This document shows, piece by piece, positions 1 to 64,000 of a stretch of 64,000 nt of DNA. Source of the DNA: Pelagibacteraceae bacterium AG-426-L23. GTDB lineage: Bacteria > Pseudomonadota > Alphaproteobacteria > Pelagibacterales > Pelagibacteraceae. Position 1 is the first letter of the stretch; every line of letters starts with the position of its first letter. A program made the position numbers and the translations under genes. The notes beneath the pieces are model-generated. The model saw nothing but the letters and a program-made list of their open reading frames with translations. It made no database searches and was not told the origin of the DNA. Location of the stretch: positions 124,001 through 188,000 of the forward strand of contig QCNU01000001.1 of the NCBI GenBank assembly GCA_003213115.1. Reading direction: 5' to 3'.

Positions 1-1
1 C

Positions 2-1279
2 GATCTAAAAACAGAAATGGAGAAAAATGGAAAAAAATTTACTAGAGAGCTTAAACCAGATAGAGAATATACAAACCCGAATGGTGTTAAATTTAAATTG
101 CACGGAAGAGCTTTGCTTTTAAATAGAAACGTTGGTCATCTTATGACCAATCCTGCAATAATTTTAAAGGATGGATCTGAAATTCCAGAAGGAATTATGG
201 ATGCTTTTTTTTCAACAATGTGTGCATTGCATGATTTCAAAAATAAAAAAAATTCTCGAACAGGCTCAGTTTATATAGTTAAACCAAAAATGCACGGACC
301 GGATGAAGCCTCCTTCACAAATGACTTGTTTGAAAAAGTAGAGGAAACTTTAAATCTTAAAAAGTACACAATTAAAGTAGGCATTATGGATGAGGAGAGG
401 AGAACAACTGTTAACTTGAAGGAATGTATTAGAAAAGTAAAAGAAAGAATAGTTTTTATCAATACAGGTTTTTTAGACAGAACAGGAGATGAAATGCATA
501 CCTCTTTCGAAGCAGGGCCAATGATTTTTAAAGGAGATATGAAGAAATCTGCTTGGCTAAATACTTATGAAGATTGGAATGTTGACACAGGTCTTTCTTG
601 TGGATTTTCTGGTGTTGCCCAAATAGGTAAAGGCATGTGGGCGATGCCGGATAGAATGTCGGATATGATGAAGCAAAAAATTGTTCACCCAAACTCAGGT
701 GCTAATTGTGCGTGGGTGCCATCACCAACGGCGGCAACACTTCATTCAATCCATTATCATGAGGTAAACGTATTTAAAAAACAGATTGAAATTAAAAAGA
801 GACAAAAAGCAAAATTGGATAAAATTTTAGAGATACCTACCGCAGATAGGCCGAATTGGTCTGTCGAAGAAATTAATAAAGAATTAGAAAATAATGCCCA
901 AGGAATTTTAGGGTATGTAGTAAGATGGATTGACCAGGGAGTTGGTTGTTCAAAAGTTCCTGATATTAACAATATAGGCCTGATGGAAGATAGAGCAACA
1001 TTAAGAATATCTTCGCAACATATGGCAAATTGGCTTTATCACGGTGTCTGTACTCAAGATCAAGTGATGGATGTAATGAAAAAAATGGCGAGAATTGTTG
1101 ATAAACAAAATGATAGTTCTGAAAAATCAAATTACAAGAAAATGTCTGATGACTTTGAAAATTCAATAGCATTTAAAGCTGCATGCGATCTAGTTTTTAA
1201 AGGCAAGGAACAGCCGTCTGGATATACTGAGCCTTTATTACATCAGAGAAGATTAGAGAAAAAATCTACAATTAATTAA
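2..1279 (+). CDS. glcB: Malate synthase G, C-terminal part (5' end outside window)
   Basis: Frame open to window edge; [12 protein letters not shown]..., [50 protein letters not shown] and [14 protein letters not shown] motifs of malate synthase G. Confidence 0.95.
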
Positions 1280-1881
1280 TCATTTGTAACTGGAACTCTA
1301 TTTTTAAAGGCTGAAAATAGTGTCCCGTCATCTAACTGCTCAATTTCTCCTCCTACAGGTAGGCCTTGAGCTAATTTTGTAATTTTTAATTTATCATTTT
1401 TAATAGAGTCTTCTATGTAATGAGCTGTAGTTTGGCCTTCAACAGTAGCACTTGTTGCAATAATAACTTCTTTTAAACTATTTTTTTTTATTCTTTTAAT
1501 GAGAGAGTCTATTAATAAATTTTTTTTTTCGTAATTTTCATTGGAGTTTAGTGTGCCTCCCAAAATATGGAAGTAACCTTTATATATATTTGCAGATTCA
1601 ATTACCCACATATCAGCAAGATTTTCAACTACGCAAATTTTATCGAATTTGCTTACTTGCTCACAAATACAAACTCTATCTACAATTTTTAAATTACCAC
1701 AATTTATACACCTCACTACATTTTTATAAATTTTTGATAATGACTGAGCTAATGGCTTAACCATGCTATCTTTATTATTAATAAGTTTAAGTATAATTCT
1801 TTTAGCTGATTTAGGTCCTAAACCCGGTAATCTAGAAAATTGTTTTATAAGTTCTTCTATCTCTGGAATATTGTTGCTCAT
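1276..1881 (-). CDS. recR: Recombination protein RecR
   Basis: [22 protein letters not shown], zinc-finger [16 protein letters not shown], Toprim domain; downstream of ybaB and dnaX. Confidence 0.95.
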
Positions 1882-2202
1882 TTAAAAAGGTGGCTTAATA
1901 TTAAATGGAAGTTGAATTCCTCCAGTAAGATTTGATAACTCCTCAGAAGATTTCTTCTTAAGATTTTCTTTAGCATTATTGTAAGCTGCTTTGATCAAAT
2001 CATTAATTACTTCTCTGCTCTCTTTTTTTGCCTCTTCACTAATTATAATTGATTTCATTTCATAATCACCGGTAAGAATTACTTTAACTAAATTTCCTCC
2101 TGCTTCTCCTTCGACTTCAATTTTTTTAATTTTGTCTTGGAGTTCTTTCATTTTTTCCTGCATTACTTTTGCTTTTGAAAGCATATCTGTAAAATCATTC
2201 AT
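1882..2202 (-). CDS. YbaB/EbfC nucleoid-associated protein
   Basis: MxxMLSKAKVMQEKMKELQ...LTGDYEMKSI pattern; between dnaX and recR; start set to internal Met. Confidence 0.92.
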   Translation of the reverse strand: MNDFTDMLSKAKVMQEKMKELQDKIKKIEVEGEAGGNLVKVILTGDYEMKSIIISEEAKKESREVINDLIKAAYNNAKENLKKKSSEELSNLTGGIQLPFNIKPPF

Positions 2203-3874
2203 CTTTATCCTCTTGAACATCTATAAGTTTAGCATCGGAAAAAGTTGAAAATATTTCTTTTGCTAATTCACTATTTTTTTCTTTGGAAACATTTGCAGAC
2301 TTATTTTCTAAATTTTTTTCATAGAAAGTTTTTGCCCCTGAAGTTTTACTTAAGGAAATTATCCATCTTTCACCAGTCCAAGTAAGTAATTTTTCTGTAA
2401 GCAATTTAATAAAATCTTTATTTAATTTCTCATTGAATCCTATGTCTATTTTTCCTTTATGGAAGTTTACCAATCTTACATTGCGTTCAAGGTCATATTT
2501 AAGTTCTATTTCTTTTTCTTTCTCGGCAAGTTTGATTAAATCTTCAAACTTTTCAATTTGAATATTTTTTTGAACTTCAATTTTTTTTGGTTGACTGATT
2601 TGAATTTGCTCGGTGTTTTTAAGTTGACTTGTAGTTGTTCGTTTTATTTTTTTTTCTTCTTTTGGCTCATCAGAATCAAATTGATTTTGAACTTTTTTAA
2701 AATTATCGCCGCCTTTAATATCTTGCTCATTAATCTTAATATCTTTTGTTCTTTCAATATCTTTTAAATGAATTAATTGTAAAATATACATTTCTAAAGA
2801 TAAATTTTCATTAGATACAAGTTTGAGATCATCAATAGTTTTGATGGTAAGCTGCCAAAATAATCCTAAATCTTGCATATTTAAGTTTTTGGAATAGTCA
2901 TCAATCATTTTGAGTTCAGACTCTGAAATTAGATTATCCTTTTCAATAGGTCCTAGATTTACCCTTCTGCTAAACAAATGAATTATCTCTAAAATATCAT
3001 TAAGAAAGTATCTCGCATCTAAACCGTCCTCGATCATTTCTTTCAAAAAATCTACAGCTTTTTTTTGATCGCCGTTAAGAATCTCTTTAAATAGATGTAT
3101 AATTTTGCTTCTGTCAGCTAAACCTAGCATTTTTCTTATATCTTGATCGTGAATTTCTTTATCTTGGCCAGAGCCTTTAGTAATTAATGCCCTATCTAAT
3201 AATGATAAAGCATCTCTGACTGAGCCTTCAGATGCTCTTGCAATAATTTTCAGTGCTTCATCAGAAATCTTTCCGCCCTCTTTTTTTGAAATATCTTTTA
3301 TATGCAAAAAAAGCTTTTGCAAATTTACTCTTTTTAAATCAAATCTTTGACATCTTGATAAAATTGTAACTGGAATCTTTCTCACCTCAGTGGTGGCAAG
3401 AATAAATTTTAATCTTTCAGGTGGTTCCTCTAAAGTCTTAAGTAGTCCGTTAAATGCTTGTTTTGAAAGCATGTGAACTTCATCAATTATAAAAATTTTA
3501 AAACTAGCACTAGTCGGACTATACTTAGAATTTTCAATAAGTTCTCTTACATCGTCAATACCAGTTTTTGAGGCTGCATCCATTTCAAGAACATCAATGT
3601 GATTGGAGCTAACTATTTCTTTACAAGTATCACAAAAAGACTCGGGTGAACATTTTTTAGAACTATCAGAATTTTTAATACAATTTAAAGCTTTTGCTAT
3701 TAACCTAGCTGTAGTAGTTTTTCCAATTCCCCTGATACCTGTTAAAAGATATGCATTTGGTGTCTTGCCCAACTTAATGGCATTAACAATAGTTTGTGCA
3801 ATAACTTCTTGGCCTATTAAATCTTTAAATTCTTGAGGTCTATATTTTAAAGCTAAAATTTTACTATTATTCAT
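2195..3874 (-). CDS. dnaX: DNA polymerase III subunit gamma/tau
   Basis: ALKYRPQEFKDLIGQE, GIRGIGKTTTARLIAKALNC, DEVHMLSKQAFNGLLKTLEEPP. Confidence 0.97.
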   Translation of the reverse strand: MNNSKILALKYRPQEFKDLIGQEVIAQTIVNAIKLGKTPNAYLLTGIRGIGKTTTARLIAKALNCIKNSDSSKKCSPESFCDTCKEIVSSNHIDVLEMDAASKTGIDDVRELIENSKYSPTSASFKIFIIDEVHMLSKQAFNGLLKTLEEPPERLKFILATTEVRKIPVTILSRCQRFDLKRVNLQKLFLHIKDISKKEGGKISDEALKIIARASEGSVRDALSLLDRALITKGSGQDKEIHDQDIRKMLGLADRSKIIHLFKEILNGDQKKAVDFLKEMIEDGLDARYFLNDILEIIHLFSRRVNLGPIEKDNLISESELKMIDDYSKNLNMQDLGLFWQLTIKTIDDLKLVSNENLSLEMYILQLIHLKDIERTKDIKINEQDIKGGDNFKKVQNQFDSDEPKEEKKIKRTTTSQLKNTEQIQISQPKKIEVQKNIQIEKFEDLIKLAEKEKEIELKYDLERNVRLVNFHKGKIDIGFNEKLNKDFIKLLTEKLLTWTGERWIISLSKTSGAKTFYEKNLENKSANVSKEKNSELAKEIFSTFSDAKLIDVQEDKDE

Positions 3875-3880
3875 TTTATT

Positions 3881-3976
3881 AAAAGAGGCAGGCAACAACC
3901 TGAAAAATTTTCACTACGGCTGCTTCTTTTCAGACCTGACCGGGTTTATGAAACATCCACCTGATGCCAACCTCAT
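3881..3976 (-). ncRNA. ffs: Signal recognition particle RNA (4.5S type)
   Basis: Minus strand has GGTCAGGTCTGAAAAGAAGCAGCC (SRP RNA apical domain); ends pair as GAGGttGGCA / TGCCtgCCTC followed by TTTT; directly upstream of dnaX. Confidence 0.9.
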
Positions 3977-4031
3977 CATGATTATATCAAGATAGATTTG
4001 ATTACTACAAGCTAGAATTTAAATTTGTGGA

Positions 4032-4874
4032 CTATTTTGTCCTAAAATTTGAGGCTTGATACACCCCTAATATATCAAGACTTTGTGTATGAAACCCAAG
4101 TTCCTCCATTGCATTTTGTACTGGTTTCTCGTCTAAATGTCCCTCAAAATCTAGATAGAAGTTAGTTTGAGCAAATGTATTTTTAACAGAAAAGCTTTCA
4201 AGTTTTGTCATATTAACTTGATTAGTGGCAAATCCCCCTAAGGACTTATACAGGGCGGCAGGCTCACTCTTTAATCTAAAAGTACAAGTTGTGATATACT
4301 TTTTTCCTTTTTCAAACTCTGGCTGTTGAACATTTTTTCCCATAATTAGAAATCTTGTAACATTTCCCTTTTCGTCCTCTATATTTTCTTTTAAAATTTT
4401 TAAATTATAAATTTTAGCTGATAGTTTTGAGGCTATAGCTGCAATAGATTTATCTTTTCCTTCTGCGAGTTCTTTTGCTGATCCCGCAGTATCTGCAGAA
4501 ATTATAGTTTTAAATCTATTATTCATTATAATTTTTTGACACTGACCTATAGCTTGAGCATGACTTCTAACACACTTTATATCTTTCATTTCAGCATCAT
4601 TTTTTGACAACAAGTTATGTTCTACTTTTTGAAAATGTTCTGCATGAATCTGAAGTTTATATTTTGGTAGAAGATAATGGATATCTGCTACTCTTCCGGC
4701 TAAAGAATTTTCTAATGGAATTATAATTTTGTAAGAATCGTCTTCGAATGCTGTTTTAAAAGTTTCTTCAAAAGTAGAGCATGTTTTTATCTCTGGATTT
4801 TTAAAAACTTCGTTAATAGCTATATGTGAATATGCACCTGGTTCGCCTTGAAAGGCAATTTTAATTTTTGACAT
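4032..4874 (-). CDS. pheA: Prephenate dehydratase
   Basis: IAFQGEPGAYSHIA N-terminus, SADTAGSAKELAEG, ACT-domain region. Confidence 0.93.
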   Translation of the reverse strand: MSKIKIAFQGEPGAYSHIAINEVFKNPEIKTCSTFEETFKTAFEDDSYKIIIPLENSLAGRVADIHYLLPKYKLQIHAEHFQKVEHNLLSKNDAEMKDIKCVRSHAQAIGQCQKIIMNNRFKTIISADTAGSAKELAEGKDKSIAAIASKLSAKIYNLKILKENIEDEKGNVTRFLIMGKNVQQPEFEKGKKYITTCTFRLKSEPAALYKSLGGFATNQVNMTKLESFSVKNTFAQTNFYLDFEGHLDEKPVQNAMEELGFHTQSLDILGVYQASNFRTK

Positions 4875-5610
4875 TTCTCTCCATCAATTTTTTTATTTCT
4901 ATTAGATCGTTCTCAGTGTCTACACTTAAAGGAGATTGATCTACATATCCAACATCAATTTTCATTTTATTTTCCAGCGCTCTTAGTTGTTCTAATCCTC
5001 TTTCTGTCTCAAGTTTAGTTCTTTCTAAGCTTACATACCTCAATAAAGCTTTGTTAGTAAAGGCATAAATTCCTATATGGTGGTAGATAAAATTTGAAAT
5101 ATTATTTTCTATAACTCTTGAAAAATCTAAAGCAGCTGAAAATTTATCGTTTTTTATAATTTTTTCTTTCGTCGAGACTTTTACAACATTTCGATCTGAC
5201 TTATCTTTTTCATTATCTAATTTTGAGGCCAGTGTAGCTATATCACAATTTTTTTTTTTAATATGATCTACAAGATAATTTATAGCTGATGGATCTAAAT
5301 TAGGCATATCACCTTGTAAGTTAATAATGAAATCTGGCTCGCCTTTAAGTTCGTTCTTAAAAACTTCATATATTCTATCTGTACCAGTTTGGTGAGAAGT
5401 TTTTGTGATAATGGCTTTGCCTCCTTTATTTTTAATCTTTTGAGCTATGGCTTCATCTGGAGTTGCAACCAAAACTTCATCCACTCTAGATTTTTTAGCT
5501 AAATCATATACGTGTAAAATCATCTCTTTATTATTTATTAGTTTCAAAGGTTTGTTAGGTAACCTCTTGGCGTCAAGTCTGGTTGGTATAATTAATGCAA
5601 TCTTGCTCAT
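4861..5610 (-). CDS. kdsB: 3-deoxy-manno-octulosonate cytidylyltransferase
   Basis: IIPTRLDAKRLPNKPL, TDRIYEV, INLQGDMPN motifs. Confidence 0.93.
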   Translation of the reverse strand: MSKIALIIPTRLDAKRLPNKPLKLINNKEMILHVYDLAKKSRVDEVLVATPDEAIAQKIKNKGGKAIITKTSHQTGTDRIYEVFKNELKGEPDFIINLQGDMPNLDPSAINYLVDHIKKKNCDIATLASKLDNEKDKSDRNVVKVSTKEKIIKNDKFSAALDFSRVIENNISNFIYHHIGIYAFTNKALLRYVSLERTKLETERGLEQLRALENKMKIDVGYVDQSPLSVDTENDLIEIKKLMERNVKN

Positions 5611-5677
5611 ATTTGTGCGGCTCATAGACGCAAAAAAAAACGACTATTTTTTGTTTTATTTTATTTAGTCATGCTAT

Positions 5678-6232
5678 ATGTCATTATTAGTTATCAAATT
5701 TATGAATGGTTTTGAAATAAATAAAATTATTGCTTCAGTTCTTGCTACTGTTTTAATCGTATTTGGTATTACAAAATTCACAGATATTTTATTTCGCGTA
5801 GATAAGCCTAGCCAGTCTGCATATAAAGTTGAAAAGGTTGAAAGTTTAGCAACCGATGCTTCTACAGTGGCGGCTAGTACTGATATAAGCAGTCTCTTAG
5901 CAATGGGCGACATTCAGCATGGAGAGAAAGTTTTTAAGAAGTGTAGTGCCTGTCATATGATAAAAGCAGGTGGAAAAAATATGATTGGCCCAAATCTTTG
6001 GAGTGTACTAGGTAGAGAAACTGGAGCGGTTGCAGATTATAAATATTCTAAAGCTTTAATTGCTTATGGAAAAAAATGGACTTTTGATGAAATGAATGGT
6101 TTTTTAATTAAACCTTCAGTTCATATTAAAGGTACCAAGATGGCATTTGCGGGATTAAAAAAAGAAAGAGATAGAGCTTCTGTTATTTTATATATGAATT
6201 CTAAAAGTGATAGCCCTCTTCCAACACCCTAG
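5678..6232 (+). CDS. Membrane-anchored cytochrome c
   Basis: N-terminal hydrophobic anchor, CSACH haem site, GPNLW, TKMAFAGLK. Confidence 0.9.
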   Translation: MSLLVIKFMNGFEINKIIASVLATVLIVFGITKFTDILFRVDKPSQSAYKVEKVESLATDASTVAASTDISSLLAMGDIQHGEKVFKKCSACHMIKAGGKNMIGPNLWSVLGRETGAVADYKYSKALIAYGKKWTFDEMNGFLIKPSVHIKGTKMAFAGLKKERDRASVILYMNSKSDSPLPTP

Positions 6233-7155
6233 TTCAAACACCAATTTATAATACTTTTCTGAGCATGAACTCTATTAAGGGCTTGCGTCCAAACTACAGA
6301 TTGTTTTCCATCAATAACATCATTGGTTACTTCTTCTCCTCTACCAACTGGAAGACAATGCATAAAAATTGCATCTGATTTAGCTAAGCTCATTAGTTTT
6401 TTATTAACTTGATATTTTTTTAGAGATTTTTTCTTTTTACTTTTATTTACTTTATCATTCATTGAAATCCATTTATCTGTCATTATACAGTCAGCATCCT
6501 TCGCTGCATCTCTTGGATCATTTGTTACCGTAAGCTTTGTTTTATTTTTTTTTGCCCATGAGACTATTTTTTTATTAGGTTGATATTGTTTTGGGCAGCC
6601 AATTTTTAATGTGAAATTAAATTTGCTAGCAGCTTCAATAAGAGAGTTTGACATATTATTGTTGCCATCTCCCAGCCACGCAATACTCTTGCCCTCTATA
6701 TTTCCTTTTTCCTCCTCAAAAGTTAAGATATCTGACATAACTTGACAGGGATGACTTTGGTTTGAAAGTCCATTGATAATAGGAATAGTGAGATATTTTC
6801 CAAATTCTTTCAAATTCTCATGTGAAGAAGTTCTTAGCATAATAATATCAGCGTACTCAGATAATACCTTTGCAGTATCTTTTAAAGTTTCATCTCCTTT
6901 TCCGTAATGTATTCCCTCTGGGCTTAAAATTATAGATGAGCCACCAAGTTGCTTAACAGCAATATCGAATGAAATTCTTGTTCTAGTCGAGGGCTTTTCG
7001 AAAATCATAATCATTGATCTTCCATAAAATGGTTTGTCATTGTCTGGTTCAGACTTGTTAAGATCTTTTCTACTGGACTTTCTTTTCTTAGCCTCTTCTA
7101 TAATACCTCTTAGTGCTTGAGAGGATAAATCAGATATATCTAAAAAGTTTTTCAT
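6229..7155 (-). CDS. argF: Ornithine carbamoyltransferase
   Basis: FEKPSTRTRISF, NGLSNQSHPCQ, FMHCLPVGRGEEV. Confidence 0.96.
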   Translation of the reverse strand: MKNFLDISDLSSQALRGIIEEAKKRKSSRKDLNKSEPDNDKPFYGRSMIMIFEKPSTRTRISFDIAVKQLGGSSIILSPEGIHYGKGDETLKDTAKVLSEYADIIMLRTSSHENLKEFGKYLTIPIINGLSNQSHPCQVMSDILTFEEEKGNIEGKSIAWLGDGNNNMSNSLIEAASKFNFTLKIGCPKQYQPNKKIVSWAKKNKTKLTVTNDPRDAAKDADCIMTDKWISMNDKVNKSKKKKSLKKYQVNKKLMSLAKSDAIFMHCLPVGRGEEVTNDVIDGKQSVVWTQALNRVHAQKSIINWCLN

Positions 7156-8318
7156 TTATAAGTTTTACATACTTTATTTAATATTGCTACAGCCTCATCA
7201 ATATTTTTCTTTTTAACATTTAAGGGAGGAAGCAACCTTATAACATTTTCAGCAGCCCTAACTGCTAAAAGTTTGTTTTCTAATAGTTTATTAATAAATT
7301 TATTTTGATCTTTTGAAATTTTAAGGCCTAATAATAATCCCATTCCTCTTACTTCCAAAATGACTTTTGGATATTTCTTTTTTAAGTTTTGAAGCTCATT
7401 ATGAAAATACTTTGATGTTTGCTGTACATTTCTCAAAAAACCTTTTTTAAATATCACATCAAGAACTGCATTGCCCACGCTCATAGCTAGAGGATTTCCT
7501 CCAAAAGTAGTGCCGTGAGAACCAGGTGTCATCCCTGAAGCAACCTTTTTAGTCATTAAACAAGCACCAATAGGAAATCCGCCTCCTATACCTTTAGCTA
7601 TTGGTACTATATCTGGTTTAATTTTTGCGTGTTCGTAAGCAAAAAATTTACCAGTTCTTCCTATACCGCATTGAACTTCATCCAGGATAAGTAATATTTT
7701 CTTTTTGTTACAAAGTTTTCTTAAATGTCTTAGACAAAAATCAGGAATCACTTTTATTCCTCCTTCACCCATTATTGTTTCAACCATTATTGCTGCAGTT
7801 TTTTTGGTTATTTTTTTTTCTAAACCTTTATGATCTCCGAAATTAAAATGATCAAAACCATCAACTTTTGGATAGAAACCTTCCATCATTTTTTTACTAT
7901 TACTTGCAAAAATAGTAGCAAGGGTTCTTCCGTGAAAACTTTTATTAATGCAAAGAATTCTATTTTTTTTTGGCTGTCCTTTAGAATAAAAATATCTTCT
8001 TGCAATTTTAATCGCTGCTTCAGTAGCTTCAGCGCCAGAATTTTGAAATACAACGTAATCGGCGAAAGTTTTTTGCGTCAACCTCTTTGCTAGCTTTTCT
8101 TGTTCTGGAATTATAAAAACATTAGAAACATGCCATAATTTTTTAGATTGCTTATTAATTGCTTTATTTAAATAATCGTTTGAGTGACCTAAAGAATTAA
8201 CAGCTATGCCTTGGACAAAGTCTAAGTATTTTTTTCCTTTAGATGAGTATAAATAACAACCCTTCCCTTTTTTAAAAGAAATTTTCTTTCTATTGTATGT
8301 GTTTAATACTGAACTCAT
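7152..8318 (-). CDS. argD: Acetylornithine aminotransferase family (class III)
   Basis: NSGAEATEAAIKIAR, LILDEVQCGIGRTGKFFAYEH, HGTTFGGNPLA; next to argF. Confidence 0.93.
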   Translation of the reverse strand: MSSVLNTYNRKKISFKKGKGCYLYSSKGKKYLDFVQGIAVNSLGHSNDYLNKAINKQSKKLWHVSNVFIIPEQEKLAKRLTQKTFADYVVFQNSGAEATEAAIKIARRYFYSKGQPKKNRILCINKSFHGRTLATIFASNSKKMMEGFYPKVDGFDHFNFGDHKGLEKKITKKTAAIMVETIMGEGGIKVIPDFCLRHLRKLCNKKKILLILDEVQCGIGRTGKFFAYEHAKIKPDIVPIAKGIGGGFPIGACLMTKKVASGMTPGSHGTTFGGNPLAMSVGNAVLDVIFKKGFLRNVQQTSKYFHNELQNLKKKYPKVILEVRGMGLLLGLKISKDQNKFINKLLENKLLAVRAAENVIRLLPPLNVKKKNIDEAVAILNKVCKTYK

Positions 8319-8320
8319 GA

Positions 8321-9133
8321 TTAGCTCTTAAGTTTATAACCTTTTTTTAATAAAAGATATGCCAAGAGACCTAAAAGAATACATAAAATAAAAAGATAAA
8401 TTGCGCCTATAAAAATTGAACCATCAGATGTCTCTAAAAAACTATATCTAAATCCATCAATCATATAGAAAAAAGGATTAAGTTTACTAATTGTTTGAAG
8501 AAATTCAGGTAATCTTTCAATAGAATAAAAAGTACCAGAAAGAAAGGATAAAGGAACTATAATAAAATTTGTTACAGTCGCCATATGATCAAATTTTTCA
8601 GCCCACAAACCTGCTATTACGCCAAGTGCACCTAGTGCAAATGAGGATAAGAAAGTAAATATTACTAAAGTTAAATAGTTCTTAATTTCTAAATCTACCA
8701 AAAAATAGAAAATTATTATGGATATGATTGCAATCATTACGCTTCTAGTAACTGCAGCTAAAGTAGTAGCAACTGTGATTTCAGCAGGTGATAAAGGTGC
8801 ATACAAAATATCAACAATATTTCCTTGAATTTTGCCAATCATAAAAGATGAAGACGAGTGAGAAAAAGACTGCTGAATAATTTGCATTGCTATAAGTCCA
8901 GGTGCTAAAAAGCTTATGAAAGAAACTCCCAAAACGCTTCCTCTATCATCCCCAATAGCTAAAGATAAAACTAAAAGAAATAACAATGATGATATTAAAG
9001 GTGAAAATATAGTTTGGATCCACACTATTAAAAATCTTAAGACCTCTTTTTTGTAAAGAGTCCAAGCTCCGGTCCAGTTGATTAGACCAAATCTTCTTAC
9101 GCCAATTTTATATTTCTCTGTAATTTCAACCAT
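8321..9133 (-). CDS. ABC-2 type transporter permease
   Basis: Six-TM ABC-2 pattern, SGTFYSIERLPEFLQTISKLNPFFYMIDGFRY. Confidence 0.85.
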   Translation of the reverse strand: MVEITEKYKIGVRRFGLINWTGAWTLYKKEVLRFLIVWIQTIFSPLISSLLFLLVLSLAIGDDRGSVLGVSFISFLAPGLIAMQIIQQSFSHSSSSFMIGKIQGNIVDILYAPLSPAEITVATTLAAVTRSVMIAIISIIIFYFLVDLEIKNYLTLVIFTFLSSFALGALGVIAGLWAEKFDHMATVTNFIIVPLSFLSGTFYSIERLPEFLQTISKLNPFFYMIDGFRYSFLETSDGSIFIGAIYLFILCILLGLLAYLLLKKGYKLKS

Positions 9134-9271
9134 GGCTAGTCTTATAACCTTAAATTTTTAAAAATCTGTGCAAAACTGCATTTTGTACTGATTTTACTGA
9201 TTTTATTCTTTCAGACCACAATATTATGTATTAAGTTTAAAAAAAACACTAAATATAGTATAAGTTGTAAT

Positions 9272-9763
9272 ATGAGCTGGACAGACGAAAAAGTAGAAAA
9301 ACTTAAAGAGCTTTGGAGCAAAGGTCAAACGGCTAGTCAAATAGCAGAGGCATTGGGAGATACGACTAGAAATGCCGTAATTGGGAAAGCACATCGATTA
9401 AATCTAGAGGCAAGAGCACCTTCAAAACAAACTAATAAACAACAAGGTTTTAAAAAAAATAAAAAAACGCAAAAAACAGTTAGTAGAAAAAGTAGATTTA
9501 AATCTATTTTATTGGATAAAAATTTTGAGCCTGAAAAACCAACTTCACTAGAGGAACTTACTGATACTACTTGCAGATGGCCGATTGGTCATCCAGATGA
9601 GGATAGTTTTTACTTTTGTGGAAGAAAACCTGTAGAAGATTTCTCTTATTGCAAATTACACGTTTTGTATGCGTTTCAACCTAAAAATACAAAAGAAGAG
9701 CCTATCACCAAAGAAGACGAGGTACCGGCATTCTTAGAAAAGAAAATTAAGTCCGCAAGTTAA
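9272..9763 (+). CDS. gcrA: GcrA cell cycle regulator
   Basis: MSWTDEKVEKLKELWSKGQTASQIAEALG...TRNAVIGKAHRL; C-terminal CRWPIGHP...FYFCG. Confidence 0.95.
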   Translation: MSWTDEKVEKLKELWSKGQTASQIAEALGDTTRNAVIGKAHRLNLEARAPSKQTNKQQGFKKNKKTQKTVSRKSRFKSILLDKNFEPEKPTSLEELTDTTCRWPIGHPDEDSFYFCGRKPVEDFSYCKLHVLYAFQPKNTKEEPITKEDEVPAFLEKKIKSAS

Positions 9764-9790
9764 CAAAACTTTAACATTACAATCATATAA

Positions 9791-10021
9791 TTGAATATGA
9801 AAATTATTAAAAAATACCTTAAATGGTTAAGCACTTTTTTAGTCTTAACAGGTATATTATTAACTAACTTAAATATGTATCCAATTAATATAATGTTTCA
9901 CGGGGCTGGAGTTGTAGGCTGGACTGTAGCTGGTTTTTTATCAAAAGATAAAGCTATACTTACAAACTTTGGTTTACAGATTCCATTATTTCTAATCGGA
10001 TTTTATCAAATACTTTTTTAG
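9791..10021 (+). CDS. Small membrane protein, unknown
   Basis: Two to three hydrophobic helices; compact spacing with arsC. Confidence 0.6.
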   Translation: MNMKIIKKYLKWLSTFLVLTGILLTNLNMYPINIMFHGAGVVGWTVAGFLSKDKAILTNFGLQIPLFLIGFYQILF

Positions 10022-10024
10022 ATA

Positions 10025-10459
10025 ATGAAAAATGTTCTTTTTGTTTGTACTGGAAATTCTGCTCGCAGCATTATTGCTGAAAGCATAATCAATCATAGTT
10101 ATAAAGATAAATTTAAAGGCTTTAGTGCAGGGAGCAACCCTTCAGGTAAAATAAACCCTTATATAAAAAATTTTCTACAAAAAAAAGGTTTTGATCTCGA
10201 AAAATGTTATTCCAAAAACTTTGATGAATTTTTAAATAATAAAATAAAAATAGATCATGTTTTTACGGTTTGCAGTAATGCTCATAACGAGGTTTGTCCG
10301 ATTTGGCCTGAAAAAAAAGAAATTATTCATTGGGATATTGAGGATCCCGTAAAAAAATTTAAGAATACAAATGATCCAAATGAAATAAACGATATATCTC
10401 AATTAACTTTTGATGATATAAATTCTAGAATTGAGGATTGGATTAAAAATGAGAAATAA
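10025..10459 (+). CDS. arsC: Arsenate reductase, low-MW phosphatase fold
   Basis: VLFVCTGNSARSIIAE catalytic loop; FTVCSNAHNEVCPIWP; DIEDP. Confidence 0.88.
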   Translation: MKNVLFVCTGNSARSIIAESIINHSYKDKFKGFSAGSNPSGKINPYIKNFLQKKGFDLEKCYSKNFDEFLNNKIKIDHVFTVCSNAHNEVCPIWPEKKEIIHWDIEDPVKKFKNTNDPNEINDISQLTFDDINSRIEDWIKNEK

Positions 10460-11099
10460 TTCTAAAATTTTTTACGGAGAGTTTATTGGAAGTTGTTTCT
10501 TAGTCATGATTATTGTGGGTTCTGGTATAATGGCACAAAACTTGACTGAAGATATTGCTGTAATGCTAATAGCTAACGCTTTAGCAACTGGCGCAGGATT
10601 ATTTGTTCTGATTACATCAATCGGAGATATTTCAGGAGCACATTTTAATCCAGTAGTAACAATGGCAATGTATCTTACAAAGAAGATTAAAAAAAATTTA
10701 ATTATCATTTATATTTCAGCTCAAATCTCAGGTTGCTTGTTAGGAGTAATGCTTGCAAATTTTATGTTTGAACTACCCGTGATAGAATTGTCACAAAAAG
10801 TAAGGCCAGGAATTAATATTTTTATTGCAGAACTTATTGCTACCTTTGGATTAATTTTTCTGATATTCGGATCTTTAAAGAGTGGTAAACTTGCGGTCGC
10901 CTCATCAGTTGCGACTTATATAACTGCAGGTTACTGGTTTACCTCTTCAACTTCATTTGCAAATCCAGCGGTAGCAATTGCAAGAACTTTTACAGACACA
11001 TTTACTGGAATAAATTACTTAAATACCCCTAGCTATATCATTGCTGAAATTATTGGTGGAATATTAGCTGTCTATTTAATTAAAAAAATTTTTTTATAG
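10449..11099 (+). CDS. MIP/aquaporin family channel, AqpS-like
   Basis: GAHFNPVVTMA and STSFANPAVAIAR half-helix motifs; overlaps arsC. Confidence 0.88.
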   Translation: MRNNSKIFYGEFIGSCFLVMIIVGSGIMAQNLTEDIAVMLIANALATGAGLFVLITSIGDISGAHFNPVVTMAMYLTKKIKKNLIIIYISAQISGCLLGVMLANFMFELPVIELSQKVRPGINIFIAELIATFGLIFLIFGSLKSGKLAVASSVATYITAGYWFTSSTSFANPAVAIARTFTDTFTGINYLNTPSYIIAEIIGGILAVYLIKKIFL

Positions 11100-11230
11100 T
11101 TGGAGGGCAGCCCAAGGTAATATTAATACCTTGGGCTAATTAATTAACAAACAGTCGGGAGACTGATGAACATTTAATAATATAAAAACGCTAAAAAAAT
11201 ATTTAAATTAAGTTAAAGATTTATTAATTT

Positions 11231-12736
11231 TCAAGAATAAATGATATTAGAGTCGACATTCATCTCTCCTGCTAGATTTTTAAGTCTTTTAGTTACTTGT
11301 TTTGAGACTATATCACTATGATTTTTAGGTATTTTCAAAAAAATAGTCTTATTTCTTTTATAAATTTTAAATTCATCTAACAACAACGAAGACATGCTTG
11401 TAAGTGACTCTGCTAACCTTAAAGCAGATCCCACTTGCTTTGAGGAAAAAATCTCCTTGTTATTTAATAAGGTTAGAAACTGATAATTCGGACTATATTT
11501 TAAACTACAATGTCTCCAAAAACTTGCTGATGCAACTTTTACTCTATCTCTATGTTCTAGTTTTAGTAATGGAGTATTTAACACTTCCATAAAAACTAAC
11601 TCTGCTTTTTGAAAAGCTCCTAGGCCCCAATCCATTTTACTTAAGATACAAGCCAAGGTTAGTAATCTTCGATTAAAATATTCGTTGTCTTCAAATAATG
11701 GTGAAATAAAATTAAAATATTTCTCAAAACTCTTTCCATAGTCCCCTTTTTTAAAAGATATACCATCAGTTTTTAATTTGAAAATTTCATCCTCGCTCAT
11801 TCCTTGGTTTATAATTGTATTCATATGCCCCTCTCTTAGTCCACTGATTGAGCAAATAACTTTTGAGGGGCTTGCTACTTCAATTATTTCGTTAAGTATT
11901 ATAGAGCTAAAAGGTAAATAGGGAGTTCTAGATTTAGTAATATATTCCATTGATTTCAAAGATGATTTATTAAATTTTGAAATTCTGTTTAAGTATTTAA
12001 CTGCTGCATTTTTTGAGAGCTTATATTGATGCAAAATATGTAATGGGTGATTTTCTTTAAAGAGATGATATTTAAATAATGATCTCCAAGTCCCTCCTAC
12101 CAAATATATATTTTTAAATTTCTTTTTAGAAAGCCATTTTTCATCTCTTAAACATTTTCTAACATATTTTCCCAAATTTCTTTTTTTTATAATAGGATTA
12201 TTTTCAAGTCTTAATACTCCAAGAGGTAAAGAGGTTGTTTCAAAAATTTGATTGTTAGAAACTCTGGCAAGTTCTAAACTTCCACCTCCTAAATCTGCAA
12301 CAAGTCCATCTACTTCATCAAATCCTACCATTACACCGTTTGCTGATGTTCTTGCTTCTTCCTCGCCAGATAACACTAGTGGTTTTTTATTAAATATTTT
12401 TTCAATTTCTCTTAAAAATTCACTTGCATCAGTGGCCTCTCTAAAAGCTGCTGTAGCAATAATTTCTAAATCTTGAACGTCTGAAATATCTAAAATTTCT
12501 TTAAATCTATTTAGAACTTTTAAAGAACTTTTAATTCCATCAGGATTTAGTTTTTTAGATTTATCTAGATTTTTTCCAAGTTTGCAAACTGCTTTTTCAT
12601 TAAAAACTGGAATTGGAGAAATTTTAAAATTATCGTATATGAGCATTCTTATTGAATTTGATCCAAGATCTATTATGGCTTGCTTAGACTTTTTATTAGA
12701 CTGAAATTTAAAAAGATTTTTTAATTCTGGTTTCAT
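11231..12736 (-). CDS. ppx: Exopolyphosphatase (Ppx/GppA)
   Basis: AIIDLGSNSIRMLIYD; DLGGGSLELARV. Confidence 0.93.
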   Translation of the reverse strand: MKPELKNLFKFQSNKKSKQAIIDLGSNSIRMLIYDNFKISPIPVFNEKAVCKLGKNLDKSKKLNPDGIKSSLKVLNRFKEILDISDVQDLEIIATAAFREATDASEFLREIEKIFNKKPLVLSGEEEARTSANGVMVGFDEVDGLVADLGGGSLELARVSNNQIFETTSLPLGVLRLENNPIIKKRNLGKYVRKCLRDEKWLSKKKFKNIYLVGGTWRSLFKYHLFKENHPLHILHQYKLSKNAAVKYLNRISKFNKSSLKSMEYITKSRTPYLPFSSIILNEIIEVASPSKVICSISGLREGHMNTIINQGMSEDEIFKLKTDGISFKKGDYGKSFEKYFNFISPLFEDNEYFNRRLLTLACILSKMDWGLGAFQKAELVFMEVLNTPLLKLEHRDRVKVASASFWRHCSLKYSPNYQFLTLLNNKEIFSSKQVGSALRLAESLTSMSSLLLDEFKIYKRNKTIFLKIPKNHSDIVSKQVTKRLKNLAGEMNVDSNIIYS

Positions 12737-14859
12737 TTTACCAATCTTAAATTTTTAGGTTTAGCTCTTAAAATTGACTTACCACGACCTGATAAACTTG
12801 GGTTCTTCATGAAATAGGAATGTGCGGAAAAGCCTTTTTCTTGTTCTTTATTATAGTTTCCTAAGCTATCTAAATACCATGTTTCTGATTTATCTTTAAA
12901 GTTGGCTAACATAATTTGATCTAAAATTTGCTCATGCACAGTATTGTTTTCTATCGGAATTATAATTTCAATTCTTCTATCTAAATTTCTAGGCATTAAA
13001 TCTGCAGATGAAATATATACCTGATTCTCTCGAGAAGGCATAGAACTACCATTTGCAAAACAATAAATTCTTGAGTGTTCTAAAAATCTGCCAATAAGGC
13101 TTTTTACTTTTATATTTTCAGATTGACCTTTAACTCCAGGTCTTAAGCAGCATACGCCTCGTACTGATAAGTTTATTTTTACTCCTGCGTTTGAAGCTTC
13201 ATAAAATTTCTTAATAATTCCAGGGTCTACAAGAGAATTCATTTTTGCCCATATTTCTGCAGGTTTTCCTTTACTTGCATTTACAATTTCATTTTCAATT
13301 TTTTCTTCAAAAAAATTCCTACTATTTAATGGAGACATAAAAATTTTATTCAATTTTTTGGGTTTTGCATAACCAGTTACATAATTGAAAAATTTTTCAA
13401 CATCTTTGGCCAAGTCTTGATTAGAGCTAAACAGTGATAAGTCAGTATAAATTTTTGCGTTAATTGGATGATAGTTTCCTGTGCCTAAGTGAACATAGCT
13501 TCGCGTTTTTGCTCCTTCTTTTCTTAAAACTAAACTTGCCTTTGCATGCGTTTTGTATTTTGCGAATCCGTAAACAATTTGAACGCCAGCTTTCTCTAGT
13601 TTCCTAGATAATTCAATATTAGCTTCCTCATCAAATCGAGCTTTTATTTCTATTACGGCTGTAACAACTTTTCCGTTTTCTGCTGCTCTACTTAGTGCTT
13701 TTACGATAGGAGAGTCAGGTGTGGTTCGATACAAAGTTTGTTTGATACCGATAACTTTGGGATCTTTTGCTGCAGCTTCTAAAAATTGAATTACTACATC
13801 AAAAGTTTCAAAAGGGTGGTGTACAACAAAATCTTTACTTCTTATAGCTGAAAAAAATTTATCATCAAATTCCTTCAATCTTTCAACTTCTCTAGGATTA
13901 AACTTTTTAAATCTCAGCTTTGGATCTTTCTTTTTACAAATTTCATCTATATCTTGTATTCCAACCAATCCTTCAACCTCATAAATATGATCTTCATCCA
14001 TTTTAAATTTTTTTGAAATAAAATTTAAAAGGTTTTTATTTGAATTAGTGAGTACTTCAAGTTTAACTACGTTTCCCCTTCTTCTTTTCTTAATTGCTTT
14101 TTCAAAATATCTCACAAGATCAGCAGCTTCATCATCTATTTCAATTTCGCTGTCTCTAATTATTTTAAACTGCAAACTTGCCTCGATATTATGGTCTGGA
14201 AATATTTCATTTGCAAATTTACAAATTACGTCATCAATTGTGACAAATTCATTTATTGTTTCAGAATTGTTTAGAGATATAAATTTTGGAAGTGCTCTTG
14301 GTATAACTATAATTGCGTTTAGTTCTCTTTTTTTTTTAATTCTGCTCATTCTTAATAAGATTGCTTGGCCTTTATTTGGTATAAAAGGAAAGGGATGTGA
14401 TGGGTCGATGGCAGTAGGTGTTATTATAGGATAAATTGTTTCCTGAAAATATTCTCTTAGATACATAAGATCCTTCTTATTTAGTTCTGACATTTTTCGA
14501 ATGAAAATTTTTTCTTTTGATAGCTCTTTTTTCAACTCTAGGAACGCTTCGTTTTGCTTCTTTAATAGATCTTTAGTTTTTAATACGACCCCGTTTAATT
14601 GATCCTCTGCAGTTAATCCATCTGCGCTTAATTCGTCAAAACCATCTTTAATTTGATTAAAAAGTCCAGCGACTCTTACCATAAAAAATTCATCTAAATT
14701 TGTACCTGCGATTGATAAAAATTTTACTCTTTCAAATAGAGGATTTGTTTTATCTTTTGACTCTTCTAAAACACGATCATTAAACTGAAGCCAAGATAAT
14801 TCTCTGTTTATGAGTAGATTGCTAATATTAGCGTTTTCTGAAAATGATGCTTTCGACAT
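12733..14859 (-). CDS. ppk1: Polyphosphate kinase 1
   Basis: NRELSWLQFNDRVLEE; HLGTGNYHPINAKIYTDLSLF; SSADLMPRNLDRRIE. Confidence 0.97.
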   Translation of the reverse strand: MSKASFSENANISNLLINRELSWLQFNDRVLEESKDKTNPLFERVKFLSIAGTNLDEFFMVRVAGLFNQIKDGFDELSADGLTAEDQLNGVVLKTKDLLKKQNEAFLELKKELSKEKIFIRKMSELNKKDLMYLREYFQETIYPIITPTAIDPSHPFPFIPNKGQAILLRMSRIKKKRELNAIIVIPRALPKFISLNNSETINEFVTIDDVICKFANEIFPDHNIEASLQFKIIRDSEIEIDDEAADLVRYFEKAIKKRRRGNVVKLEVLTNSNKNLLNFISKKFKMDEDHIYEVEGLVGIQDIDEICKKKDPKLRFKKFNPREVERLKEFDDKFFSAIRSKDFVVHHPFETFDVVIQFLEAAAKDPKVIGIKQTLYRTTPDSPIVKALSRAAENGKVVTAVIEIKARFDEEANIELSRKLEKAGVQIVYGFAKYKTHAKASLVLRKEGAKTRSYVHLGTGNYHPINAKIYTDLSLFSSNQDLAKDVEKFFNYVTGYAKPKKLNKIFMSPLNSRNFFEEKIENEIVNASKGKPAEIWAKMNSLVDPGIIKKFYEASNAGVKINLSVRGVCCLRPGVKGQSENIKVKSLIGRFLEHSRIYCFANGSSMPSRENQVYISSADLMPRNLDRRIEIIIPIENNTVHEQILDQIMLANFKDKSETWYLDSLGNYNKEQEKGFSAHSYFMKNPSLSGRGKSILRAKPKNLRLVK

Positions 14860-14881
14860 ATATAAATGTTAAATTAAAAAT

Positions 14882-15406
14882 ATGTTTAAATTATATGCGA
14901 TGAGACACGCTAAATCTAGTTGGGATTTTCCAGATTTAGATGATCATGACAGGCCATTGAATAAAAGAGGGGTAAATTCAGCAAAATTAATTTGTGAATT
15001 TTTTATTAAAAAGAAATTAAAATTTGATTTAGTTTATTGCTCGTCCTCTAAAAGGACAATACAAACATTAAATATATTGTCAGAAAAAATCAGTTTTAAG
15101 AAAATTATTAAAAAAAAAGCGCTTTATCATGCTAGTGAGGATGAAATTATTCATATCTTAAAACAAACAGTTGATAATTATAAAACTTTACTTTTAATCA
15201 ATCATGAACCTTCAATTAGTGAACTCATAAATCGAATCTGTCTTAAAAAAAACTCTGATCAATTTGAAAATTTAAAAAGAAAATTTCCTACTGCAGCCGT
15301 TGCTGAAGTAAGTTTTAATTTCAATGATTGGAAGAAGTTATCAAAAGTTAAAGGAAAATTAATATCATTTATAAAGCCAAAAGATCTTCAAGCATCTAAG
15401 GAATAG
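14882..15406 (+). CDS. Histidine phosphatase, SixA-like
   Basis: YAMRHAKSSWDFPDLDDHDRPLNKRG. Confidence 0.88.
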   Translation: MFKLYAMRHAKSSWDFPDLDDHDRPLNKRGVNSAKLICEFFIKKKLKFDLVYCSSSKRTIQTLNILSEKISFKKIIKKKALYHASEDEIIHILKQTVDNYKTLLLINHEPSISELINRICLKKNSDQFENLKRKFPTAAVAEVSFNFNDWKKLSKVKGKLISFIKPKDLQASKE

Positions 15407-16071
15407 CCAGCAGATCTTACTGTTCTGATAAGATCTTTTTTGCCATCAATATTTATTGCTTTTCTTAGTCTTCTTATATGAACATCTATAGTTCTGGACC
15501 CCACATAAATATCATCTCCCCATACAGAATTTAGAAGTTGCTCACGCGAATATACTCTTTTTGGATTCTTTATTAAAAAATCAATTAGTTTAAATTCTGT
15601 AGGACCAACTGTGACTTGTTTATCTGCTCTATAAACTCTTCGTTGAACTCTATCTACTTTTAGATCCTCAAATACTACAACATCAGCGGCAACACTTGGT
15701 TTAGATCTCTTTAATAAAGCGTTAACTCTTGCAATAAGTTCTTTTTGGCTGAATGGCTTAGTTACGTAGTCATCAGCTCCTGTTTCAAATCCTTTCAGTT
15801 TGTCTTCCTCTTCACCTTTGGCTGTTAACATAATGATTGGGATATTTTTGTGAAGATTGCTTCTTTTCAAATTTTTACAGACTTCAACACCTGAAATATC
15901 TGGTAACATCCAATCTAATAAAATTAAATCAGGATTTTTTTCCTTTATATTTCTAATAGCGTCTTCTCCATTGACTGCATAATCAACTTTGTGACCCTCT
16001 TTTTCTAAATTGTATTTAAGCAAAGTTACGATGGGCATTTCATCTTCAACTATGAATAAATTTGCCCTCAT
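15388..16071 (-). CDS. phoB: Phosphate regulon response regulator PhoB
   Basis: Receiver + OmpR-type winged helix; phosphate cluster. Confidence 0.94.
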   Translation of the reverse strand: MRANLFIVEDEMPIVTLLKYNLEKEGHKVDYAVNGEDAIRNIKEKNPDLILLDWMLPDISGVEVCKNLKRSNLHKNIPIIMLTAKGEEEDKLKGFETGADDYVTKPFSQKELIARVNALLKRSKPSVAADVVVFEDLKVDRVQRRVYRADKQVTVGPTEFKLIDFLIKNPKRVYSREQLLNSVWGDDIYVGSRTIDVHIRRLRKAINIDGKKDLIRTVRSAGYSLDA

Positions 16072-16751
16072 TATCCCTTTGGTCGTTCTCCCTCTAAATA
16101 ATTTCCTGTAACCAGAAAATAAACTTGCTCTGCAATATTGGTTGCATGATCTCCAATCCTCTCAATATTTTTAAGCATGAAAAGTAGTTGGGTTACTTTT
16201 TGTATATCGTTTTTATTTTTTTCTAAATGCTTTATTGCAATTTCCATATTAGCATTAGTCATTTGATCTATTTCTTCATCAGAATTCCAAACATTTTCTG
16301 CTGTATCTTTAGCTCTATGTAAATACGAATTTAAAACTGCATTGACTTGTTTTGATGCTTTTAAACCAGCTATTTCGAAATTTTTAGTTATATCATTAGG
16401 TAAATCAGTTCCAATTTTAGTTAATCGTTTTGAGATGTTTTTTGCTAAATCACCAATTCTCTCTAAGTCTGAAGAAACTTTTAAAGCAACAACTGTCTCT
16501 CTTAAATCAATTGCCATAGGTTGCCTTAAGGCAATCAAATTTACAACTTGCTCTTCTATATTTAATTCATACTTATCGATTAATTCATCATCTTTAATAG
16601 ATTTTTCTGCTAAGCTAATATCTTTTTTAACTAAAGATTGAATGGAGTTTTCTAGCTGTTTCTCAACACCCGCTCCCATTTTCACTATTGTATCTTTTAA
16701 CAACTGAAGTTGCTCTTCGTAAGATTTTACTATGTGCGGTTTTTCACTCAT
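16071..16751 (-). CDS. phoU: Phosphate uptake regulator PhoU
   Basis: PhoU repeats RIGDLAKNI / RIGDHATNIAE; pst cluster. Confidence 0.95.
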   Translation of the reverse strand: MSEKPHIVKSYEEQLQLLKDTIVKMGAGVEKQLENSIQSLVKKDISLAEKSIKDDELIDKYELNIEEQVVNLIALRQPMAIDLRETVVALKVSSDLERIGDLAKNISKRLTKIGTDLPNDITKNFEIAGLKASKQVNAVLNSYLHRAKDTAENVWNSDEEIDQMTNANMEIAIKHLEKNKNDIQKVTQLLFMLKNIERIGDHATNIAEQVYFLVTGNYLEGERPKG

Positions 16752-17506
16752 TAACCAAACCTCCCTGTAATGTAATCCTGAGTTTGTTGTTTGTCAGGAT
16801 TTTTAAATATTTTATCTGTTGATCCAAATTCTATAAGTTTTCCCAAATGAAAGAAACCTGTTTTTTGAGATACCCTAGCTGCTTGTGACATTGAGTGGGT
16901 AACTATTACAATTGTGACCTCTTTTTTAAGATCATCAATAAGTTCTTCAATTTGAGCTGTTGCTATTGGGTCAAGCGCTGAACATGGTTCGTCCATAAGA
17001 ATCACTTCTGGGCTTACAGATATAGCTCTTGCAATACATAGTCGTTGCTGTTGACCGCCTGATAAACCAGTTCCGATTTCATCAAGTCTATCTTTAACTT
17101 CGTTCCACAGGGCAGCTTTTTTCAAACTTGTTTCAACTATTTGATCCATTTCTTCTTTGCTCTGTGCAATACCGTGAATAGTAGGCCCATAAGCTACATT
17201 TTCATAAATTGTTTTAGGGAACGGATTGGGTTTTTGAAAAACCATACCAACGTTTTCCCTAAGTCTCACAACATCTAATTTTCTTGAGTTCAGTTCTAGG
17301 TTGTCCATTTTAATACTGCCTTCAACTCTACAAATATCTATAACATCGTTCATTCTGTTCAAGCATCTTAAGAAAGTAGACTTTCCACACCCAGATGGCC
17401 CAATTAAAGCTGTAACTTCTTTTTCTGCTATATCTATAGAGACATCAAATAATGCCTGTTTAGATCCGTAATATACATTTACATTTTCCGCTTTTATTTT
17501 ACTCAT
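16751..17506 (-). CDS. pstB: Phosphate ABC transporter ATPase
   Basis: [48 protein letters not shown]. Confidence 0.97.
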
Positions 17507-18802
17507 TTAACTCCATTTCTTTTCAAATTTGTGTCTAACTATTTGAGCTGCCAAGTTCATTAAAATTAAAAAAGCTAGAAGCACCATAATACATGCGGAT
17601 ACTTTTTCAACAAAACCTCTCTCAGCACTTTCTGACCATATATATATCTGTACTGGTAAACTTGCAGCAGGATCAACTGGCGTGCCAGGAATTGTATTCA
17701 CAAAAGCAACCATTCCAATTAAAATTAAAGGAGCTGTTTCTCCTAAAGCTTGAGCTAAGCCAATTATCGTTCCAGATAAAGTTCCAGGCATTGATAGTGG
17801 CACAGTATGATGCATGGTCGTTTGCATATTGCTTGCACCCATCGCTAAAGCAGCTTCTCTTATACTTGGAGGAACAGCTTTTAAAGAGGCTCTTGCAGCA
17901 ATAATTATTGTTGGTAATGTCATAAGTGACAGAGTAATTCCTCCAACAAGTGGTGTCGATCTTGGTAAATTAAAAACTGCTAATAAAATACCCAGACCCA
18001 GCAAACCAAATACTATAGATGGAACGGCTGCTAAATTGTTAATGTTTACTTCTATAAAATCTGTAAATTTATTTTTTGGTGCAAATTCCTCGAGATAAAT
18101 TGCAGCTAGCACTGCAACAGGAAATGAAAATGCTAAACACACTAATATACTAAAAACTGTTCCCATAAACGAGCTAGCTATACCTGCTAGTTCTGCCTCT
18201 CTTGAGTCAGGATTTGTAAAAAAACTAATGTTAAACTCTGATAAAATATCTCCTCTCTCATTAAGCATATCGTAAATCTGCAGCTGATAATCATTTACTC
18301 TTCTATTCTTTTCAGGGATATCTCTTGGATAATTTCCCTTATGAACTTGATCAATATCATCAGAAGCTGTTAATTTTATAGGTACTATTTTACCTAGAAA
18401 GTCTGGATTTTTTAAAAGTAGATCTTTAACTTCTGTCTCATATTTATACGAAACCATTTGAATCAGTTGACGATCCTCTTCTTCAGGAAGTCCAGGATCT
18501 AATGAGGTCATAGCTTTGTAAGCAACATCATAGTAGTCTGCATTTTCTAAATCATCTTTTGATGGACTTTCTGCATCGATTAAAAGCAATTCTTTATCAT
18601 AATGAACTTCGGTTACTATCCAAGTTTTTTGGAAAGCTGAGTAACCTTTTGAAAATATTTGAAACATAAAAACTGCTAAAAAGGTTAAAGCTAATCCTAT
18701 AGCTATTTTGCCATACCATTGAAATCTTCTTTCAGCGTTATATCTTTTTTTTAAAAAATTTTTCTTAAAATTATTCATATTTTTCCCTATATTTTTTAAC
18801 AA
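17507..18802 (-). CDS. pstA: Phosphate ABC transporter permease PstA
   Basis: C-terminal PstA permease; EAALAMGASNMQTTMHHTVPLSMPGTLSG. Confidence 0.95.
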   Translation of the reverse strand: MLKNIGKNMNNFKKNFLKKRYNAERRFQWYGKIAIGLALTFLAVFMFQIFSKGYSAFQKTWIVTEVHYDKELLLIDAESPSKDDLENADYYDVAYKAMTSLDPGLPEEEDRQLIQMVSYKYETEVKDLLLKNPDFLGKIVPIKLTASDDIDQVHKGNYPRDIPEKNRRVNDYQLQIYDMLNERGDILSEFNISFFTNPDSREAELAGIASSFMGTVFSILVCLAFSFPVAVLAAIYLEEFAPKNKFTDFIEVNINNLAAVPSIVFGLLGLGILLAVFNLPRSTPLVGGITLSLMTLPTIIIAARASLKAVPPSIREAALAMGASNMQTTMHHTVPLSMPGTLSGTIIGLAQALGETAPLILIGMVAFVNTIPGTPVDPAASLPVQIYIWSESAERGFVEKVSACIMVLLAFLILMNLAAQIVRHKFEKKWS

Positions 18803-20147
18803 CTGAAAGAGCGATTACATTTAAAAATAAAGTTACTATAAATAAAGATATTCCCAAGGCAAAAGCTGATTGAGTTTTTGGATCTCCAAATTGTTGATCT
18901 CCAATTAAAATTACTACAATTTGTGCCGTAATGGTTGAAGTTGACTCAAGAGGATTCATTGTAAGATTAGCCGCTAGTCCTGAAGCCATTACAACAATCA
19001 TTGTTTCTCCCACCGCTCTCGATACCGCTAAAAGTATCGAACCTACGATACCAGGTAAAGCTGCCGGAAAAATTACTTTTTTTACAGTTTCAGATTTTGT
19101 TGCGCCCATTGCGTAACTTCCATCTCTTAAATTTTGCGGTACTGCTGTTATAACGTCATCGCTTAGACTTGAGATAAAAGGAATTATCATTACTCCCATA
19201 ACTGCTCCTGCAGCTAAAGCGCTCTCCGATGAAACTTCTAAACCCATAGCGTTACCTATTTCTTTAACAAAAGGACCGACGGTTAAAGCTGCAAAAAAAC
19301 CGTATACCACTGTTGGAATACCAGCTAAAATCTCAATAATAGGTTTCGCATATTTTCTCACGCCTCTTCCAGCATACTCAGATAGATATATCCCGCTTAA
19401 CAAACCTATGGGGATGGCGACACACATTGCAATAAAAGCAATAAAAAAAGTTCCAGCAAATAAAGGCACAGCTCCGAAAGCATCCTTCATTAATTCAGGA
19501 TCTGGCTGGCCATCTCTTACAAAAGTTTTAGCGGGATACCAATGTGTTCCAAATATAAAGTCAAAAATTTTTACTGCTTGAAAAAATCTAATCGCTTCAA
19601 ATAAAAGTGAAAAAATTATTCCGATTGTAACTAAAACTGCGCCTAATGATGCAGCAAATAACACCCATTTAAGAAAAATTTCTACTGGTTCTCTCATTCG
19701 ATCATTTTTCTGAACAGATCTATATGCAAAACTCAGAGAGAAAATTAAAATTGCTAAAATAATTGCTACTTTAGCACTGTTGGCTATTCCTTTTAATTGA
19801 ATATACTTATTAGCAGACTCATCTAAAAAATTAGTAATATTTCCCGTGTAAGTTCCTGCGGCTAATGCCTTAACTTTTGTGTAAATAAGCTGAAGCTCAT
19901 TTTTAGTTAAATTTTGGTCGGTGTAATCTTGTAAAATAAATGTTTTAACTATTGATGGTTCAAAAACTGACCATAGGACAAAAATTATTAATGCTGGTGC
20001 AGCACACCATGCAGCTAAATAATATCCATAAAATTTTGGTAATGCCGTAAGTCTTTGTGATGATTGAATAACTAGAGCTTTTTTTCTACCGAAATAATAA
20101 CTTGTGAAAGCTAAGAGAATAATAAAAGTTACAAGTATTAAATTCAT
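18771..20147 (-). CDS. pstC: Phosphate ABC transporter permease PstC
   Basis: Permease signature DGSYAMGATKSETVKKVIFPAALPGIVGSI. Confidence 0.95.
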   Translation of the reverse strand: MNLILVTFIILLAFTSYYFGRKKALVIQSSQRLTALPKFYGYYLAAWCAAPALIIFVLWSVFEPSIVKTFILQDYTDQNLTKNELQLIYTKVKALAAGTYTGNITNFLDESANKYIQLKGIANSAKVAIILAILIFSLSFAYRSVQKNDRMREPVEIFLKWVLFAASLGAVLVTIGIIFSLLFEAIRFFQAVKIFDFIFGTHWYPAKTFVRDGQPDPELMKDAFGAVPLFAGTFFIAFIAMCVAIPIGLLSGIYLSEYAGRGVRKYAKPIIEILAGIPTVVYGFFAALTVGPFVKEIGNAMGLEVSSESALAAGAVMGVMIIPFISSLSDDVITAVPQNLRDGSYAMGATKSETVKKVIFPAALPGIVGSILLAVSRAVGETMIVVMASGLAANLTMNPLESTSTITAQIVVILIGDQQFGDPKTQSAFALGISLFIVTLFLNVIALSVVKKYREKYE

Positions 20148-20162
20148 AATGAGCTTCCAGAG

Positions 20163-20193
20163 ATAAAAAGGGGGTAAAATACCCCCTTTTTTG
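20163..20193 (-). terminator. Hairpin attenuator/terminator between pstS and pstC
   Basis: AAAAGGGGGTA-AAA-TACCCCCTTTT with T-tract on the minus strand. Confidence 0.8.
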
Positions 20194-20207
20194 TTTAATT
20201 GATACTA

Positions 20208-21212
20208 CTACTTCTTAGCAGGCATGTTAACTAACTTCGTAGCGTTAGTTCTAGATGTTTTGTATAACTTGCCATCTAGAGGTACTAGCCCGATATCAGT
20301 TAAGTAACCTTTTTTACCCATAGCTTTTTTACTTGTGAACTCTTTTATAAATTCATGTAAGCCAGGTACAACGCCCACGTGAGCTTTTTTCACGTAGAAG
20401 AATAAAGGTCTTGCAACTGCGTAACTGTAATCTTGAATCGAAGATAGACTTGGTTGACCACCTTCAATGCTTGCAGCTTGCAATTTATCTTTTGCAGCTA
20501 AGAAATAACTGAAACCAAAGAAACCGAACATTTCTTTGTCCGCAGTTAATTTTTGAATAATAAGTGAGTCGTTTTCACCTACCTCAATTACCGCACCATC
20601 TTCTCTTAACGCTTTGTATTTAGCGCCAGCTTTTTTTGAAGCATCATCGATACCTTTTTTCATTACTAATGAATTCCAAGCATCTCTTGTTCCTGATGTT
20701 CCTGGAGGTACCATAACTTTGATAGGGTAGTTTGGTAATGATGAGTCGATATCACTCCAATTTTTATATGGATTTGGTACTAACGCACCATCTTTAGCAA
20801 CTTCTTTTGCTAATGCTGCCCATAAATGTTTTTTTGTAAAGTTTACTGGTTTAGCATCTTTAGAATAAGCTAACGTTATTCCATCGTTACCAACTGTAAT
20901 TTCTACAATTTCTTCAACACCATTTTTTTGACATAGCGCATACTCTTTAGCCTTCATAGCTCTAGATGCATTTGTTACGTCTGGGTGCTCTGTACCAACT
21001 CCGGCACAGAATAATTTAGCTCCACCACCTGTTCCTGTTGACTCGATCACTGGTGTTTTAAATTTACCAGACGAACCAAATCTTTCAGCAACGATTGTTG
21101 CATACGGGAATACAGTTGAAGAACCAACGATTTTAATCTGATCTCTAGCTTGAGCAGAAGTTACAACTAACATTGCAACTAATGAAGCTAAAGCGATTGA
21201 TAGTTTTCTCAT
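20208..21212 (-). CDS. pstS: Periplasmic phosphate-binding protein PstS
   Basis: Signal peptide; IKIVGSSTVFPYA; ESTGTGGGAKLFCAGVG; heads pst operon. Confidence 0.95.
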   Translation of the reverse strand: MRKLSIALASLVAMLVVTSAQARDQIKIVGSSTVFPYATIVAERFGSSGKFKTPVIESTGTGGGAKLFCAGVGTEHPDVTNASRAMKAKEYALCQKNGVEEIVEITVGNDGITLAYSKDAKPVNFTKKHLWAALAKEVAKDGALVPNPYKNWSDIDSSLPNYPIKVMVPPGTSGTRDAWNSLVMKKGIDDASKKAGAKYKALREDGAVIEVGENDSLIIQKLTADKEMFGFFGFSYFLAAKDKLQAASIEGGQPSLSSIQDYSYAVARPLFFYVKKAHVGVVPGLHEFIKEFTSKKAMGKKGYLTDIGLVPLDGKLYKTSRTNATKLVNMPAKK

Positions 21213-21276
21213 TGTTTATCCTTTCATTTATTAATTAATTAACAAACATTGGACTTATAGAGTTTAAAGGACTCTT

Positions 21277-21298
21277 TAATATTACAGATGTGTTACAA
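21277..21298 (-). promoter_or_regulatory. Putative Pho box upstream of pstS
   Basis: Minus strand TTGTAACACAT-CTGTAATATTA: two 11-nt repeats resembling CTGTNAY half-sites. Confidence 0.72.
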
Positions 21299-21319
21299 AT
21301 TGGTTAAAATGATAACTTT

Positions 21320-21931
21320 TTAGTTGAACTTTCTAGTTATCTCGATTTGTTGATAATCAGAGGCTAAAGACCCTCCGCAACTAAAAGGTCTTACTTTATT
21401 TTTAACTGCGTAGGATTGAGTTGGCTTTAATGTAACTTCTAGTTGTACAAAGTTAACTAATTTTTGAGTGAAACCTTTATCATATCTCCAAGCATTCCAT
21501 TGTGTTGGAGCGGTGAATACTTCAGTTAAATAAGATGCAGCTTTAGAGTGAATCATATTGCTCTCGTTTTGTCCTTTTAAAAGATTATTTTTAACTTTTT
21601 CAAAAATTTTTCTACATTTAATTGAGTCCACCATGTACGAGTTAGCATTTAAATAAGTGCTCATCGGTGCTGACACAATTAATTGAATTCCATCGTCTCT
21701 TCTTGAAAATAAAGCTTCAGTATAAATTGTAGATACATTTTTATTATCTACTTCAAGAACTAAATCGTTTTTGGCGAGCTTAAGATCGTTTTTTAGTCTT
21801 AAAAGTCCAAGATCAAAAACAGTAAGAGGTTGAGAACGTAAAGTTTTCTCAATTAAGTTTACATCTGCCTTAACAGTTGTAAAAGTTAAAGTTAATAAAA
21901 CCAGAATTATATAATTTGTTATTCTAGTCAT
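21320..21931 (-). CDS. Secreted protein of unknown function in phosphate cluster
   Basis: Signal-peptide-like N-terminus; between phoR and pstS, same strand. Confidence 0.75.
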   Translation of the reverse strand: MTRITNYIILVLLTLTFTTVKADVNLIEKTLRSQPLTVFDLGLLRLKNDLKLAKNDLVLEVDNKNVSTIYTEALFSRRDDGIQLIVSAPMSTYLNANSYMVDSIKCRKIFEKVKNNLLKGQNESNMIHSKAASYLTEVFTAPTQWNAWRYDKGFTQKLVNFVQLEVTLKPTQSYAVKNKVRPFSCGGSLASDYQQIEITRKFN

Positions 21932-21994
21932 ACTAGAATTTTACCTATTTTGCTGTCTATCTCAAGATAAAATATAATTAAACTTTAATATTTG

Positions 21995-23194
21995 CTAAAA
22001 TTTAGAAAAATGAACCTTTATTTCGGTGCCACTTTGAGCCTCACTTTTTATTTCTAACTCACCTCTATGCTGATTAACAATGTGCTTCACGATCGCCATT
22101 CCCAATCCAGTGCCACCAACTTTTTTACTTTTAGCTGCATCAACTCTAAAAAATCTTTCTGTAATTCTCGGAAGTTGCTCAGTTGGAATCCCAATACCGT
22201 TATCTTTAATGGACACGGTGTAAGAGTCTCCTATTACTTTTCCGTTACCTTGCCCACAATTAACCTCAATCTTTTTATTTTTTTCTGAATATTTTACACT
22301 GTTGTCAATAATATTTGAAAAAACTTCAATTAATTTTTCATAATCGCCTTTAATAAAGAAATCATCTTTTATATTATTTTTAAATTCAAACAATTTTAAA
22401 TTTTTTTGATGTATATCCGCAACGTTACTTAAAACTTCTTTTAAGTTTACTTTATCTTGAGGTTGTATATGTTCTTCTAATTCAATTTTACTCAATGAAA
22501 GTAAATCTTTAATTAAGCTTTCCATCCTATCAGCTTGCTCAAGCATTATCGGTATGAATTTTTTTTGTGCTTCTAAATCATCTTTCGCATGTCCACTTAT
22601 AGTTTCTAAAAATCCTTTAATAGAAACTAAAGGCGTTTTAAGCTCATGGCTAACATTGGCTACAAAATCTGATTTGAATTTTTGCGCTTTTACAATTTCA
22701 GTAAAGTCTTTTAAAAAAAGATTTAAGGTATCTGGATCATCAGAAAAAACACTTTCACCGATCATAATATAAACTTTAAAAAATTGAAAGGAAGGCTGAT
22801 TCAATTCTAAATCCATATTAATAGTTTTCCTTTTATTTAAAACTAAATCAATATTTTGTAGCAGATCAGGAACTCTTAATATTGTAGCAATATGTTTACC
22901 AAGACTTTCTTTGCCAAATTTATTTTTAGCGCTTGGATTTAAATACTTTATATTTTTATATTTATCTAAAATTATTAAATAATCATCTAATTGATTTAAT
23001 ATTGCTCCTTTCTGAGGGTCGTCCTCAATATCTTCGTTGGTAATATCTTGAACTTCTTGATCTAAATTTTCAGATTGTTTTTGATTTCTAACTTCACTTC
23101 TGGCATCAAATCCTTTTTTGATATGTTTTGCTGAAACTAAGATTACTACGATAGCAATAATTACAGCTAAAGATAAAAATAATAAGTTTATCAT
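21995..23194 (-). CDS. phoR: Phosphate regulon sensor kinase PhoR
   Basis: Membrane anchor, PAS region, FVANVSHELKTPLVSIKGF H-box, HATPase; pst-pho cluster. Confidence 0.92.
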   Translation of the reverse strand: MINLLFLSLAVIIAIVVILVSAKHIKKGFDARSEVRNQKQSENLDQEVQDITNEDIEDDPQKGAILNQLDDYLIILDKYKNIKYLNPSAKNKFGKESLGKHIATILRVPDLLQNIDLVLNKRKTINMDLELNQPSFQFFKVYIMIGESVFSDDPDTLNLFLKDFTEIVKAQKFKSDFVANVSHELKTPLVSIKGFLETISGHAKDDLEAQKKFIPIMLEQADRMESLIKDLLSLSKIELEEHIQPQDKVNLKEVLSNVADIHQKNLKLFEFKNNIKDDFFIKGDYEKLIEVFSNIIDNSVKYSEKNKKIEVNCGQGNGKVIGDSYTVSIKDNGIGIPTEQLPRITERFFRVDAAKSKKVGGTGLGMAIVKHIVNQHRGELEIKSEAQSGTEIKVHFSKF

Positions 23195-23282
23195 ATTTAG
23201 GTTTTCCTTAAGTATTTATAAGAATTGCTTCATATAAATATGAAATTATAACTTAAACTTTGAATTATGCAAAATATAGGGG

Positions 23283-24314
23283 TTAATTAGGTGCGGTGTT
23301 AGCTAAAAATATTTTAGCGCAGTTCTCCCAGGTATATTTTTTAGCTATTTCTTTACAGTCGTCTCTATTTAATTTTAAAGCTTCTAGCGCGGCTACTTTT
23401 AAATCTTTGTTTAAAACACCACCATTTGTTCCCTCTAAAATATCTTTTGGACCTGTAACTGGATAGGCGGCAACAGGTGTTCCGCATTGTAAACCTTCAA
23501 TAATAACTATGCCAAAAGTGTCTGTTAAGCTCGGCATTACAAAAACATCTGCTGATGCAAAGTAAGATGCTAAGTCACCATTTGTTTTCTCACCTTTAAA
23601 AACAACATTAGGAAATTCTTGTTTTAATTCATTTAAATCTGGCCCCTTTCCTACTACAATTTTAGTTCCTTCTAGATCAAGTTTAAGAAAAGCTCTAATA
23701 TTTTTCTCAATAGAAACTCTACCTACATATAACCAAATAGGTCTTTTATATTGTAAATTGAGACGCTTCGGGTTTTTAAATGCCCCATGATTAGCTCCTC
23801 TTGTCCAAACAGCTAGTTTTTCTGGATCAAAACCAATTTTTTTTAAATCCTCTTTCATTGATTTTGTAGTTACTAACGTTTTGTAAGCGGCTGAGTGAAA
23901 GTTTTTGAGAAATTTTTGAGGTATTTTAATAGGTATAAAAGGTGCGTAAAGCTTAATATATTTATCGAAAGATGTGTGGTAACTGGTTGTAAATTTTAAA
24001 TTATTTTTTAAACAATATCTTCTTGCAAAGTAACCCAACGTATCTTCTGTGGCTATATGGATAACTAATTTTTCTTTATTTTTTTTAGCAAATTCTAACT
24101 CTTTTTGAATCATTCTTCCAACTTTAGGCCATACATTTATAGCAATTTTAATATCATTATATTTGGGCAACGGAACAGTCAAAAAGTTTACCGGAGTTAT
24201 AAAGCTAACTGTATGCCCAAGTTTTTTTAATTCATCTTTTAATTGTTCAAGAGTCCTCACTACACCATTGATTACCTGTTCTTTGCAAGCTCCTGTGACT
24301 ATTAATATTCTCAT
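23283..24314 (-). CDS. Glycosyltransferase family 4, candidate glycolipid (Agt-like) synthase
   Basis: YVGRVSIEKNIRAFLKLD; ADVFVMPSLTDTFGIVIIEGLQCGTPVAAYPV; adjacent to plcP-like gene. Confidence 0.85.
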   Translation of the reverse strand: MRILIVTGACKEQVINGVVRTLEQLKDELKKLGHTVSFITPVNFLTVPLPKYNDIKIAINVWPKVGRMIQKELEFAKKNKEKLVIHIATEDTLGYFARRYCLKNNLKFTTSYHTSFDKYIKLYAPFIPIKIPQKFLKNFHSAAYKTLVTTKSMKEDLKKIGFDPEKLAVWTRGANHGAFKNPKRLNLQYKRPIWLYVGRVSIEKNIRAFLKLDLEGTKIVVGKGPDLNELKQEFPNVVFKGEKTNGDLASYFASADVFVMPSLTDTFGIVIIEGLQCGTPVAAYPVTGPKDILEGTNGGVLNKDLKVAALEALKLNRDDCKEIAKKYTWENCAKIFLANTAPN

Positions 24315-24317
24315 GGA

Positions 24318-25133
24318 TTATTTATTAACCACTTTTAAATATGGTTCGTAATTTACAACTTCTTCTCTTATTTTGTCCCAATCTATAACTTCCATTCTAC
24401 CATCAAAATGCTCAACTAAAAATGTTGCTCCCTCAACCCAGTCGCCACAGTTTAGGTAACTTATTCCATCAATATTTTGGTTTGCAGCATGATGTATATG
24501 ACCACATATAATACCATCAACTTTTTTCTTCTTTGCGTAATTTGCTAAGGTCTTTTCATAGTCACCAATATACTTAACTGCGTTTTTAACTTTATGTTTT
24601 AGATATTTTGCTAAAGACCAATTTGGTTTTTTGAATAATCTTCTGATAAAATTTATTACTACATTAAATTCTAACAGAAAGCTGTATGCTACTGCTCCAA
24701 CTTTTGATAACCAAGGTGCATATTTCATTACGCCGTCCCATGCATCGCCGTGTACTACTATATATTTTTTATTATCGCTTGAAACATGTAAGCAGCGGTT
24801 TATAACTTCGATACCACCAAAATGAAGTGGTAAAAATTTTCTAAAAACGTCATCATGATTGCCAATTATATATTTTACTTTTGTTCCGTGTCTCGCTTTT
24901 CTTAAGGTTTTTTGAATTACATCATTATGTTCTTGAGGCCAATAAAAATTATTTTTCAAAGCCCATATATCAATAATGTCACCTACGAGATATAAATTTT
25001 TTGATCTTGAGTGCTTATAAAATTCAAGTAGCTTATTTGCAGAACTTTTTCTGTGTCCTAAATGAATATCGCTTATAAAAATGCTTTTATAATTTAAAAT
25101 TTTTCCTTTAGATTTTGTTTGAATTGTTTCCAT
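24318..25133 (-). CDS. Calcineurin-like phosphoesterase (UDP-2,3-diacylglucosamine hydrolase family), PlcP-like
   Basis: IFISDIHLGH, GDIIDIW, GNHDD, VVHGDAWD, GHIHHA; start chosen at METIQ. Confidence 0.85.
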   Translation of the reverse strand: METIQTKSKGKILNYKSIFISDIHLGHRKSSANKLLEFYKHSRSKNLYLVGDIIDIWALKNNFYWPQEHNDVIQKTLRKARHGTKVKYIIGNHDDVFRKFLPLHFGGIEVINRCLHVSSDNKKYIVVHGDAWDGVMKYAPWLSKVGAVAYSFLLEFNVVINFIRRLFKKPNWSLAKYLKHKVKNAVKYIGDYEKTLANYAKKKKVDGIICGHIHHAANQNIDGISYLNCGDWVEGATFLVEHFDGRMEVIDWDKIREEVVNYEPYLKVVNK

Positions 25134-25174
25134 AAATTTTGTAAAACGAATCTCTAGTAATAGTTGAATCATAT

Positions 25175-25196
25175 AAGTGTTACAGATTTATTAAAA
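25175..25196 (-). promoter_or_regulatory. Putative degenerate Pho box upstream of plcP-like gene
   Basis: Minus strand TTTTAATAAAT-CTGTAACACTT; one good half-site and one degenerate, 11-nt spacing. Confidence 0.45.
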
Positions 25197-25197
25197 A

Positions 25198-26094
25198 ATG
25201 AGTAAAAAACTAAATTTTTCAGTTATATTTAACGCCAATGCAGCAGGTGGTAGAAAACTTAAGTTAATTAATGAGGTCATTTATCTTCTAGAGAAAAATC
25301 ACATTGTAGATCTTTTTAAAACTCAAAGTGAAGAACATGCAAGAAAAGTGTTTAAAGAATTATCTAATAAACAATTTGATCGATTAGTATTTGCTGGCGG
25401 TGACGGAAGTGTTTGCTTTGGTATCAATGAAATGTTTAAAAGTGACAATTTAAAAGACAAATTAGTTGGATATATACCTGCAGGCACTGCAAATATTCTA
25501 CAAATAGAAACTCAAATTAAGAAAAAGGCGGAGGAGATTTATAATGTCCTCGTATCAGATAATCATAAGAAAATTTCATTAGCAAAAATAAATGATAAGT
25601 ATTTTTTCTTGATGGCCGGTATAGGTTTTGACTCTAAAATTGTTGAGTCCATAAATACTAATATTAAAAAGTATCTCGGAAAAGTAATTTTCGCTTTAAA
25701 AGGTTTTCAGCATTTTTTATTTTTAAAAAATAATAAAATGGAAGTAGAGGTAGATAATGAAAAAATTATGGCTGATTGGATTTTATGCACTAATTCAAAA
25801 TACTATGCTGGACCCCATTCTATTACAAACGATACAAATATATTTGAAAACAAGATAGTGGCTTACATATTCAAGGACCTAACCAGAATAAAATTGCTTT
25901 ATTATGTTTGGTTGATTTTAACTAAAGGTGACTTAACTCCTGCAAAAAGTGTCATCAAAAAAGAACTGGACAGATTAAAAGTAAATGGTGTTAACAATAA
26001 AGTTCTATCTCAGGTTGATGGTGAAAATTGTGGTTATGTAAACAGTCTTGAAATCCAAAAAACAGACAGATTTATAAATTTATTAGTTCCGTAA
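25198..26094 (+). CDS. Diacylglycerol/lipid kinase family protein
   Basis: VIFNANAAGGRK; VFAGGDGSVCFGINEM; YIPAGTANIL; QVDGE. Confidence 0.88.
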   Translation: MSKKLNFSVIFNANAAGGRKLKLINEVIYLLEKNHIVDLFKTQSEEHARKVFKELSNKQFDRLVFAGGDGSVCFGINEMFKSDNLKDKLVGYIPAGTANILQIETQIKKKAEEIYNVLVSDNHKKISLAKINDKYFFLMAGIGFDSKIVESINTNIKKYLGKVIFALKGFQHFLFLKNNKMEVEVDNEKIMADWILCTNSKYYAGPHSITNDTNIFENKIVAYIFKDLTRIKLLYYVWLILTKGDLTPAKSVIKKELDRLKVNGVNNKVLSQVDGENCGYVNSLEIQKTDRFINLLVP

Positions 26095-26200
26095 AATTAT
26101 CTAAATTTTTCTTCAACTTATAGTTTAAAAGGTTTTTCTAAATTTCATTTGAAAAATTTTTAAAATTATTTTAAGATTTTCAGGTTTTTGGAGGAACAAC

Positions 26201-26398
26201 ATGAAAAAAAAATTGAAAAAAAACGAAAAGAAGAAGAAGAGAATACTAAAATCAATCAATAAGCTTAAAAATAAGATAAGCACTAAACAAAAAAAACTAT
26301 CAAAGATTGATCTGAAGATAGCTAGTATCGAGAAAAAAATTGCTGAAAAAAGAGCTAGCAAAAATAAAGAACCTATCGCAGCATCTTTAAATAATTAG
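26201..26398 (+). CDS. Small Lys-rich coiled-coil protein
   Basis: SD-like GGAGG before ATG; 65 aa; followed by a terminator. Confidence 0.6.
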   Translation: MKKKLKKNEKKKKRILKSINKLKNKISTKQKKLSKIDLKIASIEKKIAEKRASKNKEPIAASLNN

Positions 26399-26418
26399 TT
26401 TATAAAGAAATTAAATAC

Positions 26419-26446
26419 CCCTGATTTAAAAAAATCAGGGATTTAT
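26419..26446 (+). terminator. Rho-independent terminator
   Basis: CCCTGATTT-AAAA-AAATCAGGG followed by T-rich stretch. Confidence 0.8.
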
Positions 26447-26787
26447 TTTAATTTACCAAAAAGGTTTAGAAGTATAACCCCTGAAACAATTAAAATTAAT
26501 CCAACAGTACCATAAAGATTAGGAGTTTGATTGTATTTAAATATACCAAATAACGTTACTGCTGTAATAGTGAGCGCTCCATAAGTTGCATAAGTAAATC
26601 CAACAGGTATTATAGTCATTGCTCTAGATAAACAAAAAATACAAACAACAATACTTGTGATGCAAAAAATTGTTGGTAAGAGCTTAGTAAAACTTTCAGT
26701 AGTTTTGAGAAAACCATTAGAGAGTATTCCGGTAACAATTGCTAAAACTAAAAAAATATAACCTGAAAATAAACTAATACTTTTCAT
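26443..26787 (-). CDS. Small multidrug resistance (SMR) family transporter
   Basis: Four hydrophobic helices, about 114 aa, AxxxxPVGFTYATYGALTI motif. Confidence 0.82.
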   Translation of the reverse strand: MKSISLFSGYIFLVLAIVTGILSNGFLKTTESFTKLLPTIFCITSIVVCIFCLSRAMTIIPVGFTYATYGALTITAVTLFGIFKYNQTPNLYGTVGLILIVSGVILLNLFGKLK

Positions 26788-27731
26788 TCTGCTTTTGCGA
26801 ATTGCCCTCCGTCACGATATCTCCATAACCATTTTTCCATAGCTTGCTCAACATCTTTAGGATTAATATTTAAATCTTTAATTGTTAGCTCTTTATTTGA
26901 AACAATATTATCCGCCTCTGATAAGATTTCGCATTGGTCTCTAGTTAAAACGGGTGGAATTGGTAATACACTTAAAATTGAACTTTGAATTTTTGCAATT
27001 AACATTGGCATTTCTATAACAAATCTTTTTTTACCAATTGTATTCATAATTGATTTTACCATATCTCCAAAACTGATAATTTTTGGTCCGCCTATTTCGT
27101 AAATTTTTCCTTCATTTTTTTTTATTTGTATTGCTTTAACAATTGCATCTGCAACGTCAGTGACCATAATTGGTTGGAATTTATAATTAAATCCAACGAT
27201 TGGAATAACCGGTGAAAAACTAAGTTTAGAAAATAAATTTGTAAAATTATCTTCTGGACCGCAAACTACACTCGGTCTTATAATTACTGTATTTTTAAAA
27301 TTCATTAAAGATTTCTCTTCTCCTAAAAATTTAGATCTTTGATATAAAGATTTTGAGTCTTTGTTAGCTCCAATCGCAGATAGATGAATAAATTTGTCTA
27401 CTCCATTTTTTGCACATAATTTTGAAATAATGTCTGGAATATCAGAATGTATTTTTGAAAATTTTTGCTTTCTATTTTCAAATAATATTCCTATTAAATT
27501 AATTACTACATTTGAATTACTGATAGCTTCTTCTATTTTATCAAAATTTTTTACATTAAAATCAATAAGCTCTACTGAACCTGGAGGTGCTTGAGTCTTT
27601 AAATAACCTTTTTGAAAGGGGTTTCTAGTTGGAATGATGCAACGATAGTTCTTTTTAGTCAAATTTCTGACAATATATCGACCTATAAAACCACCACCGC
27701 CAAGGATTGTTGCTATTGGGTAATTGTTCAT
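26784..27731 (-). CDS. NAD(P)-dependent epimerase, NDUFA9-like
   Basis: ATILGGGGFIGRYIVRNL Rossmann motif; KFIHLSAIGA; start at MNNYPIA. Confidence 0.87.
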   Translation of the reverse strand: MNNYPIATILGGGGFIGRYIVRNLTKKNYRCIIPTRNPFQKGYLKTQAPPGSVELIDFNVKNFDKIEEAISNSNVVINLIGILFENRKQKFSKIHSDIPDIISKLCAKNGVDKFIHLSAIGANKDSKSLYQRSKFLGEEKSLMNFKNTVIIRPSVVCGPEDNFTNLFSKLSFSPVIPIVGFNYKFQPIMVTDVADAIVKAIQIKKNEGKIYEIGGPKIISFGDMVKSIMNTIGKKRFVIEMPMLIAKIQSSILSVLPIPPVLTRDQCEILSEADNIVSNKELTIKDLNINPKDVEQAMEKWLWRYRDGGQFAKAE

Positions 27732-27749
27732 GGTATTTAGAAAAGGTAT

Positions 27750-28376
27750 ATGAAAATACACAAAATTCAAGGTGACATATCAAAGGAGGTTGCTTCCTCA
27801 TTTAAAGACTCTGTTTCCGTAGACTGCGAAATGCAGGGTCTAGTACCAGGTAGAGATAAGCTTTCCTTAATAACATTAACAAGTGACGATGAAAATATTT
27901 ACATAGTCCAACCAGACAAAAATACTTATAAAGCTCCAAATTTAATTTCAGTTTTAGAAAATAACCAACTTATGAAAATTTTTCATTATGCCAGAATGGA
28001 TGTTCATTTTTTAGAGTTTTATCTTAAAACTAATGTGAAGAACTACTGGTGCACCAAGCTTATGAGCCGCTTAGCACGTACTTTTTCACCTAATCATGGA
28101 TTAAAAGATTTGTGTGAGTCTTTATGTAAAGTAAAGCTAGATAAAAAAGTTGGAAGTTCAACTGATTGGAACAAAGATTTGACAGAAATTTCTGATAAAG
28201 AAGCTGCTTACGCAGCAAATGATGTCAAATATTTAAAAACTATAAAGGACAAATTACAAACAATGTTAGAAAGAGAAAAAAGATTTGATTTATTTTTAAG
28301 CACAATGAAAGGTTTAGCAAGTAGAATAGAATTAGATAAAGCAGGATTTAAAGATCCAAATATTTATGAGCATTAA
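27750..28376 (+). CDS. Ribonuclease D-like 3'-5' exonuclease, short form
   Basis: VSVDCEMQGL, HYARMDVHFLEF, YAANDVKYL exonuclease motifs. Confidence 0.87.
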   Translation: MKIHKIQGDISKEVASSFKDSVSVDCEMQGLVPGRDKLSLITLTSDDENIYIVQPDKNTYKAPNLISVLENNQLMKIFHYARMDVHFLEFYLKTNVKNYWCTKLMSRLARTFSPNHGLKDLCESLCKVKLDKKVGSSTDWNKDLTEISDKEAAYAANDVKYLKTIKDKLQTMLEREKRFDLFLSTMKGLASRIELDKAGFKDPNIYEH

Positions 28377-28378
28377 AA

Positions 28379-29350
28379 ATGGCTAAAACGAATTATGCAA
28401 AAATTGCTAAAAAGGCAGCCTCAATTCAAATTTCTGAATTAAGAAAAGTAAATAAAGTTTTTAATAAACCTTTTTTAAAAGCTGTTGATACTTTATCTAA
28501 TGTAAAAGGAAAAATTATTTGTGCCGGTATCGGTAAATCAGGATTAATAGCCAGGAAGGTTTCAGCAACATTTTCGTCTGTTGGTCTTTCCTCATTTTAT
28601 TTAAATCCAGGTGAAGCAAATCATGGAGACTTAGGTCAAATAGATAAAAGAGATATTTTATTAGTTTTTTCTTATTCGGGAAATACTGCCGAAATTTCAA
28701 ATATGTTAAAATATGCAAACAGATTTAACATTAAGGTAATTGGTGTAGCTTCGAAAAAAGATAGTATGCTTCTGAATTCAAGTGACATACCAATTCTTCT
28801 TCCAAAAGTTAGAGAGAGTGACCCTACAGGTATGGTTCCAACTACATCTACATCTTTGACGTTATTATTCGGAGATTGCTTAGCAGTAGCATTGATGAAT
28901 AAGATAAAATTCTCAAAAGACAAGTTTAGAACTTTTCACCCTGGAGGAAATATAGGTCAAACATTGTTACAAGTGAAAGACATTATGATCGCCGGAAAAA
29001 AACTTCCTATAATAAATTTAAATAAAACACTTAATGAAGCAATAAAAGTTATTAACGCAAAAAATTTAGGTTTAGTTGTCGTTATAGAAAAGAATTTGGT
29101 TAAAGGCATTTTAACTGATGGTGATGCTAGAAGAATTTTAAGAAACTATAAAAAGAATGATAAGATTAAAAAATTTATGTCAAGAAATCCTTATAGAATT
29201 GACGAAAACTCATCTGCCTCAAAAGCTCTAGCGATAATGAATGAGAAAAAAATTACTAGTTTAGTTGTTGGAGACAAAAAAACTAAAAACTCTTTTAAAC
29301 TTAAAGGAATTGTTCATATTCATGAGCTATTGAAATATGGAATAAAATGA
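28379..29350 (+). CDS. kdsD: Arabinose-5-phosphate isomerase
   Basis: SIS domain, GIGKSGLIARKVSATFSSVG, FHPGGNIG; CBS pair. Confidence 0.94.
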   Translation: MAKTNYAKIAKKAASIQISELRKVNKVFNKPFLKAVDTLSNVKGKIICAGIGKSGLIARKVSATFSSVGLSSFYLNPGEANHGDLGQIDKRDILLVFSYSGNTAEISNMLKYANRFNIKVIGVASKKDSMLLNSSDIPILLPKVRESDPTGMVPTTSTSLTLLFGDCLAVALMNKIKFSKDKFRTFHPGGNIGQTLLQVKDIMIAGKKLPIINLNKTLNEAIKVINAKNLGLVVVIEKNLVKGILTDGDARRILRNYKKNDKIKKFMSRNPYRIDENSSASKALAIMNEKKITSLVVGDKKTKNSFKLKGIVHIHELLKYGIK

Positions 29351-29946
29351 CAAATAGAAAAAAAAGAATACTCACTATTCAAATTATAATCTTTATAATT
29401 GGCTCATTATTGGTTTTTTTTACTTATTATAATAAAAATAATGTTTCAGATTTAAAAAAAACTTCAGATTTAGTGGAACAAAATTCTAGTGATACTTTAG
29501 AAAATGATCAAAATATAAACACCTTTGAAAATATTGAATACAAAGGAATAGACTTAAACGGTAATAGATACGTTATCATGTCAGAAAAAGCATCTTTCGA
29601 TGTAAACAAGCCAGAACTTATAGATATGAAAATAATGAGTGCTATATTCTATTTCAAAGATGGTACAATTCTAAGAGTTAGAGGTGATTATGGAACTTAC
29701 AATAACAAAAGTAATGATATGGAATTTAGAGAAAATATTATCGCCAATTATATAGATAATAATTTGTATGCTGACAACCTTGATTATTTGAATAGTAAAA
29801 ATTTGTTAACTATTTATGGAAATGTGAAAACAGAAAGTATAAAAGGTAATATAAGCGCTGATAATATTGAAATCGATATTTCAAAAAGAACTGTTGACCT
29901 TTCTATGTTTGGTAATGGTGAAGTTAATGTAAAAATAAGGAACTAA
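29347..29946 (+). CDS. lptC: LPS export protein LptC-like
   Basis: N-terminal TM, beta-jellyroll-type repeats; between kdsD and lptB. Confidence 0.72.
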   Translation: MTNRKKRILTIQIIIFIIGSLLVFFTYYNKNNVSDLKKTSDLVEQNSSDTLENDQNINTFENIEYKGIDLNGNRYVIMSEKASFDVNKPELIDMKIMSAIFYFKDGTILRVRGDYGTYNNKSNDMEFRENIIANYIDNNLYADNLDYLNSKNLLTIYGNVKTESIKGNISADNIEIDISKRTVDLSMFGNGEVNVKIRN

Positions 29947-30704
29947 TGAAAAAAGGTTTTAGAATAATTAAATTTAAAAAAAACAAACCAATATTTCAGA
30001 TACGAGATATTAGTAAATCATTTGATGGTAGACCTATTTTAAAAAAAATTAGTATGGAAATGAATGCAGGTGAGATAGTAGGTCTTTTAGGTCCAAACGG
30101 ATCCGGTAAGTCAACTCTTTACAGTATAATTATTGGCGAACATCAGGCTGAAAGTGGAAAAATATATATTAACAACAAAGATGTTTCTGAAAAACCTATT
30201 CATGAAAGAGCAAAAATGGGTATTGGATATTTAAGTCAACAAAGAAGTGTTTTTGGAATGTCTGTTTATGATAATTTGCTTGGAGTATGTCAGCTTTCAA
30301 TTAAAGGTGTTCAAAATCAAATCGCAATGGTTGAAAAACTTTTGGACGAATTTAACCTCCAACATCTTAGAAAAATTCACAGCACAGTTTTAAGCGGAGG
30401 TGAAGTTAAAAGGTTAATGATGGCAAGAATTTTAGTTAACAAGCCTAGCGTAATTCTATTGGACGAGCCAATGAGTGCTCTTGACCCAATAGTGATACAA
30501 GATATTCAAAAATATATTTTAAAAATCCAATCCTATGGTTGTGCAATATTGGTAACAGATCACCAAGTACAGAATCTTTTTGACATTGTTGATAGAGCAT
30601 ACGTCCTGGGCGAACAGTCAATAATCGCACAAGGTACACCGAAAGAAATTTTAAAATCTTCAAAAGCTATAGAGTTGTATTTTGGTACAAAATACAATAA
30701 CTGA
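29946..30704 (+). CDS. lptB: LPS export ABC transporter ATPase LptB
   Basis: GLLGPNGSGKSTLYSII; LSGGEVKRLMMARIL; ILLDEPMSALDP. Confidence 0.92.
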   Translation: MKKGFRIIKFKKNKPIFQIRDISKSFDGRPILKKISMEMNAGEIVGLLGPNGSGKSTLYSIIIGEHQAESGKIYINNKDVSEKPIHERAKMGIGYLSQQRSVFGMSVYDNLLGVCQLSIKGVQNQIAMVEKLLDEFNLQHLRKIHSTVLSGGEVKRLMMARILVNKPSVILLDEPMSALDPIVIQDIQKYILKIQSYGCAILVTDHQVQNLFDIVDRAYVLGEQSIIAQGTPKEILKSSKAIELYFGTKYNN

Positions 30705-30709
30705 ACTTA

Positions 30710-32053
30710 ATGCTAAATAAGAGTTTTGCTGTCATTACATCCAAAAAAATAAGAAGTTTTAAAAAAGTCATCCAAGTAGACAGTGATAAATCTATTTCAA
30801 TTAGATCTTTTTTAATAGGTGCTATAAGCCATAATATTTCTCAAATTAAAAATGTCTTAGAATCTGAAGATGTTTATTCCACTATTAAATGTCTTAAAAA
30901 ACTTGGTGTAAAAATAAGAAGAATAAAAAAGAAAGAATATTTAATATATGGAAAGGGGCTGGGTTCGCTTTATGCAAAAAATAATACCGAATTAGATTTT
31001 GGAAATTCTGGAACGCTAGCTAGGCTTTTAATAGGTATCCTATCTACAACACCCGATATAAATTTAAAAATAAATGGGGATAAATCTTTAGTTAAAAGGG
31101 ATATGTCCAAACTAATTTTTTTAATGAATAAATTTGGAGCTGAATTCTTACCTAAAAATAAATTCAAACTCCCCTTAAAAATAATTTCTTCAGAAATGCC
31201 AGTAGGTATTTATTATAAATCAGGTATATCAGCTCAATTAAAAAGTGCCGTAATTTTAGCTGCATTAAATTCTTTTGGCACAACAAGAATTTATGAGGAT
31301 GCAAAAAGCAGAGATCACACGGAAAATATTTTAATTAAAAACAAAAAAGTATTTAAGGTTGAAAAAGGAAATAAAAATACTTTAATAATAAACGGTAAAA
31401 ATTATCTTAATAGTCTAAAGTTAACTATTCCAGGCGACCCATCTTCTGCAGCTTTTATTACTGCTTTAACTTTACTAAACAAAAATTCATCAGTAAGAAT
31501 TAAAAAAGTAGGTTTAAACCCTAGAAGAACAGGATTTTATCAATTGATTAAAAAAAGTGGTGCAAAAATTTCATTTAAAAATATAAAAAAACAAGATGAA
31601 ATTACCGGAGATATTTTGGTAAAAAGTGGAAAAATTAAGTCAATAAAAGCTTCAGCTAAATATTATCCCATTACCACAGATGAATATCCAATATTGTTTG
31701 TTTTGGCTGCATTGTCCCCTGGTATTTCAATTTTTAAAGGCATCACTGACTTAGCTAACAAAGAGAGTAATAGGATACAAGAAATGAAAAAAATTTTAAA
31801 AAAATTGGGTATAAGATGTATAACAAATAAAAATGAAATGAAAATTTATGGAAAAGCAAAAGTGAAAAAAAACATTAAGATTATTAAAGTAAATCCTCGT
31901 GGAGATCATAGAATAGCTATGTCATCTTTAATTTTATCACTAATCACTGGTATACCTTTTGTTATCAAAAATTTTAATACTGTTTATACGTCATCTCCTT
32001 CTTTTTTAAAAATAATTAAATCATTAGGAGGAAGTTTTGAAATTAAAAAGTAA
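30710..32053 (+). CDS. aroA: 5-enolpyruvylshikimate-3-phosphate synthase
   Basis: DKSISIRSFLIGAI; DFGNSGTLARLLIG; DHRIAMS. Confidence 0.95.
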   Translation: MLNKSFAVITSKKIRSFKKVIQVDSDKSISIRSFLIGAISHNISQIKNVLESEDVYSTIKCLKKLGVKIRRIKKKEYLIYGKGLGSLYAKNNTELDFGNSGTLARLLIGILSTTPDINLKINGDKSLVKRDMSKLIFLMNKFGAEFLPKNKFKLPLKIISSEMPVGIYYKSGISAQLKSAVILAALNSFGTTRIYEDAKSRDHTENILIKNKKVFKVEKGNKNTLIINGKNYLNSLKLTIPGDPSSAAFITALTLLNKNSSVRIKKVGLNPRRTGFYQLIKKSGAKISFKNIKKQDEITGDILVKSGKIKSIKASAKYYPITTDEYPILFVLAALSPGISIFKGITDLANKESNRIQEMKKILKKLGIRCITNKNEMKIYGKAKVKKNIKIIKVNPRGDHRIAMSSLILSLITGIPFVIKNFNTVYTSSPSFLKIIKSLGGSFEIKK

Positions 32054-32699
32054 TCATAAATTAACAATTGCGGCCGATGGTTCTGCTGCAAGTGGAAAAA
32101 CAACAGGAGCAAGAAAAATTTCAAAGAAGTATGGATTAAATTTTTTGTCATCCGGTCTTCTATATAGATACGCAAGTTACCTTTTATTAAATTACAAGCC
32201 AAAAAATAAAATTTCTTTCCTAAAGAAGAAATTTAAAAATTTAAATGTAAAAAAACTCAAAACAATAAATCTACATTCGCCTTTAGTTTCGGAAAATACT
32301 TCAATAATAGCTAAACAAAAAAAAATTAGAGTTATTCTAAAGTCTTTTCAGCAAAAATTTGCAAAAAGATTTAATAAAGTTTGTATTGAAGGTAGAGACA
32401 TTTCAACTGTGATTTTACCAAATGCAGATATTAAATTCTTTTTTAAATGTGATTTAAATACCGCAGCTAAAAGAAGATTTAGAGAATTGAGAAAGAAGAA
32501 TAGAAATACTAGTTTAAAAGATGTAAAAAAATCAATAAAAATAAGGAATTATAGAGATATTTCTAGAAAGAATAGTCCTTTACTGAAAAGCCCTGATGCG
32601 ATAATTGTGGACACCGGAAAATTAAAAAATATACCTGACATGATGGAAAGGATGTCAGAAATAGTAGAAAAGAAAATAAAAGAAAAATATGGTAGCTGA
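32037..32699 (+). CDS. cmk: Cytidylate kinase
   Basis: IAADGSAASGKTTGARKISKKYGLNFLSSGLLYR; EGRDISTVILPNADIKFF. Confidence 0.95.
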   Translation: MKLKSNHKLTIAADGSAASGKTTGARKISKKYGLNFLSSGLLYRYASYLLLNYKPKNKISFLKKKFKNLNVKKLKTINLHSPLVSENTSIIAKQKKIRVILKSFQQKFAKRFNKVCIEGRDISTVILPNADIKFFFKCDLNTAAKRRFRELRKKNRNTSLKDVKKSIKIRNYRDISRKNSPLLKSPDAIIVDTGKLKNIPDMMERMSEIVEKKIKEKYGS

Positions 32700-34425
32700 A
32701 GCACAAATAAAAAGTCAATCAAAGAACTCTGCAAAAGAGTTTGAAAAGCTACTAAATGAAGATTTCAAAGACAGAAAATTAAAAGAAAATCAAATTATAA
32801 AAGCAACTGTTACGGAAATTACGAAAAATTTTATTGTAGTGGACTGCAAAGCTAAAATGGAAGGGATGATTCCTATTGAGGAATTTAAAAATGATAATGA
32901 ATTAGATAAGTTAAAAGTTGGTTCTGTTATAGATGTTTATCTTGAAAGAATAGAAAGTTTTAAAGGCGAAATTATAATTTCACGTGACAAAGCAAGAAGA
33001 ATGAATGCTTGGAAAAAAATGGAAAAATTTTTCGAAACAAAAGAGGAATTAGTTGGCTACATAACAGGTAGAGTAAAAGGAGGTTATATTTGTAATGTTG
33101 ATGGACTTCCTACGTTTATGCCAGCTTCCCAAATAGATGTGAGGCCTTTAAAAAAAGTTGATCATCTTATGAATGTTCCTCTTAAAGTTATCGCTACTAG
33201 AATTGATAAGAACAGAGGAAATGTTTGTACAAGTAGAAGGGCCGTCTTAGAAAAAAGTAAAGATGCTGAAGTTAAAGAGGTCCTTAAAAATCTTAAAGAG
33301 GGAGATATTGTAGAAAATGCTAAGTGCAAAGCTATTACAGATTGGGGTATTTTTTTAGACATCAACGGTATCGACGCGTTGCTTCATGTGAGCGATTTAT
33401 CACATGGTAGAGTTAAGAAAACATCTGAAATGGTTAGTATTGGGCAGACGTTGAAGGTAAAAATAACTAAAATAGATCCAAAAACTAATAGAGTTTCTGC
33501 ATCAATAAAAGCTTTAACAGAAGATCCTTATGACAGCGTAGAGAAAAAATATAAAATTGGTGAAGTCTATGAAGGGGTATGCACTAAGCTCATGGATTAC
33601 GGAGTGTTTGTGCGTCTTGAAGAAGGAGTAGAAGGACTAATTCATAGTAGCGAACTATCTTGGACAAGTAAGAATGTACATCCAAGTAAAGTTTTATCAG
33701 TGAGTCAAACTATAAAAGTAAAAATTGTATCTATTGATGTTCAGTCTAAGAGAATATCACTATCTTATAAATCCACTTTGGATAACCCTTGGAAGAAAGT
33801 AGAAGAGTCTCTTAACACTATTGTGTCAGTTAAAGTTAAAAACATTGCTGATAAATATATATTAGCTGAACTAGATAATGGCTTATCTGGCATGCTTTTT
33901 TACAAAGAAATATCATTCAATGAAGATATTGAAGATCTTAAAAAATATAAAAAAAATCAAATTATAAAAGTTAAAATAATAGAAGTTAAAGATGAAAAAA
34001 TTAAATTATCTGTAAGAGCACTTGAAAAAGACCCTATTGATTGGTTTAAAGAAAATAATAAAAAAGTTGGAGATGTTATTACTACAACAGTTCAAGAGGT
34101 AATGAAATCTGGCGTAAAAGTTTCAGTCGGGAACGATAAAAGATTTTTAGTTACGATTAAAAAATCTCAACTCGCAAAAGAATCAAGCGATCAAAGACCT
34201 GAAATTTTTCAAAATGGAAATAAATTAGATGCTGCGATTACTGATTTAAACTTGGCAGAAAGAAAAGTTTCTTTGTCAGTTAAACAAGCTCAAATTGAAG
34301 AGGAAAAATCTTTGGTTAAAAAATTTGGTAAAGATGCAAAATCTTCAGGAGCTACACTTAAAGATATTTTCAATAAAGCTTTAAATATAACAAAGAAAAA
34401 AGATAACAAGAAAAAGAAAAACTAA
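32689..34425 (+). CDS. rpsA: 30S ribosomal protein S1
   Basis: Multiple S1 repeats (WGIFLDINGIDALLHVSDLSHGR; YGVFVRLEEGVEGLIHSSELSW). Confidence 0.97.
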   Translation: MVAEAQIKSQSKNSAKEFEKLLNEDFKDRKLKENQIIKATVTEITKNFIVVDCKAKMEGMIPIEEFKNDNELDKLKVGSVIDVYLERIESFKGEIIISRDKARRMNAWKKMEKFFETKEELVGYITGRVKGGYICNVDGLPTFMPASQIDVRPLKKVDHLMNVPLKVIATRIDKNRGNVCTSRRAVLEKSKDAEVKEVLKNLKEGDIVENAKCKAITDWGIFLDINGIDALLHVSDLSHGRVKKTSEMVSIGQTLKVKITKIDPKTNRVSASIKALTEDPYDSVEKKYKIGEVYEGVCTKLMDYGVFVRLEEGVEGLIHSSELSWTSKNVHPSKVLSVSQTIKVKIVSIDVQSKRISLSYKSTLDNPWKKVEESLNTIVSVKVKNIADKYILAELDNGLSGMLFYKEISFNEDIEDLKKYKKNQIIKVKIIEVKDEKIKLSVRALEKDPIDWFKENNKKVGDVITTTVQEVMKSGVKVSVGNDKRFLVTIKKSQLAKESSDQRPEIFQNGNKLDAAITDLNLAERKVSLSVKQAQIEEEKSLVKKFGKDAKSSGATLKDIFNKALNITKKKDNKKKKN

Positions 34426-34430
34426 GAATT

Positions 34431-34712
34431 TTGGTTAAATCAGAAATAGTAAAAATTCTAAAAAAAAATCATAAGAAATTAAATTACTCACAAATATCAG
34501 ATCTTGTTGACGCTATATTTAGCGAAATATCAAAAAGTTTAATAAAAAATAAAGCTGTAGAATTAAGAAACTTTGGTAGATATTCAATCAAAACAATAAA
34601 AGCTAAATATAATGCAAGGAATCCGAGAACAAATGAAATTATTTATGTTCCAGAAAAAAAGAAAATTTCCTTTAAAATGTCAAAACATTTAAAAGAAGAA
34701 ATAAACAAATGA
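34431..34712 (+). CDS. ihfB: Integration host factor beta subunit (TTG start)
   Basis: HU/IHF fold; ELRNFGRYSIKTIKAKYNARNPRTNEIIYVPEKKKISFK; after rpsA. Confidence 0.9.
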   Translation: MVKSEIVKILKKNHKKLNYSQISDLVDAIFSEISKSLIKNKAVELRNFGRYSIKTIKAKYNARNPRTNEIIYVPEKKKISFKMSKHLKEEINK

Positions 34713-35392
34713 AAAAAAATATTTTTGTTGCTTTAGATTTTAATTCTTTAGAAAAAGCAATTGATCTTGCTAAAAACCTTAGAGATCAGATTGCTGGAGT
34801 AAAAATTGGTACTGAGTTATATGCTATCTGTGGTCCAGATGGTCTAAAAAGGTTTAAAGAGCTTGGTGTAGAGATTTTTTTGGATTTAAAGCTTGGCCCA
34901 GAAATACCAAATCAAGTTAAAAAAACTGTAGCTGCCTTAGAGTCTTTAAAATGTATAAAATATTTAACTATCCATTTAAGTGGAGATTATGAAATGCTAA
35001 AGGCTGCTCAAGAAAGTGCGGGATCCATCGAATTACTTGGAGTGACTATATTAACTTCTCAGTCAGATCTTCAGAATATTGGAATAAAAAACTCTGTAAA
35101 AGATCAGGTCAAACTTTTAGTTGACTTAGCTATCAAATCAAAAATCTCTGGAGTAATAGCTTCACCACAAGATTTTGAATTAGTAAGATCTTTATCAAAA
35201 GATCTTAAAATTTTCTGCCCTGGAATAAGAGGAGATGATGAAAGAAAACATGATCAAAAAAGAGTTATGAGTTATGCAAATTTTTCAAAAATTGTAGATA
35301 AAAAATGTTTCGCAGTCATAGGAAGACCAATTTATGAAAATGGAGACTCTATCCAAAACTTAAAAAAAATTATAAAGTCTGCAATAAAATAA
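34709..35392 (+). CDS. pyrF: Orotidine 5'-phosphate decarboxylase
   Basis: VALDF, KIGTELY, FLDLKLGPEIPNQV, CPGIR. Confidence 0.94.
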   Translation: MKKNIFVALDFNSLEKAIDLAKNLRDQIAGVKIGTELYAICGPDGLKRFKELGVEIFLDLKLGPEIPNQVKKTVAALESLKCIKYLTIHLSGDYEMLKAAQESAGSIELLGVTILTSQSDLQNIGIKNSVKDQVKLLVDLAIKSKISGVIASPQDFELVRSLSKDLKIFCPGIRGDDERKHDQKRVMSYANFSKIVDKKCFAVIGRPIYENGDSIQNLKKIIKSAIK

Positions 35393-35422
35393 AAAATTTT
35401 ATGAAAAAGATTAGCTATATAA

Positions 35423-36673
35423 ATGAAAATACCTCCATTTAAAGAAATAAATCCTCCAGATCAATTAGGTTACTGGACTAACAAAAAAACTGGCGAAAAA
35501 TATGGTGGTCAATATATAAGCCCACTTTTAATTCCTAACCTTAAAAAAGTTGAGGAAGGATTTAAAAAAGCTATGAAAAATAAAAAATTTCTAGCTGGGT
35601 TAGAGGAGCAATTAATTAATCATATCGGCATTGTAACACCTTTATTAAGAAGTAAAGAATTAGAAGATATAGTCGGAGGCGAAAAGAAAATAGGTAAAAT
35701 TTTTCTAAAAAGAACTGATCTTCACCACGATAGTTCACATAAACCTGTTAGTGCTTTTAGCTCTGTGTATTTTGCTAAGCATATTCTAAAAGCTAAAAAA
35801 ATTATAACTGAAACAGGGGCGTCTATGAATGCTAGAGCAGTTGCATCTGCTTGTGCAAAGCTCGGACTAGAATGTGAAGTTCATATAGGAGCCGTAGATT
35901 CTGAAAAAGTCTCTTTAAATAAAGATATCACTGAACTATATGGAGCAAAAATAATTGAATGCCATGATTCCACTAAAACTCTTTTGCCAGCAATGGCTGC
36001 AGCACTTAGAAGTTGGCAAAATGATCCTACAGCAATGTATGTAGTAGGATCAGTTTGTGGACCACACCCGTATCCATTAATGGTAAGGACATTCGCTAGC
36101 ATCGTTGGAAGGATTACAAAAATTCAAATGAAAAACTTGACTGGTAGATTACCATCTACTGTTTTTGCAGTGTGTGGTGGTGGAAGCAATCTAAATATGA
36201 TTAGTTATCCTTATTATAGAGAAAAAAGTGTTTCGATTTTTGGAATAGAAAGTGCAGGTAAGGGGATATCCTCAGGGAAACATGCAGCGACACTAACTAG
36301 TAACGCTCCCATTGGTATTCTCTTAGGCGCTCGCTCTAACGTCTTGATGAATGATGATGGCCAGATAGACGAATCGGCGACTGAGGCATCTGGGCTTGAT
36401 TTTTCAGGCACAGGGCCGGAGATTTGTTATATGCACAGCATCGGTAGAATAAAGTTTAGAGCAACAACAGATAAAGAAGCGCAGGAAACTTTTTTGATGA
36501 TGTGTAGAAGGACTGGTATTCTGCCTGCAATAGAAGCGTGTTATGTAATACATGCCGCTCTAAAAGAAATCAAAAAAAGAAAAAATCCTAAAGAAAATCA
36601 CTTGATACACTTATGTGGATCTGGGGAGTCTAATGTTACTAGAATGTTAAAATATAAAAGGGAAAATGAATAA
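35423..36673 (+). CDS. trpB: Tryptophan synthase beta subunit
   Basis: GGQYISPLLIP; LKRTDLHHDSSHKP; ETGASMNARAVASACAKLG; CGGGSN. Confidence 0.93.
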   Translation: MKIPPFKEINPPDQLGYWTNKKTGEKYGGQYISPLLIPNLKKVEEGFKKAMKNKKFLAGLEEQLINHIGIVTPLLRSKELEDIVGGEKKIGKIFLKRTDLHHDSSHKPVSAFSSVYFAKHILKAKKIITETGASMNARAVASACAKLGLECEVHIGAVDSEKVSLNKDITELYGAKIIECHDSTKTLLPAMAAALRSWQNDPTAMYVVGSVCGPHPYPLMVRTFASIVGRITKIQMKNLTGRLPSTVFAVCGGGSNLNMISYPYYREKSVSIFGIESAGKGISSGKHAATLTSNAPIGILLGARSNVLMNDDGQIDESATEASGLDFSGTGPEICYMHSIGRIKFRATTDKEAQETFLMMCRRTGILPAIEACYVIHAALKEIKKRKNPKENHLIHLCGSGESNVTRMLKYKRENE

Positions 36674-37487
36674 AACATTTCAAAAAATATTCGCTAAAGC
36701 AAAGGCTGAAAATAGATCATGTTTTGTTGCATTTGTAACGGGAATGGATCCTGATTATGAGAGTTCAAAACAGATATTGATTGAATTGTCTAAATATTGC
36801 TCAGTCCTAGAAGTTGGAGTGAGTTTTAACACCTCAACTTCAGATAGCTCAATTATAATGAGCGCTAATGATAGAGCGATAAAATCTGGTGCTAGAACTG
36901 AAAAAATTTTTCAACTTATTAAAGAAGTAAAAAGTGAGATAACATCTGATACTGCTTTTGTTACAATGGGCTATTTAAATCAAATCCATGTATACGGGAT
37001 TGATAAATATATAAAAGATTGTAAAAAAAGTGGTGTTGATGGATGTATTGTAGTTGATAGCAATAATGAGTCCCCAGAAGATGAATTGATTTTTAAAGGC
37101 TTAACTAAAAACGATATTGCGTTTATAAAACTAATAGCACCGACAAATGATAGTGCTTATATCAAACAAAGTTTAAAAAAATGTTCCTCTTGGGTTTATA
37201 TAGTTTCATACGCGGGAGTGACAGGATCAAAGGATGTAAATTTAGAAAATGTTAAAAAATTAACTAAAATGATTAGAAAGCAATCTAACATACCTATAGG
37301 TGTGGGGTTTGGGGTTAAAACTTTAGAAGATGTCAAAAAAGTATCGAAATTAGCTGATTTAGTAGTTTGTGGGAGTAATATTGTGGAAAGAATTAAAGAG
37401 GGTAGTCAAAATGGATTATCAGGTCAAAATTTAGCCCATTTTGTTTCCGAATATGTTATTAATCTCGCAAAAGGAGTAAAGCATTGA
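36666..37487 (+). CDS. trpA: Tryptophan synthase alpha subunit
   Basis: FVTGMDPDYESS; LEVGVSF; VVDSNNESPEDE; VGFGVKT; divergent catalytic loops. Confidence 0.85.
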   Translation: MNKTFQKIFAKAKAENRSCFVAFVTGMDPDYESSKQILIELSKYCSVLEVGVSFNTSTSDSSIIMSANDRAIKSGARTEKIFQLIKEVKSEITSDTAFVTMGYLNQIHVYGIDKYIKDCKKSGVDGCIVVDSNNESPEDELIFKGLTKNDIAFIKLIAPTNDSAYIKQSLKKCSSWVYIVSYAGVTGSKDVNLENVKKLTKMIRKQSNIPIGVGFGVKTLEDVKKVSKLADLVVCGSNIVERIKEGSQNGLSGQNLAHFVSEYVINLAKGVKH

Positions 37488-38422
37488 ACTGGATTAAAAG
37501 AATTGCGCCTGGAATAAAATCTTTACTTTCGCCACTTAAGAAGAGAATGGCGAAAGGAGAAAAAAGTCTTTGGACAAATTGTTCATGTGGAAAACTTACT
37601 TTAAAGGATGAGTTTGAAAAAAATCTTTTTGAATGTCCCGCTTGCTCAAAAACACATTTAATTTCATGCAAACAAAGATTTAGAATATTTTTTGATGAAT
37701 CTATATATACCTCTCTCGAATATGGAACACCTCCGGAAGATCCTATAAATTTTTCAGATCCAAAGGGCAAATATTCCGATAGACTTGAAGAGTCTCGAAA
37801 AAAAGTTGGAGAACAAGAAGCAATGTTGTTTGCAACAGGAAAATTAAATGCGATACCTGTAACTGTAGGAAGTATGGATTTTTCATTTTTTGGGGCTAGT
37901 GTCAGTCCAAGTGTCGGTGAATGTTTTCTTTCTGGAGTTCAGCATAGTATTAATAACAAGCAGCCTTTAATACTTTTTGTAACATCAGGTGGTATGCGTA
38001 TGCACACAGGAATTTTAAGTTTAATGCAAATGACTAGAATGACTTTAGCTTGTAGCGAACTTAAAAAAAATAAAATACCTTTTATTGTTGTAGCAGGGGG
38101 GCCTTGCTTAGGTGGAACTACAGCTTCAATGGCAAGTCTTGCAGATATTATTTTATCAGAATCAAAAGATTTTTTATGGGGTTTTAGTGGAAAAAGAATT
38201 ATAGAACAAAATTTAAGAGAAAAGTTAGCTGATGAAGTTCAAACATCACAATGGGTTTTAGAGCATGGAGGGATTGATAAGATAGTTCCACGTAAAGAGT
38301 TAAGATCTGAGATATATAATATTTTATCTATTTTATTGAAGGTTAAAGAAAAAGAGATTAACAATACAAGCGATGTCAGTTCAATCGACGAATCTCTACA
38401 AAAATCTTCAAAAGCGGTATAG
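37484..38422 (+). CDS. accD: Acetyl-CoA carboxylase carboxyltransferase beta subunit
   Basis: WTNCSCGKLTLKDEFEKNLFECPACSKTH zinc ribbon; TSGGMRMHTGILSLMQM. Confidence 0.96.
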   Translation: MNWIKRIAPGIKSLLSPLKKRMAKGEKSLWTNCSCGKLTLKDEFEKNLFECPACSKTHLISCKQRFRIFFDESIYTSLEYGTPPEDPINFSDPKGKYSDRLEESRKKVGEQEAMLFATGKLNAIPVTVGSMDFSFFGASVSPSVGECFLSGVQHSINNKQPLILFVTSGGMRMHTGILSLMQMTRMTLACSELKKNKIPFIVVAGGPCLGGTTASMASLADIILSESKDFLWGFSGKRIIEQNLREKLADEVQTSQWVLEHGGIDKIVPRKELRSEIYNILSILLKVKEKEINNTSDVSSIDESLQKSSKAV

Positions 38423-39635
38423 CCGTAGAATTAATTTAGATTTAAACAGAATAAATAAAGTTTTAATTAAACTAAATTATCCTCATTTAGTTCTCTCAAA
38501 TCCTATAAATATATTGGGCAGCGATGGCAAAATGAGTGTGCTTACCTCATTAAAATATTTTTTAGAAGCTAATAAAAAAAAAGTAACTGCCTTTACCAGC
38601 CCACACTTATACGACGTCAGACATAGATTTTGGCTAAAAGATAAATATATTTCTATTAAAAAAATTCAAAAACTAACTAAAATAATAGAAAAAACTAAAC
38701 AAAAATTAACACTCTTTGAGCTTTTGACATGTATTTACATACTTTCTGCAAAGGAGCAAAATAACATTTCGTATAACTTGGTTGAAAGTGGTCTTCTTTT
38801 TAAAAAAGACAGTACTAATTTGTGGGATTATCCAAGAGCACAAATAGTAACAAACATAAATTTTCAACACGCAGAATGGATTCAGCCAAAAACTTTAACT
38901 GAAGTATGCAGACAAAAAGTTGGCTACTTAAGTAAAAAAACTGTTATTTACATTGGTAAACAAAAACCGAAAACCTTAAAAATTATAAAGAATATTATAA
39001 AAAAAAATCCAAGCAAAATAGTCTATCCTTCGAAATGGATGATTCAAAAGAAAAAAAATAATTACTTTTTTAAAAATAAAAAGAATATTATTCCAATCAA
39101 ATCTAAATACATATTTAGCCAAGGATTAATAGATAATTTAGGATTAGCTATTCAGGTTGCGCTGGACTTAGGTGTAAAAAAGAAAACTATTATAAAAACT
39201 ATTCCTAAAATTAAATTTGAAGGCAGAGTTCAATATTTGAGAAAAGGAAAGTTAAAAAAATTAATTAAAAAAAATGAAGAGTTATTAGTTGATACGTGTC
39301 ATTCTGAGGCAAGTGCGGAAAACTTATATAAATACTTAAAAACCTTAAAAAAACCACTATATGGGATTTGGGGTATGCAAAGAAATAAGATGCCTGAAAG
39401 ATTTATTAAAAAATTTAAAAATATCTTTCAAAAAATAGTAACTGTAACTATTCCAAACGAGCCCAATGCCTTGGGTGCAAATGAACTTAAAAAAATATGT
39501 CTAAAAAATAAATATAAAACAGAGTCCTCTACAGATATTTTTCAGGCAATAAAGAAATGTTCAAACTTTGAAAAAAAGACTATAGTTATTTTGGGATCGA
39601 ATTATTTGATAGGACACGTCTTAAGTAAAAACTAA
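38373..39635 (+). CDS. folC: Folylpolyglutamate/dihydrofolate synthase
   Basis: Mur-ligase-like, LGSDGKMSVLTSLKYFLE, TAFTSPHLYDVRHRFWL; overlaps accD 3' end by 50 nt. Confidence 0.85.
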   Translation: MSVQSTNLYKNLQKRYSRRINLDLNRINKVLIKLNYPHLVLSNPINILGSDGKMSVLTSLKYFLEANKKKVTAFTSPHLYDVRHRFWLKDKYISIKKIQKLTKIIEKTKQKLTLFELLTCIYILSAKEQNNISYNLVESGLLFKKDSTNLWDYPRAQIVTNINFQHAEWIQPKTLTEVCRQKVGYLSKKTVIYIGKQKPKTLKIIKNIIKKNPSKIVYPSKWMIQKKKNNYFFKNKKNIIPIKSKYIFSQGLIDNLGLAIQVALDLGVKKKTIIKTIPKIKFEGRVQYLRKGKLKKLIKKNEELLVDTCHSEASAENLYKYLKTLKKPLYGIWGMQRNKMPERFIKKFKNIFQKIVTVTIPNEPNALGANELKKICLKNKYKTESSTDIFQAIKKCSNFEKKTIVILGSNYLIGHVLSKN

Positions 39636-39974
39636 TTAAACTTTTGCTGTTGATTTTACAAAATCTAGAAAATCTTTCTCGGGTACAAAACCGACCTTGG
39701 TACCCAAAATTTCTTTTCCACGCATAACATGAGTCGTCGGCACGCCTCTTATTCCCATAGAAGTGCTCCAATTGAGTCCTGTATCCTCGGTCGCAACAAC
39801 TCCAAATTTTACTCCAGGTACTTTGTCATTTTTAGCAATATTTTCAATGACAGGATGAAGCATCTTACAAGGTTGGCAAAAAGATAAGGCACTAAAAGTT
39901 ACACACCAAATATCTTTGCTATTGATTACTTCTTTTTCGTAATTTTCATCTGTAATTTTTATTAATTCAGCCAT
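39636..39974 (-). CDS. Thioredoxin-family protein
   Basis: WCVTFSALSFCQPCKMLHPV active-site-like CQPC; GIRGVPTTHVMRG. Confidence 0.85.
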   Translation of the reverse strand: MAELIKITDENYEKEVINSKDIWCVTFSALSFCQPCKMLHPVIENIAKNDKVPGVKFGVVATEDTGLNWSTSMGIRGVPTTHVMRGKEILGTKVGFVPEKDFLDFVKSTAKV

Positions 39975-40020
39975 AATATCTAGATAGTAATTTTTTAAAA
40001 AAAAGTCAATTAATCAATCA

Positions 40021-40191
40021 TTAATTATATATTGCAATTTGTTTATAACATTGTGGTTTTGTTTTAGATTTTCCAACCTCTATTCTTTCACCTGTATCTT
40101 TGACGCAGTAAATATAATAATAAAATTCACTGTTGTCATAATCTCTTATCTCTTCAATTCTTATTTCTGTAATTTTATCTAATTTTTTCAT
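40021..40191 (-). CDS. 56-aa protein of unknown function (not in supplied ORF track)
   Basis: Translates MKKLDKITEIRIEEIRDYDNSEFYYYIYCVKDTGERIEVGKSKTKPQCYKQIAIYN; begins 14 nt after sbcB-like stop, same strand. Confidence 0.55.
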   Translation of the reverse strand: MKKLDKITEIRIEEIRDYDNSEFYYYIYCVKDTGERIEVGKSKTKPQCYKQIAIYN

Positions 40192-40205
40192 TTTCTTAAT
40201 TCTAT

Positions 40206-41624
40206 TTAAGCATTCTCATAAAATTTCTCTAGTTCTTGAATGTAGTCATTAATTTCTTCTAACTGAGACATTTTTTTCTTATTTGATTCATGTTTGTTTC
40301 TAAGATCATCAATTGCCTTGAAAGCGCTAGGAATAGTTGTAAAGGGTTTTTTTTCAGAGGTCAAAAAGTTCTGAGCAAAATGCCTGTGAATTTTTTTGTA
40401 TTCTGATTTGTTTAATAATTCTGGATTATTTTCAAAAATTAAACGATTTGCTAAATACGAATATCTTTCATCTTCAAATGTATCTTTTAGTTTAAGTTTT
40501 TCTTCCCAGGTTTGCACCTCGTTAAATTTGCTTATATTAATATTATCTTTTGCGTTTGGAAATGATCCTTTGTAAATCGTCTCCTCAACATGCAAATCTA
40601 TTTGATTATTGAGGTTCTTTTCCTCTACTTCTTCTTTTTTTAAAATTGATATTTTTTCTGCAAGTTTTTTGTTTTTCTTAATTTTTTTCGCTCTCTCAAT
40701 CAATGTTTCCATTGGAATCTTATTATATGGCTCGATATTTTTAATAAAACTAGGATTCATTAATATAGGATTTGCTGAGTGTTTAATGGTTCTAATTGGT
40801 TTTGGTGTCTTTTTAATTTCTTCCTTCAAATGTTGAAGGCTAATATCTAAATAATGATCACAATCATGACGAAGATCAAAACAAAGTGGGTATTGAAAAA
40901 CTGGGTGCTGAGTTATAAAAGTAACAAGATGACCTCTGGGCCTTCCGCCATAATTTTCAGTTGTAATGAACATTAGTTCCTTCTCTAAAATTGATAAAAC
41001 ATCCGTTTTGCTAGTTGTCTTGAGAGATGATGCCCATAAAGCAGGAGTTTTTTTTTGAATCAACTTTGCTGCTAAAAGAGTGGCCTCACAATCTGACTCG
41101 GCGGAATGTTTCACTTCATGTTTTAAGTCATTAGCTTCTGTAATGCTTGTTAATTTAAACTCAGGATTATTCTTTGATGTTGTTCCAGTTTTAATTGAAC
41201 CTGGATAATACAAATGAGCGGCTCTAGCAACATGAAGGAGGTCAGCTTCTGAATTGCCATTGGTATTCATTAAATATGGCTTTTCCAAACATCGCCAGAA
41301 AGTTGATCTACATATAGAGCGGTCAAACTGAGATGAATTCCAACCGATAGATATAAACTTTCCTGAAGAGTTTAAAAACTTAATAATTAATTTTATCATA
41401 TCGTATTCACTTAAATTAGTTTCTTTTAATCTTTTAACGCTAACACCATTTGTAAGGAGAGCTCCTGGATTAGGGATATGAGTCTTATTTAATCTTGCAA
41501 AAAATGTTTCTCTTTTTAACTCTTGAAGTTTGTCATTACAAGCAAGAAACGAGGCTTCTAAAATTTGAGAAAAAAATAAAGAAGAATCAGAAGTTTCTAG
41601 GTCATAGAATATAAAATTAGCCAT
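40206..41624 (-). CDS. sbcB: Exonuclease I-like (SbcB family)
   Basis: FIFYDLETSDSS ExoI; SIGWNSSQFD; SAESDCEATLLAAKLI; exonuclease I C-terminal layout. Confidence 0.87.
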   Translation of the reverse strand: MANFIFYDLETSDSSLFFSQILEASFLACNDKLQELKRETFFARLNKTHIPNPGALLTNGVSVKRLKETNLSEYDMIKLIIKFLNSSGKFISIGWNSSQFDRSICRSTFWRCLEKPYLMNTNGNSEADLLHVARAAHLYYPGSIKTGTTSKNNPEFKLTSITEANDLKHEVKHSAESDCEATLLAAKLIQKKTPALWASSLKTTSKTDVLSILEKELMFITTENYGGRPRGHLVTFITQHPVFQYPLCFDLRHDCDHYLDISLQHLKEEIKKTPKPIRTIKHSANPILMNPSFIKNIEPYNKIPMETLIERAKKIKKNKKLAEKISILKKEEVEEKNLNNQIDLHVEETIYKGSFPNAKDNINISKFNEVQTWEEKLKLKDTFEDERYSYLANRLIFENNPELLNKSEYKKIHRHFAQNFLTSEKKPFTTIPSAFKAIDDLRNKHESNKKKMSQLEEINDYIQELEKFYENA

Positions 41625-41632
41625 TATTTATT

Positions 41633-42703
41633 TTATTTTAAAACTTTTAAATTATTTGGACTTTTATCTGGCGTGACATCAATTGCTTCGGGTTCTTGTA
41701 CATTTTCTAAAACATTAGTAATTGACCTTCCAGATTTTCCTGCTTCCTCAATTTTTTTCAATGAAAGATTTGTATACTTATATATTTCTTCAATAACTTT
41801 CATATGATTATTAAAACTAAATCTTAATTTTTGTAAATCTTCATAAATTTTCTTACTTCTAACTTGCACTTGTAAAGTGTCAAAGCCCATATGTAGACTT
41901 TGTAAAAAAACTGATAGTGTAGTGGGTCCTAAGACCATAATATTATATTCTCTTTGAAGAGTTTGAAGAAGCGGCTCTTTAGTTTTTGGATGTCTGTAGT
42001 TGCATACTTCAAAAAATAAACTTTCAGTTGGTAAATATAGTACGCCAAAAGGAGTAGTTTTAGGTGGTTCAATATATTTTTCACTAATTGTCGCTGCTTT
42101 ATCGTCAACAGCATCAGCAAGATCTTGTCTTGTTTTAGCAATTAATTTTTTATCATCTGTTTCATCAGCATCCTTTATTCTCTCTAAAATGGCTGCTGGA
42201 AAAAAAGAGTCTACAGCTACTAAAACATTTTTTGGTAACTTAATTGCAAATTCAACAGTTCCTTGACTTTCAGATTTGATTTTAGCATTAGGCATATATT
42301 GACTTGGAGAAAGTAAATCTTTTAAAAGCGATGCTAAAGAAAATTCCGCTGCAGTCCCAAATTTCTTAACATTAGAGAAAATCTTAGTTAAATTAGCTTG
42401 AACTTCATTCATGTTTTGAACTTTTTCATTAAAATTCTTTACGTCTTTTTCATACCTTGTAAAAGAGTCTGTAATATCTTTAGTAATTTTATTTGAGAAC
42501 GTATTATAAGAATTTGAGACGTTTTCTAATCTTTCTGAGACAGTTCGTTTTAACTCCTCAAATTTCTCAGATTCTTGCCTTTTGCCTTCTTTATCTAAAA
42601 GTTCTTTGTCTCTCTTTTCTCTATAGCTTTTAAAATTGATAAAAAAGACACCCAAAAGGGCAAGTAATATAAATATATTTAAAATTAGTATAAAATCATT
42701 CAT
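41633..42703 (-). CDS. rmuC: DNA recombination protein RmuC family
   Basis: N-terminal TM, coiled coil, VAVDSFFPAAILERI, TPFGVLYLPTESLFFEVCN, GPTTLSVFLQSLHMGFDTLQVQ. Confidence 0.92.
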   Translation of the reverse strand: MNDFILILNIFILLALLGVFFINFKSYREKRDKELLDKEGKRQESEKFEELKRTVSERLENVSNSYNTFSNKITKDITDSFTRYEKDVKNFNEKVQNMNEVQANLTKIFSNVKKFGTAAEFSLASLLKDLLSPSQYMPNAKIKSESQGTVEFAIKLPKNVLVAVDSFFPAAILERIKDADETDDKKLIAKTRQDLADAVDDKAATISEKYIEPPKTTPFGVLYLPTESLFFEVCNYRHPKTKEPLLQTLQREYNIMVLGPTTLSVFLQSLHMGFDTLQVQVRSKKIYEDLQKLRFSFNNHMKVIEEIYKYTNLSLKKIEEAGKSGRSITNVLENVQEPEAIDVTPDKSPNNLKVLK

Positions 42704-42711
42704 TGGTTATA

Positions 42712-42738
42712 AGATACACTTGTTTTTTCCAATTTCAA
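42712..42738 (-). promoter_or_regulatory. Shared-motif promoter 1 (rmuC-sbcB direction)
   Basis: Minus strand TTGAAA-TTGGAAAAAACA-AGTGTATCT, 8 nt before rmuC ATG. Confidence 0.75.
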
Positions 42739-42753
42739 ATCTGATAATCAAAA

Positions 42754-42780
42754 TTGAAAATTAACCCTAAAAGTGTATCT
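42754..42780 (+). promoter_or_regulatory. Shared-motif promoter 2 (AAA ATPase)
   Basis: TTGAAA-ATTAACCCTAAA-AGTGTATCT, 8 nt before ATG 42789. Confidence 0.78.
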
Positions 42781-42788
42781 TTATAAGT

Positions 42789-44765
42789 ATGAAAAAAACA
42801 GCTGTTCCAAGACGATACCTTCGAGGGGTTCAAACACATAATTTTAAAGGCTTTAAAGAGAATCAAGAAATTGAGTTTGCGCCAAAAGTTAATCTAATTT
42901 TTGGAAAAAATAGTACTGGAAAGAGTTCGATTTTTCAAACTATTAGGCTTTTTAGACAAAGTTATCAAAGTAGAGGGCTTACTCCAATTAATTTTGAAAT
43001 TCCTCAAGAATTTAGAGACAGAGGAGGTATTAACTTGGACATTGGTTATCCTGGGGTGATTAACGATTTAGATATTAAAAAAAAACTAACTTTAGGACTT
43101 AGCACCGGTATCTTTCCAATTCCGTCAGGAAATAAACCAGATTTCGGAAATTCTTCATTAGCCTACACTTTTAAGTATGTTAAAAATTTCTATAAAGAAA
43201 AAGATTTATCCTCAGAGGTAAATAGAGAATTGTTCATTAAAGATAAAACAGTTTTAGACTCAATTACAATTAAAAAAGGAATGGCATCTTATAAAATTTT
43301 ATTTAAAAAGACTGTCATATTTAAAGAGGAAAGTAATGTAGAAAAAGCATTAAGAAAAAAAACAACTAGAAGAGCTTTTAGGGAGGTTGAAAAAACAGAG
43401 TATAAGTCTATCTATCCTCCTTACTACTACAATGTTCAGATCGACAAAAAATCAATACCTGACTCATTTATAGAACAGACCTACAAAGATTTTTTCTTAA
43501 TTAAAAAAGATTCTCTTCATTTTCTTTCATTAGTAGCAACGGAAATAGATAAAAAGATTAAAAAAGGGAAAGGATTAAAAAAAACAGTATTGCATTCAGA
43601 TTATGCTCAGATAGATAAATCTCAAAAAAAATATGAAGCTTTTAAAAAAACTTTAACTAAAAAAAATCATCATCAACAAGTTGAAGAAAGAATAAAATGG
43701 ATGATAAAAAATTATAAAGATATTACAGATTTATATTTTACCTCAGTAACAGGTGAAATTTTCGGCTTTCAATTAGATCATTATAAAGTATTTAAAAAAT
43801 CTATAGAAACGATAGTAGAAAAATTCAGAAATATTAATAAAGAAAATTTTAAAAAAACTATTTTATCGGATATTGAGAAAAAAACTTCTCATATAATATA
43901 TTTTAAAGGAGAATTTGCAATCGATCCTTTAATGAAAAAAGTAGATTATGTTGTAAATAGAAAAATTGATGATTATTTGCCTTTTACATTAACGGAAAGC
44001 AATTTTTTTTATCTATTTAATATAATTCAGATGACAATTAAAGACGATGGTCAATTAAGATTTTTTGAACCATACTCTGTTGCTAGACCCGGCCCTTCTA
44101 TACTGAATGACGTAAATAGATGTACAAATAAAATGTACATCATGCCTGGTTTAAGAACACTTCCAAAAAAATACTACGTGAAAGGTTTGCAAACAGACTA
44201 TGTCGGTCCACAAGCAGAAAATCTTGCAGAATTCTTAGCGAATACCAAAATGAGAAAAACTGCTAATGACTGGTTGAAAAAATTAGAAATTCCTTATGAA
44301 ATAGATGTGAAAAAAATAGACAATTATTATTCAATTGTTTTTAAACCTAATTCCTCTAGCTCCAAAGTTTCTATTTCTCAAACTCATATAGGTTTAGGTT
44401 TTCCTTTAATTATGCCTTTTGTTGTTCAATGCATAAAGTCAGAGAATCAAATTCTTTTAGCCGAGGAACCTGAAGTTCATTTGCATCCTAAATTAGAGGC
44501 TGATCTAGCTGACTTAATTATTTGGTCGGCTAATACTAGAAGAAACCAATTCATCATCGAAACACATAGTGAAGACTTTTTGTTAAGATTATTAAAACAT
44601 GTAAGAAAGAAAAGAATTAAATCAGATGAAATTACTGCAAATTATATAACGAATGTTGGTAAAGAGGGCTCTAAAATAAGAAAAGTTTTAATAAACGAGC
44701 ATGGACAATATACTGTAAATTGGAAGGACAATATGTTTGTTGAAAGAATGGAAGAATTTAAATGA
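42789..44765 (+). CDS. AAA family ATPase, DUF3696-like (RecF/OLD-like)
   Basis: FKENQEIEFAPKVNLIFGKNSTGKSSIFQTIRLF Walker A; LLAEEPEVHLHPKLEADLADLI Walker B; QFIIETHSEDFLLRLL. Confidence 0.87.
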   Translation: MKKTAVPRRYLRGVQTHNFKGFKENQEIEFAPKVNLIFGKNSTGKSSIFQTIRLFRQSYQSRGLTPINFEIPQEFRDRGGINLDIGYPGVINDLDIKKKLTLGLSTGIFPIPSGNKPDFGNSSLAYTFKYVKNFYKEKDLSSEVNRELFIKDKTVLDSITIKKGMASYKILFKKTVIFKEESNVEKALRKKTTRRAFREVEKTEYKSIYPPYYYNVQIDKKSIPDSFIEQTYKDFFLIKKDSLHFLSLVATEIDKKIKKGKGLKKTVLHSDYAQIDKSQKKYEAFKKTLTKKNHHQQVEERIKWMIKNYKDITDLYFTSVTGEIFGFQLDHYKVFKKSIETIVEKFRNINKENFKKTILSDIEKKTSHIIYFKGEFAIDPLMKKVDYVVNRKIDDYLPFTLTESNFFYLFNIIQMTIKDDGQLRFFEPYSVARPGPSILNDVNRCTNKMYIMPGLRTLPKKYYVKGLQTDYVGPQAENLAEFLANTKMRKTANDWLKKLEIPYEIDVKKIDNYYSIVFKPNSSSSKVSISQTHIGLGFPLIMPFVVQCIKSENQILLAEEPEVHLHPKLEADLADLIIWSANTRRNQFIIETHSEDFLLRLLKHVRKKRIKSDEITANYITNVGKEGSKIRKVLINEHGQYTVNWKDNMFVERMEEFK

Positions 44766-45715
44766 TATATAGTTTCTCTTTAAGTAAAAATTTTATTGAT
44801 GCAATCGAGAAAGAAGAATATTGGGAATTACATTCCATAGTTCAATTTATAATTGATAACTTAATTGAAAAACATAATTTTTTCTTTATTCCTAAAGAAA
44901 ATTTTAAACTTGTAAAGATTTTAAAAGGACCTAATGCATCAATTTTTAAAGAGTTAATTCAAAAATTAGATAAAAAATCAATTAAAACTAAAAACGAATT
45001 TACTCCAGATTTCATGATTTCAAACGATGATGAAAAATATAAAAAAAATGAAAGTTACTCTTTAAAGAATATTCAATTAACCGAGATAAAATATGCAAAA
45101 AGAGAAATTATAAAGGATTTAGCTGATCTAGCGCCTGACAAGATTAAGATATTAGATGAAGATAAAAATTTTCAAATAAAATTAACATCTGCTCTAAGTA
45201 AATTCTTAATTCTAGCTAATAAAATAACTCTAATAGATAGGCACATTCCACGAACTTTTATTAAGAATGAAGAAATTCATAAGATTAAAGCTAGTAAAAC
45301 TATGGATTGTATAAATAAGATTTCTAAGGTCTCTGAATTTTATGGTGCATTACAAAATCTAGAATATTTAAAAAAGAAACAAAATGTAAACAGAAATTTG
45401 ACTGAAGAAGATGTAAAAACTCACTTAGAGAAATTTTTTAACGGATGTTTATCAAAATCAAGAATTATAGTAAAAGACGCTTCTAAAAATTATGCGCTTT
45501 GGAAATATCTTCTTGATTACCGAGGAATTTTGATCGAAATCAATGAAATTTTCAGTTTTTTCTTAACTGATGGTCATGGGCTTTCTTTTGCTCACAGACC
45601 AGATTCTCCTGTAAAACTAGGATTAATGGACAAGGATGAAGTTGATCATTTAATAAGTAATTGGGAAAAAAACATTAAAAAAGCCGCAAATTTCCACGTT
45701 TTTCCAAAATTATAA
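44762..45715 (+). CDS. Unknown protein translationally coupled to AAA ATPase
   Basis: 4-nt overlap with ATPase gene; no family confidently recognised. Confidence 0.8.
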   Translation: MIYSFSLSKNFIDAIEKEEYWELHSIVQFIIDNLIEKHNFFFIPKENFKLVKILKGPNASIFKELIQKLDKKSIKTKNEFTPDFMISNDDEKYKKNESYSLKNIQLTEIKYAKREIIKDLADLAPDKIKILDEDKNFQIKLTSALSKFLILANKITLIDRHIPRTFIKNEEIHKIKASKTMDCINKISKVSEFYGALQNLEYLKKKQNVNRNLTEEDVKTHLEKFFNGCLSKSRIIVKDASKNYALWKYLLDYRGILIEINEIFSFFLTDGHGLSFAHRPDSPVKLGLMDKDEVDHLISNWEKNIKKAANFHVFPKL

Positions 45716-45735
45716 AAAAAAATTTAATTTTAGAC

Positions 45736-45762
45736 TTGAAATAAGATTTTAAAAGTATATCT
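45736..45762 (+). promoter_or_regulatory. Shared-motif promoter 3 (sigma factor gene, autoregulatory)
   Basis: CTTGAAA-TAAGATTTTAAA-AGTATATCT; 26 nt upstream of ATG 45789. Confidence 0.7.
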
Positions 45763-45770
45763 ACCTCTGT

Positions 45771-45787
45771 TCGCTTGATTAAAGCGA
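45771..45787 (+). promoter_or_regulatory. 5'UTR hairpin abutting sigma factor start codon
   Basis: TCGCTT-GATTA-AAGCGA, 6-bp perfect stem, 1 nt before ATG. Confidence 0.55.
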
Positions 45788-45788
45788 C

Positions 45789-46697
45789 ATGGCAGCACTA
45801 GCTATGAAAAATTTAAAACAAATAAGTGCGCTGCCCACTAAACGAACACTACTCTCTGCTAACGCGGATTTAGATGCTGCTGCAAGGCACTTTACGCAGC
45901 ATTACCTATCTCATCGTAAATGTGACATCCCAGGTACAAAAGATTTTTCTAAACAATTAATGATTGATAGTATAGTTAACAGATTTAAAAAATCATGGAG
46001 AGGAGACTATTCAGATGATGGTCATCAAGACTTAAAACAGACGGCTCGTCTTTTAGTTCATGAATGTGCAAGAAAATACGTAAATAACAAAAAACAAAGA
46101 TCAAAATTTGATTTCTGTGTATTGGCAACTGAATATCTTAAATTTAAGCTAAAATATTACATTTTTAAATTAAATATAAATAAACTAGACGGAACTTTAC
46201 CTGACTCAAAAGAAACTAGAACTTTATATTCAAATTTAACTAAATATAAAAAAGGTTTTGGGTTTAAGGATGATCAAAGATTAAGTGAAAAAGCATATGA
46301 TAAAATATCATTTATTACAGGAATAAAAAAAGAAAAAATAAAACTTATAGACCAATCATTAATTGAGATAGTGGTTTCTGGAGACAAGAGACTAACACAA
46401 GATCAAGATAATGATACAACTTTATTTGACATTATACCAGATAGGAAGCAATCGATAGATGAAAATTTAATTTATCAAGATTTATTAAACGTCATAAATA
46501 ATTTTTTAAAAAATTGTACAGATCGAGAAAAAAAAATCCTCGCCCATACTAAGCTTTACGAAATAGATGGTATTGAAAAGAAAAGTTTAACTGAATTATC
46601 TAAAATTTTTAATATTTCAATTGAAGGCGTAAGATTAATATCAGAAAAAAAACTTTCAGAATTAAAAAAATTTATTGAGATTAATTTGAAATGCTAA
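45789..46697 (+). CDS. Divergent RpoH-like sigma-70 family factor
   Basis: C-terminus NCTDREKKILAHTKLYEIDGIEKKSLTELSKIFNISIEGVRLISEKKLSELKKF resembles sigma region 4 of RpoH; FDFCVLATEYLKFKLKYYIFK resembles region 2 ATYxxxxIKxxIQEYI; middle LYSNLTKYKK... as in RpoH. Confidence 0.72.
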   Translation: MAALAMKNLKQISALPTKRTLLSANADLDAAARHFTQHYLSHRKCDIPGTKDFSKQLMIDSIVNRFKKSWRGDYSDDGHQDLKQTARLLVHECARKYVNNKKQRSKFDFCVLATEYLKFKLKYYIFKLNINKLDGTLPDSKETRTLYSNLTKYKKGFGFKDDQRLSEKAYDKISFITGIKKEKIKLIDQSLIEIVVSGDKRLTQDQDNDTTLFDIIPDRKQSIDENLIYQDLLNVINNFLKNCTDREKKILAHTKLYEIDGIEKKSLTELSKIFNISIEGVRLISEKKLSELKKFIEINLKC

Positions 46698-46712
46698 ATT
46701 CTGAGTGTATCT
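46686..46712 (+). promoter_or_regulatory. Shared-motif promoter 4 (basic ORF-nurA-herA operon)
   Basis: TTGAAA-TGCTAAATTCTG-AGTGTATCT, 7 nt before ATG 46720. Confidence 0.75.
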
Positions 46713-46719
46713 AATAATT

Positions 46720-47058
46720 ATGACATTAAACATTAACTACAAATATAGGAGGTATCATGGCTCGGGCAAGAGTTGGTGTCGTGTACCAGAAATGGCACGA
46801 TCTTTTGGGACTCCTTTCCTTCATTTCAATAAAACCCAAAAGTCTTTCTACACCAACTCTTCTCGTAAGAATTCAAAAGTTGTGTCGCGGGTGGGTGGGA
46901 AGGTTTTTAAAAGAAACTTTAGAAACAAATACGAATGCAGATGTTTTATGAAAAATTTAAATAAAAGATTTTTTAGTCGATTTAAAAAGAACGTTAATTT
47001 TAAATTAAATTTAAGAGGAACTAAGATTATCTATTACACAGGAGCAAAAATTGGATAA
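46720..47058 (+). CDS. Small basic protein of unknown function
   Basis: Open through AT-rich DNA, ends overlapping the nurA-like start (TTG 47051); ATG 7 nt after promoter 4. Confidence 0.6.
   Translation: MTLNINYKYRRYHGSGKSWCRVPEMARSFGTPFLHFNKTQKSFYTNSSRKNSKVVSRVGGKVFKRNFRNKYECRCFMKNLNKRFFSRFKKNVNFKLNLRGTKIIYYTGAKIG
46747..46905 (+). ncRNA. Candidate structured RNA element
   Basis: Locally GC-rich; AAGAGTTGGTGT(46768-46779)/ACACCAACTCTT(46850-46861); hairpin TCGTGtaCCAGAAATGGCACGA; CTTTTGGG(46802-46809)/CCCAAAAG(46835-46842); G-tract GGGTGGGTGGGAAGG. Confidence 0.5.
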
Positions 47059-48355
47059 TAAAATATTTCAACTTTCAAATAATAAATCTTCGCTTTACTC
47101 AAGATTTATGGCTAATGCTATTACAGCATCTCCTAATGTACAAAAAAACTTTTTAGAAGTTACTAAGTCAGTAGCAGAAACAATTAAAAAAATTTTAGAG
47201 GACGCAAATCTTATTTTTGATATTGAATATAAGCCAATTGAATTTTGGTCAAAAAATAAAAACAAAACTTCTTGTTTCGTTGACGGAGGAGTTGATAAGG
47301 CTTCAATATTAAGTGCTGCACCTTTAAGCATTAGAGCTGGAAGTTTCATAGTAAAACCGAATGGTGGCTCCAAAAGAGAATTTTTTGAAGAGAGCATGGT
47401 TTTTTTAGGTGACTTATACGATCCTAAAAATGAACTATATGATTTTGATGAAGATGATTTTGAAGAAGATCAAATGATTAATAAAAAAAAGGATGGAGCA
47501 AGAATAATCTTTGAAGCAGCAACATTGGTTAAACATATTTTATTAAAAAGAAAATTTGATTACTGTTTTTTACATGGGCCAATTGAAGCTACTATCATGC
47601 CATTTACAGTTCATGGATTTCCTACTTTTACGAAATTTGCGGTCGAAAATATTTTACCTTTTTATAATAAGAATAAGTCAGATCCAGAGTCTAGGCATTT
47701 TGTTAATGTTTATTTAGAATGCATTAATTTTATTAAAAAAAGTAAGTTTCCAATCTATGGCGTTGTTGAAACCTCAGCATCTGCACCTTATATAAAAAAC
47801 CTTCTATTTTCTTACAAAAATAAAGGAATTATCTCAGATAAGGATTTTAATAAAACTCTATCTACTATTAAAAAATATAAAATTACAGATAGTAATCTAT
47901 TTGAAATTATTCTTAAGAGTTGCCAAGCTTTAAAGCCTTTAGAAGTTAAAAAACAGATCTCAGGATTTAAAGTTACTTCGGGCTCTGTTTGGGAAGAAAA
48001 AATGGATGAATTTCCTAAGGTCCATGTTGGCTACATCAAAGTAAATGACAATCAATCTCCTATAAGAGTTGAGTCGTTAAACTATCCTTCAAATTTAAAC
48101 TTAGATTATAAATATATTTTAGCAGCATCAAAACTATTACCTCATTATGGATTTCCTATTGGCCTTAACGTGGTTGACAAATTTGCTAAAATTCCAAATT
48201 GGATGGGTAAAGCATCTAGAAACTATTATACGACGCACTTACTCAAACAAGCAGTCAAAAATAAAGATCAAAACACAATCTCATTGGCTTTAAAAGTTCT
48301 ATCAAAGAAAAGTAGATCTTGGGCTAATAGACCAACAACAAGGAGAAATAAATAA
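47051..48355 (+). CDS. NurA-like nuclease domain protein (TTG start)
   Basis: TSCFVDGGVDKASIL motif I-like Asp; DYCFLHGPIEATI; C-terminal NurA-like region; directly upstream of and overlapping herA-like gene. Confidence 0.78.
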   Translation: MDNKIFQLSNNKSSLYSRFMANAITASPNVQKNFLEVTKSVAETIKKILEDANLIFDIEYKPIEFWSKNKNKTSCFVDGGVDKASILSAAPLSIRAGSFIVKPNGGSKREFFEESMVFLGDLYDPKNELYDFDEDDFEEDQMINKKKDGARIIFEAATLVKHILLKRKFDYCFLHGPIEATIMPFTVHGFPTFTKFAVENILPFYNKNKSDPESRHFVNVYLECINFIKKSKFPIYGVVETSASAPYIKNLLFSYKNKGIISDKDFNKTLSTIKKYKITDSNLFEIILKSCQALKPLEVKKQISGFKVTSGSVWEEKMDEFPKVHVGYIKVNDNQSPIRVESLNYPSNLNLDYKYILAASKLLPHYGFPIGLNVVDKFAKIPNWMGKASRNYYTTHLLKQAVKNKDQNTISLALKVLSKKSRSWANRPTTRRNK

Positions 48356-50046
48356 TGCAAAAAAATAATAAATGGTTATCAATCGGTACTGTATTAGGTG
48401 ACACAAACATAGATACTTTTCACTTTAGCTTAAAAAATTATAAGGCCAAAAAAGGTGATATAGTCACTACTCAAACAAATGTTCCTGATGGTAATGGAAA
48501 TATCATTTCAGCAACAGTATGGGGGAAAATATCTTCTATTGATAGTTATAATCAATTTTTCCCAAGAGAAGCAGCTCAAGAACTTACTAATGAAAATATA
48601 GATATTAGTGATACCATTCTTCCAACTACAAGAGATGAATTAATTTGTCGTGTTATAATTTTAGGCTACACAAAAGGAAAAGATTTAAATACAAAATTAC
48701 TTCCTTTAATCTATCCAGTAAAACCAGCTTCATGTGTTCAATATCCAGCAAGCAATGATGTTGAAAAACTTTTAATATCTGATTTAGACTCTAAACATCC
48801 TATATTCATAGGATCATTATTAGCTCGAGAAGCAGTTAAAATCAGAATTGATGCCGATAATTTAGTTTCGAGACATGTTTGCATCTATGGAATGTCTGGG
48901 TCTGGAAAAACAGTAATGGTCAGAAGAATGATTAATGAAATGATGCTTAAAAAATATCCGATGTTAGTTCTTGATATTCATGGAGATTATTTAGGCCTTG
49001 TTCAAAAACAAAAAAAGCTTTATCCAAATAATAAAGTTAAACTTTTCTATCCAAATTTATCAGTCAGTTCCGAAGATAAAGAAATTATCTACACATTAAT
49101 AGATAAATTAGGGAATTCTTTAACTGATCCTCAAAAAGACTTCTTAAGTTCTTTACTTGAAAAAGTAAAATATGAGGGCGGAAGTCTTCTCAAATATATT
49201 AAATTATTAGTTAGTAGATCTAGAGCTTATGCTGCTGAAAAATCTACTTCTTTTAAAAATATCAAACCTGCATCAATGTATGTTGTGGCTCGAAGTTTAG
49301 GACAAGTTTCAAACAAACTCCAGCACATGGAACAAACCAACTTTAAACACAGACAAAAAATGCAGCAACTTAAGTTCGAAGAATTACCTGATGCTGCCTC
49401 TGAACCAGAAAGAATAATTGCTAAAGGCCAATTAAGCATTTTATATCTTAAAGGTTATGAAACTTTACCAGCTAGTGCCATCGTCTCTATCTTATTAGAA
49501 AACTTATTTAAGCATAGACAAGAAGTAGAGGAAGAAATTCCTCCTTTTTTAACAATAATTGAAGAGGCACACAATTTTATTCCTTCAAGATCTGAGAATA
49601 AAGATGACTTACCTTCTGTTGGAACAATTAGAAAAGTCATTACCGAAGGTAGAAAATTTGGAACAGGTATAGTTATTATATCCCAAAGGCCTTCGAGACT
49701 TGACGAAACAATTGCATCTCAATGCAACAGTCAAATAATTTTTAGGATGGTGAACCAAAAAGATCAAAGAGCTATCAGAGATAGATCTGAGACATTGGAT
49801 GCTGACGACTCAAAACAATTATCAAACTTAGCTAACGGCCAAGGTATAATAAGTGGTCAAGTTGTTAACTTCTCTTTACCCGTACAAATCAAATTTGATG
49901 AAAACTTACTTAATGATGATATTGGAAATGAGAATTTTATATCTTCGGTAGAAAATTGGGATGATAAAGAAACAATAAAACTTAGAAAAAAATTTGCAAA
50001 AGATTTTTCTAACATTTCTTCATCAGATCAGAGAAGGCCAAATTAG
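48355..50046 (+). CDS. HerA-like FtsK-superfamily ATPase (DUF87)
   Basis: IYGMSGSGKTVMVRRMINEM; LVLDIHGDYLGL; FLTIIEEAHNFIPSR; ITEGRKFGTGIVIISQRPSRLDETIASQCNSQIIFR. Confidence 0.92.
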   Translation: MQKNNKWLSIGTVLGDTNIDTFHFSLKNYKAKKGDIVTTQTNVPDGNGNIISATVWGKISSIDSYNQFFPREAAQELTNENIDISDTILPTTRDELICRVIILGYTKGKDLNTKLLPLIYPVKPASCVQYPASNDVEKLLISDLDSKHPIFIGSLLAREAVKIRIDADNLVSRHVCIYGMSGSGKTVMVRRMINEMMLKKYPMLVLDIHGDYLGLVQKQKKLYPNNKVKLFYPNLSVSSEDKEIIYTLIDKLGNSLTDPQKDFLSSLLEKVKYEGGSLLKYIKLLVSRSRAYAAEKSTSFKNIKPASMYVVARSLGQVSNKLQHMEQTNFKHRQKMQQLKFEELPDAASEPERIIAKGQLSILYLKGYETLPASAIVSILLENLFKHRQEVEEEIPPFLTIIEEAHNFIPSRSENKDDLPSVGTIRKVITEGRKFGTGIVIISQRPSRLDETIASQCNSQIIFRMVNQKDQRAIRDRSETLDADDSKQLSNLANGQGIISGQVVNFSLPVQIKFDENLLNDDIGNENFISSVENWDDKETIKLRKKFAKDFSNISSSDQRRPN

Positions 50047-50315
50047 TGTCTTATGAAATTCCTCTATTAGCAATGAGAGTAGCAGCTTCAACTCTACTTT
50101 TAATTGCTATGTGGAATATATTCACCTTTCACATCACTCCTAGATTTTGTGCTCCTTTTGCTTTTTTATTCAACGTTTCAGGAATAATTTTTTTAGTTTT
50201 AGGATTTAAATATGAGATCAATGAAATGGTAAAAGGAGGTGGTATGATTTTATTTGTTTCTTATCTTTTTACTGTAAGTTTTCTTATAGATAATTTTTCT
50301 AAAAAAAAAGAGTAG
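50046..50315 (+). CDS. Small membrane protein
   Basis: 1-nt overlap with herA stop (GTG start); three hydrophobic segments. Confidence 0.65.
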   Translation: MSYEIPLLAMRVAASTLLLIAMWNIFTFHITPRFCAPFAFLFNVSGIIFLVLGFKYEINEMVKGGGMILFVSYLFTVSFLIDNFSKKKE

Positions 50316-50368
50316 AAAGATGAGAAATAGAACAAGAGATATGAGAAGAGAAAAAATTAAAAAAAATA

Positions 50369-50563
50369 ATGAGAAAAAAAATTAAAAATTGCGCTTTATG
50401 CCAAGGGAAAGGTAAACTAAGGAATGTTAAAACTTTTTTTCAAATAGGACCTTACCACTTAGGTAAAGAGGATTTTAAGGAAGATTGTTTTGTTTGCAAA
50501 GGACAAAATACTTTTGAAATACAAGAGGAAAATGAAATAAATTCAAAAAAAACATTACATTAA
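50369..50563 (+). CDS. Small CxxC zinc-finger-like protein
   Basis: CALCQGKGKL...CFVCKGQ, DnaJ-type CxxCxGxG-like pairs. Confidence 0.6.
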   Translation: MRKKIKNCALCQGKGKLRNVKTFFQIGPYHLGKEDFKEDCFVCKGQNTFEIQEENEINSKKTLH

Positions 50564-50583
50564 AATGTGATAGAGTTTAAAAA

Positions 50584-50718
50584 ATGAAAAATAAAAACTT
50601 AGGAATAATTATAGTTTTATTAGGTGTTATAGCTATTTTTGCACAACAAAATTATGCATGGGTTTTGTCGGCTATAATGATTGGAATTGGAAGCGGATTA
50701 TTTTTCTGGAAGGAATAA
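50584..50718 (+). CDS. 44-aa membrane protein (not in supplied ORF track)
   Basis: Translates MKNKNLGIIIVLLGVIAIFAQQNYAWVLSAIMIGIGSGLFFWKE. Confidence 0.5.
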   Translation: MKNKNLGIIIVLLGVIAIFAQQNYAWVLSAIMIGIGSGLFFWKE

Positions 50719-50883
50719 TTATTCTATTTTGAGTTGATTAATTATTTAAGATTAAAATAAAGTCTTATTTAGAACATAATCTGAAAAAAACCTAAAAATA
50801 AAAAGTTTTTTGTTTCTGTCAACATCATATTTTTAACATCATTATGACAATTTAAATACAGACTTATTGACTAAGTTAATATC

Positions 50884-51081
50884 ATGAAAACATTATTTAT
50901 ATTGGTCTCATTTCTACTTTTGGCAAATTGTAGTGCTCACAGTGTGAAATTAGGTAAGCGTTGCACAACAGCTAATGCTGATGGTACTTTTGAAAAATCT
51001 TTCATTTGGATAATTGATAAGGAAACTGTCAAAAACTTCGATAAAAAGATAAATAAAGCTAATTGCATTAAAAACAGTTAA
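50884..51081 (+). CDS. Small lipoprotein
   Basis: Lipobox LLLANC; followed by strong terminator. Confidence 0.65.
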   Translation: MKTLFILVSFLLLANCSAHSVKLGKRCTTANADGTFEKSFIWIIDKETVKNFDKKINKANCIKNS

Positions 51082-51104
51082 TTGGACAATTAGTATCAAT
51101 AAAA

Positions 51105-51131
51105 GGGCTAGATTTATCTAGCCCTTTTTTT
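51105..51131 (+). terminator. Rho-independent terminator
   Basis: GGGCTAGAT-TT-ATCTAGCCC then T8. Confidence 0.9.
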
Positions 51132-51151
51132 TATTTTGTTTAAATAAGAGT

Positions 51152-52198
51152 ATGAATAAAATTTTTTTATTTTTACTAATTGCTCTTACATATAGTTTTG
51201 CCGGAGATACAATGGAAAAAAAACCCTATCATCATCTGTCAGATGGAACTTTTAGAAATCCAGAGGGATCTCCCGAAAGAGATCCAAACGTAAAATGGTC
51301 TTATAAAAAATTTAATGAAGAAAGAAAAAAAATTATAACAGAGTTACCAGCAGATTTTGTCATTCCGAGACAAGAAGTAATTAAAAATCTTGAGAGTCTC
51401 AAAGATGAAGACTTTATAGCATTTATAGGCCATGCCACCTTTTTAATTAAATTAGGCGATATAACTATAATTACTGACCCTCATTTTTCAAAAAATGCTG
51501 GTCCATTAATCTTTGGACCAAAGAGATATGTTGATCCAGCAATAAATCTTAAGGATCTTCCTAAGGTTGATTTAATTTATTTGAGTCACCTGCATTTCGA
51601 TCACTATGATCGAGCCACGATCCGAAAATTTCCTTACAAAAATGCAAAAGTAGTTGTTCCATTAAAAGTAGGTAAATATTTTAAAAGATATAAGGATGTA
51701 AACGAACTTGATTGGTATGAGGAAATTAAAATTAATGATGATTTAAAAATAACTTTAGTACCCAACATCCACTGGAGTAAAATTTCTCTTTTTGATTATA
51801 ATAAAAGTTTATGGGCGGGAGCATTGATCACTTATAAAGATAAAAAAATTTTATTTAATTGTGACACAGGGTATGGAAATATATTTAAAAAAATATCTGA
51901 AAAATATGGCCCTATTGATTTAACATTTATAAACATTGGAGCTTATTCTTTTGAAAAAATGGGTATAAAAAAATCAATTTATCATGCTACTCCGGAAGAA
52001 GCTTTACAAATAGGAAAAGATTTAAAAAGTAAAAAAATTATTGGAATGCACGCCTTCACTTTTGTTTTAAGTTTAGAACCTATTATGCAACCATATCAAA
52101 GATTTAAAGATGGAGCTGAAAAATATGGATACAAAAAAAATGATGCAATTATTTTTAAAATTGGACAAGTTACAAAATTAAATGAAATTCTAAACTAA
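51152..52198 (+). CDS. Metallo-beta-lactamase fold hydrolase, NAPE-PLD-like
   Basis: Signal peptide; FIGHATFLIKLGDITIITDPHFS; YLSHLHFDHYD. Confidence 0.87.
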   Translation: MNKIFLFLLIALTYSFAGDTMEKKPYHHLSDGTFRNPEGSPERDPNVKWSYKKFNEERKKIITELPADFVIPRQEVIKNLESLKDEDFIAFIGHATFLIKLGDITIITDPHFSKNAGPLIFGPKRYVDPAINLKDLPKVDLIYLSHLHFDHYDRATIRKFPYKNAKVVVPLKVGKYFKRYKDVNELDWYEEIKINDDLKITLVPNIHWSKISLFDYNKSLWAGALITYKDKKILFNCDTGYGNIFKKISEKYGPIDLTFINIGAYSFEKMGIKKSIYHATPEEALQIGKDLKSKKIIGMHAFTFVLSLEPIMQPYQRFKDGAEKYGYKKNDAIIFKIGQVTKLNEILN

Positions 52199-53346
52199 TT
52201 TTCTTGCCTATTTTGGCGAGCTCTATCTAAAAGTTTAGTTAAGGCATCCACCATATAATCACTGGCCCTAAAAATTTCATTTGCATTAAATTCATTAGAA
52301 ATATTTTTTTCTGGATTAGTTTTATCTTCAATAACAACTCCTTTCTCAGGATCATTGTCGCGGATGTAAATTAGCAACAACCATTCTTCGTCCTTGGACT
52401 CATCAAACTTAATAAATATTTCTCCAGTTTCGAAACGTCTATCTATCGTTCTTAATATGCTTAAATATTTTGGTATATAGCGTTTATTAAGTTGAAATAC
52501 TAATGAATGCGCTGACCTATAAAAACTTTCAAGTGCAGTTTCAATTTTTTGCCTACTTAAATTATATTGTCTTTCTTTCTCTAAAAGGACCGATCTATCA
52601 TCCCCTTCTTCTACTTTTACTCCTAATTGCTCTACTCTTTCTCTAATTTTTTGATCCCTTAAAGCTTGATATTTTTGTTTTATTTTTTCTATTCTTGCTT
52701 CAACTTCTGTATAGGACTCTCTTTCTTGACTTAGAACAAATTTTTCCAAATTTTTTATTTCTAATTCTTCCCTTTTCCTAAACTGCTCTATTCTTTTTTC
52801 TAACTTAATTTGCTCTAAAAATTTTCTTTGTTTTTGAGCTTGTTCACGTCTTACTTCAGCTTGCTCAAGACGTATAAACTTTTGCAATTCTTGCTTTCTC
52901 TCTTTTTGAAGTTTTATTTCTTCCCTTAGCTCTCTCTTTTTTTCAATTAATATTTGTTCTTTTTCAAACTTCTGTTTTTTAATTACATCAAGTTTTTCTT
53001 TTTGCATTTCTTTATTTTTTAAGAGTTGTCGTCTTTTTATTTCTTTTAATCTTAGAGCCTTATATTCATCTATTCTATCTGCAATACCTTGGAAAAATCT
53101 TTGTAAAAACTTATCAATATCAGCTAAGTTAAATTTAAATTTTGGTTTTAGTTTTTCTTCGAATCTTATTACTTTTAGAAATATACTTTTTGAATTAAAT
53201 TTCTTTTTTCTCTTTTTTTTAAACCTAAAAGTTTTCTTTTTAGACTTTCTCTTTTTTCTTATTGAACTTTTTGGACGATATTTGATTTTTTTTTTAATTT
53301 TTTTTTTAATTTTTCTTTTTTTGATCTTTTTTTTCTTTTTTTTCAT
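52195..53346 (-). CDS. Coiled-coil protein with extremely Lys/Arg-rich N-terminus
   Basis: MKKKKKKIKKRKIKKKIKKK...; Lys/Glu/Gln-rich coiled coil; folded-looking C-terminal segment. Confidence 0.75.
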   Translation of the reverse strand: MKKKKKKIKKRKIKKKIKKKIKYRPKSSIRKKRKSKKKTFRFKKKRKKKFNSKSIFLKVIRFEEKLKPKFKFNLADIDKFLQRFFQGIADRIDEYKALRLKEIKRRQLLKNKEMQKEKLDVIKKQKFEKEQILIEKKRELREEIKLQKERKQELQKFIRLEQAEVRREQAQKQRKFLEQIKLEKRIEQFRKREELEIKNLEKFVLSQERESYTEVEARIEKIKQKYQALRDQKIRERVEQLGVKVEEGDDRSVLLEKERQYNLSRQKIETALESFYRSAHSLVFQLNKRYIPKYLSILRTIDRRFETGEIFIKFDESKDEEWLLLIYIRDNDPEKGVVIEDKTNPEKNISNEFNANEIFRASDYMVDALTKLLDRARQNRQEN

Positions 53347-53371
53347 ACCTGATATTACTAAATATCAGGTT

Positions 53372-54577
53372 TTATAAATAAATATAGTCTCGTGTTCTGT
53401 GTGCTGATTGAAAGTTTTTCACAATTTGTAATTGAAAAACTACTAGATCTCTATACCTAAATGCCGCTGCGCAACTTGCTAAATAAAACTCCCACATTTT
53501 AACAAATTTTTCATCAAACATATCTTTAGCATAAGATTTTTTACTTAGGAATCTCTCTAACCAACTTTCAAGAGTTTTGTCATAATGGCGAATAAGTGTT
53601 TCAGTATCAGCAACAATTAAACCAGTTTTCTGTATAGGGTTTATTATGTCTGAAAAACAAGGAATAATTCCGCCAGGAAATATGTATTTACTTATAAATT
53701 TATTAGGAGGAGAAGGCGCGTCCACTGATCCAATAGTGTGTAATAAAAATATTCCATCTTTTTTTAACAAACGATTAATTGATTTAAAGAAAGTGTTATA
53801 AAATTTTTTTCCAACATGTTCGAACATTCCTACTGAATAAATTCTATCAAAATCACCTTTTACTTCCCTGTAGTCAATTAATTCGAATCTAACCTGATTA
53901 TCTAAACCCAGTTCCTTTGCTTTATTTTTACAATAGTTTATTTGATTTTGACTGAGTGAGATGCCAATAACTTCACAATTTTTTTGCTTAGCAATTTCAA
54001 AAGCCATTCCACCCCATCCACATCCAACGTCCAAAACTTTTTGGCCGGATTTAATATCTAATTTTTTTATAATGTGATTAATTTTATTTTGTTGCGCATC
54101 CTCAAGTGTCTTTGTTTCATCGGTCCAATAAGCACACGAATATTGTCTGTGTTTTTTATCTAAAAAGATATCATAAAGTTTTTCTCCTTTGCTTCCGCCA
54201 ATATCATAATGGTGTTGGATATCTTTTTTTGACTTTCCGGGTAAGTTGTAATTAGTAAAAAATCTCCAGATTTGTGATATTTTTTTTGAAATATAACCTG
54301 CAGAGGAAATTTCATCTCTTCCAAGATTTTTGCACAATTCCATTAAAAATTCTTTTAAAGAAGCATTTTCAATTGTTAAATCATTCCTCATATACGCTTC
54401 TGGAAACTCTAATTCTGGATCGAGAATTAATTTCCAATTCAAATCCCTTTTTAATAATTTTATTGTAATAGGATTTTCTTTTCTTGGATTTCCACAAATA
54501 TACTTCTGTCCAGTATGATCAATGAGTATCACACCTCCCTCTTTAAAAATTTTTGAAAATAATCTGGCAATCATCAT
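53372..54577 (-). CDS. cfa: Cyclopropane-fatty-acyl-phospholipid synthase family
   Basis: QHHYDIGG; YSCAYW; VLDVGCGWGGMAFEIAK; SVGMFEHVG. Confidence 0.93.
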   Translation of the reverse strand: MMIARLFSKIFKEGGVILIDHTGQKYICGNPRKENPITIKLLKRDLNWKLILDPELEFPEAYMRNDLTIENASLKEFLMELCKNLGRDEISSAGYISKKISQIWRFFTNYNLPGKSKKDIQHHYDIGGSKGEKLYDIFLDKKHRQYSCAYWTDETKTLEDAQQNKINHIIKKLDIKSGQKVLDVGCGWGGMAFEIAKQKNCEVIGISLSQNQINYCKNKAKELGLDNQVRFELIDYREVKGDFDRIYSVGMFEHVGKKFYNTFFKSINRLLKKDGIFLLHTIGSVDAPSPPNKFISKYIFPGGIIPCFSDIINPIQKTGLIVADTETLIRHYDKTLESWLERFLSKKSYAKDMFDEKFVKMWEFYLASCAAAFRYRDLVVFQLQIVKNFQSAHRTRDYIYL

Positions 54578-54579
54578 AG

Positions 54580-55477
54580 TTATGCAGCTAATCCTTTGTT
54601 TGGTAAAAATTCAAGTTTTTCTAAATTAGATAAAAGTTCCCTTTTCTCTTCGTCTTTAAGCAGAACCAATGGAGGTAATAAATTTTTATAATTTTCATTT
54701 TTTATTGACATGTAACTGTGTAGTGCTGAAATTAAATTATAATTATTGAATGTTTCTCTTACTAAAATTAATTTTTTGTTTAGATTTTCTGAGGATTCAT
54801 TTGCATAATTATCAAACACTTTTCTCGCCATAGAGTGTGTTACATTTGTTACTGCCGAAATACATCCTGCACAACCCAGTTTTAACCCTTTTACTAATTT
54901 TGCCTCAGATCCTGGGAAAATTAAAAAATTTGGAATTTTAAGTTTTTCAAAAAGATTATAACTAGAGTCTTTGACTCCTATTATGTTTTTTGGAAAATCA
55001 TTAACTAACTTTTTTACAAAATTTGGGCTAAATAAAAATGAGGAAAGCTTTTCAAAATTATATAGAATTATTTTTACTTTAGGTACTTTAAAAATTATAT
55101 TTTTATAAAAATTATATATTCCCTCATCAGTATTATTTTTGTAATAGGCTGGCGGCATAATTAAAAAAGTATCAAATTTAAATTCCATTCCGTATCTTAT
55201 TAAACCAATGTTCTCATCTAATGAATTACTTCCAGTGCCTAAAAAAAATTGTTTTTTTAATTTATGAGAAGATATTTGTGAAATAAGTTCTTTTTTTTTC
55301 AGGTATTGAAATGAGCTGACTTTGTCCAGTCGATCCAAAAAAAAATACACCATGTAGACCTTCCTTAATTGTCCATTCAGCATGACTTATCGTAGCCTCA
55401 ATATCTAAAGACAAATCATCTTTTAGTACTGAAAGTGTAGCCGCATATACACCTTTTTTAATCATATTTTTACCCAA
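54580..55477 (-). pseudogene. Dihydrodipicolinate synthase-family protein, frameshifted
   Basis: N-terminal half (GVYAATLSVLKDDLSLDIEATISHAEWTIKEGLHGVFFFGSTGQSQLISIPEKK) and C-terminal half (KKELISQISSHKLKKQFFLGTGSNS...IIGVKDSS...NFLIFPGSE) in different frames, joined at T9 55291-55299. Confidence 0.75.
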
Positions 55478-55511
55478 TTTTTTTTACTAAGTTATAATAA
55501 TACCAAAAAAA

Positions 55512-56450
55512 ATGAAAGTTTTAGTTATTCAACAAAGAATGGGTTTGGGTGATGCGGTACTGTATCTTCCGTACATTTTGGCTATATCCAAAAAATTTAA
55601 TTCTCCCATATCATTACTGACGAGTAAAAATTCTAAGGCAGATCAATTATTTTCTGGAGAAGAAAAAATAAATGAAATCATCTTTTTGGACAGAAAAAAA
55701 GATAAATCTGGCACTCATGATGGTATTAAGGGTTTCTTTAATTTAGCAAAACAATTAAAAGAAAAAAAGTTTGATAGGGTTTTTATATTTAATGGATCAC
55801 TTCGATATTTTTTATTGGCAAAGGCTGCAGGCATAAAAATTATTTCACAATACCCACTTTTTAGAACAAGAGATAATATTATTAATAGTGCAAAAGTTTT
55901 TACAGAAAATGAAATTGGATCTATTGTTTTAAGTGAACCCAATTTGAAAATAAAAAATTCTCAAAATAAGTTTGATAAAGAATTTAAACATATTTGTCTA
56001 GGTATCTCAGCTTCAGGTCCAACTAAGCGGTGGGGTATAGAAAATTATATAAATTTGTGTGATGAATTAATTAAAACTAAAAAATGTAAATTTTATATTG
56101 CTGGAGGTAAAGATGATTTGGATTTAATTAATATTTTTAAAAAATCAAAGTCAGGAAAAAATTGTATTTCTTTTGAAAATTACAGTATTAAAGAAACTCT
56201 ACCTATAATAAAAAATTGTGATCTTTATATTGGTAATGACACAGGTTGGGCACATATTTCATGTTCTCTTGGAGTAAAATCTTTAACTTTATTTATGGAC
56301 AGTCCAGTAATGGCCTATGGAAAATATTCAACTAGAATGAAAGCTATAGAGCCAGAAGGTGAAAAAGATAGCACTACACATGATACTCTTGGAAAAGATA
56401 AAATTTCTTTCGAAAAAGTTTTGTCTAATACTTTAGAATTATTAGTTTAA
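55512..56450 (+). CDS. Glycosyltransferase family 9 (heptosyltransferase-like)
   Basis: QQRMGLGDAVLYLPYILAI; CDLYIGNDTGWAHISCSLGVKSLTLF. Confidence 0.87.
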   Translation: MKVLVIQQRMGLGDAVLYLPYILAISKKFNSPISLLTSKNSKADQLFSGEEKINEIIFLDRKKDKSGTHDGIKGFFNLAKQLKEKKFDRVFIFNGSLRYFLLAKAAGIKIISQYPLFRTRDNIINSAKVFTENEIGSIVLSEPNLKIKNSQNKFDKEFKHICLGISASGPTKRWGIENYINLCDELIKTKKCKFYIAGGKDDLDLINIFKKSKSGKNCISFENYSIKETLPIIKNCDLYIGNDTGWAHISCSLGVKSLTLFMDSPVMAYGKYSTRMKAIEPEGEKDSTTHDTLGKDKISFEKVLSNTLELLV

Positions 56451-56971
56451 GTTATTTCTTTTAATATTTTTTCCTTAGCTTCATTTACAAGCTTACTCAA
56501 TTCTTCTGTGTTTACATCTCGGTTGACATCTGGATGAATTTTTTTTTGTAATTTTGCAGCTGCTTTTACAACCTCTTCTTTTTTACATCCTTTCTTGAGA
56601 CCAAGTAGTTTGTAAGCATCGTCAGAGGTAATGCTGGAAGATCCTTTCGTTCCACCAAATTGACTTTGCGAAAACCTTCCAGAATTTCTTAAAAATTGTA
56701 TCAATCTCCATAGTTGAAACATTTGAAAAGCTGTTAAGCCTTTAATTTTTAAACCAGTTAATAGAATGAGTAAAAAAGGAAGAGAAAATAAAAATTTTCC
56801 ACCAATCGTAAGTATTGCGGCTAATACAACTGATAGTAAAATAGCTAGTCTTTTTAAGAATTGGGCAATTTTCTTGCTGCTAGTTTTAGCAAACCAATTA
56901 AGAAATAAATAAATGATGACAAAGATGATAGTTCCAACTAAAAACAAATTCATATAATATTCTTTTTTCAA
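56447..56971 (-). CDS. Membrane-anchored DnaJ-domain protein
   Basis: Hydrophobic N-terminus; DDAYKLLGLKKGCKKEEV...KKIHPDVNRD. Confidence 0.85.
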   Translation of the reverse strand: MKKEYYMNLFLVGTIIFVIIYLFLNWFAKTSSKKIAQFLKRLAILLSVVLAAILTIGGKFLFSLPFLLILLTGLKIKGLTAFQMFQLWRLIQFLRNSGRFSQSQFGGTKGSSSITSDDAYKLLGLKKGCKKEEVVKAAAKLQKKIHPDVNRDVNTEELSKLVNEAKEKILKEIT

Positions 56972-59044
56972 ATGAATATACCAAAATTACCAAAAAAACC
57001 GATTACTAAAAGTTGTCACGGAATAAGTTGGAAAGATGAGTATGCTTGGATTCATCAAGACAATATACTTGAGGTCCTTAAAGATGGCAGCAAATTGCTC
57101 CCAGAAGTAAAGAAATACCTTGAAGATGAAAATAGATTTACGGAAAAGAGCCTGTCTGACACTAAATCCTTAAGAAAAAAACTTTTTAGAGAAATTAAGG
57201 CTAGAATAAAACTTGATGATGAGTCTTTGCCATTCAAAGATAAAGAATACGAATATTGGACTAGGGTCACCAAGGAAGGGAACTATTCTAAAAAGCTCAG
57301 AAGAAAAATTGGTGAAAATAAAATAGAGATATATTGGGATGGAGATTTAGAAGCTAAAGGAAAGAAGTTTTTTAATACTGGAGATATTTCAGTATCGAAT
57401 AATGATGAACTTCTTGGCTATTCTGTTGACGAAAAAGGAAGTGAATATTTTACTATTTATATTAGAAGAATGGCAGATAAAAAAATAATAGAGGAACCTA
57501 TATTTGATACTTCTGGTTCAATAACATGGTCATATGATGACAAATATTTCTTCTATACTAAGCTGGATAAATTCCATAGAGCTAAAAAAATTTACAGACA
57601 CAAGCTGGATACACCTATAACTGCTGACGAACTTATTTTTGAAGAAATGGATGATAGATTTACTTGTGGTATTGGCACAAGCTCAGATGAAAAATTTTAT
57701 TTTATAACAACTTCAGAACATACAACTTCTGAGGTACATTTTTTTAGTAGAGACGAAAAGACTCCAAAACCTAAGATTTTTTTAAAAAGAGAAAATGAAA
57801 TAGAGTATTCACTAGATAGTTGGAATGGATATTTTTGGATCCATACAAATAAGAAAGCAAAAGATTTTAAAATATGTAGGTGTAAAAATGAAAATATTAA
57901 AGAATGGGAGGATTACATTCCTGCAAAAGAGGAGGTTTTGATTGGCGGCTTTTCTCTTCTTAATGATTGGATGATCAGATCGGAAATAGTTGATGCACTA
58001 CCTAAATTATTTGTAAGAAATTTGAAAACAAATAAAGAAGAAGAGCTTATTATTTCAAAGGAAGATGTAATTAGTCCGGGTATAAGTTTAATGCAAAAAG
58101 ACAGAAATACAGATGTATTGAGAATAGGATATGAATCACCAAGGACACCTTCTCGAGTCTATGAATACAATATTATTTCTAAAGAAAAAAAATTAGTTAA
58201 AGAGCTTGAAATTCCATCAGGCTATAACCGAGAAAATTATGTTACAAAAAGATTAAATTGTGTTGGGCATGATGGTAGAAAAATTCCGATTACGATCACA
58301 CATCACAAAAATACAAAACTAGATGGTAACGCTCACGTTCTTCTTTACGGTTACGGATCCTATGGATATTCTAGTCCTACAAATTTTTCAACTTCAAGAT
58401 TAAGTTTAATTGAAAGAGATATCATTTGGGCAACCGCTCATATTAGAGGTGGAATGGAGAGAGGAATGAAATATTGGGAAGAGGGCAAGATGTTAAATAA
58501 AAAAAATACTTTTAAAGATTATATTTCTTGTGCAAAATTTTTAATTGACAAAAAGTTTACTAGTAAAGGTAAAATAATTGGCTATGGAGGAAGCGCTGGA
58601 GGTTTGCTTATGGGTGCAGTTGTTAATGAGGCTCCAGAGCTTTTCTTAGGTATGATTATGTCGGTACCTTTTGTAGATACTTTGACCACAAATTTAGATC
58701 ATTCCTTGCCTTTAACGGTTGGGGAATTTAATGAATTCGGCAACGCTAAAGAAAACAAAGATCATTTTGTTTATATTAAATCTTACTCACCATATGAAAA
58801 TATTAAAAAGATGGATTACCCAAATATTCTTATCACTACAAGTTTGTCTGATAACAGAGTGCTTTTTGACGAACCTACAAAGTACGTGGCAAAACTTCGA
58901 GATTTTAAAACTGATAAAAACTTATTACTTTTTAAATGTGAAATGAACGCAGGTCATGGAGGTAGATCTGGAAGAGATGCGGCTATAGAAGAAATAGCAT
59001 TCGACTATGCATTTGCATTAAAAATTGCAAATAAAATTAATTAA
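56972..59044 (+). CDS. ptrB: Oligopeptidase B (prolyl oligopeptidase family)
   Basis: YAWIHQDN; HVLLYGYGSYGYS; GGSAGGLLMGAVVNEAPELF; AGHGGRSGR. Confidence 0.94.
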   Translation: MNIPKLPKKPITKSCHGISWKDEYAWIHQDNILEVLKDGSKLLPEVKKYLEDENRFTEKSLSDTKSLRKKLFREIKARIKLDDESLPFKDKEYEYWTRVTKEGNYSKKLRRKIGENKIEIYWDGDLEAKGKKFFNTGDISVSNNDELLGYSVDEKGSEYFTIYIRRMADKKIIEEPIFDTSGSITWSYDDKYFFYTKLDKFHRAKKIYRHKLDTPITADELIFEEMDDRFTCGIGTSSDEKFYFITTSEHTTSEVHFFSRDEKTPKPKIFLKRENEIEYSLDSWNGYFWIHTNKKAKDFKICRCKNENIKEWEDYIPAKEEVLIGGFSLLNDWMIRSEIVDALPKLFVRNLKTNKEEELIISKEDVISPGISLMQKDRNTDVLRIGYESPRTPSRVYEYNIISKEKKLVKELEIPSGYNRENYVTKRLNCVGHDGRKIPITITHHKNTKLDGNAHVLLYGYGSYGYSSPTNFSTSRLSLIERDIIWATAHIRGGMERGMKYWEEGKMLNKKNTFKDYISCAKFLIDKKFTSKGKIIGYGGSAGGLLMGAVVNEAPELFLGMIMSVPFVDTLTTNLDHSLPLTVGEFNEFGNAKENKDHFVYIKSYSPYENIKKMDYPNILITTSLSDNRVLFDEPTKYVAKLRDFKTDKNLLLFKCEMNAGHGGRSGRDAAIEEIAFDYAFALKIANKIN

Positions 59045-59352
59045 AAACAGTTTTGGCTACTAAAGCCAACAATTACATCCTTTGAATTGATCTCAAATTT
59101 TCTTTCACACTTAATTGAAAGTTTTTTTGAAATATAAATGTAATTTCTATTTCCAGTACTTGTTATTTCTATTGAGTCTGGCTTTCCGAATACAATCTTG
59201 AGCTCAGTCTCAGATTGGTTGAGCCATTTACTGAGCTTCTCTTCTTCTTTCTTTGCGCTTTCATCTATCTTTTTGTTAACAGTTTGACATGATGAAAAAA
59301 ATGCAAAGACAAATAGTATAAAAAAAAATTTAAATAAATTTTTCATTTTCAA
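59041..59352 (-). CDS. Small lipoprotein
   Basis: Lipobox-like FAFFSSC; LSKWLNQSETELKIVFGKPDSI. Confidence 0.7.
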   Translation of the reverse strand: MKMKNLFKFFFILFVFAFFSSCQTVNKKIDESAKKEEEKLSKWLNQSETELKIVFGKPDSIEITSTGNRNYIYISKKLSIKCERKFEINSKDVIVGFSSQNCF

Positions 59353-59491
59353 CTTTATTTAGAATATACCAAAACTTATAAACAGATATATTACCTATAA
59401 GTTGTAAAATACAAACTGCATATTAGATAGACTGTTATTTCATGTAATTTTTTAAATAAATCAGATAATTTGCTCAATAGGAGGAATCACA

Positions 59492-60799
59492 ATGTTAAAT
59501 AATTATTTTAAATATAGACAAAATAAAACAAATTTTAAAACCGAAGTTGTAGCTGGTGTCACTACTTTTTTGACAATGGCTTATATAATGTTCTTAAATC
59601 CCTTTATTCTCTCTGGTGAATTTGCTGGAGCTGAAAAAGGTTTTTTTGATTTTGGAGCAGTTTTCACTGCAACCATTGTTGCAACTGCCGTAGCTTGTTT
59701 CATAATGGCTTTTCACGGAAAAACTTGGCCAATAGGTTTGGCGCCAGGAATGGGTATAAATGCTTTTATTGCTTTTGGCGTTGTCGGTGGTATGGGCTAT
59801 TCACCCCAAGCTGCTCTTGGAGCCTGTTTAGTAGCAGGGATTTTATTCGTAATAATTTCTTTAACCCCTATTCGAGCATGGTTGATCAATTCTATACCTA
59901 AAAGTTTAAAACTTGGTATTGGGGCAGGGATAGGATTATTTTTAGCAATAATTGGTTTAGAAATAATGGGAGTTGTAGCAGATCATCCTGTAACACTTGT
60001 TACTCTTGGTGATCTTAAAAATCCGCTAGTTCTTCTTGGATGCTTAACTTTTGTAGCAATTATAGTTTTAGAAAAGATGAAAATTAAAGGTAATATTATT
60101 ATAGGAATAATTTTCTTTAGTATAATTGCATGGGCAACTGGTCTGGCTAAATTTAATGGATTAGTAAGTGCTCCTCCTTCTATGTCATATCTTTTTGCTT
60201 TTGATTTAAAAGCTGCTTTGACTGCAGGAATGTCGACGGTAATTTTTACCTTATTGTTTATCGATTTTTTCGATACTGCTGGAACATTAACTTCAGTAGC
60301 TAACGTAGCAGGTAAAGTTGATAAAAAAGGTCGAGTACAAGATATTGATAAAGCAATGTTGTCTGACAGTGTTGGAACAGTAGCAGGAGCTATGATGGGT
60401 ACTTCAACTGTAACAAGTTATGTAGAATCGGGCGCAGGTGTAAAAGCTGGTGGTAGAACTGGAATGACAAGTTTAGTAATTGGAGTTCTGTTTTTATTGT
60501 GTTTATTCTTTTCACCTCTTGCCACTAGTTTGCCAAAAGAAATTGATGGCGCGGCACTCCTTTATGTTGCTGTCCTTTTTGTGAGGAATATAACTGACAT
60601 TGACTGGAATGATATTGCAGAATCTGGACCAGCAGTTTTAGCTATGATTGCTATGCCTCTTACTTACAGTATTTCAAATGGTATAGCCTTAGCGTTTATT
60701 GCTTACGCCTTGATTAAAATTTTAACTGGGAAATTTGCCTCAACTTCACCAGCTATATGGGTTATAGCGGTACTGAGTGTTTTGAGCTTTACAGTTTAA
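59492..60799 (+). CDS. NCS2-family purine permease (AzgA-like)
   Basis: TEVVAGVTTFLTMAYIMFLNPFIL; GLAPGMGINAFIAF; STVTSYVESGAGVKAGGRTGMTSLV. Confidence 0.94.
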   Translation: MLNNYFKYRQNKTNFKTEVVAGVTTFLTMAYIMFLNPFILSGEFAGAEKGFFDFGAVFTATIVATAVACFIMAFHGKTWPIGLAPGMGINAFIAFGVVGGMGYSPQAALGACLVAGILFVIISLTPIRAWLINSIPKSLKLGIGAGIGLFLAIIGLEIMGVVADHPVTLVTLGDLKNPLVLLGCLTFVAIIVLEKMKIKGNIIIGIIFFSIIAWATGLAKFNGLVSAPPSMSYLFAFDLKAALTAGMSTVIFTLLFIDFFDTAGTLTSVANVAGKVDKKGRVQDIDKAMLSDSVGTVAGAMMGTSTVTSYVESGAGVKAGGRTGMTSLVIGVLFLLCLFFSPLATSLPKEIDGAALLYVAVLFVRNITDIDWNDIAESGPAVLAMIAMPLTYSISNGIALAFIAYALIKILTGKFASTSPAIWVIAVLSVLSFTV

Positions 60800-60820
60800 T
60801 ATAAACTGAAATTATTTAAT

Positions 60821-60850
60821 AATAAGGGCCGGTGTGAACTGGCCTTTATT
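60821..60850. terminator. Bidirectional terminator hairpin
   Basis: AATAAGGGCCGGT-GTGA-ACTGGCCTTTATT then T-tract, between convergent genes. Confidence 0.8.
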
Positions 60851-61373
60851 TTTTTTTATACTTCTCTCTAAGTTGCTCTATCCTTACTTCTTCATATTTT
60901 TCAAAAGGTTGAACGATCCAAGGATTATCAGACAATTTAATAGCGCAATAATCGGCTTCAAATGTTGACTGTTTTTTTTTCCATAAAATAGCTGTTTTAA
61001 TATCTTTTATTTTGCCCTTTAGTGGTGGGTATTTTTTTAACCAATCAATACTTCGATTTAATGTTGTCCCAGTATCAGATAGATCATCACACAGAAGCAA
61101 ATTGCCTCCTAAATCTTTCACAGTTGAGCTCATCTCTCTTGAAAAAATTAATTGTCCTTGTTGGTCTTCTATTCCTTTACCTGAATAAGACTCTACAGCT
61201 AAATAAGCACATTTTAATTTAAAGACTCTACTCAAAACATCTATTATGGGAGCTCCACCTCTCATGATGCCTATCAAGACATCAGGTTTATAACCACTAT
61301 CAGCTATTTGTATTGCAAGTTTTTCAACAGTTGAATTGTAGTCTTCCCAAGATATAAAAAGTTTTTCAGCCAT
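60846..61373 (-). CDS. Phosphoribosyltransferase (xanthine/hypoxanthine type)
   Basis: LIGIMRGGAPIIDVLSR; LLLCDDLSDTGTTLNRSIDWL PRPP motif. Confidence 0.87.
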   Translation of the reverse strand: MAEKLFISWEDYNSTVEKLAIQIADSGYKPDVLIGIMRGGAPIIDVLSRVFKLKCAYLAVESYSGKGIEDQQGQLIFSREMSSTVKDLGGNLLLCDDLSDTGTTLNRSIDWLKKYPPLKGKIKDIKTAILWKKKQSTFEADYCAIKLSDNPWIVQPFEKYEEVRIEQLREKYKKK

Positions 61374-61410
61374 AGAAAAAATTAAATCATTTTAGAGGAG
61401 AAGTAAACGA

Positions 61411-62037
61411 TTAGTATTGAATAGGTTCGTTATCTATTGACCTCCATAAATACCAAGTTGCTACAGAACAATAAGGTGTAAATTTTTTATAAAGTTTATC
61501 TAAAAACTTCTTTGGTGGAAAATATTTTTTATTATAATTATTTGAAATAGCTCTAAGTAATCCAATGTCTTGAAGTGGCCAAATATTTGAACGATTAAAC
61601 GTAAAAAGTAAAATCATCTCTGCCGACCACCTGCCAATCTGTTTTAAACCTGATAAATATTCTATGGCTTCTTCATCAGTCATTTTCCTTATTAAGCTTG
61701 GCTTAAAAGTTTTGTCAAGAATCCTTTTGGCTAAATCTTTTATACCTTTGACTTTTTGTCTGCTAAGACCACAGCTCTTTAAACTACTAAATGATAATTT
61801 ATTTACTGTTTTAGCATTGATTTTATTATTACATTTTTTTTTAAATTTTAGAAAAACTGAGTTAGCTGCTGCTACACTAATTTGTTGTCCTATTATACTT
61901 TTGCAAAGAGAAAAAAAAACATCGTTACGAGTTACAAGATTTCCATCTTTATAAGAAGAAATTAATTTTCTCATAACTTTATCTCTTTTTGATAAAATTT
62001 TTTTTGCTTTAGCCCAATACTGAGGGGCATTACTCAT
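61411..62037 (-). CDS. DNA-3-methyladenine glycosylase (AlkA-like, HhH-GPD)
   Basis: SIIGQQISVAAANSVF; LKQIGRWSAEMILLFTFNRSNIWPLQDIGL. Confidence 0.9.
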   Translation of the reverse strand: MSNAPQYWAKAKKILSKRDKVMRKLISSYKDGNLVTRNDVFFSLCKSIIGQQISVAAANSVFLKFKKKCNNKINAKTVNKLSFSSLKSCGLSRQKVKGIKDLAKRILDKTFKPSLIRKMTDEEAIEYLSGLKQIGRWSAEMILLFTFNRSNIWPLQDIGLLRAISNNYNKKYFPPKKFLDKLYKKFTPYCSVATWYLWRSIDNEPIQY

Positions 62038-62915
62038 GTTCTTGGGGCAATTATTTGTTTTTTTAATTTATTCTCTCTCATAAAAATTATTAAAGAACTA
62101 GTTATTACTAAAGTGGCTCCTAATAAAGTCAAAATTTTTGGTATTTCGCTCCAAATAAAGTAACCAAAAACAATGGCGAATACTAAACTTAAATATTTAA
62201 TAGGTGTCACAAGTGATGCTTCTGCCAATCTATAGCTTTGAGTTAATAATAAATTTGCAACACTTCCACATAAACCAAGAACAAAAAATAATAAAAAATC
62301 TATGTGTGTTGGCATAACCCAATCACCAAACAAAATTGTGCTTAAACCTAATAAAGTACAAAGTAATGTAAAATAAAATGCTATTCTGTAATTGGGTTCT
62401 GTTTTCGAAAGCGACCTAACACTTATAGCAACACATGCAAAAAATATACAGAATACAATGGGAGTAATATAATAATAATTAAGATCTATGAAAGCAGGTT
62501 GAACAATTAAAAGCATCCCTAAAAATCCAAGAAATACGGCTGACCATCTTTTAATACCAACTCTCTCAGATAAAAAAATAATAGATGCGATTGTAACGAA
62601 TATTGGTCCTCCAAACGTTAATGACACGACATCTGCTAATGGCAATTCTCTTAAACCAAAAAATAACGCTATAATAGCTAAAGCACCACATATTGCTCTA
62701 AAAGCGTGAAGACCGGGACGAGAGGTTTTGTAAAAAGAAAATATTTTGTTTTTTGGTATAATAAAAAAAATAGGAATGAATCCGATAAAAAATCTTAGGA
62801 AAAGAACTTGTCCAATTGGATAATAATCTAACCACTTAACGCAAATATCCATGATAGAGAAGCAAATAACACTTCCTACCATGTACAATACGCCTATTTG
62901 ATTTTGTGTTAACAA
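62034..62915 (-). CDS. EamA/DMT family transporter
   Basis: Ten hydrophobic helices; tandem EamA repeats. Confidence 0.9.
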   Translation of the reverse strand: MLTQNQIGVLYMVGSVICFSIMDICVKWLDYYPIGQVLFLRFFIGFIPIFFIIPKNKIFSFYKTSRPGLHAFRAICGALAIIALFFGLRELPLADVVSLTFGGPIFVTIASIIFLSERVGIKRWSAVFLGFLGMLLIVQPAFIDLNYYYITPIVFCIFFACVAISVRSLSKTEPNYRIAFYFTLLCTLLGLSTILFGDWVMPTHIDFLLFFVLGLCGSVANLLLTQSYRLAEASLVTPIKYLSLVFAIVFGYFIWSEIPKILTLLGATLVITSSLIIFMRENKLKKQIIAPRT

Positions 62916-62954
62916 TTTAATATCCTCCTAAATTCTAAACATATTAAATAACTT

Positions 62955-63401
62955 ATGAAGAAATGTACACTTGCACTTGGTTGTTTTTGGAAACCTGAGG
63001 AAAACTTTAAAAATAAACTTGGAATTATTGAAACAGAAGTAGGTTACGCAGGAGGGGAAAATCCCACTGTTACTTATGAAGAAGTATGTGTTGGAGATAC
63101 TGGTCATGCCGAAGTGGTAAGACTTACATTTGATGAAAAAATAATTTCATTTAAAAAAATATTGGATTTGTTCTTTAAAATGCATGATCCGACTCAAAAA
63201 GACATGCAGTTTCCTGATGTTGGAACACAATACAGAAGTGAAATATTTTATGAAAATGACGAACAAAAAAAAGAGGCGCAAGAAGTTTTGAGTAAAAAAA
63301 ATAAGGAATTAAATGGAAAAATTCAAACTAATATTTCAAAAATTAAAAATTATTGCAAAGCAGAAGAGTATCATCAAAAATATATAGAAAAAAATACATG
63401 A
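62955..63401 (+). CDS. msrA: Peptide-methionine (S)-S-oxide reductase
   Basis: ALGCFWKPEENF; EVGYAGGENPTVTYEEVCVGDTGHAEVV; HDPTQ. Confidence 0.93.
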   Translation: MKKCTLALGCFWKPEENFKNKLGIIETEVGYAGGENPTVTYEEVCVGDTGHAEVVRLTFDEKIISFKKILDLFFKMHDPTQKDMQFPDVGTQYRSEIFYENDEQKKEAQEVLSKKNKELNGKIQTNISKIKNYCKAEEYHQKYIEKNT

Positions 63402-64000
63402 TGAATAACTTGGTAACTACAGAATGGCTTGAAAAAAATCTTAGTAAAGTAAGAGTAATAGATGCAACTTGGCATATGCCTAATTTAAAACGAGAGTCAT
63501 ATAAAGAATATTTGAAGACCCATATATCAGGTTCAGTTTTTTTTGACCTTGATAAAAATTCTAATGAAAAATCTTCTCTACCTCATATGCTACCAAATAA
63601 ACAAAAGTGGGGAGAAATAGTTTCAGATTTTGGAATAAAGAATTCTGATAATTTAGTAATTTATGATAGCTCTGATGCGTTTAGCTCATGTAGATGCTGG
63701 TTTAGTTTTATTTATTTTGGCCATGATCAAAATAAAGTTTCTATTTTAGATGGTGGTCTAAAAAAATGGATAAGAGAGAAAAAACCTTTAACAAATAAAA
63801 TAATCAAATTTCCTAAAAGCGATTATTTAGTAAAGGAAAATAAATTCTTAATTAAAAATAAAGAACAAATTAAACAGAATATTTTATTAAAAGACTTTGA
63901 ATTAATTGATGCGAGGTCTGAAGAAAGATTTAAAGGACTCGTTCCAGAACCTAGAGAGGGTTTAAAGAGTGGACACATTAAAAATTCAAAAAATATTCCT
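63398..64000 (+). CDS. sseA: 3-mercaptopyruvate/thiosulfate sulfurtransferase (3' end outside window; not in ORF track)
   Basis: Translates MMNNLVTTEWLEKNLSKVRVIDATWHMP...HISGSVFFDLD...VSILDGGLKKWI...LIDARSEERFKG. Confidence 0.88.
   Translation, partial: MMNNLVTTEWLEKNLSKVRVIDATWHMPNLKRESYKEYLKTHISGSVFFDLDKNSNEKSSLPHMLPNKQKWGEIVSDFGIKNSDNLVIYDSSDAFSSCRCWFSFIYFGHDQNKVSILDGGLKKWIREKKPLTNKIIKFPKSDYLVKENKFLIKNKEQIKQNILLKDFELIDARSEERFKGLVPEPREGLKSGHIKNSKNIP

Follow-up and report, generated by a model that had tools for sequence, protein, structure and literature searches.

A conserved structured RNA within the coding sequence of a small basic protein upstream of nurA-herA in SAR11 bacteria

The stretch of DNA considered here, designated as the window (64,000 nucleotides; positions 124,001 to 188,000 of the forward strand of contig QCNU01000001.1, assembly GCA_003213115.1), is derived from Pelagibacteraceae bacterium AG-426-L23 and raises the question of what a GC-elevated and self-complementary segment does between a sigma factor-like gene and a nurA-herA gene pair. 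In a first-pass annotation, whose listed sequences were all found at their positions, the segment was taken for a candidate novel structured RNA located between genes. The gap is, however, filled with a conserved coding sequence: the frame is open over 46705-47058 with its first ATG at 46720, just past the sigma stop, and spans the RNA element, which rules out a stand-alone noncoding RNA between the genes. The genes of this region are the following:

45789-46697, plus strand: sigma-70-like gene upstream of ORF A, its region 4 weakly matched
46720-47058, plus strand: ORF A, gene of a 112-aa basic protein which holds the RNA element, kept in relatives and characterized by pN/pS and an AlphaFold2 model
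46747-46752, plus strand: AGGAGG, a Shine-Dalgarno-like sequence encoding Arg-Arg of ORF A, distinguished by codon use
47051-48355, plus strand: nurA-like gene, with a TTG start overlapping the ORF A stop
48355-50046, plus strand: herA (DUF87/HerA_C), assigned by domain match

The name nurA is taken from the first-pass annotation and from the place of the gene before herA, and none of the family models matched its protein. The element is located in frame in the N-terminal half of ORF A and includes the parts listed below:

46763-46865, plus strand: the whole structured RNA element (fold z -5.67; covariation in 24 homologues)
46763-46766/46862-46865, plus strand: P0
46768-46779/46850-46861, plus strand: P1, a perfect 12-bp stem
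46780-46799, plus strand: P2 hairpin with CGUG, UA bulge (46784-46785), CCA, GAAA tetraloop (46789-46792), UGG, and CACG
46802-46809/46835-46842, plus strand: P3 with arms CUUUUGGG/CCCAAAAG
46810-46834, plus strand: P3 loop of 25 nt, pyrimidine-rich (ACUCCUUUCC...) and anti-Shine-Dalgarno-like, judged by the composition of 24 sequences
46843-46849, plus strand: J31, the junction strand UCUUUCU, of which UCUUUC is kept in most of the 24 sequences
46881-46903, plus strand: G-rich insertion present in this genome only, recognized from alignments and from a competing fold

The core has a GC content of 0.43 against 0.30 in the window, in line with the GC elevation that the first-pass annotation had noticed together with the three-way junction, in which the perfect P1 stem encloses P3 and the P2 hairpin with its GNRA-type loop (UCGUG-UA-CCA-GAAA-UGG-CACGA in the window). 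Across the whole 64 kb, perfect 12-mer inverted repeats with arms no more than 120 nt apart number only three, P1 included. On the plus strand the trimmed core 46762-46868 folds with -35.4 kcal/mol versus -18.95 ± 2.9 kcal/mol for its shuffles (z -5.67, with 0 of 200 as good), and the same structure is present in the minimum free energy fold of the 241-nt context 46720-46960. The longer interval originally delimited (46740-46910, 171 nt) is no better than shuffled sequences (z -0.61; 57 of 200 as good), because the G-rich stretch at about 46881-46903 competes with the fold. In the pseudoknot suggested between CCUUUCC and GGGAAGG the arms are indeed complementary, but the 3' arm lies inside this short insertion, which is absent from all relatives, and therefore the pairing is not conserved. 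In seven sequences, two of which are simpler hairpin forms at the same place, the stability z ranges from -3.6 to -7.0.

With NurA as the query, the locus turned up in 9 of 169 genomes at genus level, including two partial or distant cases, and in 15 of 398 at order level, and a genome collection provided 28 loci. The relatives found by protein are titled Pelagibacteraceae or Ca. Pelagibacter, save two contigs of a MAG titled Proteobacteria. Alignment A2 contains 24 distinct elements in 159 columns, all from Pelagibacteraceae and all in the same small gene 5' of nurA-herA, many of these homologues being close relatives. All 24 have P0 and P1, a P2 in which the UA bulge never varies and the loop is GNRA (each in 24/24, the loop in four versions), and a P3 whose long loop is rich in pyrimidines. 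Loci G038, G219, G222, and G177 have in this place a long hairpin of simpler form, with a pyrimidine loop; the hairpin form L039 has z -5.9, and L071, another single hairpin, z -4.0. P0+P1 make up a long helix in every form, including those that have lost P2 and P3.

Across the 24 sequences the 27-pair structure has 94.4% of its cells in standard pairs, and 15 of the 27 pairs are changed on both sides in at least one sequence, with 0 of 500 shuffles reaching any of the measures; these pair counts rest on the alignment, which is reliable save in the P3 loop and the P0 3' gap. When partners are slid the pairing falls to 27-48%, and RNAalifold by itself recovers a nearly identical structure. By parsimony on the nurA protein tree, which took in the 15 of the 24 sequences that passed a motif filter, pairing is preserved through 25 double and 13 single changes and is broken by 10. 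Typical compensatory variants are GAGCUGG/CCAGCUC, GAGCAGG/CCUGCUC, and GAGUUGG/CCAACUC in P1 and CCG/CGG, CCA/UGG, and GCG/CGC in the inner stem of P2. Shuffles folding equally well, missing covariation, and substitutions governed by codon constraint alone are therefore not what the trimmed element presents, and codon constraints act on it alongside the structure. G-U cells number 37 versus 8 A-C cells, and this excess together with the GNRA loops indicates that it is the plus-strand RNA, codirectional with ORF A, that is conserved. Rfam searches with the window and with homologues gave no match to the element, which together with the covariation bears out the first-pass view of a novel structured RNA. 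The covariance model search in 297 genomes found the element at this locus only, with a single locus per genome; the P2 motif was sought elsewhere in 21 SAR11 genomes (e.g., in rRNA) and occurred nowhere save in the own element of G012. According to these data the element is almost certainly a real conserved RNA structure.

ORF A is at the same time a protein-coding gene by the usual signs, namely, a conserved frame that stays open between relatives, indels that are almost all multiples of three, and pN/pS below 1, with values of about 0.5 across the element and 0.35 across the C-terminal part. The element shows less synonymous change than the C-terminal part (pS 0.285 versus 0.479). The encoded protein is very basic (pI 11, with 28 K+R versus 2 D+E), and AlphaFold2 predicts residues 1-57 as mostly disordered and residues 62-106 as a beta-alpha-beta-beta fold with pLDDT near 90; since the N-terminal half is predicted to be disordered, the element appears to be placed where the protein is most tolerant.

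The AGGAGG sequence is found shortly 5' of the element in 23 of the 24 homologues and also 5' of the hairpin forms. The Arg codon is AGG in 60 of 61 cases at this site versus 11 of 276 elsewhere in ORF A, which indicates selection on AGGAGG at the nucleotide level. Where the sigma gene is missing, the hexamer precedes an in-frame ATG of ORF A, as at a normal ribosome-binding site; in the clade of the window the ATG that comes after it is in the +1 frame (a GUG takes its place in L071), and the g13 loci lack an ATG at this point. In the window this ATG, with a perfect Shine-Dalgarno sequence, begins a 64-aa frame (46757-46951) that overlaps ORF A in +1. This frame is likely not a gene, as it closes after 4-11 codons in relatives (in G018 it ends at codon 5, and in G012, G187, and L046 the stop falls within P2). 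Because the ATG behind AGGAGG is +1 to ORF A, a connection of this ATG with the C-terminus of ORF A through a frameshift, a bypass, or a mini-intron was considered, and it was rejected: frame A is open throughout, neither a slippery site nor matched take-off and landing codons were seen, and the g13 loci are devoid of the ATG.

The P3 loop is 64-89% pyrimidine and nearly G-free in the 24 sequences and has at least 25 nt in most of them. The cause of J31 conservation is ambiguous, because UCUUUC also codes for Ser-Phe. Pairing between AGGAGG and the P3 loop is compatible in 94% of cells, with no covariation, with +1 and +2 slides equally good, and with a strength no greater than for shuffled loops, so that an AGGAGG/P3-loop pseudoknot is possible but gains support neither from covariation nor from shuffles. 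More generally, the P3 loop and J31 pair with AGGAGG and with the starts of ORF A, nurA, and herA no better than composition-shuffled strands, and the character of both is generic anti-Shine-Dalgarno only. Mimicry of the 16S 3' end by the P3 loop was likewise considered and rejected, as it exceeded the shuffles by a clear margin in just three cases (G012, G187, and L048).

The constant part of the locus across relatives is ORF A + nurA + herA, and several sigma-bearing relatives repeat the order of a two-gene stretch followed by sigma, ORF A, nurA, and herA. In the window the row at 42789-50046 consists of an AAA ATPase (NsnB/PDC-M55A-like), a 317 aa protein, and the sigma-like, ORF A, nurA, and herA genes, flanked by an RmuC gene (41633-42703) and a gene of beta-lactamase fold (51152-52198); comparable arrangements occur again in other Pelagibacteraceae and have the appearance of a defence-type or mobile module. 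Near it, on the minus strand at 40206-41624, lies a gene resembling that of Exonuclease I (SbcB), with a match to PADLOC RTasSbcB, and a bacterial small SRP RNA gene (54 bits) is located at 3881-3975 on the minus strand. The sequence 5' of the ORF A ATG diverges abruptly in some relatives (L051 versus L050). The sigma-less loci L028, L036, and L037 have a conserved box around ATACATCTTMATGCAACTMATACGCA 5' of ORF A, which is perhaps the ORF A promoter or a regulator site. L062 (2349-2963) and L085 have two tandem copies of ORF A, of which the second, nurA-proximal one has no RNA element. A phage origin was rejected, as searches of IMG/VR and INPHARED found neither nurA nor the element; most 18-mer pattern matches in viral contigs (L042, L102, L103, L105) resemble chance, and no transcription terminator site was called at the element.

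The element is probably a switch on the ORF A-nurA-herA operon, and its transcription is assumed from its place there. The reading that we prefer, with about even confidence, is that of a cis-acting structured RNA in the ORF A coding sequence that would act on ORF A-nurA-herA translation. When the stretch is free of ribosomes the element would fold and expose the pyrimidine-rich P3 loop and J31, and these strands could then pair with Shine-Dalgarno sequences, foremost the AGGAGG just 5', or be recognised by a protein. The folded element may thereby lower initiation at ORF A or the progress of ribosomes into it and, via coupling, also nurA-herA translation, while translating ribosomes would melt the structure. 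Consistent with such a role are the position of the element, the AGGAGG, the occurrence of just one locus per genome, and the pyrimidine-rich loop. Counted against it are the pairing that is no better than shuffled, the losses in G187 (AGGAGG lost, fold kept) and L071 (pyrimidine loop lost, AGGAGG kept), and the g13 loci without ATG.

About half as probable is an autogenous operator, in which the element would be the binding site of the ORF A protein and the protein would repress its own mRNA as ribosomal proteins do. The small size and basic charge of this protein, the constancy of ORF A and element together across loci, and the second ORF A copies devoid of the element, which are expected if one operator is enough, argue for it; the weak fold-search matches of ORF A include ribosomal and KH proteins, but none is significant (best E 0.11), no RNA-binding family model matches, and the fold varies (a single hairpin in four lineages and L071) though the proteins are homologous. 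Clearly less likely is a trans-acting antisense RNA of C4 type, cut from the mRNA, whose P3 loop and J31 would pair with the Shine-Dalgarno regions of other mRNAs. The element has the c4-2 layout, and the annotated target sites of C4 in phage P1 match J31 and the P3 loop, the very strands that are pyrimidine-rich in the SAR11 element; however, C4 and c4-2 models score below their cut-offs, the R1 model misses C4 of phage P1, no specific target is conserved in the operon, and the element lies within a translated frame. In its boldest form, to which we give marginally less credence still, the same stretch would encode a disordered protein half and a processed antisense RNA silencing ribosome-binding sites, wired into the sigma-ORF A-nurA-herA module with its defence-type neighbours in SAR11.

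An element of mRNA processing or stability (e.g., an RNase III site) separating sigma from ORF A-nurA-herA appears improbable: it would agree with the retention of the long P0+P1 helix where P2 and P3 are lost but leaves the UA bulge, the GNRA loop, and the AGGAGG conservation unexplained. Most improbable of all are a DNA-level hairpin serving as a recombination or replication site and a plain coding sequence with chance complementarity. The adjoining nuclease-translocase gene pair and the abrupt upstream change before ORF A in some relatives would suit the DNA hairpin, against which stands the bias of wobble pairs and GNRA loops to the sense strand, while chance complementarity is excluded because of the compensatory changes.

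In summary, the element represents an RNA family new to Rfam with strong comparative support in highly abundant ocean bacteria (SAR11), it sits where screens of intergenic regions skip by design, and it provides a handle on the control of a HerA-NurA-type module in bacteria. This suggests possible under-sampling, in streamlined genomes, of stretches in which RNA and protein coding overlap. In the Pelagibacter RNA screen (PMC2704228) regions with conserved coding sequence were left out, so that the element would have been dropped there; HerA and NurA are mentioned in neither of two RNA surveys.

Among known systems, the rpsB and rpsL motifs of Ca. Pelagibacter ubique (PMC2704228) are likewise Pelagibacter cis RNAs with three-stem junctions but are associated with other genes and another location. 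The autoregulatory mRNA structures of ribosomal proteins (S15 and others; PMC4684408) are similarly placed near a Shine-Dalgarno sequence beside a small basic protein gene, while the SAR11 structure is well inside the frame and neither rRNA mimicry nor a ribosomal-protein identity is established for it.

The C4 antisense RNA of phages P1/P7 (Rfam RF01695), whose a'/b' mechanism is summarised in PMC5320573, is also a three-way junction in which P1 encloses P2 and P3 with little or no linker before P2 and with a long J31, and its exposed strands are again the P3 loop and J31. It differs in being a small RNA, about 77 nt long, that is processed by RNase P, while the SAR11 element is inside a coding sequence, has an interrupted P1 and a longer P3 loop, and has no specific target found, C4 a/b target sites being conserved nowhere within the operon. 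Models match in neither direction: C4 gave no match in 46600-47000 at E up to 5 and none at the gathering cut-off in the window or in L050, L029, and L068, and neither the C4 nor the c4-2 model reached its cut-off on any element tested. The relative c4-2 (RF02944, clan CL00128) shares the internal loop in P1 and a P2 of exactly 4 bp, a 5'-side uA bulge of 2 nt, 3 bp, and a GNRA tetraloop. Its own P3 and J31 are short, and its scores on SAR11 elements are far under the cut-off of 41 bits (the best being 13.5 bits, for P2 only, in L068), with nothing over it in 247 family genomes. A c4-2-like three-way junction RNA with the same P2 was observed in a viral contig (L104, IMGVR_UViG_3300047202_000066, 8787-8858 on the minus strand; 23.7 bits, below the cut-off), directly 5' of a small HNH endonuclease gene. 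Of the known architectures, that of the phage C4/c4-2 antisense RNAs comes nearest, the likeness being architectural; the SAR11 element possibly works like C4, and the shared layout makes a specific and cheap test possible.
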